A DNA stretch of 64,000 bases from Cloeon dipterum (Eukaryota; Arthropoda; Insecta; Ephemeroptera; Baetidae). Of the stretch, positions 1-64,000 are shown piece by piece. Every line of letters starts with the position of its first letter. The stretch's first letter is position 1. The notes beneath the pieces are model-generated. The model did not search any database. It was not told where the DNA came from and was given only the letters and a program-made list of their open reading frames with translations. The stretch covers positions 14,188,501 through 14,252,500 of the forward strand of contig NC_088787.1 of assembly GCF_949628265.1 (NCBI RefSeq), written 5' to 3'. The translations under genes and the position numbers were made by a program.

Positions 1-3000
1 CAAAATTAGAGTCTGCCTGCTGCACCCGCAACCGCAAAGCAAATTGCCGCGTACTTCGTTACGTATGAACGATACGACCACCTGAGCCATGGACGCAATA
101 ACGTCGAGAACGAAATTGCGAAGCGACGCACGGTTCTAACGAGCCTTCAGTTAAAGGGATTGGCCTTGAGTACAGTGGGAACCACGAAACTGAAGTTGTT
201 GTAATAAGAGAGGAAGGCTGTGATTTTATATTAATTTATTTACTATCTATGATTTCCACTGATGCAATTACTGCATATTTTTCCCAGCCGTATAGAAAGC
301 GGTAAACTATTTGTAACCACATGACAACTTTGTGGTTTCAACTGTCGAAAAAAATTCAGGCTGAACAGTACCCTGCTGTTTCAGAAATATTTTGCTATCG
401 TGTGATAAGTCTGAAGTGCCCACCCAACTGTTGTGAATATTAGCAGCTTACAGCCAGAAAATACCGCCGTGTTAGGACTTTTACGTTATGTATATTCGGG
501 AATAAATAATGCTACGAAAATTACAAGCTGATATGATAATGCCGACACGCAGGACAACATTATTATTCTTTGGGGATCTGTTGAAGGTGATAACCGATAT
601 ATTTATTGCTCCTTCTCAGGGTCATTGATTTGGAAAGCTTTAGTTTTATTAATGTTTATTGTTCATGATTCCAAATATTACAGTCAAAGAAGTGTGTGCA
701 AATTTTATGATGCAGAGGGCCTCCAATAATAATTGCTAATTACTATTTAGCAAAAATTAGATATACAAAAACAGAGCATGCCGTAACAATTCTTCAAATT
801 GTTTGACGGTCAACCGGAGGCCAGAGCAATCTTAGCAGCTTAAAAAGGAATTATTTCTCAAATTATTATTTCAGGGTGCTGCAGCTCCAAGTCTTTTTTT
901 CTCGGAAGTCAAAACAACGCAATATTGAACAAGACTGGTATTCTAAATTTAGTTTCGTGTAGAGAAACTGCAACGCCAGTCGGGGCTACAAAGTAAAAAT
1001 TGCCTTGGGAGACGCACTGGAGGGAGGCAATTCGGGAGAACGCAAAATGACGCGAGTCTGGTGCTGCAGCCTAATGTAACTTTGGCGAACACAAAAAGGA
1101 TGTTGGCTGCGAGCGAAATCAATAGCGCGCGGTGGCAAGTGATACCGACTGGTTCACCATTGATCTTAAAGTCACCTTGCTGGCCTAAATCGCTCTCTGC
1201 TTTCCGCGACTTAATCGAGCGGCTAGACGCTACACTACACACGCCGTCCGCTAATAAAAGTGCTCTTTCATTTTAAAAATACACCTTGAGGCTGGGAATC
1301 CATAATTTTGGGTGTATCTGTGTCAAATTAAAAAGAGGGAAAAACACACTAGCCCCAATTAAAAGTTTTATTCAAATCGCTTTCATATAATCTCAAGGTT
1401 CAGCTCACTTTTTACAACAACAGTTAAGGTAGAGAATTGCACGATTTAAGTATGAAATTTTATGTCCCAAGTTCAAGTTATTTTGAAATTGAAAGCACAG
1501 GCTGAGGTACTAAAAGGTTTAAAGTAACGTTGCACAGAATATTTGTGAAAAAAATCCTTTTTAACTTTACCTGAAACACTATCTAAAGCAAAAAGCCTCA
1601 AAGATTTCCCAGGTTGGCCGAAATCAAGCCAAAAAACAGGTATTTTTTTTTTTTCAAGAAAAAGGGCAAAATCTGATATTTAACTGTTCCTCGGTTCTGA
1701 TTTCACTATATTGTAGAGACAAACTGTAGCTCAATTTTACAAAAAATAAACCCAATGAACTACTTGCTAGGGTCAACATTGCAAAATTTTCGTAATAATT
1801 GTTGGTCAGTTAAGCTCTACTTTAATTGTATCTAGGGTTTAATAAAACGCGCCTCAGTAAGTAGCCTGTATTTCATTTCCCCGCGATGAAACTTAAACAA
1901 GAACCAGAGAAATTAAATAAAATCTGAGCGTTAAATTTGGGTAACATTCTAGAACTTTCTGGTCTTGCTACCGAGATTGATTTTTAAGGCTGCATATATA
2001 ATCAACCATGGTGATATTTAGGCCGTATCAGCTATTATAACACTTTTTGGAGAGCGAAAAAGCTGATTCCTTCATGCGAAGCTGCATGTTGGTAATGTTT
2101 GTTGAACGATTATTAGTACCAAGTTGTAAGCTGATAAGAGCGCCGAAGCTGTACAAAAAGTATGAGTGTTTCGGCGCCGTCCTTGACTGCCTCAATTATT
2201 TTACCTTTTTGGGGTGGTGGCTGGTGGGAGTGGAGTAAACCGTCTGCCTCATTTTTAAGCGCCACGTCCTTGAGCTAAATTTGAATTGTTGCAAAGTTTG
2301 TTGGGATTGAATTGAACCCTAAATAATCATTTAATTCTTCGGAGCTACGTAATATTTTAGGTTTCATTGTCTTGTTTTTTCATCAACGAATTAATCTCAA
2401 CAATAGAATTAAAAAATAAGTTAAGAGTTTCTTCCTCAGGGAGAGTTTTCTTTTTCATAATTATATTATATTAATATACGAGTTAATAAATAAAATTAAG
2501 TTACCAGAAATTTTTACTGAAAGGGAAAACTGCTCTTTACGGTTAATTCTCTATACGAAAGAAAGTATTTTCTTTGGGAAGCTCTTGAAATATTTCCTTT
2601 TGGCACGTGTATTATTTTGAAGAGTTGACAGTAAATCAATGGCTGTGCCATGTGGAGTTCAAGTGACTTCTGCATTAGTCAAATTTTTGCAAGCACAGCA
2701 CTAAGCATTTCTTGCATTTTTCGTCATTAGTACGTACTGCTTTCAAATTTAACTAATTGATATTTGAAATCTTCCAAAACACGAGCACATAATAGTGTTC
2801 TTAAATTAAAATGGCAAACTCATCCTCCCAGCAAGATGATAGTGTTAGTTTGATAGGTGATAATAATTGAATTATTGTTCTTTCAGTAAAAAAAAGAAAA
2901 ATATTATCTGATTTTTTTTCAAAATTGATATTATTTAGTTTGCAGTCTAAACTGTTGTGCTATTTTCATGGTGTCAAGGTAAATTAAAGCTATGTATTCT

Positions 3001-3328
3001 ATGTATTTTAATTTTAGTCCAAATAAAAATGATCGAGTACAACTTCACGCTGAGTAACCAGCAGCTAGTTTAAAGGGTGATTTTTTTAAGTGGGACTGAT
3101 TTAAGAGTATTTTGTGGAAATATTTTTCTTCCACCACAAATATGATATTTCGACAATTTACTTAGTGAACAAACAAGCACACTATCAGGAGAAAAAATTC
3201 CTGCCTTAAGTGCAGACTTTTTATGTACATACATAGTTTCAAAAATAAACAGTAGAGTATGTATCTACAAAATATTTGGGAGAGAAGCAAAAAAACCTTA
3301 ATAAAAATAAATGAAAATATCGTCATAC
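1..3328. other. No gene recognised (intron or intergenic)
   Basis: I recognise no protein family here on either strand. Short open frames near 949-1276 overlap on both strands and match nothing I know. Because the proline dehydrogenase exon at 3329-3616 reads leftward and its next exon is not visible, most of this stretch is probably the first intron of that gene. The sequence is AT-rich with homopolymer runs, for example around 1640-1660. Confidence 0.5.
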
Positions 3329-3616
3329 CTGCATGTTGTTCTCGACGAGGTAGTTCGAGGAACAAAGGGTGTAGACGATGTACGCCCTGATGATTTCCCA
3401 TGTCGTTTTGCTTTTGAAAGCAGCCCGGCAGTCGGTGAAACTCTGGTCAAGGGGGTCGCGGGGTGGATTCTCGTCCGACTTGGGGTTGACGGCAGCCTCT
3501 ACGTTGATGGCATGCGTCGACTTGAAAGTAGTCGGCACAAACTTAATCAAGGGGGTGTTGGATGCGAGCTTTTTGGTCGTGCAAATTCTCTGCGAGACAA
3601 TCCGCAAGTACGCCAT
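3329..3616 (-). CDS. PRODH: Proline dehydrogenase, first coding exon only
   Basis: One 96-codon exon of mitochondrial proline dehydrogenase (sluggish-A in Drosophila), the flavoenzyme that oxidises proline to pyrroline-5-carboxylate. It opens with ATG at 3616 and an arginine- and threonine-rich stretch lacking acidic residues, as expected of a mitochondrial presequence. The diagnostic part is the end: DPLDQSFTD, then AAFKSKTTWEIIRAY, then LCSSNYLVENNMQ, a well-known conserved block at the start of the PRODH domain. It ends in phase 0 at a good donor (CAG followed by GTATGA on the minus strand). The later exons carrying the TIM-barrel catalytic domain are not found between 1 and 3328, so they lie beyond the left edge after an intron of more than 3.3 kb. 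An upstream in-frame ATG five codons earlier is possible. Confidence 0.85.
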
Positions 3617-4536
3617 TGGACAAGGAAGCACCGATGAAAATTAATGAAAATGCGACGATGTGTTCAATCGGGGGTCGACGTTCGCTAATTCAATGTTTCC
3701 GGTGAGTTTTTTGACGGCGAAAGCACAAGAGTGCGGCGGCAGCGTCAGTACAGCAACCTGAGCGTACGGTCGTCAATGAAACTTGATGTCAGATCACTGG
3801 CTCGTGCTTGCCTTTTGCCTTGCCTCCTCTAGAATTTGCTCGGGGTTCGGGATCGGGTAGGGAGTGGGACAAAAGAGGCGTGTACTGATTTACCCCGGGG
3901 CCATGTTGCCGGCAGCTCCCAATTTTCTTATTTAAATTTAATTTATCATGAAAAAGCTAAGTCCTATTCAGAATACCTCCGAATGAGTGGCATCTATAAT
4001 AAAATTTAATAATTTACATCATTAAGCTCTTAACACGAAATAATAAAGTACATCAAAAGGTCGAGAGCCCAATCTGGCATCGTTGTTGCGCTGACAAATA
4101 ATAGTACTTTATTTCCGATATTTCATCTGATAGGCGTTCTAAGGGGATTCTGTTGACAAGATATGATTATTCAAACTTTCCCTTAAAATTTGATACCCTC
4201 TTAAGAAAATTAAAACCCTTAAATGTCAATATTGATCGCTACAGCCGCATTCATAATGCATTTTTTATAATGAACTGTAGTGTTTGACGTCATCGAAACA
4301 CTTCACTCCTATTGGTCAAAATAGGGGGTGTGTGAAGCTGCGCTGCGAGCCATGCGGAGTATGATCTGCGTCTGCGGATTGACTTGACCAGACTTGACTC
4401 ATGTCAGTCTTCTGTCTTCAGCAGTCTTCAGCCGGATAACTTCATTTGTATTTGTAAACAGATGGTTGTGCAGGAGGTTGTGAACTTGTGGATCGCTCAT
4501 TTTTTCGATTTTGAGTGATTGGAAAGAAATTTTGCG
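3617..4536. other. Intergenic region between divergent genes
   Basis: This lies between the leftward proline dehydrogenase exon and the rightward gene near 4.9 kb, so it should hold promoters for both. I see no unambiguous TATA box. A stretch at about 4375-4440 repeats a short cagtctt / gactt word several times but has no clear structure. Confidence 0.4.
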
Positions 4537-4852
4537 ATGTCAACTGCTAAAATTATTTTTATAGACACCACAGGCCGCCGTAGTGTGGCTTTAGTTTCAG
4601 AAAAACAGTGTATTCCTGATAAAACTAAGTCAAAATTGAATCCCCAAGGCATTGTCAACCATACTGAAAATGGCTATTTCGTAGCTCGAAGAAAGCTGTG
4701 CATTGTTTTGAACTCGTACACGTTTCATTTCTTCATGCAAACATTATTGAGGTCTCAAAACTATCGTACAGTTTGGCTAGACTACGTCAGTCGTCACTAC
4801 TGTCACAAAAATCTTCTTGCATTTGAGATTCTACCAACTATTTTCTTCCTAG

Positions 4853-5337
4853 ACAAAGCTTGGTACAGTATAATACGTTTTGTAATGTTTCCAGTAGCAT
4901 TGCTGCTAACTATGGTATTTACAGGGGCCGTAGAATGGAATATTTAGCAAGAGAAAGAGAAGAAGTTGAGCACGCATTCTCTTGGCTTTCAACCTTGGGA
5001 GGAGCGTTTTCTGCGCTTGGAGACAACTACGGTCACTGTGTAAGTTATGGGAAAATCAAATGAGAAACTCTAAATTTCTTTGTATTCTGTTCTTCAGGCT
5101 GTGATGGCAGGGAAAATTTCTTGGGCTCAGCTGAGGCTTGCTATTCGCATGGGAGACCCCATTATGAAGTCGCGCTGCTATTTATTTCTAGCAATTAGTA
5201 TTGCTCAGCAAGGACACTTACGAAAAGCAAAGAACATTGTGCGACTAGTCCAACAGTCCCAGCCATGTTTGGTCTCAATTTGTCAGGGTGTTAGTGCTCA
5301 CTTCTACAGGCTGAAAATGACAAGGAGTGGATCATGA
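4853..5337 (+). CDS. Conserved animal protein of unknown function
   Basis: Two joined exons are clear: one ending at 5039 (donor GTAAGT) and one at 5098-5337. Together they encode AANYGIYRG, EYLAREREEVEHAFSWLSTL, GGAFSALGDNYGHC, then AVMAGKISWAQL, RMGDPIMKSRCYLFLAISI and a final CQGVSAHF. I recall this pattern from a family of small, mostly helical animal proteins with no assigned function (I believe Pfam DUF4807, from memory only). The N-terminus is unresolved. The strong polypyrimidine acceptor ending at 4852 would start the exon at 4853, with the start codon in an upstream exon. A 142-codon open frame from 4519 overlaps it in another frame and does not join cleanly; its in-frame ATG at 4537 is a weak start candidate. 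The last residues may be altered by one more intron. Confidence 0.6.
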
Positions 5338-5874
5338 TCACGTTTGACTACTCTCAAATTAAACATTTTGATCAACTTGTGGAATATTTTTATTGGATCA
5401 CAAACCTATGTGAAGGACAAGATGTGCCTCAACTCTGCCACAAACCATACTGTAGAAAAATCGAATTTGCATTTCACATTCATAGGCACTGAAAATGAAT
5501 TCAAATGTGGTTGCAAGTTTAGAATGACTCGGTTTAATTGTACTTCATTAAATTCTTTAAGTTACTAAATAAAAACCCCCAATCCTAATCATCCGGATTT
5601 TATTTTGAACAACCATAATGAGGCCCGCCTCCCTGCAATATTGAAATCATTTAAAAATAGCCCTTCATGATATTATCTCGGATCTTGAAGGTCACTAATG
5701 GCTGCTTTAGCGCCTTGCAGATTGCGATAAATATTTGCAATATAGCAACAATCAGTTCAGAATAACGTGGAATGTGCAATAACTTCACAAATTATTAAAG
5801 ATTTTAAAGCTACAACATTAAATTGCTGTTTGTCAAAGAATTAAAGTTCATAAAACACCAAGATTGATCCCTTA
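5338..5874. other. Intergenic, nothing recognised
   Basis: AT-rich sequence downstream of the small conserved gene, probably including its 3' untranslated region (a loose AATAAA lies near 5566). No coding similarity was seen on either strand. Confidence 0.4.
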
Positions 5875-6114
5875 CAGTTGGACTTCGCTTTTGATTTGGC
5901 GCGAAAAATAGATTGATTTATCGGAGTAAACTCATCACGTCAATATTTTACGAGTCGTTGGTCGCGCTGCTGCAAGTACCGCTGAAACTCGCGCTAAATC
6001 GTGTTCCCGCGGTACTCGCAGCGCGTCCCACGATTCAAATATATTATTACTAATATTATGTGTTTATGTCAAGGAACCTTTCTGTGGACGCAAAATCAAA
6101 AGCGAAATCCTACT
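5875..6114. mobile_element. Mariner-like MITE, about 240 bases
   Basis: The two ends are inverted copies of each other. The left end reads GGACTTCGCTTTTGATTTGG from 5880, and the right end, read on the minus strand from 6110, gives GGATTTCGCTTTTGATTTTG (18 of 20 identical). Both ends are flanked by TA (5873-5874 and 6115-6116), the target duplication of Tc1/mariner elements. A second inverted repeat inside (gtaccgc near 5976 and gcggtac near 6013, each flanked by cgcgctg-like sequence) lets the centre fold into its own hairpin. There is no coding capacity, so it is non-autonomous. The exact terminal bases are uncertain by one or two. Confidence 0.6.
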
Positions 6115-6503
6115 TAAACGAACCTAAATTCTCAAAACAATTAAGAGATACTCACACTTCGGGAAAAGACGTTCATAAAAGCATCAAAAACCAATAAAAT
6201 CATAAAACTAGAAAAATTATTTTCTGAACAAATATCCAGCAAGATTGAGTATGAACTAAACGTGAAATTTTCTATCAACGCCAACTCCCTGATTTTATTA
6301 TCTACTTCATCTAGATGCACTCATTATTTGGAGCATGCATCTCCAAAACTTGTTAAATTAAATGTTATTTTATTTTTTAAAGTATCCTTTTGGTTTGTGA
6401 TGTTAGTGTCTGGCATAAGCGCGAATATTTCAAAATTATTTTGATGCAGTGATAATTTCTTAACTATCGTAAACGTTAATAATATTGTGAGTTAAGTTAT
6501 AAA

Positions 6504-6653
6504 ATGATTGATGGCAAGAAACTTAAATGGCTTGTTAACTCTTCTCCTCTACAGGACAAACTAGAAAAATATTTGGATGCAGTCAGAAACCTTCAACGTA
6601 AATCAAAAATAAAAATTCAATTCAGAAGGCTTGTAAATACAAGATCACAATAA
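6504..6653 (+). CDS. Possible small ORF of 49 codons, unrecognised
   Basis: This is an ATG-started, lysine- and arginine-rich open frame ending at TAA, of the kind MIDGKKLKWLVNSS then DKLEKYLDAVRNLQRKSKIK. It has an internal acceptor-like sequence (tctcctctacag) before DKLEK, so it could instead be a single exon of something larger. I know no homologue and it may be chance. It lies in the gap between the MITE and the SLC17 gene, where nothing else is visible. Confidence 0.15.
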   Translation: MIDGKKLKWLVNSSPLQDKLEKYLDAVRNLQRKSKIKIQFRRLVNTRSQ

Positions 6654-6765
6654 TAGGTGCTCCTGTCACATGTAAAACTTAATTTTTGAGCAGTACTTGT
6701 TCATACCAGATGAACACTAAGTACATTTAAGATAAAAGATGAAATGAGGAAAGTTTTGGAAATTT

Positions 6766-8879
6766 TCACTTCTCTTTGGGCTCAGATGAACTACTCTTTT
6801 GCCTCTCATCCACATTTAATAACTGAAGCGGTGTGTTAGTGTCGTCTTGCTGCATTGGTGGCTTACTGTCGGGATAATTCCACGCTTGAACCTCATCAGT
6901 GCCATAGATTTGGAACATGAAATATGTGCTGACAGAAACGATGGCAGTGACTGCGAACACGATTCGCCATTGCTCCAGGCTTTGATTCTCCTTCAGAAGG
7001 AAGCCAGCAACAATGGGCGAAAGAAAGCTAGCAGACATGTGAATGGTTTGTGCAAAGGCCAAGATGGGGCCAGCAAGATTCGGCGCAATGTCTACGATGC
7101 TCGCCATGGCACCTGCATAGGCTGCCGTGATGCAGCTAACCGCTATAAACCAAACCACCAGAATGGGCACAATGTTGCAGCCCAGGTATCCAATCAGAAC
7201 GCAGATCAGCCCAGGCACAACTTGCGCTATAGCGGTGTTCATCTTTCGGACATTTTTCAACGACATCACGTTTTTGGTGACTATCACATCAGCGAGGTAG
7301 CAGAAGATAACAGATGTGACATAGCTTAGCAGGAACGGCGCCCCGTTGAGAAGACCGTTTGTCTGAATGGAAAAGCCCAGCACCGTTTTCATGTACAGTG
7401 GACCTGTAAATAAAAGATTTAATTAAGTAACATTCCACATGTCCAGTCTTAATTCCGATTGAACACAAAAAGTGAAAGTTGTCTTGTTTACCTGATATTA
7501 TAAAAGTGTAGCTGACCCAAATACGCCCGAAGGTGGTGATGCCAATAGCCCAAACAGGCAGGGACTTGAACAATTCTTTCCAAGGCACCGGCAGTCCCTT
7601 GCCTTTCACCACTGTCTCTCCCAGGCTAACTTCAATGTAGCTTCTTTCGTAAGGCGTAATACGGGGATGCACAGCAGGGGTGTCATATGCCAGCAGGAAC
7701 CAGAATATGCACCACGTGAAACCCAAGCTTCCAGTCACGTAGAAAACAACCCTCCATCCAAAATTGGCGATGAGCCAACCACAAAGAGGGTAGGTCAAAC
7801 CAATTCCGAAACTAAAACCTTGAAATGATGACATGAACCTGCTCCTCTCGCTCGGTGGGATCCATCTTCCTGCCATTGCATACATGGCTGGCCATGTCAA
7901 GCCTGATGCGAATCCTTGGACAGACCTAAAATTTTGAGAAAAAAAACGTAGTTTGTTGGGCCATAGCGAGTCCTGTAGTTTTAATTTAAACAATATTTAT
8001 AGCAAAATAGCTCAATAGACGCCTTAACGTTTTTAAAAATTTTGAAAACAGAAAAAAGGTAAACAAATTTAAATTATTTTACACTAGCTACTCTGGTTGT
8101 TTTCCTAACTGTTGTTTGATGAAGTGGTAAGTTAAGATAACTTTATTGGGTGTCAATTTAAACTATTAAACAATAAAATACTAAACAAGTCAAAAAGAGC
8201 TGAAAATACTAATTGCTTTTATTTTAAACTCATGATAAAACTCATCAGGATTTTAGTATTGGAATAATTAATAGTAGTGGTCTGTTAAATTAAGCAAAAT
8301 TGTGCTCAGCCCTATTTTCAATATCGTATTCAAACTTTAAATAATATATTTTTGAGATGAGCTTTCTCACCTTACAAATATGACTGCAGCAAAGTGGATA
8401 TCAGTTGCAAGAGGAATAGAAATAGATCCAATGGCAGTGACGAGTTGCGAGTAACCAAACACCGTCTTGGGGCCCAACTTTTGGGTGAGGTATCCGCCCA
8501 ATATTTGAGACATTACGTAACACCAATAAAAGGAGCTGATTATAGTTGACTGAATGGTGCTGTCCCAGTCCAGGTCTCCTTCTTCATAGTTTGGTCGTCC
8601 AGAATCTTCATCTTCAGTGACGTTCGTTTGAGTGTAACAGTAAAGTTCGGTCGAGGAATCATCAGTGGCGTTCCGGACAGGGTGGCGCACCATGGCGATG
8701 ATGGCCAAGTTAATGTCATTTCGCATGACAAAACTGACGAGGAACCCAGAAAAAGAGAGCAGGTACAGAACGGCCCTGGCTGGGATGAGAGCCTGCAGAC
8801 GACGGAATGACCATGTTGGGAATTGCTTATAGGTCGGGTCCCTGCCGTCGATTGAGATCTCCAAGGGTTCTTGATCCAT
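6766..8879 (-). CDS. SLC17-family anion/phosphate cotransporter (MFS)
   Basis: Three exons on the minus strand, 8879-8371, 7925-7492 and 7403-6766, join in phase to 526 residues, the usual SLC17 length. The family includes sialin, vesicular glutamate transporters and insect 'putative inorganic phosphate cotransporters'. Residues about 31-64 form the first membrane helix (RAVLYLL, MRNDINLAIIAMV). The loop after it has two glycosylation sites, N70-A-T and N86-V-T, typical of SLC17 between helices 1 and 2. GGYLTQKLGPKTVFG follows helix 2 as in the family signature. Exon 2 has GLTWPAMYAMAGRWIPPSERSRF, matching the conserved ER(S) segment, and exon 3 has the last helices and a hydrophilic tail. 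The substrate cannot be told from sequence. Intron 1 (445 bases) holds nothing recognisable. Confidence 0.9.
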
Positions 8880-9752
8880 CTTTTCTTCCTATCACAGTCA
8901 ACTTGAGTTGGGTCCAATATTTTGTCTGCAATAATAATAATTCGAAAACATGAGAGAAAAACACTTTGTATACATGAAAGCTGCTCAAGAGCAAAGTACT
9001 GTAACACAGCGTTCTAATAAAATTGTAAGATCTGATAAAAGAGTGCGTGTGTTTGAGCAGCAAAAGCAAAACTATATCATGCAAACCTTTATACGTTCAG
9101 CAAGCGCTGGCAGCCTGCACTTCTGTGTATCTCTCGACGGTTAGTTTTTCAATAAACATCTTTATCTTGTTGAATGCGTCTACGTCGTTCTCACAAGTAG
9201 TTTTTTCACCCCGAAAAGAATCACGAAAGTCAGCGAAAAATATGCACACACTTCATGCAACGTGCATGCGTATTCAGTCTCTGCGACTGCACAGCGCTCA
9301 ATCTATCAGCCTGAATGCTGCTATGTTGAACATTTCGACCCGTTTTCTCCCCACTGTCACTATCATTGTTTTGGGTTATGGGTAGACCGGGGAGTGGAAG
9401 GAGACTTGCAAACGCCGTCTTGGTATTATCATTAATATGTACTATATTTTGCGCATTTTCGCTTTCCCGTTGAATATATCAATGCAGTTTTTTACATTTG
9501 TTGCAGTGCAAAGAATCTGGTGTGCATGCTTTGACTAATTTAAGCAAGTTCTTGCTCATCAATGCAACTCATTTTCTACAACACCCGAAGTGAAAGGGAG
9601 TTTAGAGAGGGTGGAGGAGCGGGGGATTTAAATTATTATTGAGAAAACACCTGCCTCCGGCAATGACAGCTTCTTAAGGAAATTCTCAAGATACATCTGT
9701 CTTGATATTTCCTCTTTTAAGTGCATATCAGTGGTTGCTGCAGCTAAAAACA
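8880..9752. other. Divergent intergenic region
   Basis: This separates the leftward SLC17 gene from the rightward Serendipity-alpha-like gene, so it should contain the promoters and 5' untranslated sequence of both. No coding exon or repeat is convincing. A 112-codon open frame at 9047-9385 has no recognisable content. Confidence 0.4.
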
Positions 9753-12700
9753 ATGGAGCAACAGATTAAATCTGTAAAACTCTATCAAATTTGGAAATCA
9801 ATCAACCTAAAGGTGTGTTATTAGAATTCGTAATTTTGTATGTATGTGCATACCAGGTTGCATAGCAAAATGATCATCTAATAATATTAAAATACATAAC
9901 ATACTCTTGAAATTAATTAGCATGTTTTTGTTGCAGGTCAAAAACATTGATCTGAACATAGTTCAGAAGGTCGAGAACGAATTGAATGACAATAATTTTG
10001 CGAACGAGAGGGAATCAAATCTCTTGGAAACCATCGACTCCCTACATGACAGACCGGCGAAGTCTTCGGTTTGTTGAAGATTTAAAATCTGTCTTAACAT
10101 TATTTTTTTATACTTAATTGAAATTTCTCATTCTCGCCTTGACTCTTCGAACTAAGCGTGCATGCTGTGCAGATGTCAACATTATTTATACTAAATGTTT
10201 AACCTGTTGCAGGACGTGTTTCCTCGCGTATTTAGTGCGTACCAAGCTTTATGCCTTGCCATATTAAAACAAGAAAAAGAAAGAAACAGTAAATTAGAGG
10301 ATGCGTTCAAGCAGTGTCGAAGGTTGACGCTCAATCTAAAACTTCCTGCAAGCCACAACATTGCTGGTTTGAAAGAGCTTGTACAGGCTTACAAAAAAGT
10401 CGTACATGCCCTTTTGAAGACAGCTGATGGTTTAAGGCCAAAGGACAAAGGCCGACACATCCTCCTTGCGGACCAAATCAACGCAAGCCTTGAACTGCTC
10501 ATCAAAGCAATTGCTACATTTGAAGGGGACCAGAAAAATTCTAGCAAGACAACTCAAGTATTTTAAATTTTCTGTCAAGATTTGGCATGTTAATTATATT
10601 TTATCAGACTGCAACTGAGTATGTTCTTGGACGACTCCTTTGGTGCGTCAAAGATACGAATTTTGACGAGGACGCCAATGATTGCGGACAGTTTTTGGAA
10701 GTGATGGATGAAGTTTTAGATGCATTGGAGGGGAATAGTAAAAGTGATAATCAAATGATTTACCCTTCCTAACATTCTCTTTGATAGGCTCCTCAAACCC
10801 TGACGTAGGAAAGCTCAAAAGTACGTGTCAAACCTTGCTCACCCATGCTATGTCCGTTGCTCACGTAGCTCTCCAGCAAGACTGTCAAGATATATTTTAT
10901 ATCAGCCAGAAGGTATAGTTGTCCAGTTAGCGAATTTGCCGTTAAAGTAAACGTTTTACTTATAATCTAGGTTCTGAGTAGGGCTGAGTCATTGTGCAAG
11001 GAAGAATCTGCAAATCTGATAAGTCTTCAACTGGGGGCGCTTGCCGACAATCTTCTGCAGCTTGAGATAGTCGTCAACAATGCGTTGCTTAGACTTGTGC
11101 TTGAAGTCGGCTATTTAAATATTATTCCTTTTTCTCTGTAATTTTAAACTACGGCTCCCTAGGTTTTTGCTGATGTTGATGCTTCCATTGCGAAACTTAC
11201 GACTGCTGATAAAGATTCTGGAGACTTTGAGAAGCGAGTCTCTGATTTTGACATGTATGTTGACAGAGTTATGCAAATCGGTCTGTTTGCTATAGCTTGC
11301 AGCAGCGACGTGAAAAGTAAACTTGTCTATTTTTTGCATTCTACAGATAATTATAAAGACCTCGTTTTTCAGGAGTGTCTAGTGTGCGGAGCTGCTTGGC
11401 TAGCATTGAAAGCTTGGAACCAGAATTTGTTCCCTCTGTGCAAGCAATGGTGTCTGGTAAAGGAGATGCAGAACTGGTCAAGTTTTTTGAAAATCATTGG
11501 AAGAATGAGGTTAGACGTTTGGAGACCCTTTTGGATCAGTTGATCGATCCTGCTGCGTTTGCTCAGGTAATTTATCGGGAATCTGGTATTCCAATTAGAT
11601 TTTCTTTAAATTAAAATGTGTTAAACAGATTGTAGCCACTCAAGTAACTGCCCTTCAGTCATCAACATTGACAGCTCCAAAATTGGTGCTCTGCGCTTCA
11701 AAGCTCCGCAATTTGATTTCCCACCTTGATGCAGTTGAACTGGACCTGAGCTCTGAGTTGATTAAAAAGTTTGACTTTTGTAAGCACTTGATGTTCAACA
11801 TTGCAATAATTTATAATGCGTGATTTTAAATTAGACTTGGCTGAACTGCGTGCAGCTTTGGAACAGCCACCTTGCGACAAGTGGGAGAGGAGAGTGCTTG
11901 AAAGAGCGCGCCTGCTGAGTAAATCAGTTCAAGTCATCGCCCAAGAGCTTGTTGACCATTCAATCACTGTTGAATCTCACTGGGTAATCAAATACTGGTT
12001 TGATTGTATTTAATGTTTATAAGGCGAATTCTTCAGAGTGAATCTCAAACCCAGACAAAAACAGCTTCAATCCCAACGGAGGATGAGATTATACCTGAGG
12101 AGGAACCTGCTGGACCTCGCAATTCGCTCAACCCATCCTTCCCTGAGAGTGTCAGAGATTTGCCACTGGACATTACTGAATCTTGCAGAGGTTTATTAAT
12201 AACAATTCACTAATCGAAGCCACCAACAGATAGCGCTACCACATTCTTTCAATTTTAAGGCAGATTTGTTGCGTTTTAGGATTCAATCCTGCTGCTGAGT
12301 ATTCAGAATATTCAAAATAATTTACATTGGTGTGCTGAAAACCTAAATCGGTTTGGCATATTTCCGTAAAAACGTGAAAAACATCTATTGAAATTAAAAA
12401 TCCAGACGTTTTTAGGGAGATTTACTAAACTGATTTTTGTTTTCAGCAAATCAAAAGTAATCAGGATCGAGTCTGAAATCGCAGCGGAAGTGTCTTAAAA
12501 TCAAAAGTAGCTGTTGGCTGTTGACGGCTTTAGACAACATGGGCTTTCACAGCAAATGTTAAATTACCATCAATAAATGGCTAATATTAGTATTTAATAT
12601 TTCAGGAACAAATTTTGAGCCTATTATAATGGCTGGCAAACTGATGAACAAGGAACGAAATATGATGTACAAGACGCCGCAGCAGGGCAAAACTCCTTTG

Positions 12701-13295
12701 TCTGTTTTGCGAAAAACTCCTGGAAATCTCATTTCTCACAATGCCAGCGCCACAGTTGCAAAAGAATTATTCCCATCTGAAAATGAAGGAGTAGATAGGG
12801 AAAATAATGGCGCCACAAATGACATGGACTCTTCAATGGATTTAAATGTGACAGGTAAATAATGACAAAGCTCAAGATTATGATGCTAATTGAAGTTTTG
12901 TTTTATTAAGAAATTTTGGAAAACCTATCTGCCAATGAAGACACCTTGAGTCTTTTTGCTGGATTGGAAGAAACCATGTGCACTGCCCTGGAGGGATTCA
13001 AAAGGAGACGCTACAAAATTGGCGCTTCCTTGCGATCCAGGAAATTGGACAATGGTAAATCTCAAGTTTGCTTTCTTTTTCTCATTTTTAAGACAGTAAA
13101 TAATCTAAAGGTGACGTGAAGAATTTGCCAAAAGTCGCAGAATCTTTGCCTTCTCCCAGCATTGGAAGCCAAGGCATATCTGTTGGAGAGCGTGAAACGG
13201 ATCTGTCATTCCTGCACAAGAAAATTGAAGATCTCAAAATAGACCTTGAATCGTTTGGTAAAACCATCGATTCATGCCATGACGAGCTCTTTTAA
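9753..13295 (+). CDS. Sry-alpha: Serendipity-alpha-like protein (alpha-catenin/vinculin family)
   Basis: Fourteen exons keep phase throughout and give 770 residues: 9753-9812, 9937-10068, 10213-10557, 10608-10743, 10788-10912, 10971-11105, 11163-11316, 11373-11566, 11629-11779, 11835-11983, 12037-12190, 12606-12854, 12911-13054 and 13111-13295. The protein is almost all amphipathic helix. The block VFADVDASIAKL, FDMYVDRVMQIGLFAIACSS, VRSCLASIESLEPEFVPSVQ matches the helical-bundle pattern shared by alpha-catenin and vinculin and is closest in my memory to insect Serendipity-alpha, which organises cortical actin during embryo cellularisation. The last three exons are a polar tail with KTPQQGKTPLSVLRKTPG, resembling a kinase-target region, and end in a short coiled coil (LHKKIEDLKIDLESF). 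That tail makes it longer than the roughly 500-residue fly protein as I remember it. The family call is fairly safe; orthology is less so. Confidence 0.75.
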
Positions 13296-14247
13296 GCTTT
13301 TTCAAACTTTTATAAGTAGTATTTTTATGCATTTATCACGCATTCAATGTGTCCTATGCACTGCCGGATATTTTGCCATTTGATATTATATATATAATCG
13401 TGTTTGCAAATTTTGCAGCTATGTGACGTGAAACATTTAATTCATAGTTTTGTACTTAATGGTGAACTTAGCTCATTTTCATTTTATACTGTGGTAGGAA
13501 TATAAACAAAGAAACTGTTTTTAGAACATCTTTCGGCTAATAAAATTAAGGAACGCAATCGAACTATTTTTATTCACTGTAACCTTGGTGTTTGAATCGT
13601 TTTAACAGTTTGGCTATGTATTTAAGCATTTTTCCTCTTAAGTTTAGGCTTGCATTGTATTTTGAATCCTGAGGAGCTCAATGGCTACTAATAATGGTGA
13701 GTAAAAATTGCCAGCTTCCCCCTATAATCAACTGGCGGGGAATTTTTTCGTCATAATCCAAAATTTTTATAGAATGCGTATGCGTACAATAATACGATTT
13801 TAAACTTATCAAAACCTTTGATAATGCTGCTAACGGGAAAATAAGCAATAACAACATTAAATAGCAAAAAATAATAAATTTCTACTGCGTTGGTGCATTT
13901 CTTTCAAACAAGTCATAATTATTTCAATTATTTAAAAACCAAGCATACCACATTACCTCTCGCCACACTAGCATCTGAAAATAAATGGAGATATGTACTC
14001 AATGAACCCTAACTTAATTATTTCGGAGATTAGAGCCTCTTAAAATCAATTTAATCTATAATTGTAAGCATGAGCAGACAAGCATAGTCGGCTCCCGCCA
14101 CTCTCATTTTATTCTCGTCTTATTTCCTATATTACTCGACACCTCGACAGATGGCAGTGTGCTTCGCCTGAGCAAGCTTGCGTGATTGTCAGACCGACAG
14201 CAACCTCGTGCTCATCCTGTGTCTAGAGTATTTTTACCTGTGCAAAA
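13296..14247. other. Intergenic region upstream of CCT3
   Basis: AT-rich sequence holding the 3' end of the Serendipity-alpha-like gene and the promoter of CCT3. No coding exon was seen. Around 14090-14230 the composition becomes more balanced, as expected near a housekeeping promoter, but I see no definite core element. Confidence 0.4.
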
Positions 14248-17098
14248 ATGTTTGGTCCTCCTGGTGCGGCTCCCGTTCTTGTTCTTAGTGAGTGAAATGT
14301 TCTTTGTTTTGATCTATTGCGGCTAAAATTCACTATGATGTGTATCTTAGGCCAGAACACAAAGCGAGACTCCGGTCGGAAAGTGCAGCTGGAGAACGTA
14401 CAGGCCGGCAAAGTAGGCGTCTTTCTAGAACTTTTCCTCTTCACTACAAATAAAAATTCATTTAATTTTGTAACTGTGTAGTACTTCTGACTTTGGATAA
14501 CACTGTTGATGTATTATTCATTGGTATTTTTGACTATTTTAGGCTATTGCGGATGTTATTCGAACATGTCTTGGCCCGCAAGCTATGCTGAAGATGTTGA
14601 TGGACCCTATGGGTGGTATTGTTATGACCAACGATGGAAATGCTATTCTCCGAGAAATTACAGTGCAGCACCCGGCTGGCAAGTCGATGATTGAAATTGC
14701 TAGGACTCAAGATGAAGAGGTATTTTTTGTGTGATATTTTTGAGGCAGTGAAGCGTCACTTCTTGTTCCGCCCACACAAAATTATTGGGCGTTGACTGAC
14801 GGCTGTTTATTAAAATGTGTTTTCCTGTTAGTTTTAGGTATGGATGCTAATAAACTGTAATTTTTTATACAGGTTGGAGATGGTACCACTTCAGTCATTG
14901 TTTTGGCTGGAGAAATGCTGGCAGTTTCTGAGCAGTTCCTGGAGCAGCAAATGCATCCAACCGTTATCATCCGCGCCTACAGACAGGCACTTGAAGACAT
15001 GGTGACTATTCTCAACGAGCAAGTCAGGTTAGTCAAGTGAATAATTAATTTACAAAACTGCTCTAAACAAGTGATATGTTCGTCAGCATCAAGCTAGACA
15101 CGAATGACCGCGCTAAGCTCTTGCAAGTTGTTAATTCGTGTGTCGGCACCAAATTCATCAGCCGGTGGTCTGACTTGGCTTGCGGCATTGCTTTGGATGC
15201 TGTCAACACTGTAGCTTTGGATGACAACGGCCGGAAAGAAATTGATATCAAACGTTACGCTAAAGTCGAGAAGGTACCTGTTTTGAAGGTGCAATGTAGA
15301 TTAATCTTGGTTACCCTTTCCTTTGTAGATTCCTGGCGGGAGCATTGCTGATTCCTGCGTTCTGTCCGGAGTCATGGTCAATAAGGATGTGACCCACCCC
15401 AAAATGAAGAGGAGGATTGAAAAACCACGAATTATGCTCCTTGATTGCAATTTGGAATACAAGAAGGGCGAGAGCCAGGTTAGCCTGCTGAAATTCTTGC
15501 CTAGCTTGGTTTAATCTTGTTCAATTTCAGACCAGCCTTGAAATGTCGAAGGAGGAAGACTTCAGCAGAATCTTGGAGCTTGAGGAGGAGTTCGTACAGA
15601 AGATGTGCTGTGAGATCATTGAGCTGAAGCCCGACGTGATCTTCACTGAGAAGGGAATTTCCGACCTGGCGCAGCACTATCTAATGAAGGTATGACTCAA
15701 TTAAAATGATAAAATAGCATTGTTTCATGCGCTTGAGTTTAGGCTGGAATTTCCGCGATTCGCCGCGTGCGCAAGTCTGACAACAACAGAATCGCCAGGG
15801 CTTGTGGAGCAACCATTGTGAACAGAACAGATGAGCTCAGGGAAGAAGATATTGGCACAAAAGCTGGACTTTTTGAAATTAAAAAGGTGGGAAGATTGAA
15901 AGTAAAATTATGGCTTAGACTCAAGTGAAACGTATGCAGATTGGCGATGAGTACTTCTGCTTGGTCACTGAGTGCCAGGATCCTAAGGCCTGCACCATCC
16001 TTCTGCGAGGCGCGAGCAAGGACGTGCTCAACGAAGCTGAACGCAACCTCCAAGATGCACTCCACGTCGCCCGCAACATCATGCTTGATCCCAAGCTGGT
16101 GCCAGGCGGCGGTGCGGTTGAAATGGCCGTTTCCAAGGTACTTTAAATCTGAAATGCACACACATTTACCTTTACCAAGAGGTTCAAATTGATTTGAGCA
16201 AAACTGAGTGCATTGATCAATCATCAAGTCTCACTTATTTTAATCCTTCAAATAGGCACTTATGGAGAAGGCTAAGCTTCTCGAGGGCGTTGCGCAGTAT
16301 CCATATCGCGCAGTGGCGCAAGCCCTTGAAGTCATTCCAAGAACACTGTCTCAAAACTGTGGTGCCAACACAATCAGGACCATGACAGCGCTGAGAGCCA
16401 AACACGCTACTGGTTTGTGTAGTCACACTCAAAATACTTGACAGCATTTAATTATTTTGATTTTAACAGGCGAAGGCACTTCTTGGGGAATCAACGGAGA
16501 ATCTGGTCAGTTGGTTGATATGAAGGAGCTTGGAATCTGGGAGCCTCTCACTGTGAAGTTGCAGACGTACAAGACTGCTGTGGAGGTAAGAGAAATCTAA
16601 ACGTGTATTTGAAATAGAGTAGACATCTGCTCTGGTTTTGGTTTCTAACAGAAAAATGCGAAGATATAATCTCATGATGCAATGAAATTTTTTCCAAGAT
16701 TGCAAAGCCAGGAAATATAAATATAATTCAAGAAGACAATAGGAGAGTTACTTCCATTAAAATTTTTTAATCCCAGCTGCACAATATTGGGGAAATGTTT
16801 AATTGCATCTTAACATTTTTTCTCTTAATTAACATTGTCTTAAACAAAATGTAGGTAATCTTTTAGATCATAATCATACTCCTTTTTCCAACGTATTTAA
16901 ATTAGAACTTGGCATATTATGAAAACTTGCTATTAGCTGAAATTCATTGTCATGTTTCCATCTTGACGATTTTGTTTATTGTTTCAGACTGCAATCCTGC
17001 TGCTTCGTATTGACGACATTGTTTCTGGCTCGAAAAAGAGGGGCGATGCTGAGTCGAGAGCAGCTGCTCCTCCCAGTGAGGAAGCAATGAGAGAATAA
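14248..17098 (+). CDS. CCT3: T-complex protein 1 subunit gamma
   Basis: This is the gamma subunit of the cytosolic chaperonin TRiC/CCT, which folds actin, tubulin and other proteins using ATP. Twelve exons (14248-14287, 14351-14412, 14543-14719, 14873-15027, 15072-15273, 15329-15478, 15531-15689, 15743-15886, 15940-16137, 16256-16412, 16470-16585, 16988-17098) give 556 residues, against about 545 in human. It has MTNDGNAILREI (D65) and EVGDGTTSVIVLAGEM at about 93-108 for nucleotide binding, the apical LLRGASKDVLNEAERNL, and LVPGGGAVEMA near residue 418. Exon 9 could start earlier, at a weaker acceptor, adding a seven-residue insert; I chose the acceptor that restores KKIGDEYF of the family. 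Introns of 52-57 bases show how compact this genome's genes can be. A poly(A) signal follows at 17183. Confidence 0.97.
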
Positions 17099-17182
17099 TC
17101 AACTCCTGCAAGCCTTAATCGGCGGCAATTTGTCGCTTTGAAACTAATATTTTGTTGGATCAAGCGAGACAGCTATCCTTGT

Positions 17183-17188
17183 AATAAA
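17183..17188 (+). terminator. Poly(A) signal of CCT3
   Basis: AATAAA lies 85 bases after the CCT3 stop codon, in AT-rich 3' untranslated sequence. Confidence 0.6.
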
Positions 17189-17536
17189 TATTAATTGATG
17201 CACTTTCTTTTTTTACACGTTGATTCTCAATTTCCGCTGTCGTTCACGTAATTTATGTTGCTTGCAATTGTAACAGTAATAACTTTTTTGCATCTCACAA
17301 GTAATTAATATTTTGAGCTGTAATAAATAAAAAAGGTGAATTTCACTGAGAAAGTTTAGTCTTTTTGTTGCGCGTCATGTTCCCCCAAAGGTCATGGACG
17401 TGGATCATTCAACGGTATAGACTGGTACTCGCTGCTCCAGGCCAAGGTGGCTTGTAGCTCCAGGCGGTTGTTTACTTTCACTTGTGCTTTCAATTTCTTC
17501 TAACGCACGGTGATCAGTTCTCTCCAGAGCGCCATC

Positions 17537-18369
17537 ATGGAACATCAGATTTTCATTGCGCTTATTGCGGTGAGTTGATAGCTGTACTATTAATTGAGTG
17601 CCAGCTAAAATTATATTTTGAATCTAGGCAAATATGCTTTGTTTAACGTGCATACGTTTGGAGGTTTGCTATCAAATATTAAACAGAAAAATCCTCTTTT
17701 TACTTGCCAATAACTCATCACGGTCATATTTTATCAATTTTGTTGTATATAAATTTCTTTTTTAAATTTTCCCCAAAGCAAGAGACGAACTAAAACCTTT
17801 AAAATAGAAACACTTATCTGTTTGACAAGCCACCTTGTCAGATTGGCAAGTCAGCCTCCTCAGCTTTAAATTAAAAATTCTGACAGGATTTTCTGCTCCT
17901 TTCAGCTCACGACAGTTGTGACGGCTGTGCAGCAGGTCGCTGTCATTGCACATCAAGAAGAGGAGCTGCCACCTCAGCCATATGCGTTCAGCTATGCGGC
18001 AGGAAGGGCCCCGGGCCACGTCGATCGAACCCATTCAGAGACCAAAGATGAGTTTGGTGTTGTCAGAGGTAAAAGCCAAATAATCGAGGCCTAATTATCT
18101 AACTGGGTCATTAATTAAATTCAGGCCAATTTTCCTACGTTGATCCTCGCAACCGCATTCGCACCGTCAACTATGTGGCCGACGCTGCTGGATTCCACCC
18201 AGTCCTCAATACTGGAGCCGCCCCCGTGACTGATACCCCTGTGGTTGCCGCCGCCAAGCTGAGGCACTTGGCCCTGGCCGAAAAAATCGCTGCAGACCAT
18301 GCCAGAATTGCTGCTGAAAGAGCCGCTCTTGCTCCTCCTTCAGAACAAATCCTTGACGGCCATCTGTAG
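17537..18369 (+). CDS. Cuticular protein with chitin-binding R&R domain
   Basis: Three exons (17537-17569, 17906-18068, 18125-18369) give a 146-residue secreted cuticle protein. The first exon is 11 codons and starts a hydrophobic signal peptide (MEHQIFIALIALTTVVTA), the common exon layout of insect CPR genes. The Rebers-Riddiford chitin-binding region runs from about residue 37: PYAFSYAAGRAPGHVDRTHS, then GVVRGQFSYVDPRNRIRTV and NYVADAAGFHPVL. The C-terminal third is alanine-rich and helical (KIAADHARIAAERAAL). The aromatic residues spaced through YAFSY, FSYVD and NYVADAAGF are those that contact chitin in this family. I do not assign it to RR-1 or RR-2. It runs in the same direction as CCT3 and converges with the GRAMD1 gene. 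Confidence 0.93.
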
Positions 18370-18382
18370 GTTTAGTTTTGAA

Positions 18383-18388
18383 AATAAA
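18383..18388 (+). terminator. Poly(A) signal of the cuticle protein gene
   Basis: AATAAA lies 14 bases after the stop codon, so the 3' untranslated region is very short. The 18389-18850 stretch beyond it has no visible feature apart from the 3' untranslated region of the convergent GRAMD1 gene. Confidence 0.55.
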
Positions 18389-18850
18389 TCGCACTTTCGC
18401 TTTTTTTAGATATCCTGTATTGTCCATCGACATAAGATAGAACATGGCTTCGTTAAATTTAGACGCTCAAATCTTTCTCCTGAATATTCTATACATTCTT
18501 GACTCAGGGGTAGCAGCAAAGCTATGCTCTCTTGCTTAAATTAAGTTTGCCGTGAACTGAATCCACTCAATAATGAATCTAAACAAAAATACTGCGAATT
18601 TGAGCTCTATCAATTCAGACAAGCGTTTTATAAGCTGTCAAATATTTTGAATTGCTCGCAAAGCCAACTATGAAAATCTGTCAAATAACTGTCATGCTTA
18701 AAAACCAATAAAAGCGTACCATTTGCGGACAAAACACAAACTATCACATGGTACAAGAGCAAGGAATCGCATGAAATACCCTAATCTGATCACTGGATCG
18801 CTCAATAGTACTATTCTGATGAGGAGAGCAGTAAAGGTTGCTTTATGGGA

Positions 18851-21800
18851 CTAGAGTTCATCACTTGGAGAGCTATTGCCGGTACTTGTGCTATCATCTG
18901 CCCAAACAGTGCTCACAGAGGGCGGTTTGATTGAGGAATGCAGTTGCTGCAGCGTCTCTTCAGCCTACAAAAGACAACACTATTAGTGCTCTTCAAGGGA
19001 ATCAATATAGATTGACAGTCAAACTACTCTATCTAAGAAACTATTTATAATTTATAAAACTTAGTTTGACGTTTGGCCAGAAATTTAAAAACCGATATAA
19101 AATTCCATCCTTAGCTCAATTTAGCTGAAATTTGGTTTGTAGAAACTGTTAATTGAGAAAAATAAATCAGAAGGCCACCAGTTGATTCGTCTTGTAAAGA
19201 ATAAGTAGTGTCTACCTATATAATTTCACCACGCTTGAATGAAAACTCTAGCTACACAATTCGACTTTGAAACATTTTCTTTGTTAAATGTCATAAGAAT
19301 TTTTACCTTTGGAGCCCCCATAACTGCATCAAATAAAAAATTTCCCTGGGAGATATCTCTTAGCTCATTACATGATCTAAAAAAAGTTCGCCTACGCATC
19401 AAATCCTAAGTTTCCTTGTTAGTTGAGCTTTAAATAATTTCTGCTATTGCTTTGTTTGATGTGCAAGCTATTAAATCATAACATAAATGTATGATATTGG
19501 TTGTAATCGGTTGTAATGAAATATTAACAAGAGTTAGTCTGGGAGGATTTTCGAGCCACATTACCTTCTTGTGTTATGTCGCAAATAATAATCTGGTGGT
19601 TAATAAGTAAGCACCATTTCATAATGAAACTGCTGAAACGTTTATCACAGCAATTAATTTACCTGCTTAAGTAAGTTTATAGCAGCATCAAGAAATCGTT
19701 GCCAATGATCCATTTCTTTGCGATGCAGAACTTCTTGCTTTTGAAGCAGCTTCAGCCAATCTTCGTGGCTTTGAGGTTTATCTCTAAATTCATTAAGAAA
19801 TATAACACTTTGAGGAGAAGGTCTCTTAGTCATAATTACTTGGGAAAAGGCAGTTCAAATTTGTTAAGTGCCACTTCACGTCCCCACTCTTCAAGGCCCC
19901 ATAATTTGTGATAGAGTAAAGCATTCAAGAGCAAGAGAGCCACCAGGGTGGCTAAAATAATCCAAGAACAGCAGGTGGGTGAGTCGGCTGCGTTCATTGG
20001 TCGATCACCTCCCACAAACTGCGAAACTAAGGCTAAAAACATAAAACGTACTGAAACAACGCACTCCAGCAACTTGTTCCGACAACAAACCTGCCCTAAC
20101 AGTGGAGCTGCCCTCTCCTGCGGCAGCGAGAGAGGTGGAACCCGACGCCTCGCTGGTGACAATCAGTTGGCCAGCTCTGACCCTGCGGTGACGGGCGATC
20201 CTGTTTTTCCGTTTCACAACAACAGAAGTGGCTTCACCGGCCAGCAAGGCTTCAGCTTCCGCGGTCAGGGCTTTCGACAAGGCTCTATAAAATTCTTCCA
20301 AACCGGACCACGAGTTCTTCTCGATGAATGTCTTGACGAGGCCCCAAACGCTCTTGCGGTATTTCAGTTGCGAATTGACACTTAAGCGACATTCATTGTC
20401 AGAGAGTCTGACCAGACAGAAATGGTTGATTATGTAGAAGGAGTCGGCATATGGAATTCCTGACTGGTTCGCCTCCACGTCAATAACATAGATTTTGCCT
20501 GGACTAGAAACAGGGGACATAACCTGAAAAGGAAGGCTAATTAGACAAGGCTATATGGTTAAATGAATATCATAAATTTCTTAATAACAATCTTTCAAGG
20601 TTGTTTGCAAAAAGTGTTTAGTATTTTGATCCTACAGATGACATTGAGCGTGTTTTCTTTGGTTTTTGTAAACAACATTTGAGTAATCTTGAAAGTTGTG
20701 CTTCCTCAACAAGCAACCAACCTGATCCTCAGTGACTTGTGCAGTTTTGGGGCCAACAGAGTTGTTAATGGAAATCGTCATTGTTACTTGACGGGTTTTG
20801 ATCCCCGTGCTCTTGTCAGGTGTCCACGAAGTAGCTTGTATATCTATTGGAAAATTTCAGATGGAAAAGACGTCGAAACACAGACCAAATCATTACCATA
20901 TGTTTTCCTAGTAGTATGAAATGCAACAAAGAATGTGGAGGTAGTAAACAGCAATGAGAATAATTGATCCACAGGAATGGGAAAAACAGCGTCAAGCAAG
21001 TCTCGTCCCTCATGAGGATTAGGACAAATAGCAACGGTATCTGAAAACAAGCGTCGGTTAGGCGTGGATTGAATAAAAATCAAAACTGCTGACCACTGTT
21101 CTCGACATCTGATTCGGTGGTGTCGGAGAGATCGGTTTGGACAGAGCCAGAATCGGCGGTCGAGGGAGCTGCGAGGAGATTTGAATTGATGGAAGGATGC
21201 AATTCTCCTGTGGCGCTCAGCAAATTAAGTTCGCTATCCTGAGAGCCAGAAGATTGGTTAATGGGCTGAGTAAGAGTGGCAGGCTCTGAGTCTTGGACAC
21301 ATGTGGTGGTGATAAGGGGTGTAATAGGTGCCTCTGGCACATCTGCTACCTTGGCGGATTGGTCCTGCACAAGACGGCGATCCCTCATTATTATTAATGG
21401 CAAATAACCGATAGCCCAGAAGAAAGAAACTAGGAAAACAAAAAAAAACAGGGACTGAAGGAAAGGAAGCCAGGAATGCTAAATAGCAGTGGAAATACAC
21501 ATACCATTGCTAGAGATCGGCTTAGGTTCGCAGCATTCTCCTCATCAATTCCCGTAGAGCTCACGTAGTCTTCGTCATCACTGGTTAGGCCCAACTCTTC
21601 GCCATAGCAGGAATGCACAAGCTGCCACAATTCTTGATTTGTCAAGCTCTGAAAGAGTGCGGAAAGGATTTGAAACAACTTGTCAACAGTCCAAGTCTCA
21701 ATGGGCGCTGTGTGAGAGAACAACGCACGAACCTATTAATAGCACTAACGCGTGTCTCGTCGAAATCTTAACTAATGGGGATTTTGTCAATGCAACTAAG

Positions 21801-22861
21801 CGACAAGTTATCAGCATCATCGCGGTCAATGGCGGTACAGATTAATGTAGGAGGTTTATCTACTTATCAAACAAAGAAACGTGTTCAACTGACCTTATAC
21901 TTTGATTTCTTTACAAAAGAAATAGAAACGATAAATTATTAATTAATGAAACTCGAAATATAGAATGAGAAGTTGATTGAGAGAATGCTCTAGTGGCACT
22001 GATGACAACTTTATGGTTGTCAATGTGGTTTTATGATGTTGCTCGTTTAATGGCTTAATTAGATGCTCAAACTCACCTTATCAAGAAGGGCGTTTTGCCA
22101 GATCCTAAAGAGCATGAGAAACGTTTTATCTCGCGCTCCAAATGATGTGAGGAAATAGCGTTCATTGTTGGTCGTTACTAGAATTGCATTTGGAATGACT
22201 AGTGCGGTTTTTTCTTTTGTCAGTCCGGTGACTTGGCGCCAAGGGACGGTCACCTAAAAGGTGAGTTTTGGAATTAAAATTCAAACGTAAGAGAGGCCAA
22301 AAAATACTGAAGTTTCCCAGCCAAAGATGTTTGCGTAGAAGCAAAGATAACCAGGAGACACGTACAATCGACCGTGGACCAGAATATCTCTTTGCAGGGC
22401 ACAGGAGTAGTCTGTAACGCAGGAGAGTTAATTTAGTTCCAGCAGCTGACTGTAAAAAGTAGAAATTATGTTTATTCACCAACGACAAGCCTCTCGTCCG
22501 CCGGCAATTCTTTAAAGGTGCGTTTGAAGCCTTCGGACCGAGTTTTGTAGGTAGGATAAAGTGCGCTGTACCAGGAGGATTTCTTTTTCGGTTTTTCCAT
22601 ACCGGGCTTTTCAGACTTGCTCTCTTTTTTGTTGGCCCCTGACGAATCCTGATATTTTAACAATAATATGTGCTCTTCGCACAACTCTACAAATACCGAG
22701 TCGATCGGGGGAAACTCGTCACTTCGACTCGAGTCTCGCTTGCTGCCATTTTTCTTACTGATGCTGGAGCTACTTGGACTTGGACTCACTACGCTGGGAG
22801 CCGGGAGAAAGGGGTTGGCTTCTGCCATAGCCTCCGGCTGAGTGGGTTGAGGAGAGGCCAT
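18851..22861 (-). CDS. GRAMD1: GRAMD1/Aster sterol transfer protein
   Basis: An ER-anchored Aster protein that carries cholesterol from plasma membrane to ER at contact sites. Eleven exons fit in phase (22861-22480, 22411-22308, 22253-22077, 21648-21505, 21364-21094, 21040-20897, 20843-20722, 20523-20074, 20018-19875, 19824-19663, 18964-18851) for 737 residues, close to human GRAMD1B. In order: a serine-rich start; the GRAM domain (ERLVVDYSCALQRDIL, then TSFGARDKTFLMLFRIWQNA); an acidic linker (LGLTSDDEDYV); the sterol-binding ASTER/VASt domain (FPIPVDQLFSLLFTTSTFF, then SGIPYADSFYIINHFCLV); one membrane helix (WIILATLVALLLLNALLYHK); and a coiled-coil tail (DWLKLLQKQEVLHRKEMDHW). Boundaries around 20019-20073 and 19825-19874 are the least certain, since several donors and acceptors lie close together. 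The final 38-codon exon was found only by splice phase. Confidence 0.92.
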
Positions 22862-24745
22862 TCTTTATCAACCACGCCAGCTACATGTTTCAGTCAGGAC
22901 TGCAAAGAAAAAATTTATATCTCGTTGCACCGGAAGTTGATAATACCAGAGGTGCACGCGACTCTCACAATCAGAGTGGTCTCCACGTGTACTTTGGACA
23001 AAATCAACTCGAATCATTAACGACACTACTACTTGTGATAGAAAATACAACTAGCATTTTTTAGCTCCTAACAAAATTATTTGTTCCCACAGAAAGCGTG
23101 ATAAAACTATTGACAATTAAGAAGTAATTAGATTACGTGAGTACGCTTGCCTTGGTGACAAACAGTGGAGCTTCTTCGGCAATGACCTGGATCGCTCCCC
23201 TGCACGCGCACAGCCGCTCAGTAACAGCTTGTGGCATTATCTCTCATTCTGATACTGGAACAGTCCACAACAAGTTTAAATTTTGGGCACGAAGAAATAT
23301 TTGCTAAAGCCACTTAGAAATTATTTTTAACGAAACGGTAATAAAGTGTGCCATGGAATAAATACAAAACAAATTAAAACATTCATTTTCTGTTAATTTA
23401 TGTCTTATAAAGAAAGGTGAGGTTGTAAAGGCTCGTTTGGTAATCTCTCCGTTAAAGTGGCATTATCTTTAAGCAAATATGAACACTGCTGTGGTGTGGA
23501 TACAAGTCAAAGAGATTGAAAAAAAGAAAAGTGTTGCAAATGATAACAGCCTTGAGCAAGATCCCATATTGGTCATTTTTTCTGACTACTAGGTTGCACC
23601 GGTTGCATTGATAAAATTGCATCACCTATAATGAACAAAGTATTTGAGAATAAATTAGGGGCGATTTAAATTTTTGAGCGATCCTCCAAACTCAAGAAAA
23701 TCAGTTCCAATTTTATTACAAATGATATTATTTTTACATTTTTACAGAAAAACGAAATGCGTGGCAGAAAATGAACTCACCATTCAACCACTTGACGCGC
23801 TCTCTGATTACACAATAACTCGACGGAGCGGGCAACTTGCATATTTAATACATGCTTTAGGTACATGGGAGGGTTATCATGGGGGACATCAATGATCAGT
23901 ATAGTAGTTGATTGAATTGTGGGCGTTCTTTTGTATCTTCAAACGCGTATTATTCTGATTTTCACGAACTGTAATATTTTTTGTCTGTTGTGCCGGTGGG
24001 TATGTATTTTAACAAAATATGCATCCATTTTTAAACAGAAAGTTTGTGCATATATATGTAAGACATTAGGAAGTAAAAATTAATAATAATTGCTAATAAA
24101 TAATTGATCGAAAACAGAAAGGCAAGTTGATACGACTGGTATGATATATATTATTAAAAATAAAAACAATGAAAAATTAAACACGTTTTGAAGCTCCTGC
24201 GCGTACTCGCATAATAGCATCTTCTGTATTCAAGACCGATCGTTGACCCGAGATTGAAATAAAGATGCAATGGGTCATACACTAATTGCAGGAAGTAAAA
24301 AACTTTATTAAACCTGAGGAAATGAAGGCAACAGTCATTGGTTTACGAAAATAGTTAGAAAAAAGTAGCTTACTCACTCCAGATCTGAATCGTGCGATCT
24401 GAATTCCAGGACCACTAGAATTCCTGAAGTGAAGCCAGCTGTTACGCTGTAGAAAGACTTCGATTCTACACAATCCTGTTTTGCACTGAGCGTACAGCTG
24501 CGCACGCAACTTGTCATTGTCAGCCACGCCCCTCTCGTTGTTTGTTATCAATTAACTTCATTTTCGCCGGGTGGTCTGTCCCAGGTCTGTCCTGGGTCTG
24601 TGTCTATTGTCATTAAATTTGGCAAATTTTCCGATGTTCATGCAAGAAGTATTGGAACACGCAGATTGCTCAGGATTATCAGATAAAATTTAATACATAC
24701 TTAAAAACATTTACGTTCATCAGCAGAACTTACAAAAAGTAGGGA
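22862..24745. other. Divergent intergenic region
   Basis: This lies between the leftward GRAMD1 gene and rightward PIGK. I see no coding exon. A small cluster at about 24567-24603 repeats the word ggtctgt three times (gtctgtccc, gtctgtcct, ggtctgtgt), a minor local duplication. Open frames at 22670-23020 and 24282-24551 match nothing known to me. Confidence 0.4.
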
Positions 24746-26180
24746 ATGTATTTCTTTAAGATCGCATTGATGGTCGCTATATGCAGCCTGAGCAATGTTA
24801 AGGTAAAATAAAGTTAAATGGCAAGTCTGTTAAAGTCTTATTTGTTGCTATTTACAGACTCAAACAACGCACACTAATAACTGGGCTGTGTTGGTTGATA
24901 CGTCAAGGTTTTGGTTCAATTACAGGCACGTCGCAAACGTGCTCTCAATCTACAGGAGTGTCAAACGACTTGGTATACCAGATAGGTTTGTGTTTATGAC
25001 CTGAAATAAGTCATTTTTGCAATATTTTAACGAGCCTCGTTTTAGCCAAATTATATTGATGGTTGCTGACGACATGGCTTGCAATCCGAGAAACCCAAGA
25101 CCTGCCACTGTGTTTAATAATGCTAACCAGCACATAAATGTTTACGGAGATGATGTTGAGGTGGATTACAGAGGCTATGAGGTATGCAAACATTATCACA
25201 ACTTGAAGAAAAATCTAATTGATATATGTCTGTGTTTGAAGGTAACTGTAGAGAACTTTGTTCGTCTCTTGACAGGCAGGCTGCCTCCAGGGACTCCTCG
25301 ATCGAAGCAGTTATTGACTGATGAAGGGAGTAATGTTCTAGTATACCTAACTGGCCATGGGGGCGACGGATTCTTGAAATTCCAGGACTCTGAAGAAATA
25401 ACTAGTCAAGAATTAGCTGATGCTCTAGAGCAGATGTGGGAGAAACGAAGGTAATTTTTTGGAACCAAATAATTTATCCTATTTAGAATTATTTTTATTA
25501 TTACTTCAGGTACCATGAGATTTTCTTTATGATCGACACATGCCAAGCTGCTTCAATGTATGAAAAATTCTACTCGCCAAACATACTAGCTGTAGCAAGC
25601 AGTCTTGTTGGAGAAGACTCGCTATCTGTAAGCACATTTTTGATCCTTTATCTGCCGCAATCAAGTATTAACTGCTCAATATCTAGCATCATGTCGACCC
25701 TGCTATTGGAGTCTACATTATTGATCGTTACACTTACTTTGCTCTTGACTTTCTGGAGAAAGTCGAGCCTGATAGCAAGCAATCGATGGGTGAATTTGTA
25801 AGCAGTATTAAAATACTAGCAGGAGACCAACAGTTACATTGGTGTTCTTAAATTCCAGCTGAAAGTTTGTCCAAAACAAGTGTGCATATCAACAGTTGGA
25901 GTGAGAAAGGACCTGTTCCCCAGAGACCCGTATAAAACTCCAATCACTGATTTCTTCGGAGCTTTGAGACCAATGGAGTTTACGTGGGCAGGCCTCAACT
26001 TGACTGAGAAGAACGCGAAAGAGTAAGCTATTCATAATATTCATGGTGAAGTTTTGCTCATAAATTGATATTAGGTCTGCTTTGGATAAAAGAATAGAGA
26101 AAACGACCAAGTCTAGGATGCAATATGTGCAACAATTTCCTACTGAACTCTTTGATGACGCGAAGAGTTTTAAATTATAA
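24746..26180 (+). CDS. PIGK: GPI-anchor transamidase catalytic subunit
   Basis: This subunit of the ER transamidase cleaves the C-terminal signal of GPI-anchored proteins and attaches the glycolipid. It is a caspase-like C13 peptidase. Eight exons (24746-24802, 24858-24985, 25046-25181, 25242-25450, 25510-25627, 25687-25797, 25859-26022, 26075-26180) give 342 residues. A signal peptide (about 1-20) is followed by [37 protein letters not shown] and [20 protein letters not shown]. The catalytic pair is visible: His146 in [10 protein letters not shown] and Cys188 in [13 protein letters not shown]. Their spacing of 42 residues matches human PIGK (H164, C206). DFFGALRP is the conserved end of the protease domain. 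The protein stops soon after, at AKSFKL, with no C-terminal membrane helix such as vertebrate and yeast proteins have. Confidence 0.96.
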
Positions 26181-26447
26181 TTAACAACGCATGTAAGATC
26201 ACCAAGTTTGTTTACTTAAACCTTTCCACGGTACCAATAATAATGATTGGAGTAGATTAATTGCAAAATGTATGTGTTTTTCATCATAAAATTGCATTTG
26301 AGAACTTCTAATTACGCGTGTTGAAGTTCAATTGATGTTTTTCTTGTCAAAAGCTTGTGGGCCACGATTGTTATCTTTTTTATTAATTAAAATTTTTCAT
26401 CAATGCTAAATTTAGTGTTTATTTTGCCCTCTTAACACTGCAAAATC

Positions 26448-27713
26448 CAGGAATATTCTTATTGCCAATGCATGAACTCATCCCGTTGGATTCAGTTGAT
26501 GCCAAAATTAAAGTAAGTAGCAGCGTTTTCCTTTTTTAGAAAAATGGCTGCAAAGTTAGCATGCTTTTCAAATGATATTGTCTCCCTAACTGAAATCTGA
26601 TTTTATTTCGCAACAAAGAGTCTCCCTAATAGGTTTTAGGTAAGCCTCCAAAGCTCAAGTCTGGGGAGCTTGGTTAAAGACAAGAGCGAAGGCAGGAGGC
26701 ACAGAAGGCCCTTGAAAAGGCCACAGAAGCGGGTAACTTGATTAAAGACTTACAACCACGCTCAGATATTGATTGAGAATCATCGCAGGTGACGCAAAGC
26801 AGGTGGACAAGTTCAACCGGCGTTTAGTCAAGGTGACCAGAACCCACGCAGAGGAGTGCAAGAAACTGCTGTCACTCATGGGGATCCCCTTTGTCGATGT
26901 AAAACCGCTGTCACTCTTGCGATTTTGAATCCTACACCCATAGTCTTAATGCACAGGCCCTTTGTGAAGCGGAAGCTCAGTGCGCTGCATTGGTCAAGTC
27001 GGAGAAGGTTTTCGCCACTGAAGACATGGACGCCTTGACCTTTGGCTCCAACATTCTGCTCATGCACATGGCCTTCAGCGAGGCTAGGAATATGCCCATT
27101 CAGGAGTTCCACCTAGACAAAGTTGTATCTGGACTAGAGCTAAGCAAGGAACAGGTGAATTTTTCAAAAAAAGCCACTTTTAGGAATAACATTTCCAGTT
27201 TATCGACCTGTGCATTCTCCTAGAATGCGACTCGATTAAAGGCGTTGGACCGAAAAGGGCCATAAAATTGATCAGGAACAACTGCAGCATTGAAAAGATT
27301 GTCAATAACCTGGACAAGAAGTACACAGTTCCCGAAAACTGGCCCTTTGAGTACGCGAGGAAACTTTTCGTGGAGCCCGAGATCACAGATCCAGAGAAAA
27401 TCGAGGTTTGCATTATTAGTGGTGCGTAAGACGACTATTTTATTTCGTGCTTACAGCTGAAGTGGGGAGCCCCAGATGAAGACATATTAGTTCAATATCT
27501 GTGCGTCGAAAAGTAATAATTCAAGGAAGATAGAGCTCGCAGTGGAGCTGCCAAGTTGGCAAAGAGCAAAAGCTCGCTCAGCTACTCAGGGTCGACTTGA
27601 GGACTTTTTCAAAGTGATTCCTAACAAACAACCCTTCAGTGAAGAGAAAGGCGGATGAGAAAAACAACAAGAACGCTAAGAAGAGCAAAGGTGGTTTCCA
27701 AAAACCTAAGTAA
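26448..27713 (+). pseudogene. FEN1: Decayed flap endonuclease 1 copy with introns
   Basis: Pieces of FEN1, the structure-specific nuclease of replication and base-excision repair, lie in order with intact splice sites. Segments: 26640-26732 (KPPKLKSGEL, then RQERRQEAQKALEKATEAG), 26789-26898 ([28 protein letters not shown]), 26957-27154 ([22 protein letters not shown]), 27199-27405 ([30 protein letters not shown]) and from 27457 (LKWGAPDEDILVQYLC). The breaks are a TAA at 26675, a tandem TAATAA at 27514, later frameshifts before TQGRLEDFFKV and before the lysine-rich tail, and loss of about three codons where GSDYC should be. The exon with the first catalytic aspartates (YFGRKVAIDAS through YVFDG) is absent. 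A degenerate first exon may sit at about 26448-26510. Retained introns mean it arose by DNA duplication or in-place decay, not retrotransposition. Confidence 0.85.
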
Positions 27714-28412
27714 AAGTTATCCACTTGCATTTTTAACCTATGGAGTTATTTTAAGTGTATAAATAAAAAATCATATTTTGAACTAATATAGTGTATAAGT
27801 TTATTTGTTTTCCCTCACCTCCTTAATCACCAGATTTACATGATCAAAATATACATGGAAATTATATTGGAACGCACATGACTAAAATAAATCATTTTAT
27901 AATAATACAATTCGTTGATGAAATTTACAACCTTTTATTGAGGCTGCTCCTCTTGCTTCTTAGAGAAGTTACAAAGTAAATGAGGTCACTGTACCTTCGT
28001 GTTTAGAAGATCATGTGATATGAGAAGAAAACACTAGTATCAAGTAACGTGATAGCCGGTGTAGGTTGCTTGGCTGAAATACCAACACATCAGTATGTTA
28101 AAGAGAATAAAGAGTATAAGTTAGCAAATCAGCGTCTATTTGGTCGAAGAGGAGGCTTAGCCGAATTATTTGCCCGGCGGCTGCTGGCTATTTTCACCAG
28201 CGGCTGGCGCGGCTGATAATGTCTTAAACGTGAAGTGTGATAGTGCTTACAACGGCACATTTTTTTCTCCTGCACTTTTTCATTTTTGACCCTTTTTCAC
28301 CGGCGGCTGGCGCAGCGTATTGTTAGCCACATTCACCATACGTGACCCAAAATTTGCCGGCTGGCTGAGACCTCTATTATACTATATCACCACTATGAAG
28401 TGCAAATTATGA
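27714..28412. other. Intergenic sequence left of the foldback element
   Basis: No gene was found. Three short GC-rich variants of the word cggcggctggc occur at about 28170-28215, 28300-28315 and 28357-28367, which looks like locally repeated non-coding sequence. This is the original flank of the element beginning at 28419. Confidence 0.35.
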
Positions 28413-28418
28413 TACATA

Positions 28419-29442
28419 CACTCAAAGAAAAAATTCTCATTTTGAGACGAAAAAATCGGCTCTCAAGTGAGAGCAAAAAAATTCGTCTCACTTTGAGAGC
28501 GAAAAGCGGCCTGCCGCTTTTGCGTCTCAATTTGAGACGAAAAAATCGGCTCTCAAAAGAGAGCGAAATTTTTCGTCTCACTTTGAGAGCGAAAAGCGGC
28601 CGGCCGCTTTTGCGTCTCACTTTGAGACGAAAAAATCTGCTCTCAAGTGAGAGCGAAATTTTTCGTCTCACTTTGAGAGCAAAAAGCGGCCGGCCGCGTT
28701 TCGCTCTCAAAGTGAGACGAAAAAATCGGCTTTCAACTGAGAGCGAAATTTTTCGTCTCACTTTGAGAGCGAAATGCGGCCGGCCGCTTTTGCTTCTCAA
28801 TGTAGAGCCTATTCTGTTTTGTACTTACGATCGGCTATGGCAGGCCCCGCAGAACTTTATTTTCAATCCATTTGATGATCCGCTTGGCCGAAAAACTTGA
28901 AACGTCGATCACGAACAGCATTATTACCGCACTTTTTGCCACTAAGGGACAATGCACTTGACATAAAACGACCTCAAAACCCGACTAAAAACGCCAGCGT
29001 GAGCCCTTGCCGCGAAAATAGACGGACCAGCTGAAACTGAAACTTTAAAATATAAACAATGACACTGATAGGCCAATTTTAATTTTTTGGACCAATCACA
29101 AATTAGTTCTGGTTATAACCTCACATCCTTGACTTTGACTGGCGCGAAGTCAGTCTGAAAAAAATAGAAACAAACTAATTTTTTTCAAATCAAGAGAGAT
29201 GCCAACAATAATAAAAGTGGAAATAAATTATAAAATAAATACAAAATTAATTAAAATAATAAGTGGTATAATAATTAAAATTATGAAACAGTAAAATATA
29301 AATTAATATGGATAAAAGAAATTTAAATTAAAAAAATAAATAATTTAAACATGAAAATAAATACAGTCTTTAGGAATTATTGTTAAAAAAAACTTCTTAA
29401 ATTCAAATCTGGAATATATAACATGCTTCATAAAACGAATAG
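28419..29442 (+). repeat. Left terminal inverted arm of the foldback element
   Basis: The outer 381 bases hold the 90-base tandem repeat. The inner part, 28800-29442, is unique sequence that reappears inverted at 30039-30681. The match stops at aaaacgaatag (29432-29442); inside that point the two sides differ. Confidence 0.85.
28482..28800 (+). repeat. 90-base tandem repeat, left copy
   Basis: Units begin with ttcgtctcactttgagagc at 28482, 28572, 28662 and 28752, exactly 90 bases apart, about 3.5 units in all. Each unit carries the GC palindrome GCGGCCGGCCGC (mutated to cctgcc in the first) flanked by arms reading gagagcgaaaa and its near-inverse, so every unit is itself a hairpin. As 90 is a multiple of three and stops are absent, both strands stay open and encode 30-residue arginine-rich repeats (LRAKSGRPLLRL). 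I regard this as a by-product of the repeat, not a protein. Confidence 0.85.
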
Positions 29443-29540
29443 TGATAACATGCACCAGGAAAGGAAAACATATTGCTACAAATAAAAAAAATTGATTGGA
29501 CGCGATTTTTTGACTTCAAATTCCTGGTGCATGTTATCAC
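29442..29540. repeat. Short perfect inverted repeat in the element centre
   Basis: GTGATAACATGCACCAGGAA at 29442-29461 is matched by its exact inverse at 29521-29540, with a 59-base AT-rich loop. It sits immediately inside the left arm. It could be a tiny inserted MITE or a relic of an older, longer arm. No clear target duplication flanks it. Confidence 0.7.
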
Positions 29541-30038
29541 ATTTTACCATCGGGGCAGTTTCAGGCAAATTTGCGGAAATTTGGAAGAGATGCGCCGTTA
29601 TTATGTTTTTTCTTAATTGAGATGGTTTAAATATATTCAATTCAGATTAATTAGAATTGGTGGGTTAAAATTAAAATTCTTGATAAAATTTCCAAGTTAA
29701 AAGCAGGTCCATACTGTCATGAAAGAAGACGAAAACGATGCTTCTAATCACTAATTTACATCACTGATGACAGTCCTCATCCAAAAAATATGCCAGATTG
29801 ATTCAAATTATGTTGCTCAATGTTAATATGCCGCTCAGGAAACATTAAAACATGTAAATTTGTACGTGAAATTGAAATCTATGATGTCCCTGTGGCCGAC
29901 TCTAGATTTTGCTAAAGATTTAATCAAAATTAACATTCAAAATTATGCAAGCAATTGGTTTAAAAAAAGGTTTATTCCTAACAGTGTAACTGAGAGTCTA
30001 ACCATGTATACTTCTTTAAGCCGTGTCCAGTCTACCTG

Positions 30039-32563
30039 CTATTCGTTTTATGAAGCATGTTATATATTCCAGATTTGAATTTAAGAAGTTTTTTTTAACA
30101 ATAATTCCTAAAGACTGTATTTATTTTCATGTTTAAATTATTTATTTTTTTAATTTAAATTTCTTTTATCCATATTAATTTATATTTTACTGTTTCATAA
30201 TTTTAATTATTATACCACTTATTATTTTAATTAATTTTGTATTTATTTTATAATTTATTTCCACTTTTATTATTGTTGGCATCTCTCTTGATTTGAAAAA
30301 AATTAGTTTGTTTCTATTTTTTTCAGACTGACTTCGCGCCAGTCAAAGTCAAGGATGTGAGGTTATAACCAGAACTAATTTGTGATTGGTCCAAAAAATT
30401 AAAATTGGCCTATCAGTGTCATTGTTTATATTTTAAAGTTTCAGTTTCAGCTGGTCCGTCTATTTTCGCGGCAAGGGCTCACGCTGGCGTTTTTAGTCGG
30501 GTTTTGAGGTCGTTTTATGTCAAGTGCATTGTCCCTTAGTGGCAAAAAGTGCGGTAATAATGCTGTTCGTGATCGACGTTTCAAGTTTTTCGGCCAAGCG
30601 GATCATCAAATGGATTGAAAATAAAGTTCTGCGGGGCCTGCCATAGCCGATCGTAAGTACAAAACAGAATAGGCTCTACATTAGAGACCTGCGCGGTTTT
30701 ATTTTTTAACAACCGTTGTTACCAATACCATCGAAATATTAACCACAACCGCACCAAAACCGCAACTCTAATGACATAACCGCGGTTGCGGTTAACCGCA
30801 AAAATACCGCAAAAACCGCAACGAAAATATACTAATACAAAAATTCCGTTTTTTTGAGTGAAATATGGTTAGGGTATTTTTCCTTTTTTTTTCAAAATTT
30901 TTTGTACCTAATAAATAACGTATAGCGGTCGAAATACAAATTGATTCCTCGAAATTTAGGCTCAGATTTGAGATAATTGCGGTTCATTTTGGTTGTATAT
31001 TTAAATTATATAATATACATATATTAAAAAAATATATCATAATCGTGGAGTGGACTTTAATATTTATTATTGTTTATTCAATTCACTGTTTCCGGGGCTC
31101 TAGCTCGGGGCCCCGGAGCCCGATTCGAAAAATTCCTACCGTGGCATACACTTTGGATGTGGGGAAAGAGAATCCAAATTCAGCCAAAATTAAGGCTTTT
31201 TCAAATTTTCTCAGCAAACGTGGTGCGATACACCATATGGAATCTGGGTGAAAATTTCCGGCGAAGCCAATGGTGTTAATAAACAATCGGAAAAAAAATG
31301 AATTTTCATGAAAATCGGTGAAAATTTGAAAACTGTGTCGGGAAGTTCAGCTCGAGGGGAAACTGTGGGGGGCAAATAATCTTGTTCATAAAAATTTGAA
31401 ATTCTATATAAGGCTAGAAAATGGCAAGTTAATCCTGAAAAATTTTGGTCTTTGAAAATTATACCAAAATTGTCCATTTCATAAAGGGTCCAAGTTTGGC
31501 TTTGCAGCTCGGAACCTATACATGGGTCCAAAGAAAAAATAAGAACAGATTCTGTGAAAGCTGATGAAATTTGCAATCTTATATAAGTGGAAATAGATTT
31601 TTCAGAACCATCAAATTTTCTGGTAAATTACTGAAATGTTCACTTAACTTAATGAGAAAAATAAAAATTCGAGAAAAATTGTTCAAGCAGGTGACTAAAA
31701 TTTTGCTGGAGATCTTCATCAACATCTCATGAAAAGTAAAAACATTCGTTAACGCCGTTATCGGGTTGCATGCAATATCCCAAGTGTCCGCCTGGAAAAC
31801 CCGATAAATTCGAATGTTTGTATCCATAAACAATAAATTTGCACATTTTTAGACTCGTCATAAAGGTTTTCTAAAATTGGAGCATGTTTAAAAAAAGTTG
31901 TGGAGTTTTTTTTAAAATTTTCAGAATTTTTTCGGAAAGTTCCGACTTATCAAAATTGGTGAACATGAACTCGTGGTATGACTCATTGTCAGTCATCGGC
32001 CAGGGAAAGGGTCGTATCGTAGGTATTGCGGTTATTTTTGGATGACCAAAACCGCAAAAATAAAACCGCAACCGCACCACTACCGCACCGCAACTGAAAA
32101 AGAACTCCATAACCGCGGTTTTGGAGTGCGGTTTGCGGTATTTTTTTCCAAAACCGCAACCGCGCAGGTCTCTACTCTACATTGAGAAGCAAAAGCGGCC
32201 GGCCGCATTTCGCTCTCAAAGTGAGACGAAAAATTTCGCTCTCAGTTGAAAGCCGATTTTTTCGTCTCACTTTGAGAGCGAAACGCGGCCGGCCGCTTTT
32301 TGCTCTCAAAGTGAGACGAAAAATTTCGCTCTCACTTGAGAGCAGATTTTTTCGTCTCAAAGTGAGACGCAAAAGCGGCCGGCCGCTTTTCGCTCTCAAA
32401 GTGAGACGAAAAATTTCGCTCTCTTTTGAGAGCCGATTTTTTCGTCTCAAATTGAGACGCAAAAGCGGCAGGCCGCTTTTCGCTCTCAAAGTGAGACGAA
32501 TTTTTTTGCTCTCACTTGAGAGCCGATTTTTTCGTCTCAAAATGAGAATTTTTTCTTTGAGTG
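30039..32563 (-). repeat. Right terminal inverted arm, split by an insertion
   Basis: The inner part, 30039-30681, is the inverse of 28800-29442. The outer part, 32182-32563, is the inverse of 28419-28800 and carries the second copy of the 90-base repeats at about 32182-32500. Between them lies the hAT MITE at 30682-32174, which must therefore be younger than the foldback element. Confidence 0.85.
30682..32174. mobile_element. hAT-type MITE, 1,493 bases
   Basis: Terminal inverted repeats TAGAGACCTGCGCGGTT and its exact inverse bound the element, and the 8-base target duplication CTCTACAT is perfect on both sides (30674-30681 and 32175-32182). Eight-base duplications and short TIRs are hallmarks of hAT transposons. 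The subterminal 150 bases at each end are packed with the word accgc/gcggt (aaccgc at least a dozen times), as expected for transposase-binding repeats. The interior (about 31040-31860) has short open frames on both strands but nothing like the hAT catalytic or zinc-finger domains, so it is non-autonomous. The uninterrupted site is preserved in the left arm of the host element at 28800-28807. Confidence 0.9.
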
Positions 32564-32569
32564 TACATA

Positions 32570-33031
32570 CATACCCTAGAAAAATAAAATAAAATGCTCA
32601 CGTTACCAACTGGACTTTTCACAGATTTAGGATCACCGATTAACGCTTGAGAGGGTTTCAGTCAATGTACGGGTTCCGGTACATTTGCTGCCCTGTACTA
32701 AATTTTCATTTAACGAAATTGATCACTTTCCTGTGGAATTCGATACACATGTTTATGTTTATTTGGACAGCTGGATCTCCAAAGTAGGACGAAGTTATTG
32801 GTTAGACCCGTACGCATGGACGATGCTGATTGGCGCTTGTTTGCGACGACTCAGCTGTCACCTTCCCGCCAAATGAAAACGAACATACATACATCTCCTT
32901 ACATAAATCCACATCCTGACAAAGAAATTTATCCTTCAAACCTTCAACCGGCCAGACAGTTTACATTGTGACCTCCAAAATTTTGCTTTTTCACAGAAAC
33001 GAATGCCATTAACAGACAAGAACTCTGGAAA
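32570..33031. other. Intergenic, upstream of the large helical gene
   Basis: No coding exon was recognised. This should include the promoter and 5' untranslated region of the gene starting at 33032. An open frame at 32685-32876 has no known content. Confidence 0.35.
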
Positions 33032-36000
33032 ATGGCTAGTGGTGAAGGCAGAGACAAATCTGTTGCGGAATGGCGAAAGAGAGTTCTCAAGGGAGACTTC
33101 GTTGAGGTCGTCAAGTGCTGGAAAAAGGTTTCATTTTTAATTCGTTTAACGTTATTTAATTGTGAATGTAAAATGTTTATTTAGGATCAAGGGTCTCTGA
33201 GTCTCGTTACGGTTGTTTCAATCATTGGCAATTCAACCACGTTTATTTCAAATTCCAAGGATGACAAATTTGACGTCAGTGGATGGGCAGAGTTTATTGC
33301 ATTTTGCTGCCAGTTTATAGGTTTAATGGTTTATTAGGCTATTTCCTATTAAAGTTAACGTTATGGATTCTGCAGCTGAATTAGATGACCTCACAAAGAC
33401 ACACAATGAGAAAGATCTCTTCATAAAGATCTTGACCAACATTTACTACAACCTGTACCACGATGTGTACGGCAAAGGACATTTTGACGAGGCTTCAGTA
33501 ATTTGTCAGCATTTACTCCGCCTAGCTAAACGCGTCAACGAAGTGGATGAGGATAAAAGGAAAACGGAGTTAAGGAAAAAATTCCTCGAGCTAGGCTCCA
33601 TTGCATGGAATACTGCGTTTAAGCTGCAAGTTCGTAACTCCTACACTGCTATTTAAGAATGTTTCTTCATCATAAAAATATTTAGGATGCTCATGGCTGC
33701 CCTAAAATTGACCTCTGCGTCACATCTATTGAACTGAGCGTCACACTTGATGCAACCAGTACTCCCACTTTCTGTGATAGAGTTATTAGGTGAGTAATAA
33801 GTCCAGAATGGTAATCTAACAACTGCACGTTGTTATTTTAACTCCATGACAGAGCCTTAAGATCATGTAGAAAAAATTTGCCTCACTTGAAAGACCTTCT
33901 GGAAGCCCTGACAAAAACTTGTGAGCCACTGATGACTTTTATCCTGACAAATGTAAGTATAGTATTTTTGCGACTTCAAGCAAATCTCATTGATATTAAT
34001 TTCAGGACTCTTTCAAGAAACAATTGGCAGCAACTGTGCAAGACCTTCTCCACAACCTGGATGTATCAAAATCACCTGCTTTTGTTCAATCAAAACTTGC
34101 CGAAGTCAACTCACTTTTTCCTCAGTCCTATACACAAGAACTCACAAAGTTTACGAAACCATATCTTACCACCAGCTTGCTCTTAGCGAATTCATCAGAT
34201 CCAAAGGACCTATCTGAACTGAAGTAAGCTTTCAAAATCATAATAATGTAAGGATCAATTCATTTTGGGTGCTTTCAGCTCAGCAATTCAAGAAGATGAC
34301 ACAAATACCATTGCCAACAATTTCTGCAACTTATTCAACGCAAACAAGTTGAACAAAATAGAAGGGACATCTGAGTTTGTCAGCTCAATCCAAGAAATCT
34401 GCTACAGTTGCCTGGCACACCTGAGCAAGGAGATGAAATTTCAGTTTGTGACTCACATATTGCTCATGTCAAGCGCTCACGTTCCTAAATCGAAAAAGGT
34501 AATCTAGCCTTCTTATTGTTCGAAGTAATAATTCTTGAGAGTATAGCATGCGCATGCACTATACTTAAACATTTTTTGCGTTGTTCATCGTTGATTGATT
34601 TGAAAGCATTCTTGAAATGACATGTATTTAATCCAACATTTTTTTGCCTCTAAATGAAGTTCTTTTCAAATTCTAGAAAATGAATTGAGTCTCCAAGTGA
34701 AGCAAATCAATTTAAACTGCAAATTTTAGAGGTTTTGAGTTCAATGCTAACTGTTAGTGTTTAAAACCAATTTTCCTATCATTTGATAAGAATGAAGAGT
34801 ACTCTAAATTAAAAAATATCAATATTGTAATTCTGGAAACCTCTTTTTTTGGCATTAGCCCTATATCATCATAATTAACCTATTTTAATGTATTTCAAAG
34901 GTTAACGGATGGATAGACACATGTGGCTCATCTCTGAACTGGGTTGTTGATGCGCTGGAATCGACAGCTGATGATCTGGTGGAAGACAATCCAGACCTCA
35001 TTGCCATTAGAAAAAGTCTATGTAACAACATTGACATTTTTTTCTGATCAAAGTTCACTATCATATTTTTTGCAGTGCACAACATTTTTGTGGTCAGTTG
35101 GAACTTTTACAACACTGCCAACTGCTGCCACGAAGCCTACATTCTGAACAAGTTTTTCTTAAAGCACGCTTTTGAGCTTGCTAAGATTAAAAGTTTGAGC
35201 CAGAAAGAGTATGAGGTAAGCAGAGCATTCTTTGAAATGTATCCTAATTAAATATCGACGGCAAATAATGCAACTCGATTCCAGGAACTGATGACCACTT
35301 TGAATGAAGGGACAAAATTCATTTCCATCTGCCTTGTTTCTCACAGGCCAGGAAGAGAAAAAGAAATGGCCAAAGAGGCTTTGAAAGCTGGTGTGAAATT
35401 GCTCAAATGCTCAGCTAAAGCTGTAGAGTGTTTGCCTCAAAGTAGGTACAAAAAGCTGATCTTGTGCTCTGTAAAGAAATGGTGTGAAGTCCGGATTTTG
35501 GCTGCAAAAGTACTGACAGATGTAAGCCTTTCGTAAATATAGTTATTTTTTTCTATTCTTGTGACGTAGAGAACATCCAGCACTATTGACATTATGAAGA
35601 AGTATGGACAGGAAATTGATCCAATTGCCTTGGAAATAATACTTTGCTCAGAAATTGAAACATTTTCCCAGGAGAGGTAATTTTTTAAGTCAGGCTGCTA
35701 GGCATGTTGTACTTGGTGTCTTTTGCTTTGCAGAAATGCAAATGATTTCCTAAAAGTGTCTCAAGTGGCTTTGGAAACTCTGGAACCAAAGTCCAAAGAT
35801 GACCTGCAACAACGTTGGACCAAACTGGCCATTGCTCAAGCTAAATGCAAATCGGACGATGTTCTGGATGTGACCACGAGTTGCACACTGGCTCAAGAAG
35901 TGATAAAACTAACGGAAAAAAAGGTACACAAAAATATTAAAACAATTATTTTGCAATTGGAAGTATCTTCGTAACGTCAACAATGAATTATTTACAGTGT

Positions 36001-39000
36001 TCGCAATTTTTCCAGCTGATTAAAACCAGATGAAACCAAGCAATTTTTTGCTGGGCTTAAATTGGCATTTTTTAATTAGTTGAATATAAGACCAGCCAGT
36101 TGGCTCGCATTGTTAAGGCATTATCAGGAGTGTCAAAGCAATGGGAGGTATTTGAGCAGTTCGGAGATCTAATACTGGCTACCCAATATCAGAGACGGCA
36201 AAAAGTGGTTAGTTTAGTGACTCGAAATGCCCAAATTGCTCAACGGGCTGGGACTCACTACTTGCTGGTTTGCACCTTTCCAGCATGCGTGATTTGGCTT
36301 GACGGGACGAATGTCTAGCGTTTCAATGCAGTCCTCGGTGCGGAGGCAAGTGGCCCTTGAATGGGCTGGGTCCCTGTGCGGCCTGGTGCGCCCATGTTAT
36401 CCGTTCGCGGTGTTATTGGGACCTGGTTTTCAGCATTCGTGCTACTGCAGTGCGCGCCCTTCCCGGTCTTCAGACAGGGATAAAAAAGAGAAAAAAAGAC
36501 ATAATATGAATAACAAGCTCTAATTAATAAGGTCTTTAATTTATTAATAAGGGCGTCGAAAAATTTTAATGTGGCTTTAAAATCATGATAGTTCAGGTGA
36601 AACCGTTTTCTTCTTGCTGTACCTTTATTTCAGTTTAACGAAACCTAATTTCATCCAATTTAGCCAAAAATTTAGCCGAAATTGTTAAAAAAAAACTAAT
36701 TATTTTCCAATGTTTTCATCTTGCTACGTCAAAAAGTTATTTTAACCTTATAATGTATACAGGTTAAAAAAGATCCATGTTTGGAAAGTCTGGTTCTCCT
36801 AGTTTTGGCAAATCACCAGGAGTTTCTAAGCAATCTAAAGGCAAAGCGTCTGAAACACAAGGTAATGATTATGTTTTGCACCAATAGTAAAACATGTTAC
36901 CATAATTGATTATTTTCTAAACATCCATTTAAATTACAGGAACTTGGAGATGTTCCACTGACTGTTAGAAGCCAGAAAAACATTTCAGAAGATGAAAAGA
37001 AAACCTGTGAAGTGTGGGAAAATGCAGTGGAACTAAGCCAACTGGGGCAGGTGCTCTCGTGTCGGCAGGAGAACAAAGACCTGCGGCCACTCTCCCTTGT
37101 TGTTATGTACTGCTCAGAAATCCTGAAATTGGTAGTATTTTTATTTCCCTATTATATTAAGTATAACAATAAAATTTTGCAGCGAATCTCAAGTGAAGAC
37201 ACATTTATGCTAGAGCCTGTTCTGCAGGCATTGGAGGCCTCCGGACTTCATTTTACCAACGCAGGGCATGAGTGGTGCGCAATCAAGTGTTGGAATTGCA
37301 TGTACCTGCTTGCTTCTCTAATGGATTGTCCACAGAGTCAACTGAGAGGTGTTGTTGCGATTTTTTTAGAGTTCAAAATTGTAAAATCATCATTTTCAGC
37401 TCTTGGTTGGCTGATTCAGAAGTACAATTTGGAATCTGACGATAAACTTGTTGATTGGTTGTTGAAAACTGGAAGTGAGTTGAAGAAGAAGATCGCTAAG
37501 CAAAGCGATTTTTCTCTGCATTTCTTTGACATTTGCTTGGCGCAGTGCTATGCTAATTCTGGCAAAGTGAGAGTATCAACATCTTTCCAAAAATTGTGCT
37601 AAGTGTTTGTTTTCAGCAATTCGAAGCCGCTCACATTGTGCTCCGACTGCGGAGAGAGATTGACCACAATAAATATTTTGTTTACACCGAGATAATGTGC
37701 CGCACTTTCCTGGTCGCCAGTCAGCTCATGGGCCTATTTTCTTGTCGCGATGAGATGTCTGAACAACTCGCCAGTGCATTTGTTAGCAACGTCGCCGCTG
37801 CCAAGTTTGCCTTTGAGTGGTCCTCCACCTATGTCTCGACAACAAAACCTGCAGGTATATTCTCTCAATTTTTGCTCTTCAATTTTTTAGTGCAAACTTA
37901 ACCAATTTAACGAAGCTGTTTCCTCTGACCCAAAATTTTCATACTATGTAGGTGTAGGTGTCGGATAATTGTAATAGGACAAGTAACTCAATTTTACCTC
38001 TTGACATTATTTCACAAAATCAACGGTTGGTTTTGAAATCTGGTGTATGAAGTTCGAACTTAAATGTCGCAATTTTGAGTTTGTTTGAATTTTATTTATT
38101 GCTCTGCATAATTTTTTAGAAAGAAATATAGTTTATCTGTTATGTCAGAATTGACACTATTTTATCATGCCAAATAATTAGAAAAGTAAATTTTCACTTA
38201 ATTAAATTGATTAATTGAAGGGAGGAGGGTGTCACAAAAATGCTGAAGAATGATGAATTTGCCTTGTTAACTTAATACTTTTAACGTTCAAGAAGCGCTT
38301 TTAATGGTCAAGAAGTGCAAGAAAACAACAACAACAATATTTTTTACTTGCAAGAACACCAATTTAACGTTTAATAATTGTAACCTTTATTTTTTGCACT
38401 TTAAATTTTCCAAACCAAATTACTCTCAAAGAAGGCCTTGCTTAAATATTGGATTAATTTGACAGATCGAGATTTGCTGGATTTGAGGCTTACTGAGCTC
38501 ATGATTTCAAGTGGACTTGTGCTAGCATACCTATCTAACATGAGCTGCGACTACAAAACATCTTGTTCAACTCTTCAGATCATGCTGCAAAAAGTTCAAA
38601 AGCTGCACTTCTCCACAAGGTAAGAAATTTGAGCCCTGCATTCACCTGAATAACGCTTGGCATTGCAGAGTTGCCCAACTATTGTCTCTTCTAGGGGATC
38701 TGGATATATTAATCCCTGACACTGTACAAGTTAAGCAGAGGCTGTTTTGGAATGAGAAGATCCTGAATCTAGGCATGGCAATTGTTGGCGAAACCTCCAG
38801 CACGGTCAGCAGAGACGCACATCCAAGTGTCACACCGACTAAAGTTGTGCGGAAGGAACACCAACTTACAGCGTCGTGCTCCGCCAAGTGCCAACTCACC
38901 TCGAGCTGCATCCTTTGCAAGAATCCGCTCTTCCAGATCTGCAAGATGCATTATTTGTTCCTATCTTCAAACAACAAGGAAGGATTTTGGGCCCTGTTCA

Positions 39001-40931
39001 GCGAGCTCGAAAAGGCCAACACTTTGCGCACTGACCGACTCACCTCTCTAGCCTGGAACAACATTGTTAGCGTCACCAACAGATCGGGCTGGATGCAAAT
39101 GCTGCAGGGTCCGCTTGAATTGCTCAAACACCGCCAAGTGATGACCAACGCAGCAAAGAGAGCGGCCAACAGCAAGAGTGCCAAGGAAACTCTGAGTGCA
39201 CTGAAGGATGTTTTAGTGTCAAAGGAGCAAATCAAGAAGCTCACAATGCCCCTGGCCAGGTATTTGGAGAACTGGGCCACCGCTGAAGAAGTTGCCATCG
39301 GTATTCAGCTGCTAGGTGAGCCATACAGATCATCTGTCTTATGTATTATATTGTTTTATGCAATTTTAAGAAGTTTATTATCTTGAAAAGCATGCTCCCT
39401 GCGCAGTCACAGTAGTAAAATGGAAAGTACCAGCGAAGCTCGATGAAACTAACAATAATTTGCAAAATGATCAGCCACGCTGAATTATCTTCTACAGTAG
39501 CCAGTCACCGTTGCTGGGTCCAAGTTATGGCTTAGCTGGTTTGACCATCCGCTACCTTAAAATCACATCGGCAAGATTCCTTTTTTTATCTACACTCTAA
39601 AACCAAATTTATATATAATTCATGTGTTTTGAATGAAAATTGCTGCTAATAGGAAAGAATGATGACATTTGATAGGAAAGGATTTTTCTCGAATTCGCTT
39701 AACTTTTTCGCTTTACATTTACGCACAGAGAATGGAATACTGATCATGTCGATTTGGGCTACACTTCAAGGAATCAACTTGAAATTCTGTCTATGTTGAA
39801 AACATTCAACAAGGTTGACGCTACCCAATAATTGTGTTTTTTCGAAGGAAATCCTACTCTGTTCTGCTTAGATTTTCAAACCTTTCCAGTGGCTATAGCA
39901 AAAAATTTCTGTCGTTTCCGTTAAAGATCATTGCCGGGGTGGGGGTGAAAAGCTAAAGCTCTTTTGCGGCCACTCTGGCCTCAGGTTAACCACTCAGCGG
40001 TGATAGAGACCCCGTAAGCTCAAAGTCTGATGGATCTGCTGGGCAGAGATCAAAGATAATAATTAAACCAATTACGAATTTCAACTTTTGAAATTAGCCT
40101 GTCCTCCGATATTAGCCCTTCTTTCTCCTTTCGGAAAAGTGAAGTCTGGCTAAACCAATTTTATTTTCCTTTATAGAAGCTGGCCCCTGGAACCCTCAAC
40201 TGCAAACGAAAAGCTATTCACTGAGCCCAGAGTACAATTCAGAAGAGGATATTAGTCGGCCATGCAGTCCAGTGCCGAACATCGTCCTTCCTAGCAAGCC
40301 TCCAAAGCCTCGGAGGAAAGGTCGAAAGCCACTACTCATCGACGACGATGAATCCATCTACATTGCTCCTGCAAACGCACCCAAGATCACTGTGATAGAC
40401 TTGTCTGATTGTGAGGAGTCTCCGGAGCAGGTAAACAAAATAAAATTAAATAGCCTACGAAGCAGAATTAATTTTACTCCTCTCCGACAGAATGACAGTG
40501 GCACTGCAAAGAAGGAAAGACTTGTTCCCAAGAGGAACCTTTTGAAGACGTGCAAGAAACCTGAAAAGTTGATAGAGGACAGAGACCTGCAGCCAGATCC
40601 CTCTCCAGTGCTACCTACTCGTACAAGCAAGCGGCAACTGAACAAACCCTCTTCAACTGCGTCCAAGACGCCCCTATTTGCCAATTCAAAAAAGAAAGTG
40701 ATTATGACTGCAGTAAAGAAGCCTCCCAGCAAGCTTTCCACCAGCTCAAGTGACTCACCAGATTCTGTTAAACAGCCTGCGAAGAGTGTTACTCGAAAAA
40801 GAATAGTTGACACAGCGGACAGCTCGTCTTCTTCATCTGAGGTAATAGTCAACAGGAGAAGGGTGAGGAGGATCAGTTCAAGCTCACCTGAACCGGAAAC
40901 TGCTGTGAAGACAAGATCTCGCAGAAAGTGA
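33032..40931 (+). CDS. Large helical-repeat protein, possible three rows
   Basis: Twenty-one exons join in phase to 1,484 residues: 33032-33127, 33185-33320, 33376-33629, 33686-33789, 33853-33952, 34006-34223, 34279-34498, 34901-35021, 35076-35215, 35285-35521, 35570-35676, 35734-35923, 36091-36204, 36763-36861, 36940-37131, 37183-37348, 37400-37566, 37617-37854, 38466-38619, 38669-39315, 40177-40931. The first 1,200 residues are repeated amphipathic helices of TPR/HEAT type (FDICLAQCYANSGKQFEAAH is TPR-like). The last 250 are disordered and basic with serine runs (SSSSSEVIVNRRRVRR) and an acidic IDLSDCEESPEQ. No catalytic domain is present. Size, solenoid build and tail recall three rows, the regulatory half of insect separase needed for chromatid separation, but I cannot confirm this and no motif is diagnostic. 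Exon 19's acceptor (gacag at 38461-38465) was chosen by phase. Confidence 0.7.
36205..36762. other. Intron with a GC-rich inserted block
   Basis: This intron of the large helical gene contains, at about 36225-36480, a block far richer in G and C than its surroundings. It ends in an A-rich run (gataaaaaagagaaaaaaag) at about 36479-36500. An open frame continues into it from the exon at 36091, but the clean donor AAA followed by GTGGTT at 36204-36205 restores the phase of the next exon. A SINE or other short retroposed insert is the likeliest explanation. Confidence 0.4.
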
Positions 40932-40986
40932 TCAGAGTCTGAAGGGGAAATGGAGGAATGAGAATTGTTTGTTTTATTATATGTTC

Positions 40987-40992
40987 AATAAA
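40987..40992 (+). terminator. Poly(A) signal of the large helical gene
   Basis: AATAAA lies 56 bases after the stop codon in AT-rich sequence. Confidence 0.6.
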
Positions 40993-41657
40993 TTAATAAG
41001 AGCGTTTATTTGCAACAAAGTATTATTTCCACTTTTCAAAGTTTGTTGCTGACTAGACTGCGCAAAGGGAGCCCAGCAACATGCACAATTGGATAGGGAA
41101 ATATGCACAATACCCAACACAGTAAACAAACATAATGAGAACTTCAGTATGTACCAGTATGTACGTCGTCATACATTGATATATAGAGGCACTAATTTGC
41201 TCTTACTATTATCATATTTTTAAAGTGCGAAATTATATTAATGTCAAGTTCTAAAAATCTATTTCTAAAATTCATAATTAGAGTCAACAATTTCTAACGA
41301 CGTGAATACATATAATTAAAATTACAAAAAATGAATAATAAAATATGGCAAACTTAAAAGGATTTCTAAAAATATCGAATCAAGTTCTTTCAAGTGCGCG
41401 GGAGAGTACAGGGAGTGGGAGTGGTCATACTCGCGCGTGCCCATCGTGTTTTACTCGAGTCATTCCGGAAAGAATCGGATATTTCCGCCACACCACCCGA
41501 TAAGCACGGAGCAACCATATTGGATTTGCGAGTGAAATGTCTTGCTGGAAGGAAATGTCAACAAAGTAGCGAACTTGTTTTTTGTGTAGTATACGTGTTC
41601 TTCTCGCAAAGTTCAATCGTTAGAGCAGTCGGCGAATCGACAGTTTTTTCGGCAAGC
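40993..41657. other. Intergenic and 5' untranslated region of GOLPH3
   Basis: AT-rich until about 41390, then more balanced up to the GOLPH3 start, which suggests the promoter and leader lie in 41390-41657. An open frame continues upstream of the GOLPH3 ATG to 41394, but its translation resembles nothing, and the ATG at 41658 matches the family N-terminus. Confidence 0.4.
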
Positions 41658-44542
<2,885 letters not shown>

Positions 44543-45269
44543 AAAACTGGACACTCGTACGTCAACTCCTGCGCCAACACAAAAATTGCAACAGCAAATC
44601 AACCAACCAACATGATTCGTTTCTATCCAGCAGCAGTGTCTTGTTTTCCCTAGTTATGATTTGCGTGTAAGATCACTCTATTGCTAAATATCTTTTGGTG
44701 TCAGTGGAGTTCATTTTCTAATCAAACCAGTCTGATGCTTGGTTCGGGCGAATTAACTGGCACTGGTCAGTAACATTTGGCTAAAATCATCCACATTCCA
44801 TTGCGTGTTGGAAACAATATTGTTTATATTTCAATAAGTACATGTAAATTGTCTGCACTGGTTTAGAAGCCTTAAATTTGGTTAAAATTCAAATGCATCA
44901 AATTCCTATCAAAGCAGCTGCTTTTGTAAATACATTGCAATTAAAACTGTTACAAAAAAACTTGGAAAAATTGACTTTGCAATACTTGTGCCCCCAGAAC
45001 TTGTCTTTTTTAATATGAGTAAATTGCAGTTCCTTGAAAATGTGTTTTTCTATTGTACTTGGACATGGCTTTGTTAACTGTAAGAGATGGTTTCAATGAT
45101 TTCATGATTTCTCCTTTCTCTTAACTGTCAATTTTGTAATTATTACTTGCATAACTCAATTACTGTCCAATTCTGGAATCTTCTATTTCCTGAAATTGTA
45201 AATTGTGTTTATATCGGTCATTTTAAAAACCCAAATTTGAATAGTGATTCTACGAAATTTTGCTGGTGC

Positions 45270-45275
45270 AATAAA
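45270..45275 (+). terminator. Poly(A) signal, probably of GOLPH3
   Basis: AATAAA about 730 bases after the GOLPH3 stop codon. The intervening sequence has no coding content and fits a long 3' untranslated region. Confidence 0.5.
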
Positions 45276-46329
45276 ATATGACTTTACAAGCAATTTGGCT
45301 GTTATTTTAAACTGACAAAGTCATTTTATTCTGAATTAAAAATTGTCTCAATAAGAATCCATTATAGTTATTAGTCAGTAGTTACTTTCGAGCCACAAAA
45401 CCGGACATATTTACCACTCGTAGTCTAATTAAAGTTTTGAAAAAACCATTTGAAATCCATTACGTCTACTATTTAATGTAATGAGATTTCCCAAATGGCC
45501 ATTCCTATCATCTTGAGGCTAAATCTAACACGGCATGACTGAACACATTTATTAAGTTTGTACAAGTCATTTTGTGTGATCTTGAACTACACATTTGCGT
45601 CATGACAGCAAAAACTAAATGAACCTTTTTTAATACAAACAGATGCCTGTCATTTAAAAATTATTGATGGTCGCTAATACATGAGTTCTAAAATATAATT
45701 TTCATTTTTTAGTTTTGATACATCACAGACCGACAGTATGAGATTTTTTTTGCTTAATCGTTTGGTTGGAAATAATTTTTAATTAAATATTGTGTTTGTT
45801 TTGAGTATATCGCGGCCGGGGCTTTATGTATCGGTAAAATATTATATACTTGTCCCTTTATTATCACCATATTTTTTTCTATTTTGTAAATGCAAAGTTT
45901 CATTTTTTTTTCTTTTAAAAAAGGCCAAATAACGAAAAATATGTGTATTTATAGTCTTGCAAGACACTCAAGAGCTTCAATATCTTTCATAGCAACTGTA
46001 GAAACCCATTCTAATTGAAAAATCAATTTGCGCAGAAATTCGAAATCAAAACTGTCACACCAAATTAACATTATTTGTTGTGTGTAGTCTATGTTCTACC
46101 TATTTCCTAGGTAGCTCACCACTATTAACGTGCTGGATCATTAAAGTATAAATGGTTTATAGAAAAATTTGTACCTTTTACTATCTAAAAGTTTAAGAAA
46201 ATTGGCTCAAAAGTTTGCATGTTAATCAAGCGTCGAGCAAAAATAGTTTCTTTATAAAATTAATAAAATTCACGATTTATTTAACAATTGAGGGATTTTT
46301 CCTCAAAATTGTTGCTTCGCTAAAGAGAA
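45276..46329. other. Intergenic, nothing recognised
   Basis: AT-rich sequence without coding similarity on either strand. It ends where the retrotransposon remnant begins; that left border is not sharply defined. Confidence 0.4.
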
Positions 46330-47436
46330 CTTAAGAAGATTTGGGCTTTGTGAAATCAGTGAACGGAAAAATTGCACAGTTTGCAGTTGTGAACAGCCTC
46401 CACCTTAATACACAAAAAACAAAGATACTTCATATGCAAACAGCACAAAGTCGGAATCTAGTGAAACCTTCAGTGTGGCTAAATTCCGACGGTATTGAAG
46501 TGACAGAAAGTGAAAAGATCCTTATTCCCAGCCAGCAAAATTTGTTCAAGTAATATTTTGACATTAAAAAAGAACATTACTTCCACACAAAAGTATTTAA
46601 TATCATTTGGTGTAATTGTGTCTGACACCATGAGCTGGCAAGAGCAATGTGTGAGCGAACTTATAGTAAGTTGAGGAGCGCGTTACTTACCTTTTCATAA
46701 AAATGAGGCTTCGAGTACAACATGGAACCCTGCGTCGAATATACTTTGCCTATGTCCAGAGCCAAATCTTATCTACGATAATTATTTGGGGTGGCTCTCC
46801 CTACTTGCAAAGGGTTGCTGCAGCACAGAAAAGGATAGTACGGGCAATGGCAGGAAAAAAATATACTAGCATTTATGGGACTGAACACGAATCCTGTATA
46901 GACCTCTCTTTAATACGTTTGGAATTCTCCCTATCTTTTCATCTTTTGCCTTTAAGTATTAGAGTGCGTTAAGTTTGCAAGGCGCTACCCTAAAAAGTTT
47001 CCAGTAAATAGAGAAGTGCCTGATCCTTCTGTGAGGGGTACAAGCGGGTACAAGGAAAAACCCCGAAGTGAACCAAAATGACCTAAAATGTGCCAATGGT
47101 GAGTTTAGAGCTGACGACGCAAAGCCCAGCAAGAATATGCAATCATCTCCCGCAGGAAGTGAAAGAAATCCCAGATTATAAACAATTGCTGAAAGTGGTG
47201 AAAAAAAGATTGTGCAATAATTTTAATTTTTATGACTTTAATGAGTATTTGACATGTGATTGGAAAGACGTGTATATACACGTGTTTATAAATAATGTGT
47301 TATATATAGCGTATAATTATAGTATATATAAATATGTATGTGATGATGTATTTGAGAATTGATCTGACAACTATTGAAAAGTCATTGTAAATATTCCGAC
47401 TTAAAATGAATAAAGAAAATTTTGAATTGAATTGAA
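46330..47436 (+). mobile_element. Eroded non-LTR retrotransposon, 3' part
   Basis: Several frames hold parts of a reverse-transcriptase ORF in the right order: FAVVNSLHLNTQKTKILHMQ (the thumb region after the catalytic core), IIWGGSPYLQRVAAAQKRIV with RAMAGKKY, then ICNHLPQEVKEIPDYKQLLK and YDFNEYLTCDW at the C-terminus. Stops and frameshifts between them show it is dead. It ends in AATAAAGAAAATTTTGAATT followed by repeats of the ttgaa word, a typical short-repeat tail of a 5'-truncated LINE. I would place it loosely with the Jockey/CR1 group. Confidence 0.75.
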
Positions 47437-50400
47437 TTTGTAACATCAGCACAGTACAGTATCGCTTATTTTAACGTGAAAAGCAAAACTTAAGTAGTGT
47501 CAATTCGATTCGTGAGAAAGCGCATGCGCCTGATGTCGATGCACCGGTTCGCACGTTTCGTGCTGCAAGGACAGCCCTCCTTGTTGAACCACCGGCCACA
47601 TGCTGCTGATGCGGAGGATGATAGGAATTCTAGTCGAACCAGACCATTAGTGCTGCTTCATCCTTCTGATCTGTTCGTTCACTTGGTCAGACGCTGGCAG
47701 CGGCAGCGTTCACGTTGCGAAAGCACCACTAGTCGCGCTCCTGTCTTTTTTATCTGCCGGAGCTCAATCCAATAATTATTGTAATTACGTGCGACCGGCG
47801 CGAAGTGATCGACTGACTGACCTTTAAACAACAGCAAACGGTTCGTAGCAAATCATCACTGTCTTTTTCCTTCCATTGTTATGTATTACCTTGGTTTATA
47901 TATATTGAGGGGATTGCAAAAACGGTATGGCTGGGCGATTTTAATTTAATTTAATCCTGCTAATGGTAATTGGGTAATATCAAAGATTGATATTGGTAAT
48001 AGGAATACCACCTGATTTTTTCATGGCTGAATTTAATATAGTTTAATTACATTGAGCCTGATTTAGAAGAGCTGCGCGCAATAAAACTATTTTGATTGAA
48101 ACCTGAATTTTTCTCTCATTCCATGCGGTGTAACAAAATATTACAAAAATGCCAGCTCGCTTTACTCTCACAAATAATTTGTTTTATTTTGCATCGTAAA
48201 GAGGAATACTATTTATTGCAATGAAAATTGTATACAGAAATGAGTTTTAAAAAGCGACTCGAACCAAATTTTCCATTTAACATGTAAGCATTATAACATA
48301 TTTAGAGATGTTTTAGAGCGCTTGCTAATTTTTTATCTCCATACAATTTCATCAAAACACACGTGAAACGAAAATTATACTTCTTGGTTTGCCCGGCAGT
48401 TATTAAAACTCGATCAGCCTCATATTTGTTGATGTATGTCCAAATTGCGAGCACTATTCGCTCACGCCGGAATATTATCTAATTCAAAATTCAAAGGTGC
48501 ATGACGAGTGCGTGTAAAAGGTATTAATATTCTCGGTTCCAGACGTGACACGCGACCACACATATTATAACACTTATATGAACAGCTAATAACCTTTGTG
48601 ACAGTAAATTAGTCATTGTATACAGTCAATAAATCAATAAATATCAAATTGAACATAAACTCAAATTAGGGACGAGTTGAAAAGCTTATAAGGGAACCAT
48701 TAAGACTACATTCATGGTAGAGGATCAGGTGACTTTTTGTGGAAAACAAAAACAACGTCTGTTATTTCATTTTGAGGACATTAAAAGGAAGAGAAAATTT
48801 CAACTGATGAGCCAGGGGAAAACACTTTTGGTCTCATTAGAATGCACCTTTATAAACGACATTTTTGGAATAGACTCAAATAGAGCTCTCTTTCCCCGAA
48901 CCTATAACACATAATATGCGAGAAAAAATGTTAATTCAATCCAGTAAAGTTCAGTAATCCTGCTTTATGTTACAAGAATCCCGAAATTTTCTTATGCAAA
49001 GGTTGAAAACGACACCAATCGCTTAAAATTAACTCCCTGTTTTGTGATAGTGGTAAAAAAAATAGTATATATTTTTTCATTTTCAAACAAATAAATTGGT
49101 CAATAAAGCTTTTCGCGTAATAAAATTTCGCAATTTAAGCGATCTTATTTTCAATTAAATTATAAAAATCCAGTGCCCTTGTGGCCTTGTATATGTATAA
49201 ATAGCAGTTTGGTTCCAAATTCGGTGTTGCATTGCTTTGATAAAAAGCGATTATGAAGACTGATAGATGAATCTTGTTGACTTTTATTGTTGCAATGGGC
49301 TTCACGCGCCACTTATCACCATAGTCGGTGATACTCGAAGAGATGAATACCTTGTCAGCAGCTTCACTAAACTCTTTAAATTTGACCTTTGAAGTTTCGG
49401 GATTTTAGTTTACAGGCTGATAGGTGCAGGCTAATGAGAGATAATGCTTCTTTATCGTCCAAAGACTCAAGTGGCACCAGAAATATCTGTTCGTGGGTCC
49501 AATCATACATTTCTGCTAAGTGATACATAGGTTTTTAGTATAATCTTAAATGGTGTGCTATAATTGCCCAAAATTGTTGCAGGACATTTCACATAAATTG
49601 TTTAATGTATTTTAAAGCCACCGACAGACAAAATTATTTAAAGTTAATTTTTAATTTAAAAATTCCAACTGAACGAAGTACAAGCCCTCGGTATTACAAG
49701 AAACCCATCTATCAGTAAAAAAAATCAAGATCCCATTCAAAAATATAAAAAAAAACGCAGCGTTACAACTTGGGGTCAAACCCTGAATATTATTGATAGG
49801 AAAATGAAGACTTCGTCCTTGTTGATTTAATTTTTTTTAAATAAACTCGTCTGTATATCAGATTGATGTCTGTTCCATTTTCAAAAAAGTAAGGGTTAAT
49901 TAATTGTATTCATATATGCACTTTGCTCGTTACGCATTTCACAAGATTAAAGAAGTGCAATCGAAAGCTGGAGGCAAAGGTTGTCGTAGTATAGGTTCAT
50001 GCAGATGGTGTGCCACTGATTATCTTATCAGTTGAATAAATCCAAGGACGTAATATTGTCCAACACTCACTTCAATTCACATTTTTTTTTTTTGGCAAAA
50101 TCAATTTTGGTTTCAACCACATTTTTCATGCCATAGATGGGATTATTTGTTGCGCTGATATTCCAAATGAAAGACTCGCAAGGTATTTTATTTTGTTTCG
50201 CAACGTGCGTTGTTTCATTGTTGTTTGCTGCTTCTGTCCAATGGCAAGGCTCGCTCACTGGTGGTGTGATCGCCGTGATGACACTGAGATTTTTTAATTG
50301 GCCTTTTGCGTTAGGTGGAAAGTGCTCTCTTATTATATTATTTTTCTTCTTCACCGCATATATGACTCGTTATGAACTATAAACCTTTTTCTTTTCGCCA

Positions 50401-51569
50401 CATTGATGACTGTTGCTCAATTATAAGCGGAAAGACGCAAGCGCAAAAAATGAATAATTTATGTGTTGAATGTTAAAAGATTCGATTAATTTGTTCACCG
50501 TTTTAACTGTGCGTTTCAATTTTAACTCAATTATTCGAAGATAAGCTCTGATAACTTTTGAGAAGATAATAATGATTCATTTTCATTATGTTAAAGATGC
50601 CAATCTTTAATATCTCTGCACTGAATTTAATTAACTCACATCACGTGCCGTTTCGTTGTCTCTTGAGAACATATTGTCGCGAGCTCTAAAGTTATCTGCT
50701 ATGAACACTTTTGAAACTAGCTTTGATATTTAAGCCGAAGCCTCATCAAAGTAGTCACATATATGTATATATACACGATTCACGATTTCCATTAGTAATG
50801 AATCTCACTTGTTTAGCAGATAATGCACGCGTCTTTCGACCGTACTTTTGCATATTTGTATATAGAGAAGCTTAGCTGACAGTATACTTAAACTTTTATT
50901 CAATTATTGTTATCTTTTTGCACTCTGGATTGATTTGCACGTGGCATAATGAGTTGATACCGAAAGTTATTTTGAAAGTTACTAAAGTTTGTGAATTTAA
51001 ATGTGATTTGATTTGCTAAATTATAAGTGAATGGGATTTAAAAAAAAGTATTTATAAAATTTTCTATAATGAAATTTAATTTTTCATTGTCATTTTGACG
51101 CTTAATCATCGTTTTATTTATTGAATGAAGTCAAATTATTTCTCATTGTATTTATCTCCATGTTCTCGCTAAAAAATATTTTATTGTTTTCGAAAGTGTT
51201 GATTGCGAGCAAACTTAAAATTATACATGCAGTTTTATATTTATATCCCCTTAAGTTATTAAAAATTTAACTTGAAAAACTCTTTTTAAAAGATATATAT
51301 TATATCAATTAACAAATATTTATTGTTTCGTGCTGCAAAGTAGTCGATGATACTTAATGTCAACAAGAGAAAAGTTGACAAATATGCTCTCACGTGCCTT
51401 CATCGTGGTTTTGGTAAAAACTTTAGTGCATACAGATCAAATTCCACTGAACAGAACATCAGCTCACATTGACTGAATGCGTTGAATTCTTCGCACTGCG
51501 TATAATCATAGCGAATTTTGTAGAGTCGTTGCATTTTTATGTGCAAAAAAAGTTAGATAAATTTCAATA
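47437..51569. other. Long gene-poor stretch
   Basis: I see no gene. The patch 47500-47800 is richer in G and C with an open frame on the plus strand; read on the minus strand it contains gcagataaaaaagacag, which resembles a TATA-type promoter, but no following exon was recognised. The rest is AT-rich with weak open frames (48714-48914, 50067-50382) that match nothing. Confidence 0.35.
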
Positions 51570-52175
51570 ATTTTTTTTTTAATTTGACAAAATCAATTAG
51601 TTTCAAAATTAATTTTACTAAGGGCTGACAGGGCAACTCTGCCCCAAATCAGCACACATCCGTAAAGTAATGAGACAATTGTGTAAGAAACAAAATTTGG
51701 AAGGAAGTAATGTTCAATGGTAGCTTGAGATAATTGCTTCTTCGATTTTCTTCATAAACGCACTTGAATTCTCGTTCATACACAAGTTTGGCGAAAGACT
51801 ATTCCACTGACGATAGCACTGCACTTGGAAGCACTGTTCAGGCATAGTAACATTTACACGCGGAGCCGGAAGCCTCAATCGATGAGCTCTGGACCTGCCT
51901 ATCAAGTCAACATCGCGCATGGTGGTAACACAACATTTTAAATATTCAGGGCAATTATTATACAAAATCTTATGTGTTTGTGTTAATACATGCAATTTAC
52001 GTCTGTCTGTAATCTTTAAGATACGACACTTTTTACACAAAGATGACAAATCTTGCTCGCGTTTGGTGTCAAATATTATGTACCTCATGAGGTTGTTCTG
52101 TAAAACTTGCAGCTTATTCAGCTGCTCCGCGCTAAGGTTACAGAACACGAGATCACCATAATCAAATTGCATTTT
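51570..52175 (-). mobile_element. Non-LTR retrotransposon fragment, 3' end
   Basis: A 152-codon open frame (52172-51714) reads FDYGDLVFCNLSAEQLNKLQ, VLQNNLMRYIIFDTKRE, HKILYNNCPEYLKCCV and RSRAHRLRLPAPRVN then CYRQWNSLSPNL. This is the usual C-terminal end of CR1/L2-like reverse transcriptase ORFs (YGxxxW, LxxLQxxQN, NxLP-like pattern). About 140 bases after the stop comes an A-rich tail on the minus strand (51576-51590), marking the 3' end. The 5' side is truncated at about 52175. It differs from the remnant at 46.3-47.4 kb in sequence, so the two are separate families. Confidence 0.7.
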
Positions 52176-53951
52176 CTTGTATTAAATTTCATAATACACA
52201 TATCTACATGTTTTATTTTCCCATACATTTCATACTAAAAGGAGGATTTAGCGTCTGTAGTTAAAATTTTAGAGGCTTGGAAATTAATGCTTGACCAATT
52301 TTTATTATAGCTATGATTATTCCTTCCTTGAGCTGGTCATATAATTATTGTTTCATTTTTTTGCTAAAAACGCTGTTACGCACTTAACTTGACCTTGGTT
52401 ACACAATCATTGCATGGGAACTTAATTGCTAAATTACTGGCGAATATACGCATATGTATAGTCCGCCTTATAGTTAACATCAAAATGCAATCCTTGAGCT
52501 TTCGCACTGTCTCATTTCCTCGGGATCTGTTAGCAGTTTGCACGAAAGAAGAATTTTCACATCCACTGCTTCTTCGCTGAGCTATTCTGTGCGTGTTAAT
52601 GAACGTCCTCTCAAATCAGCTGCAACTGCTCATTATTGACGAGAGAGAACTCAAGGTGTTGCGCGCATGATGCATTTCTGGGATGCATTTCCAGTTTTCC
52701 TTGCCACTGACCTCTCAGGTCGTTTGCAGAGCGCTCAGGGCCGCTTTTTCTCTATCGTATGCACATGCTGCGCAGTACCTCTTCTAAACTCATGATCACC
52801 TAGTCGACCCTTCAGTGAGCTTTTTTTAATGAAACGTGTGCTGCAGCGAGCGAGATCTATTAGTGGGAAGAAACCTCCTTTTGTATATTCTGAACGAACG
52901 CGTGCATGGTCTCTTTAAACTTTGTTAGTTGAGTTTATTTGGAGCTCAAAACAAAATTGGAAATAAAATAGTTTTGCTTCAATTTGTTGAAATGTTGGTG
53001 ATATAGGCATTTAAAAAGAAAATTACAAGTTTCCTTCACTTTATTTTTATAGTGGCCATATATCATAGTTTTTCATTGCTTCTAGATCATTTTTTAGTTG
53101 TGAATATTCCGAAATATTTTTCGCTTTTAATGAGTCGATGACTAACAAGATACTTTCTCGTCTCGCGATCGTCTCTTAAATTATTAAGAAATAATTTATT
53201 ATTTACAAAAGTCTCCATATATGCTATATACTCTTTAAATATATTATTATTATTGTTTATTCCCACAGTTTGGTTGTATACAAGTAATCATGTTATGGTA
53301 TAGTCAATAAAAATTATAAAAGCATGTTTGTGAGAAAAGGCAACACTCTTAGCGGACAACTTACGAAAACCCTGTCCCGGAGCATAATAGCATAAAATTG
53401 AAATCAAACTGCAGTTATTCTTTCTATGTCATTCACACATAAATTCTAAGGCTGTATTAAGTATTAAATTTTCAATGAAAAAACGTTTGTACGTGACGCG
53501 GAGTTGGTAGGCTCAATAATTATTGCGTGGATAGTCTTTTGGTTTTACCAGCCCATTAATTGCGAAACCAAACGGAGAAAACAGAGCCGCGTGTGATGCG
53601 TCAGGGAACCAGTTTTTTGCGCGCAGTATATTGGGTGGAAAACAAAAATATTCAGGAGAGGTAGATTCGCAGTCACACCACACTGTTAAGGGGACTGGGA
53701 ATATAAATGACGTAACGTGCGAGATTCTTTACCTCTCGCTAAATAACAGTGCGCAAAAAACTTGTGACGCAAACAAAATGAAATGTATGCATATAGAAGC
53801 GATCGAGGCTTTTGCTGAATAAAAAGAGTCAACAAACCGCAAATATCGCTCTCCCGCAACAAGGGAAAATTGAAATCGGCACGTCTCTAACATTTCGTAG
53901 GAGAAAAAGCTGCGTTCGAGCCGTGTTTCAACCTTGATTTGATCGAGTACA
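52176..53951. other. Intergenic, nothing recognised
   Basis: AT-rich with some CpG-containing patches (about 52500-52900 and 53480-53640). No exon was recognised. It may hold promoter sequence for the candidate alternative first exons downstream. Confidence 0.35.
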
Positions 53952-54004
53952 ATGGGAAATAAAGTAGGAAAATGTGCGCTAGCCCCAAGGTGCCGCGAGT
54001 CTCG
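53952..54004 (+). CDS. Candidate distal first exon of the ACSBG gene
   Basis: ATG at 53952 opens MGNKVGKCALAPRCRES and stops at a donor, tctcg followed by GTATAT, after 53 bases. That leaves two bases of a codon, exactly what exon 2 of ACSBG at 58400 needs (CG plus A gives Arg, then VVAEQKP). The start MGNKVGK fits an N-myristoylation signal with a nearby cysteine, which would attach the enzyme to membrane. The phase match alone has a one-in-three chance of being accidental, so this is tentative. Confidence 0.25.
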
Positions 54005-55018
54005 GTATATTATGATGGTTCGAGAATGTATCCAGTCATCCTTCGCTACAGATGAAGATGAGAAGTCACATATTATAGTGGTGGTGATAATGCATTTTGT
54101 TCATCATTTTTTGGGAGCCGCACAGTGCTTCTTTTGTCTCCTTGGTGTGTGTGTGCCTTGCTCCGAGTCAAAGATAATAGTATATGTTGATGCCCACAGA
54201 GACCTTGTGTTTTGCAAAGGTTGCAATAAAATTATTGGCCCACGCGATTTATTGCCTCTATTTTTAGTCTTGCAATCAAGGTAAAATTTGTTAGTGAAGC
54301 GATGAAAAAACTTAAGTTGGATTTTTTATGAACATAATTCAGCAGCTACAATGTGATAAAAATAATTCGTAAGCTCTGCAATTTCTTTATCAGGGTTTCC
54401 CACAATTCTTCATCTGATAAATTAATTTGCACCTTATCCGTTCCTTCAAAATTATAGGTTTTTGGTCTTGCTTAAAAGATTAAATAGCCTGATCGCCTCA
54501 ATTGCACAATTTTGTCTCTCTTAAGTCCATGTAAAAATAAATAATTTAATTTTCATTGCATCATAGAATCACAATATGCCATTTGAGAAGGAAACACAAT
54601 AACACCGTTATGAGCTTTATTAGCACTTGCCACCCATTCAAATATTATTTAACATTCAATCCGGAAACGGGCTTGTAACATACAAATGACACAGGGTCAT
54701 TCATTCCTAGAAATGGCCAGGTGTGCAGAGTTTGTCTAATGGGAAGAGAAACATTATACGATGCGGGCGAAGGAGAGTGTGTGAATTCACAGTGCCCGTC
54801 GTCGTGACCTAAATCCCAAAAGAAACTCATACCCAAGGCAGATAGTAGTGGGACTTCTTTACTGCTGCAAAGGCGACTCGCCCGGCCTTCCGCTTTCATT
54901 CACAGTCGGTGTTTGTAAATACAAACACGCCGCTCGCGCTGCAGCTCTCTCATCTAGCTGCAGATACAGGAATATAATATTTTTAACCGCTGCCTGAAAG
55001 CACATGTGAATAGGAATC
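54005..55018. other. Non-coding, between candidate first exons
   Basis: No exon was recognised. The patch 54700-54960 is richer in G and C than its surroundings and could be the promoter of the candidate exon at 55019. Confidence 0.3.
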
Positions 55019-55047
55019 ATGGTGGTCGTGGCTCAGCGCTTTGATAG
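55019..55047 (+). CDS. Candidate alternative first exon of ACSBG
   Basis: ATG at 55019 encodes MVVVAQRFD plus AG, then a strong donor GTATGT. The 29 bases leave the same phase as ACSBG exon 1, so splicing to 58400 would give MVVVAQRFDR then VVAEQKPKMQ. The upstream 100 bases are CpG-bearing (cgccgctcgcgctgcagctc), as expected near a promoter. It would skip the 80-residue polar N-terminus of the main form. It could also belong to an unrelated gene. Confidence 0.35.
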
Positions 55048-57437
55048 GTATGTGCACGGCGTTTATTTATTTTTTTACGGCGTATTGTTTGAGGAAAAAC
55101 GGGATTTGCCTTACCATCGGATATCTCATCTATGAAATTTGTGCTTTTGATGATACAAACTGATATCCACTTGTTTTTTGTAACATTGAATTCAAACGCC
55201 TATCCTTCTCAATGCGCAATTTTGTTAGTGTTGATTGATAGAGATGAGTGGCATATATTGCTGTTAATGCTAATCCGTTGTCAGGCAGCTTTCCGACAGC
55301 ACAATCTTCTCTAATCCCTGGAAATATGATAAGCGTTCATCTTTACTTTATCTTGGTACAGTATACGTGCTGTTAAAACGCGCGTTTATCTTTACAGGAT
55401 TGGGTAAAAATACTTTAATCTTAAATTGTTTCGAGTTATATAAAATGACAATATTAATCCTTTTTCGCATGCCTCTCTCACCCACGTATTTATTGAAAGC
55501 AAGCAACGGTCTGCTCTCCTTTGAGGTCCTCGTCGCCGTGCGTACAATATTCGAGCCTACTTTCTACACGCTAAAATCGCTATTGAACGTTTCGCAAGGG
55601 AGGTCGTTAACTTCTAACCACCTTTACATCATCATTTGTGTTAGACCACATAATATCAAAATATTAGATTTAGCGACAAATTACTTCCGTATTTTGCCAA
55701 ACATATAGTTCTAAAACTTCTAAATTACCAATTAATAATAAGCATCCACGTCGCATTACGTGTGTAAAGCAGGTATTCATTTTATCAACTCTCTAACATC
55801 GTGCTGGTTGAGTGAAAGCAGTACAACCAATAAATAATTAGTTTCATAATAATGTTGATAGAGTTTATGCCTTAATACAATCAAATACAAATCAAAGACA
55901 AAATTTTAGGCTGCAAAATAAATAACATCTGCATTTTTACCATGTAGTTTATATACATAGTTTCTATTCATCGTCACTTTTAGTCTTTTTTACTTCTCCG
56001 TGTTTTAGTGAGACTGTCGATTTCAATGCATATATTATATATTTTTTTTCTCGAGCGTGAAGCTTCTAAAGAAGTTCAAACACCGTGTGTATAATGAATT
56101 ATGTGCATACTTAAGGAGCGTTTGTTTTAAATGAATAAAAAAAAATAAATGCAAAGTGCATTATTGAAAACTGCCTTAAAGCATGATTTGCAAAACCGCA
56201 TTTCTATCGTCACTGTCTCTGTGGCAAATATAGCATTTCCTTCCTCCGCTCCTTTTGTAGTATGCAGCGCGGACTATTCATCTTAAATTATTCTGAGAAA
56301 TGACTTAACTGATTTACAAGGTTTAAGGCCGCAACCTTCTTTTTTAGTGTTATATTTAAAAGAAAAGCCGAAAACTTCCTTGGGTTTGAGAGCGAAATTG
56401 TTTCAAGGCAATTTCTAGTTTTAGCACTACTTTGTTGCCTTTGCAGCGAAGCGACCATTGCGGCAGCCCAATATGGGTTTTTGCCAACATCAAAGCTGGA
56501 GTGCCGTCTAGTTGGCGGCCACAAGCAAATCGAAGCGACGAGACACGAATGGTGTTCAAAGAATATTTCACAATGAAGACTTTAGAGAGAGAAAATCGAT
56601 GCATTTTGCCAAGGAAGGCGACCTAAGACAGATTCAGTTCAGCAAAAAATGTGCGGATTGACGCACCGCACATGTTTCGCGTAGCCGAAATTGTTTTCCT
56701 CATCGGCGTGCCGAAATGTCAGTGGTTAAAATAGCGTGGTCGCCAGCCGCGCGCACTTTCCGTGCGAACACAACTTGCTAGGGAGAGAAGCGAACAGGGC
56801 AAACACACAACCACGCCACTTTTATCAAAAGTAAGCAAACCCTTATCAAGGAAGAAGCAGTGGCCTGATGCGCGTTCCACTCGCAATCGAGACGACGCTT
56901 TTATTTCTGTCCTCTATACTCCTCTACCTTTTACTGTCACTCGATAGACGTTTTGCTAGAGGTTGCATGCACTTTATTGCAATATTGTTTGTTTCTTATC
57001 TGAGTGTGTCGTTTTCAGCCATCAAGAAGTGATAGTGTACCTATTATATCATAAATACTTTCTCACAATTAGCAATTAGCAAGACAATCTGTGAATAATA
57101 AAATACGCCGAGCATTCTCTTATTTTGATAAATTTTGCTGTGTCTTCCCAGTTGAACTGCTTACGCACAAGTTTAGGTAATTTTTGAGAAATCAACGCGG
57201 TCAAAATCATTAGCAAGAAAATGCGCCGTTCCATTTAACATTTTTAAGATACAACGCCAACGTCATAGGCAGCGTTGCAGCACAAGGAAAGTCCAACTGT
57301 GGATAAGATTCGGGTGTTTTTGTGGGCGCAGCAGTCTACGGGACTTCCTGCCACACGCGCGCGCTTCCTCTTTTTTACGATCACGCCACTTCTCGGCAGT
57401 TTGTTGCCAGACACACACCGAGCAGGACGCGTTGAAA
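55048..57437. other. Non-coding, upstream of ACSBG exon 1
   Basis: No exon was recognised. Open frames at 55367-55708 and 56288-56626 match nothing known. The sequence becomes GC-richer from about 57250 to the start codon at 57438, the likely promoter and leader of the main ACSBG transcript. Confidence 0.4.
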
Positions 57438-60400
57438 ATGGTCGGCTTGGCGTGTTTCAGGAGGATGGACACGGAGACCCTGAATGGAGAGGTGACCCCG
57501 GTGGAGCAGGTCGGCTCCAAAGGGGACGGCGCCATGGAGCCGCACGCCATCAGTGGCTTCAACCTGGTCAACACCACCAACGACGAGGACCTGACGCCAC
57601 CCTCGGTCAACGGCCACCACAGCCCCGTGCAGGCCAAGAAGCTGCCCCCGCAAGTCATTGAGGTGCAGCCAACCATTGAGTAAGTAGATCCTCATTCGGA
57701 CTTTGGCACTCTCTCATTGATCAGTCGATGCGACCGATATGTCTCAATCGCGCGCGCGAGGCATCTGCATAGATTGCAGTTTGATTTTCGCACCCAGCTA
57801 GAGCGCAGTTTGTCGGTGCTCGTCAATTCGTTTCATTTTAACTTTTGAATATTTTTGTAAGTATATATATCCTGTTTATTTCTTTAAAATTAACAATTGA
57901 AAGCTTTTGCCCACTGGAAAATAGTCGAAACAACAAGAGTGGTGCGGTATACGTATTTATATTTATAGCTAGAAAGTGTGTGGTGTTGAAATAATTGAAC
58001 TATCGGAAACACTTAAACTGTACAAAATAAACAAGCGATCATACCACCACGCACAGTCCCCTTAAGATTAGTGCTTATGCAACTGCGCAAGCACTGGTGT
58101 TGTGCGGGCTTGCATTGAAAAATGGAAAGGTTTTTTTCTAAATGATCAAATTTACAGTAAAAAATATCTGATGGTATTTTTTATGGTCCTGCAATTGTTG
58201 GGAATAAAAATGTAAAGAAATTTGTGCTTTTCCTTGCATTCTATGCTTGGCAAAAGATGAGTGCATTTTTAAACAACGTCAAGTGAGATCAAACTAAATA
58301 TTTTTATCTCCGCCATATATCTGCCACTTGAATAATTGTTGATAGTAGTCTTCTTCATTGCATTGTATTTAACGTGTATGCTCCGTCATTGCGTTTCAGA
58401 GTGGTTGCCGAGCAGAAACCGAAAATGCAGACTAAGGAGTACCTGGACGGCCCTGACCAGTTGATCCCGAGTGAAAGCCTCTTCAACTGCCAGCCTGATG
58501 GAGCTGTCAAGCTGCGAGTGGGCACGGAAGGAGTCGCATCGGAAAAACCTATTTCCGTGCCTACAATGTTGAAGAGAACAGCCGACCGGTTTCCCAATCG
58601 CACTGCCATGGCCGTCAAGAAAGACAAGAACGCAGACTGGACTAGAATCACCTTCAGAGAGTACGAACAGAATGTTCGCACTGTCGCGAAAGCGTTCATC
58701 AAACTCGGCCTCGAGCGCTTCCACTCGGTCAATATTCTCGGCTTCAACTCGCCAGAATGGTACATCTCCGACTTGGCGGCCATCTATGCAGGGTAAATTT
58801 ACTTTTTATTATTATTAAATAAAATATAGCCAATATATTTCTAAGAATGTAAAAAACCAATGGAAATATAAAAGAGGAAAATATAACACTACAATTAATT
58901 AACTCTTCTTGCAGTGGTTTTGCAGCCGGCATCTACACCACAAACAGCGCTGAGGCGTGCCACTACTGCGCGGAAAACAGCCGGGCTAACATAATCGTAG
59001 TTGAAGACGATAAGCAGCTGAAGAAGATCCTTCAAGTCAGATCGCGCCTGCCGCATCTGAAGGCAATCATCCAGTACGCTGGAAAACCCGAAGCTGAAGG
59101 AGTGCTCAGCGTAAGCGACTCGTCTTTTTGACCGCCATAAGTTAAATGCAACTTAATTTTCTAAATCAGTGGGAGGATGTGATGAAACTTGGCGAGGAGC
59201 AGAGTGACGATGAGTTAGAGCAGCGTATCAAAAGGATTGCTGTCAACCAATGTTGCACCTTGGTTTATACGGTACGAATTTAAGTTGCACGCACCCCTAA
59301 AATAAAAATAAATAAATAAATCTCGGCAACTTATCAATTTTCCTTTTGCTCTACAATTTATAATGTTAAAACTAGATCATAAATTCAATAGTTGAATGAA
59401 AAATATCCACCAGCTTTTCTTATCGCAGCAATGCCACAAATCTTGTTGTTTAGCGTTTTCCTCAATCACTGTGATTTCCGCACAATTTATTTCCTTCTGA
59501 CGTCTTTGATGTTCTATATTTTCTTATTGTTTCATGTCCTTTTTAGTCTGGAACCACTGGCAATCCCAAGGGCGTGATGTTGAGTCATGACAACCTCACG
59601 TGGGATGCTCTTGCTATCGGCAGCTACCTCAAGTTGAAAATGGGAGAGGAAGAAATCGTCAGCTACTTGCCTCTTAGTCACGTTGCCGCTCAGGTACAAT
59701 TTTGATCTCGAATTTGTTTTTTTTTTTAATTAAATAAATGACCAAAATTTCAGGTTGTGGATCTTTTCATAACAATTTCGTACGCAGCTACTGTGTACTT
59801 TGCCCAACCGGACGCGTTGAAAGGAAGTTTGCTGCCCACCCTGTTGGAAATCAGGCCAACAAAATTCCTTGGGGTGCCTAGGGTGTGGGAAAAAATCTAT
59901 GAAAAGATGCAGGACATTGGCAGGCAGTCAACTGGCATTCGTAAGACTCTCGCCACTTGGGCCAAGCGCCACGGCCTTGAGTACAACATGAACAGGATGA
60001 AGGGGTATGTAAGAAAAGGATTTAGTAAAGCGTTGTTTTAATTTATTTTCTATATAGAATTAATACCCCTACTTGGAGCTACACATTTGCCAGTTTTCTG
60101 GTGCTCAAAAGAGTTCGAAAGGCGCTTGGATTGGACAGGTGCAATCTTTTCGTGTCTGCTGCCGCTCCCATCTCGACAGAGGTTGTGAAATACTTCATGA
60201 GTCTGGACATTCCAGTCATGGAGGTAAGGTTATCAAGAAAATAACTGGTCTAAATTTATGTTGTGACTTGTTCTTCAGGCGTATGGTATGTCAGAGGCCG
60301 CTGGAGCTCACACACTGAACACTCCAGACTTCTTCAAAATCGAAACTGTGGGCAAAACCCTACCTGGAATGCAGACACTGCTCTTTGAACAAGATGAGAG

Positions 60401-61201
60401 CAAGCAGGGAGAGGTACGTACGATAGTGATCCAAACATTCCTCAATAGATGAGCTTTACAAATTTCTTGCGTGCAGATTTGCATGAATGGCCGGCAAGTT
60501 TTCATGGGCTACTTGAACAACAAGGAGAAAACCATAGAGAGCATGGATGCACAGGGCTGGCTGCACTCTGGCGACATTGGCAAGGAGGATGATGATGGTT
60601 TCCTCTACATCACCGGCCGTATCAAGGAACTTCTGATCACCGCTGGAGGAGAAAACGTACCACCAGTGCCAATCGAAGACGTCATCAAGGCTGAGCTGCC
60701 TGTCGTCAGCAACGCCATGCTGATCGGTGACCGCCGAAAGTTCCTATCAGTGCTGCTCACATTGAGGGTAAATCCCAGTCACATTTTTTCCACTGCCACT
60801 AAATATTAATTCATGAAAACAGACCGACACCAATTTGGACACTGGCGAGCCTCTTGACAAGCTGACAAGCGGCGCGAGGGCCTGGTGCGAGGAGCAGGGC
60901 AGTTCCGCCACCACCCTGTCCGAAATCATCAACGGCCCTGACGAGAAGGTAAATGATCAGCTCTCTAATTACTAATCTTTGTAACAATAACATTATTGCA
61001 TTCTAGGTTATGAAAGCCCTGGAGAACGGAATCATCCGTGCCAACAAGCAAGCTGTGTCAAACGCTCAAAAGGTTCAGAAGTTCAAGCTGTTGCCCAAGG
61101 ACTTCTCCATTCCCGGAGGCGAACTTGGACCTACCATGAAGGTCAAGAGGAATGTTGTTCATGACCAGTACCTAGATTTGATCGAGTCACTCTATGAGTA
61201 A
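57438..61201 (+). CDS. ACSBG: Long-chain fatty acid-CoA ligase, bubblegum type
   Basis: This enzyme activates long and very long fatty acids with ATP and CoA; the fly relatives are bubblegum and heimdall. Eleven exons (57438-57679, 58400-58792, 58915-59110, 59170-59271, 59547-59693, 59754-60004, 60058-60223, 60279-60413, 60477-60767, 60823-60948, 61007-61201) give 747 residues. After an 80-residue polar N-terminus come FNSPEWYISDLAAIYAGGFA, the AMP-binding P-loop YTSGTTGNPKGVMLSHDN at 310-327, YLPLSHVAAQ, the adenylate motif AYGMSEAAG at 500-508, and GWLHSGDIGKEDDDGFLYI then GRIKELLITAGGENVPP, with the hinge and ACSBG-type VPPVPIED in place of the usual VSPxExE. Lys in TMKVKRN near the end is likely the adenylation lysine. 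A second in-frame ATG at 57468 could also serve as the start. Confidence 0.95.
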
Positions 61202-61697
61202 AACGGTTACTTCATGTTTCTACCATTGCTCAACTCTATTTCACTTGTCTATGTGCTAATGAGTAAATAAGTCTAAAATATTGCTTTTGTTGCAAATATT
61301 TAAAAAAAAAAATCGCTTGTTGATGAAAAAATGTTCGGCCAGGAGAACTTCAGACTTTAATGTCCTTAATGGTGACTTATTTATAGGAATTTAATGCCAA
61401 TTTCGAGAAAGCCTATATATGTTTCTGTGATTAGTTTTTAAGTCTTAAATGTTTGGCTAAGATTTACATCTGTCCGCAATCCCTTTTTGTAAAAATTGTA
61501 ATTATTCTTAACCCTGATCAGATGAGTGCAAAATCCGCTGTCCAATATGTACTAACTATTTATTGACCAAGACTATTATGAGCTGTGATGAAGCAAAAGC
61601 AATTTATTTTTGAGGTTGATCGCATATTGAGAAAAAAATTGTCGAAAAATGTTGCTAACTGATGATTGATAATGGGTGCCAATGTCTTGAACATTTC

Positions 61698-61703
61698 AAT
61701 AAA
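61698..61703 (+). terminator. Poly(A) signal of ACSBG
   Basis: AATAAA about 500 bases after the ACSBG stop codon. The sequence between, 61202-61697, is AT-rich 3' untranslated region. Confidence 0.55.
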
Positions 61704-61812
61704 GTTGTATATAACTGTATTTTGTTACCGAATTAAGAGGATTCAATTTGATTAACCCCACAAATTAAGGGATACATTCTTGCAGTTTTTTTAATTGTTG
61801 TAATAGGCAGAA

Positions 61813-61818
61813 TTTATT
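61813..61818 (-). terminator. Poly(A) signal of PHAX
   Basis: TTTATT on the plus strand reads AATAAA on the minus strand, about 200 bases after the PHAX stop. It is only 110 bases from the poly(A) signal of the convergent ACSBG gene. Confidence 0.5.
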
Positions 61819-62015
61819 TCTCAGAATTCATACAAAATTAAATAAACTGATTCAACCAGAACAATCAAGCTAAATGGCAGGAAAAGAACTTGAGTGTTTT
61901 AAAGAGTTTCTGATGAGGATTAAACTCCACGAAATCAGCAAGCTAACATACTGACCGAAAAATCTCTTGACCTGCCACCAGCTGCAATGAGAGCTTTTGA
62001 GCTCGGTTGCCTACA

Positions 62016-63872
62016 TCAAAAAGTCTCCATATCGTCCATCTCCTCCATGTTCACATGCAGGTCCAACAAGTCATCTTCATAAGACGTGAGGGACCGCTCA
62101 GGCACATTGTTGTTTGTCTTGAGGGGAATGGCTCTCCTGTCCTGACTGTCATTGACACAGCCAGACTCAGGGCTACTGTCTGCTCTGCAGTCAGTGACCG
62201 GCGACGGAGGTGGATTCCTTACAATGGCTCTGGGGTCCTCCTCCTCGCCGCTTGTGGGTTCAGTCTTCATGTCCAGCTCTCCGTCCTCCAGCTCTCCATC
62301 CTCAATTTCAGCCTCAGTGACTGCAACAAAAATGAGAAATCTTTAAATAGTTTTTGGATTTACACCCTTTTTGAGTAACTTTGGTTTAAGAACATCATCT
62401 TAATTTTAAAAAAACGAGTACAGCTTTTGAAAAATAGGATGTTGGTGAGAAAAAGGGGTATATGTCATGAAATGATATCTAAATTGGCACGAAACCCGTC
62501 TGAAACTTTTCAACCCTGATAAGAAAAAGTTGAGAAACTAATTTTTTGGTATTCCCTTTTTGTGACAAATACCTTTGGCATGGTTAATAGGCTGAGAATT
62601 GGCAGCCATGGCAGCTATTGCTATCTCTCTCCTCTTTTGGGATCTATGCAACCGCTTGACCTTATCTTGTTCCCTGCGATTGTCCTCAAAAATCTCCAGG
62701 CATTCACCACTGTTGCAGGTATTCCTGACATGGAAGAGAAACACACCTCCACTAGTGCGTCGGCGAGTTTGGTTCTGAAACAATTGGAATATAACCTCAC
62801 CCATCATACAAAGGGCAAATTTATCTACCATGATGAGCATTCCTCCATTGGCCTCAACACTTTTAGTCAGCTTGTAGATTTCTGCAGCCTTCTCTTTTCC
62901 AATAACCTTCACTATTCTCACTGAAATAATAATAAAAATAAAGAACATTGATTGCCTGGCAGCTGAAAACTTACAAATGAGGTCTCCTTTCTCCTCATTT
63001 AACTTTTCTGTGACATCCTTGGCAAAATCTTCAATTGAACTATCCAGGGTGACTTGCAGATCTTTCAGCTCCCTCTTGGTTCCTTTTCTCTCAGTGGCGT
63101 TCTTTGTCCTCCAACCCAGTCTACTCTTCACGTTGCCGCTCTCCCTTTCAGCGTGGCTTCTCTTATTACTAGCAGGAAAGTTTGGACTCCTTCTACGAGG
63201 AACGTCATCTGCGAAATCCTCAGGACTGTCGGAGTAACCAGCACGGTGGGACAAGTAGTCGTAGGACTCAACATTCCTGTCTCTTTTGCCAGGTCGCTGA
63301 GCAACATCACAGCCAATTAGTCCTCTTGTCAGAACTTCCTCCTGCAGGCCTGAGCACCAAATGTCGTACTTCTTAGTTTTTGCAGCTGCGGTTGGTGGAA
63401 GAGGACGGGGCTTGATTGCCTTCACCTTGCGCTTCTTTGTGTGGCGATGTTGATCGCCAGTGTCATTATCCGAGTCACTGTCATCAGAGGAAGAATCCTC
63501 CTCAGGCTCGCTCTCATCTGGAAGTTGTTGGACAGGCCGCGGACCTGGGTCAATTAGTTCTGCTGGCCGCTGAAGTGGTACATAACCGAAGTCAAGATCG
63601 ACCTGCGAACCCAACAAAATTACTAATTAACATGTTTCCTTCGAACTCACAGCTCCTGAAAAAACGTTCTGTTTGCAGAAAGGCGGGGAATTTTAGAGCC
63701 CATATTCAACTTCTTTGGTATTTATGTGCATTGTATTTTGTGTATGTATAAATGCATTATTACATCAATTTATTTTTGTTCAACCGAGGTTTAATCTATA
63801 TCAATGATTTTAGCTGGTATTAAATTCCGAATTTCACTTTACCACATCCTCGACGATTTCGCCGTCTTCCAT
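62016..63872 (-). CDS. PHAX: Phosphorylated adaptor for RNA export
   Basis: PHAX bridges capped U snRNAs to the exportin CRM1 and is phosphorylated in the nucleus. Five exons on the minus strand (63872-63843, 63602-62975, 62920-62829, 62774-62573, 62320-62016) give 418 residues. The first exon is ten codons, MEDGEIVEDV, resembling the acidic family start. A serine/aspartate cluster, SEPEEDSSSDDSDSDNDTGD, fits the CK2 sites required for export, followed by the basic segment HTKKRKVKAIKPRP. The RNA-binding domain is at about 213-300: RIVKVIGKEKAAEIYKLTKS, VEANGGMLIM, then NQTRRRTSGGVFLFHVRNT. The C-terminal exon is acidic (EAEIEDGELEDGELDMKTEP). Exon 3 ends at a GTAGAT donor with a 54-base intron, without which the RRRTSGG motif would be interrupted. 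Confidence 0.93.
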
Positions 63873-64000
63873 CACAAGAATTGTGTAGGATTTGGCTCCA
63901 ATCGAGACAATAATGGACTGAATCGGCTGTGTTTGGTTACCGTCCTTTTTGCACACTTCTTGTACACAAACTCCGCCTTCATTTCGTTACGTTGATCGAA

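Follow-up and report, generated by a model that had tools for sequence, protein, structure and literature searches.

Long-armed foldback transposons of Cloeon dipterum with CAC...GTG ends and a 2-bp target duplication, likely mobilised by a CMC-type transposase

A foldback element lying in a 64-kb stretch of a 190-Mb, 10-contig genome (C2:14188501-14252500; 'the window' denotes this whole stretch) belongs to a dispersed family whose ends, CACTCAAAG, have the form CAC...GTG and whose insertion duplicates 2 bp of target, with TA preferred. We regard it as a non-autonomous, foldback-type, cut-and-paste DNA transposon, likely mobilised by a transposase whose superfamily, CMC (Chapaev-Mirage-CACTA), we infer; it would act like a CMC element and is not filed here as a proven member.

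Structure of the window copy

The features of the copy, in window positions, are as follows.
28417-28418, no strand: left target-site duplication copy, TA, 2 bp (2-bp rule from 13 of 14 elements)
28419-29442, plus strand: left arm, 1,024 bp, terminus CACTCAAAGAAAAAATTCTC
28435-28801, plus strand: left subterminal array, a 90-bp unit rich in TCTCA/TGAGA present in 4.1 copies, 89% matches
29443-30038, no strand: centre, 596 bp
30039-30681, minus strand: right arm, inner piece
30674-30681, no strand: first copy of the 8-bp duplication CTCTACAT flanking the later insert, read from the sequence
30682-32174, no strand: later insert, 1,493 bp, foreign to the foldback element; ends and duplication read from the sequence
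32175-32563, minus strand: right arm, outer piece, its opening 8 bp being the second copy of CTCTACAT
32181-32547, minus strand: right-arm subterminal 90-bp array
32564-32565, no strand: right target-site duplication copy, TA, 2 bp (same rule)

The left arm is complementary to the two pieces of the right arm (28419-29442 against 30039-30681 plus 32175-32563) with no mismatch, and the right arm measures 643 + 389 bases less the 8 bases that the later insert duplicated, that is 1,024, which bears out the description in the earlier note of two equal 1,024-base arms around a 596-base centre once the insert is subtracted. All 16 inverted repeats of at least 60 bases listed for the window by a repeat search (seed 14) fall inside the element. 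The 90-base unit spans positions 17-383 of each arm in 4.1 copies, and arm positions 1-386 hold 12 TCTCA and 11 TGAGA motifs (23 together) against none in positions 387-1024. Judged from sequence, this array is a candidate transposase-binding array, a possible role.

The later insert ends in 17-base inverted repeats, TAGAGACCTGCGCGGTT. An 8-base duplication is a feature of hAT elements, and by its duplication and inverted ends the insert appears hAT-like. At least six other essentially full-length places in the genome match it at 92-98% (40 of 110 candidates scored). Its presence in one arm only shows that it has been neither lost nor copied through full-length conversion since it arrived.

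The window copy is apparently non-coding, and an Rfam scan of the window gave no match at gathering scores. None of the 9 scanned frames among the 25 listed for the long copy L010 reached a Pfam cut-off, the weak matches in this set (E 0.005-0.14) being confined to two frames that lie in the 90-bp array or run across it. Elsewhere in the window, open frames at 6769-8888, 20008-20550, 58332-58793 and 62541-63626 carry MFS_1, VASt, AMP-binding and PHAX RNA-binding domains (scan of 10 among the 20 frames listed), and the foldback element is situated between these domain-bearing frames.

A dispersed family with several length forms

The arm as a genome query gave 57 matches, and the 20-base end occurred at 31 places with up to two mismatches, compared with 3 for the reversed control. 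Exact 20-bp ends numbered 15, forming seven pairs and one single. The seven paired copies (the window copy, L009, L010, L011, L012, L013 and L014) lie on contigs C1-C5, and the earlier proposal of a mobile foldback with other genomic copies is thus upheld by both the arm matches and the copies with two exact ends. An assembly artefact, in which the inverted arrangement would be unreal and, as the earlier note put it, unique to this assembly, is extremely improbable: no evidence for it was found, and the arrangement is repeated in all seven copies with different flanks and arm lengths.

Four copies (L009, L010, L011 and L014) are longer, with arms of about 1.57 kb, a length taken from L010 and L011 and, across gaps, from L014, around a centre of about 560 bases. 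Positions 79-596 of the window-copy centre correspond to the inner part of both arms in the longer copies, and two L010 blocks of about 0.5 kb each are missing from the window copy; we infer that the longer form gave rise to the shorter. L012 and L013 are shortened differently. Given these longer and shortened forms, 1,024 bases is not a fixed arm length of the family. The left arm of L009 carries a 5.3-kb insert whose frames look retroelement-like by eye.

Several other repeats were also recorded. Old family-1-like ends at L018, L019 and L024 share a common outer flank, TTTCATAAACACCA, and further inward carry the repeat into which L012 inserted, forming duplicated composite repeats, and a 938-aa open frame (L026:4688-7501, minus strand) lies between two partial family-1-like ends. 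The L010 centre as a query returned 69 matches (40 of 291 candidates scored), and its positions 41-243 (L010:2034-2236) are about 76-83% similar to recurring segments, several of them inverted pairs about 1.5 kb apart, which are perhaps another inverted-repeat family.

Two further families resemble this one (family 1). Family 2 has ends CACTCACAG and at least 11 paired copies (40 of 74 candidates scored), including a copy (L075) with arms of about 0.76 and 0.86 kb around a 193-base centre, as well as short forms of 288-293 bases. Family 3, represented by L023, is a 5.3-kb near-palindrome matching its own complement at 98.4% over 5,302 bases, with ends CACACAGAG and TA adjoining both sides; it is 72% similar to arm positions 461-868 and stands outside the junction table described below.

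Target-site duplication

The junction table comprised 14 elements, seven of family 1 and the seven family 2 copies in which both flanks were legible. The flanks match over exactly 2 bp in 13 elements and over 3 bp in none, a pattern to which a simple base-composition model gives a chance of about 1e-14. The duplicated dinucleotide is TA in 8 elements, CA in 2, and TG, TT and CT in 1 each, the TA of the window copy being counted within this tally; the exception is L009, flanked by TA and CA. L012, which sits in a repeat, has TA on each side (flanks GGTA and TAAT), and the two aligned empty sites in L019 and L024, about 87% alike to its flanks, have a single TA. Seven joined flank pairs were searched, and two (L012 and L014) gave junction-spanning matches, 44 in all, those of L014 being known as coordinates only; the other five, the window copy included, gave no empty site among the 40 of 214 candidates scored.

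The earlier note read TACATA at the two ends of the window copy as a 6-base duplication, and took it with the CACTC terminus to fit no nameable superfamily and possibly to mark a new type. TACATA does flank both ends, but agreement over 6 bp is confined to this copy and absent from the 13 other elements. With the L012 empty sites showing 2 bp as well, a 6-bp duplication is rejected; the TACATA match is a coincidence, and tabulation of duplications over many copies, which the earlier note had suggested, yields 2 bp with TA preferred. This pairing of CAC...GTG ends and a 2-bp duplication is known from CMC/CACTA elements: two CACTA MITEs found in wasps and polydnaviruses, CMC-NA_1 and CMC-NA_2, are presented with both features (PMC6004678), the CMCT clade is given CA..TG ends in most cases and duplications of 2-5 bp (PMC12730594), and 2-bp direct repeats are noted for animal CACTA relatives (PMC1636069, PMC4298943). 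Because ends and duplication match published CMC elements, no new superfamily is required, and we give one with CACTC ends and a 6-bp duplication almost no credence.

The predominance of TA also suits TA-specific superfamilies. A Tc1/mariner-type element with TA target and expanded inverted repeats would explain the TA duplication in 8 of the 13 exact cases; Tc1/mariner elements are not known to duplicate anything but TA, and the remaining 5 of 13, with CA twice and TG, TT and CT once each, all identical on the two sides, make this origin improbable. Duplications of 7-10 bp, as in Mutator and P foldbacks, find no counterpart, as no element among 14 agrees over 7 or 8 bp and none among 8 over 7 to 11 bp.

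Similarity between arms

Non-tandem parts of 14 arms were aligned (633-645 bases long in 13 of them, 442 in the other), with L011 and L014 turned so that centres agree. The two window arms show no difference in 635 bp and share three bases absent from all other arms (columns 136, 251 and 497). The arms of L012 likewise have three private bases in common (columns 75, 308 and 325) and differ at two sites; those of L013 and L014 differ at two and six sites, respectively. Private bases present in both arms of one copy are best explained by arm-to-arm copying, which means that arm identity is no clock for insertion. Of the two causes offered earlier for the equal arms, a young element or gene conversion, the second is favoured by these private bases and youth as the sole cause is not; from the aligned arms, the identity in the window copy is probably a product of arm-to-arm homogenisation. 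The repair route would operate either after excision or when the element folds back during replication. Possible homogenisation of repeats within elements is mentioned by the authors who described the Drosophila virilis foldback Tetris (PMC4079207).

Transposase and candidate partners

The earlier note had suggested looking for an autonomous relative with like ends. With one mismatch allowed, a joint end pattern matched 100 times, a figure in which two places appear twice, compared with 10 for the reversed control. Among these matches were inverted pairs: five spaced 10,294-10,332 bases apart, and one each spaced at 4,617 and 3,888 bases. The five longer pairs, selected by end-pattern match and spacing, are as follows.
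C1:35069239-35079570: 10.3-kb candidate pair
C1:41691342-41701671: 10.3-kb candidate pair
C2:35726697-35737028: 10.3-kb candidate pair
C4:18254840-18265133: 10.3-kb candidate pair
C5:1871918-1882211: 10.3-kb candidate pair

By eye, none overlaps the arm, centre, insert or family 2 matches listed, so that they share ends with the families but no detected arms. They are possible autonomous partners; the search thus located candidates, and no transposase was tied to the ends. The Pfam Transposase_21 model found no match in the genome at E 1e-3 and likewise none in control genomes, which makes this weak evidence either way. A weak Transposase_21 match (C4:32405068-32405316; E 0.022, 20.4 bits against a cut-off of 28.6) sits in an uninterrupted 693-aa frame with no listed family end within 2 Mb and may represent a divergent CMC transposase.

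A transposase of PHIS type (PIF/Harbinger, ISL2EU or relatives) could also mobilise the foldback with 2-bp duplications, duplications of 0, 2 or 3 bp being attributed to Harbinger-related elements (PMC12730594), and the genome contains one DDE_Tnp_4 match, scoring 136.7 bits, at C3:1819818-1820306 within an open frame of 335 aa. This match is single, however, lies inside no listed element and is about 25 kb from the nearest family 2 short element (C3:1794509-1794796), and we consider a PHIS source unlikely, if a little less so than a Tc1/mariner one. The DDE_Tnp_4 frame itself is either Harbinger-type or domesticated.

Classification and proposed mechanism

Foldback architecture is evident in the long inverted arms, which enclose a middle domain and contain internal tandem repeats, and in the dispersed copies with target duplications. 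Affinity to CMC is indicated by CA(C)...(G)TG termini, family 3 included, and by the 2-bp duplication in the junction table and at the L012 empty sites; a DDE transposase carrying C(2)C and H(3-4)H motifs, encoded by an autonomous relative that shares the ends, is a further mark of the group.

Under the preferred reading, mobilisation by CMC, a transposase supplied by another element would recognise the CAC...GTG ends, and perhaps also the TCTCA-rich arrays beside them, excise the element and insert it elsewhere with a 2-bp duplication, preferably at TA. Repair that copies one arm onto the other, or that slips across the palindrome, would keep the arms alike, and the same repair at the palindrome could also yield internal deletions. 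We propose that the window copy arose through such an internal deletion and that the hAT-like insert struck it afterwards. A broader scenario, put forward tentatively and with less than even confidence, is that a CMC-clade lineage gave rise to at least three giant-armed foldback families (CACTCAAAG, CACTCACAG and CACACAGAG), moved by a 10.3-kb partner with a transposase too divergent for Pfam Transposase_21, and that repair during transposition, with the opposite arm as its template, keeps the two arms of each copy alike.

Among described systems, CMC-NA_1 and CMC-NA_2 have the same form of ends and length of duplication, and no autonomous partner was found for them according to their description, from which the likeness is drawn; they are termed MITEs, whereas the arms here reach 1.0-1.6 kb and contain a 90-bp array (PMC6004678). 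SmTRC1 and animal TRC elements of the CACTA group are likewise reported with 2-bp direct repeats at insertion sites, but with CCC ends, a 54-bp inverted repeat in Schistosoma mansoni and an encoded Transposase_21 domain (PMC1636069). The CACTC terminus matches neither the plant CACTA motif nor these CCC ends, which occur in some animal CACTA relatives (PMC1636069). Among foldbacks, Galileo of the P superfamily is similar in its long, internally repetitive inverted arms and variable structure, and differs in its 7-bp duplication and P-type transposase, compared with 2 bp and other ends here (PMC3573991); its long arms are reported to hold multiple binding sites for the transposase THAP domain (PMC3688188). 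Tetris is apparently non-autonomous, without conserved open reading frames and with tandem repeats in its arms, as here, but has an 8-10 bp duplication, and its authors suggested Mutator (PMC4079207). A CACTA or CMC foldback is named in no title that we found in the literature, which does not show that none is in print (papers with both words exist, e.g. PMC8504770).

The family offers a natural test of arm-to-arm gene conversion, since one can count the copies whose two arms share private substitutions. If the assignment to CMC is true, CMC-type ends would represent a further origin of foldback architecture, beside that of Galileo in the P superfamily.
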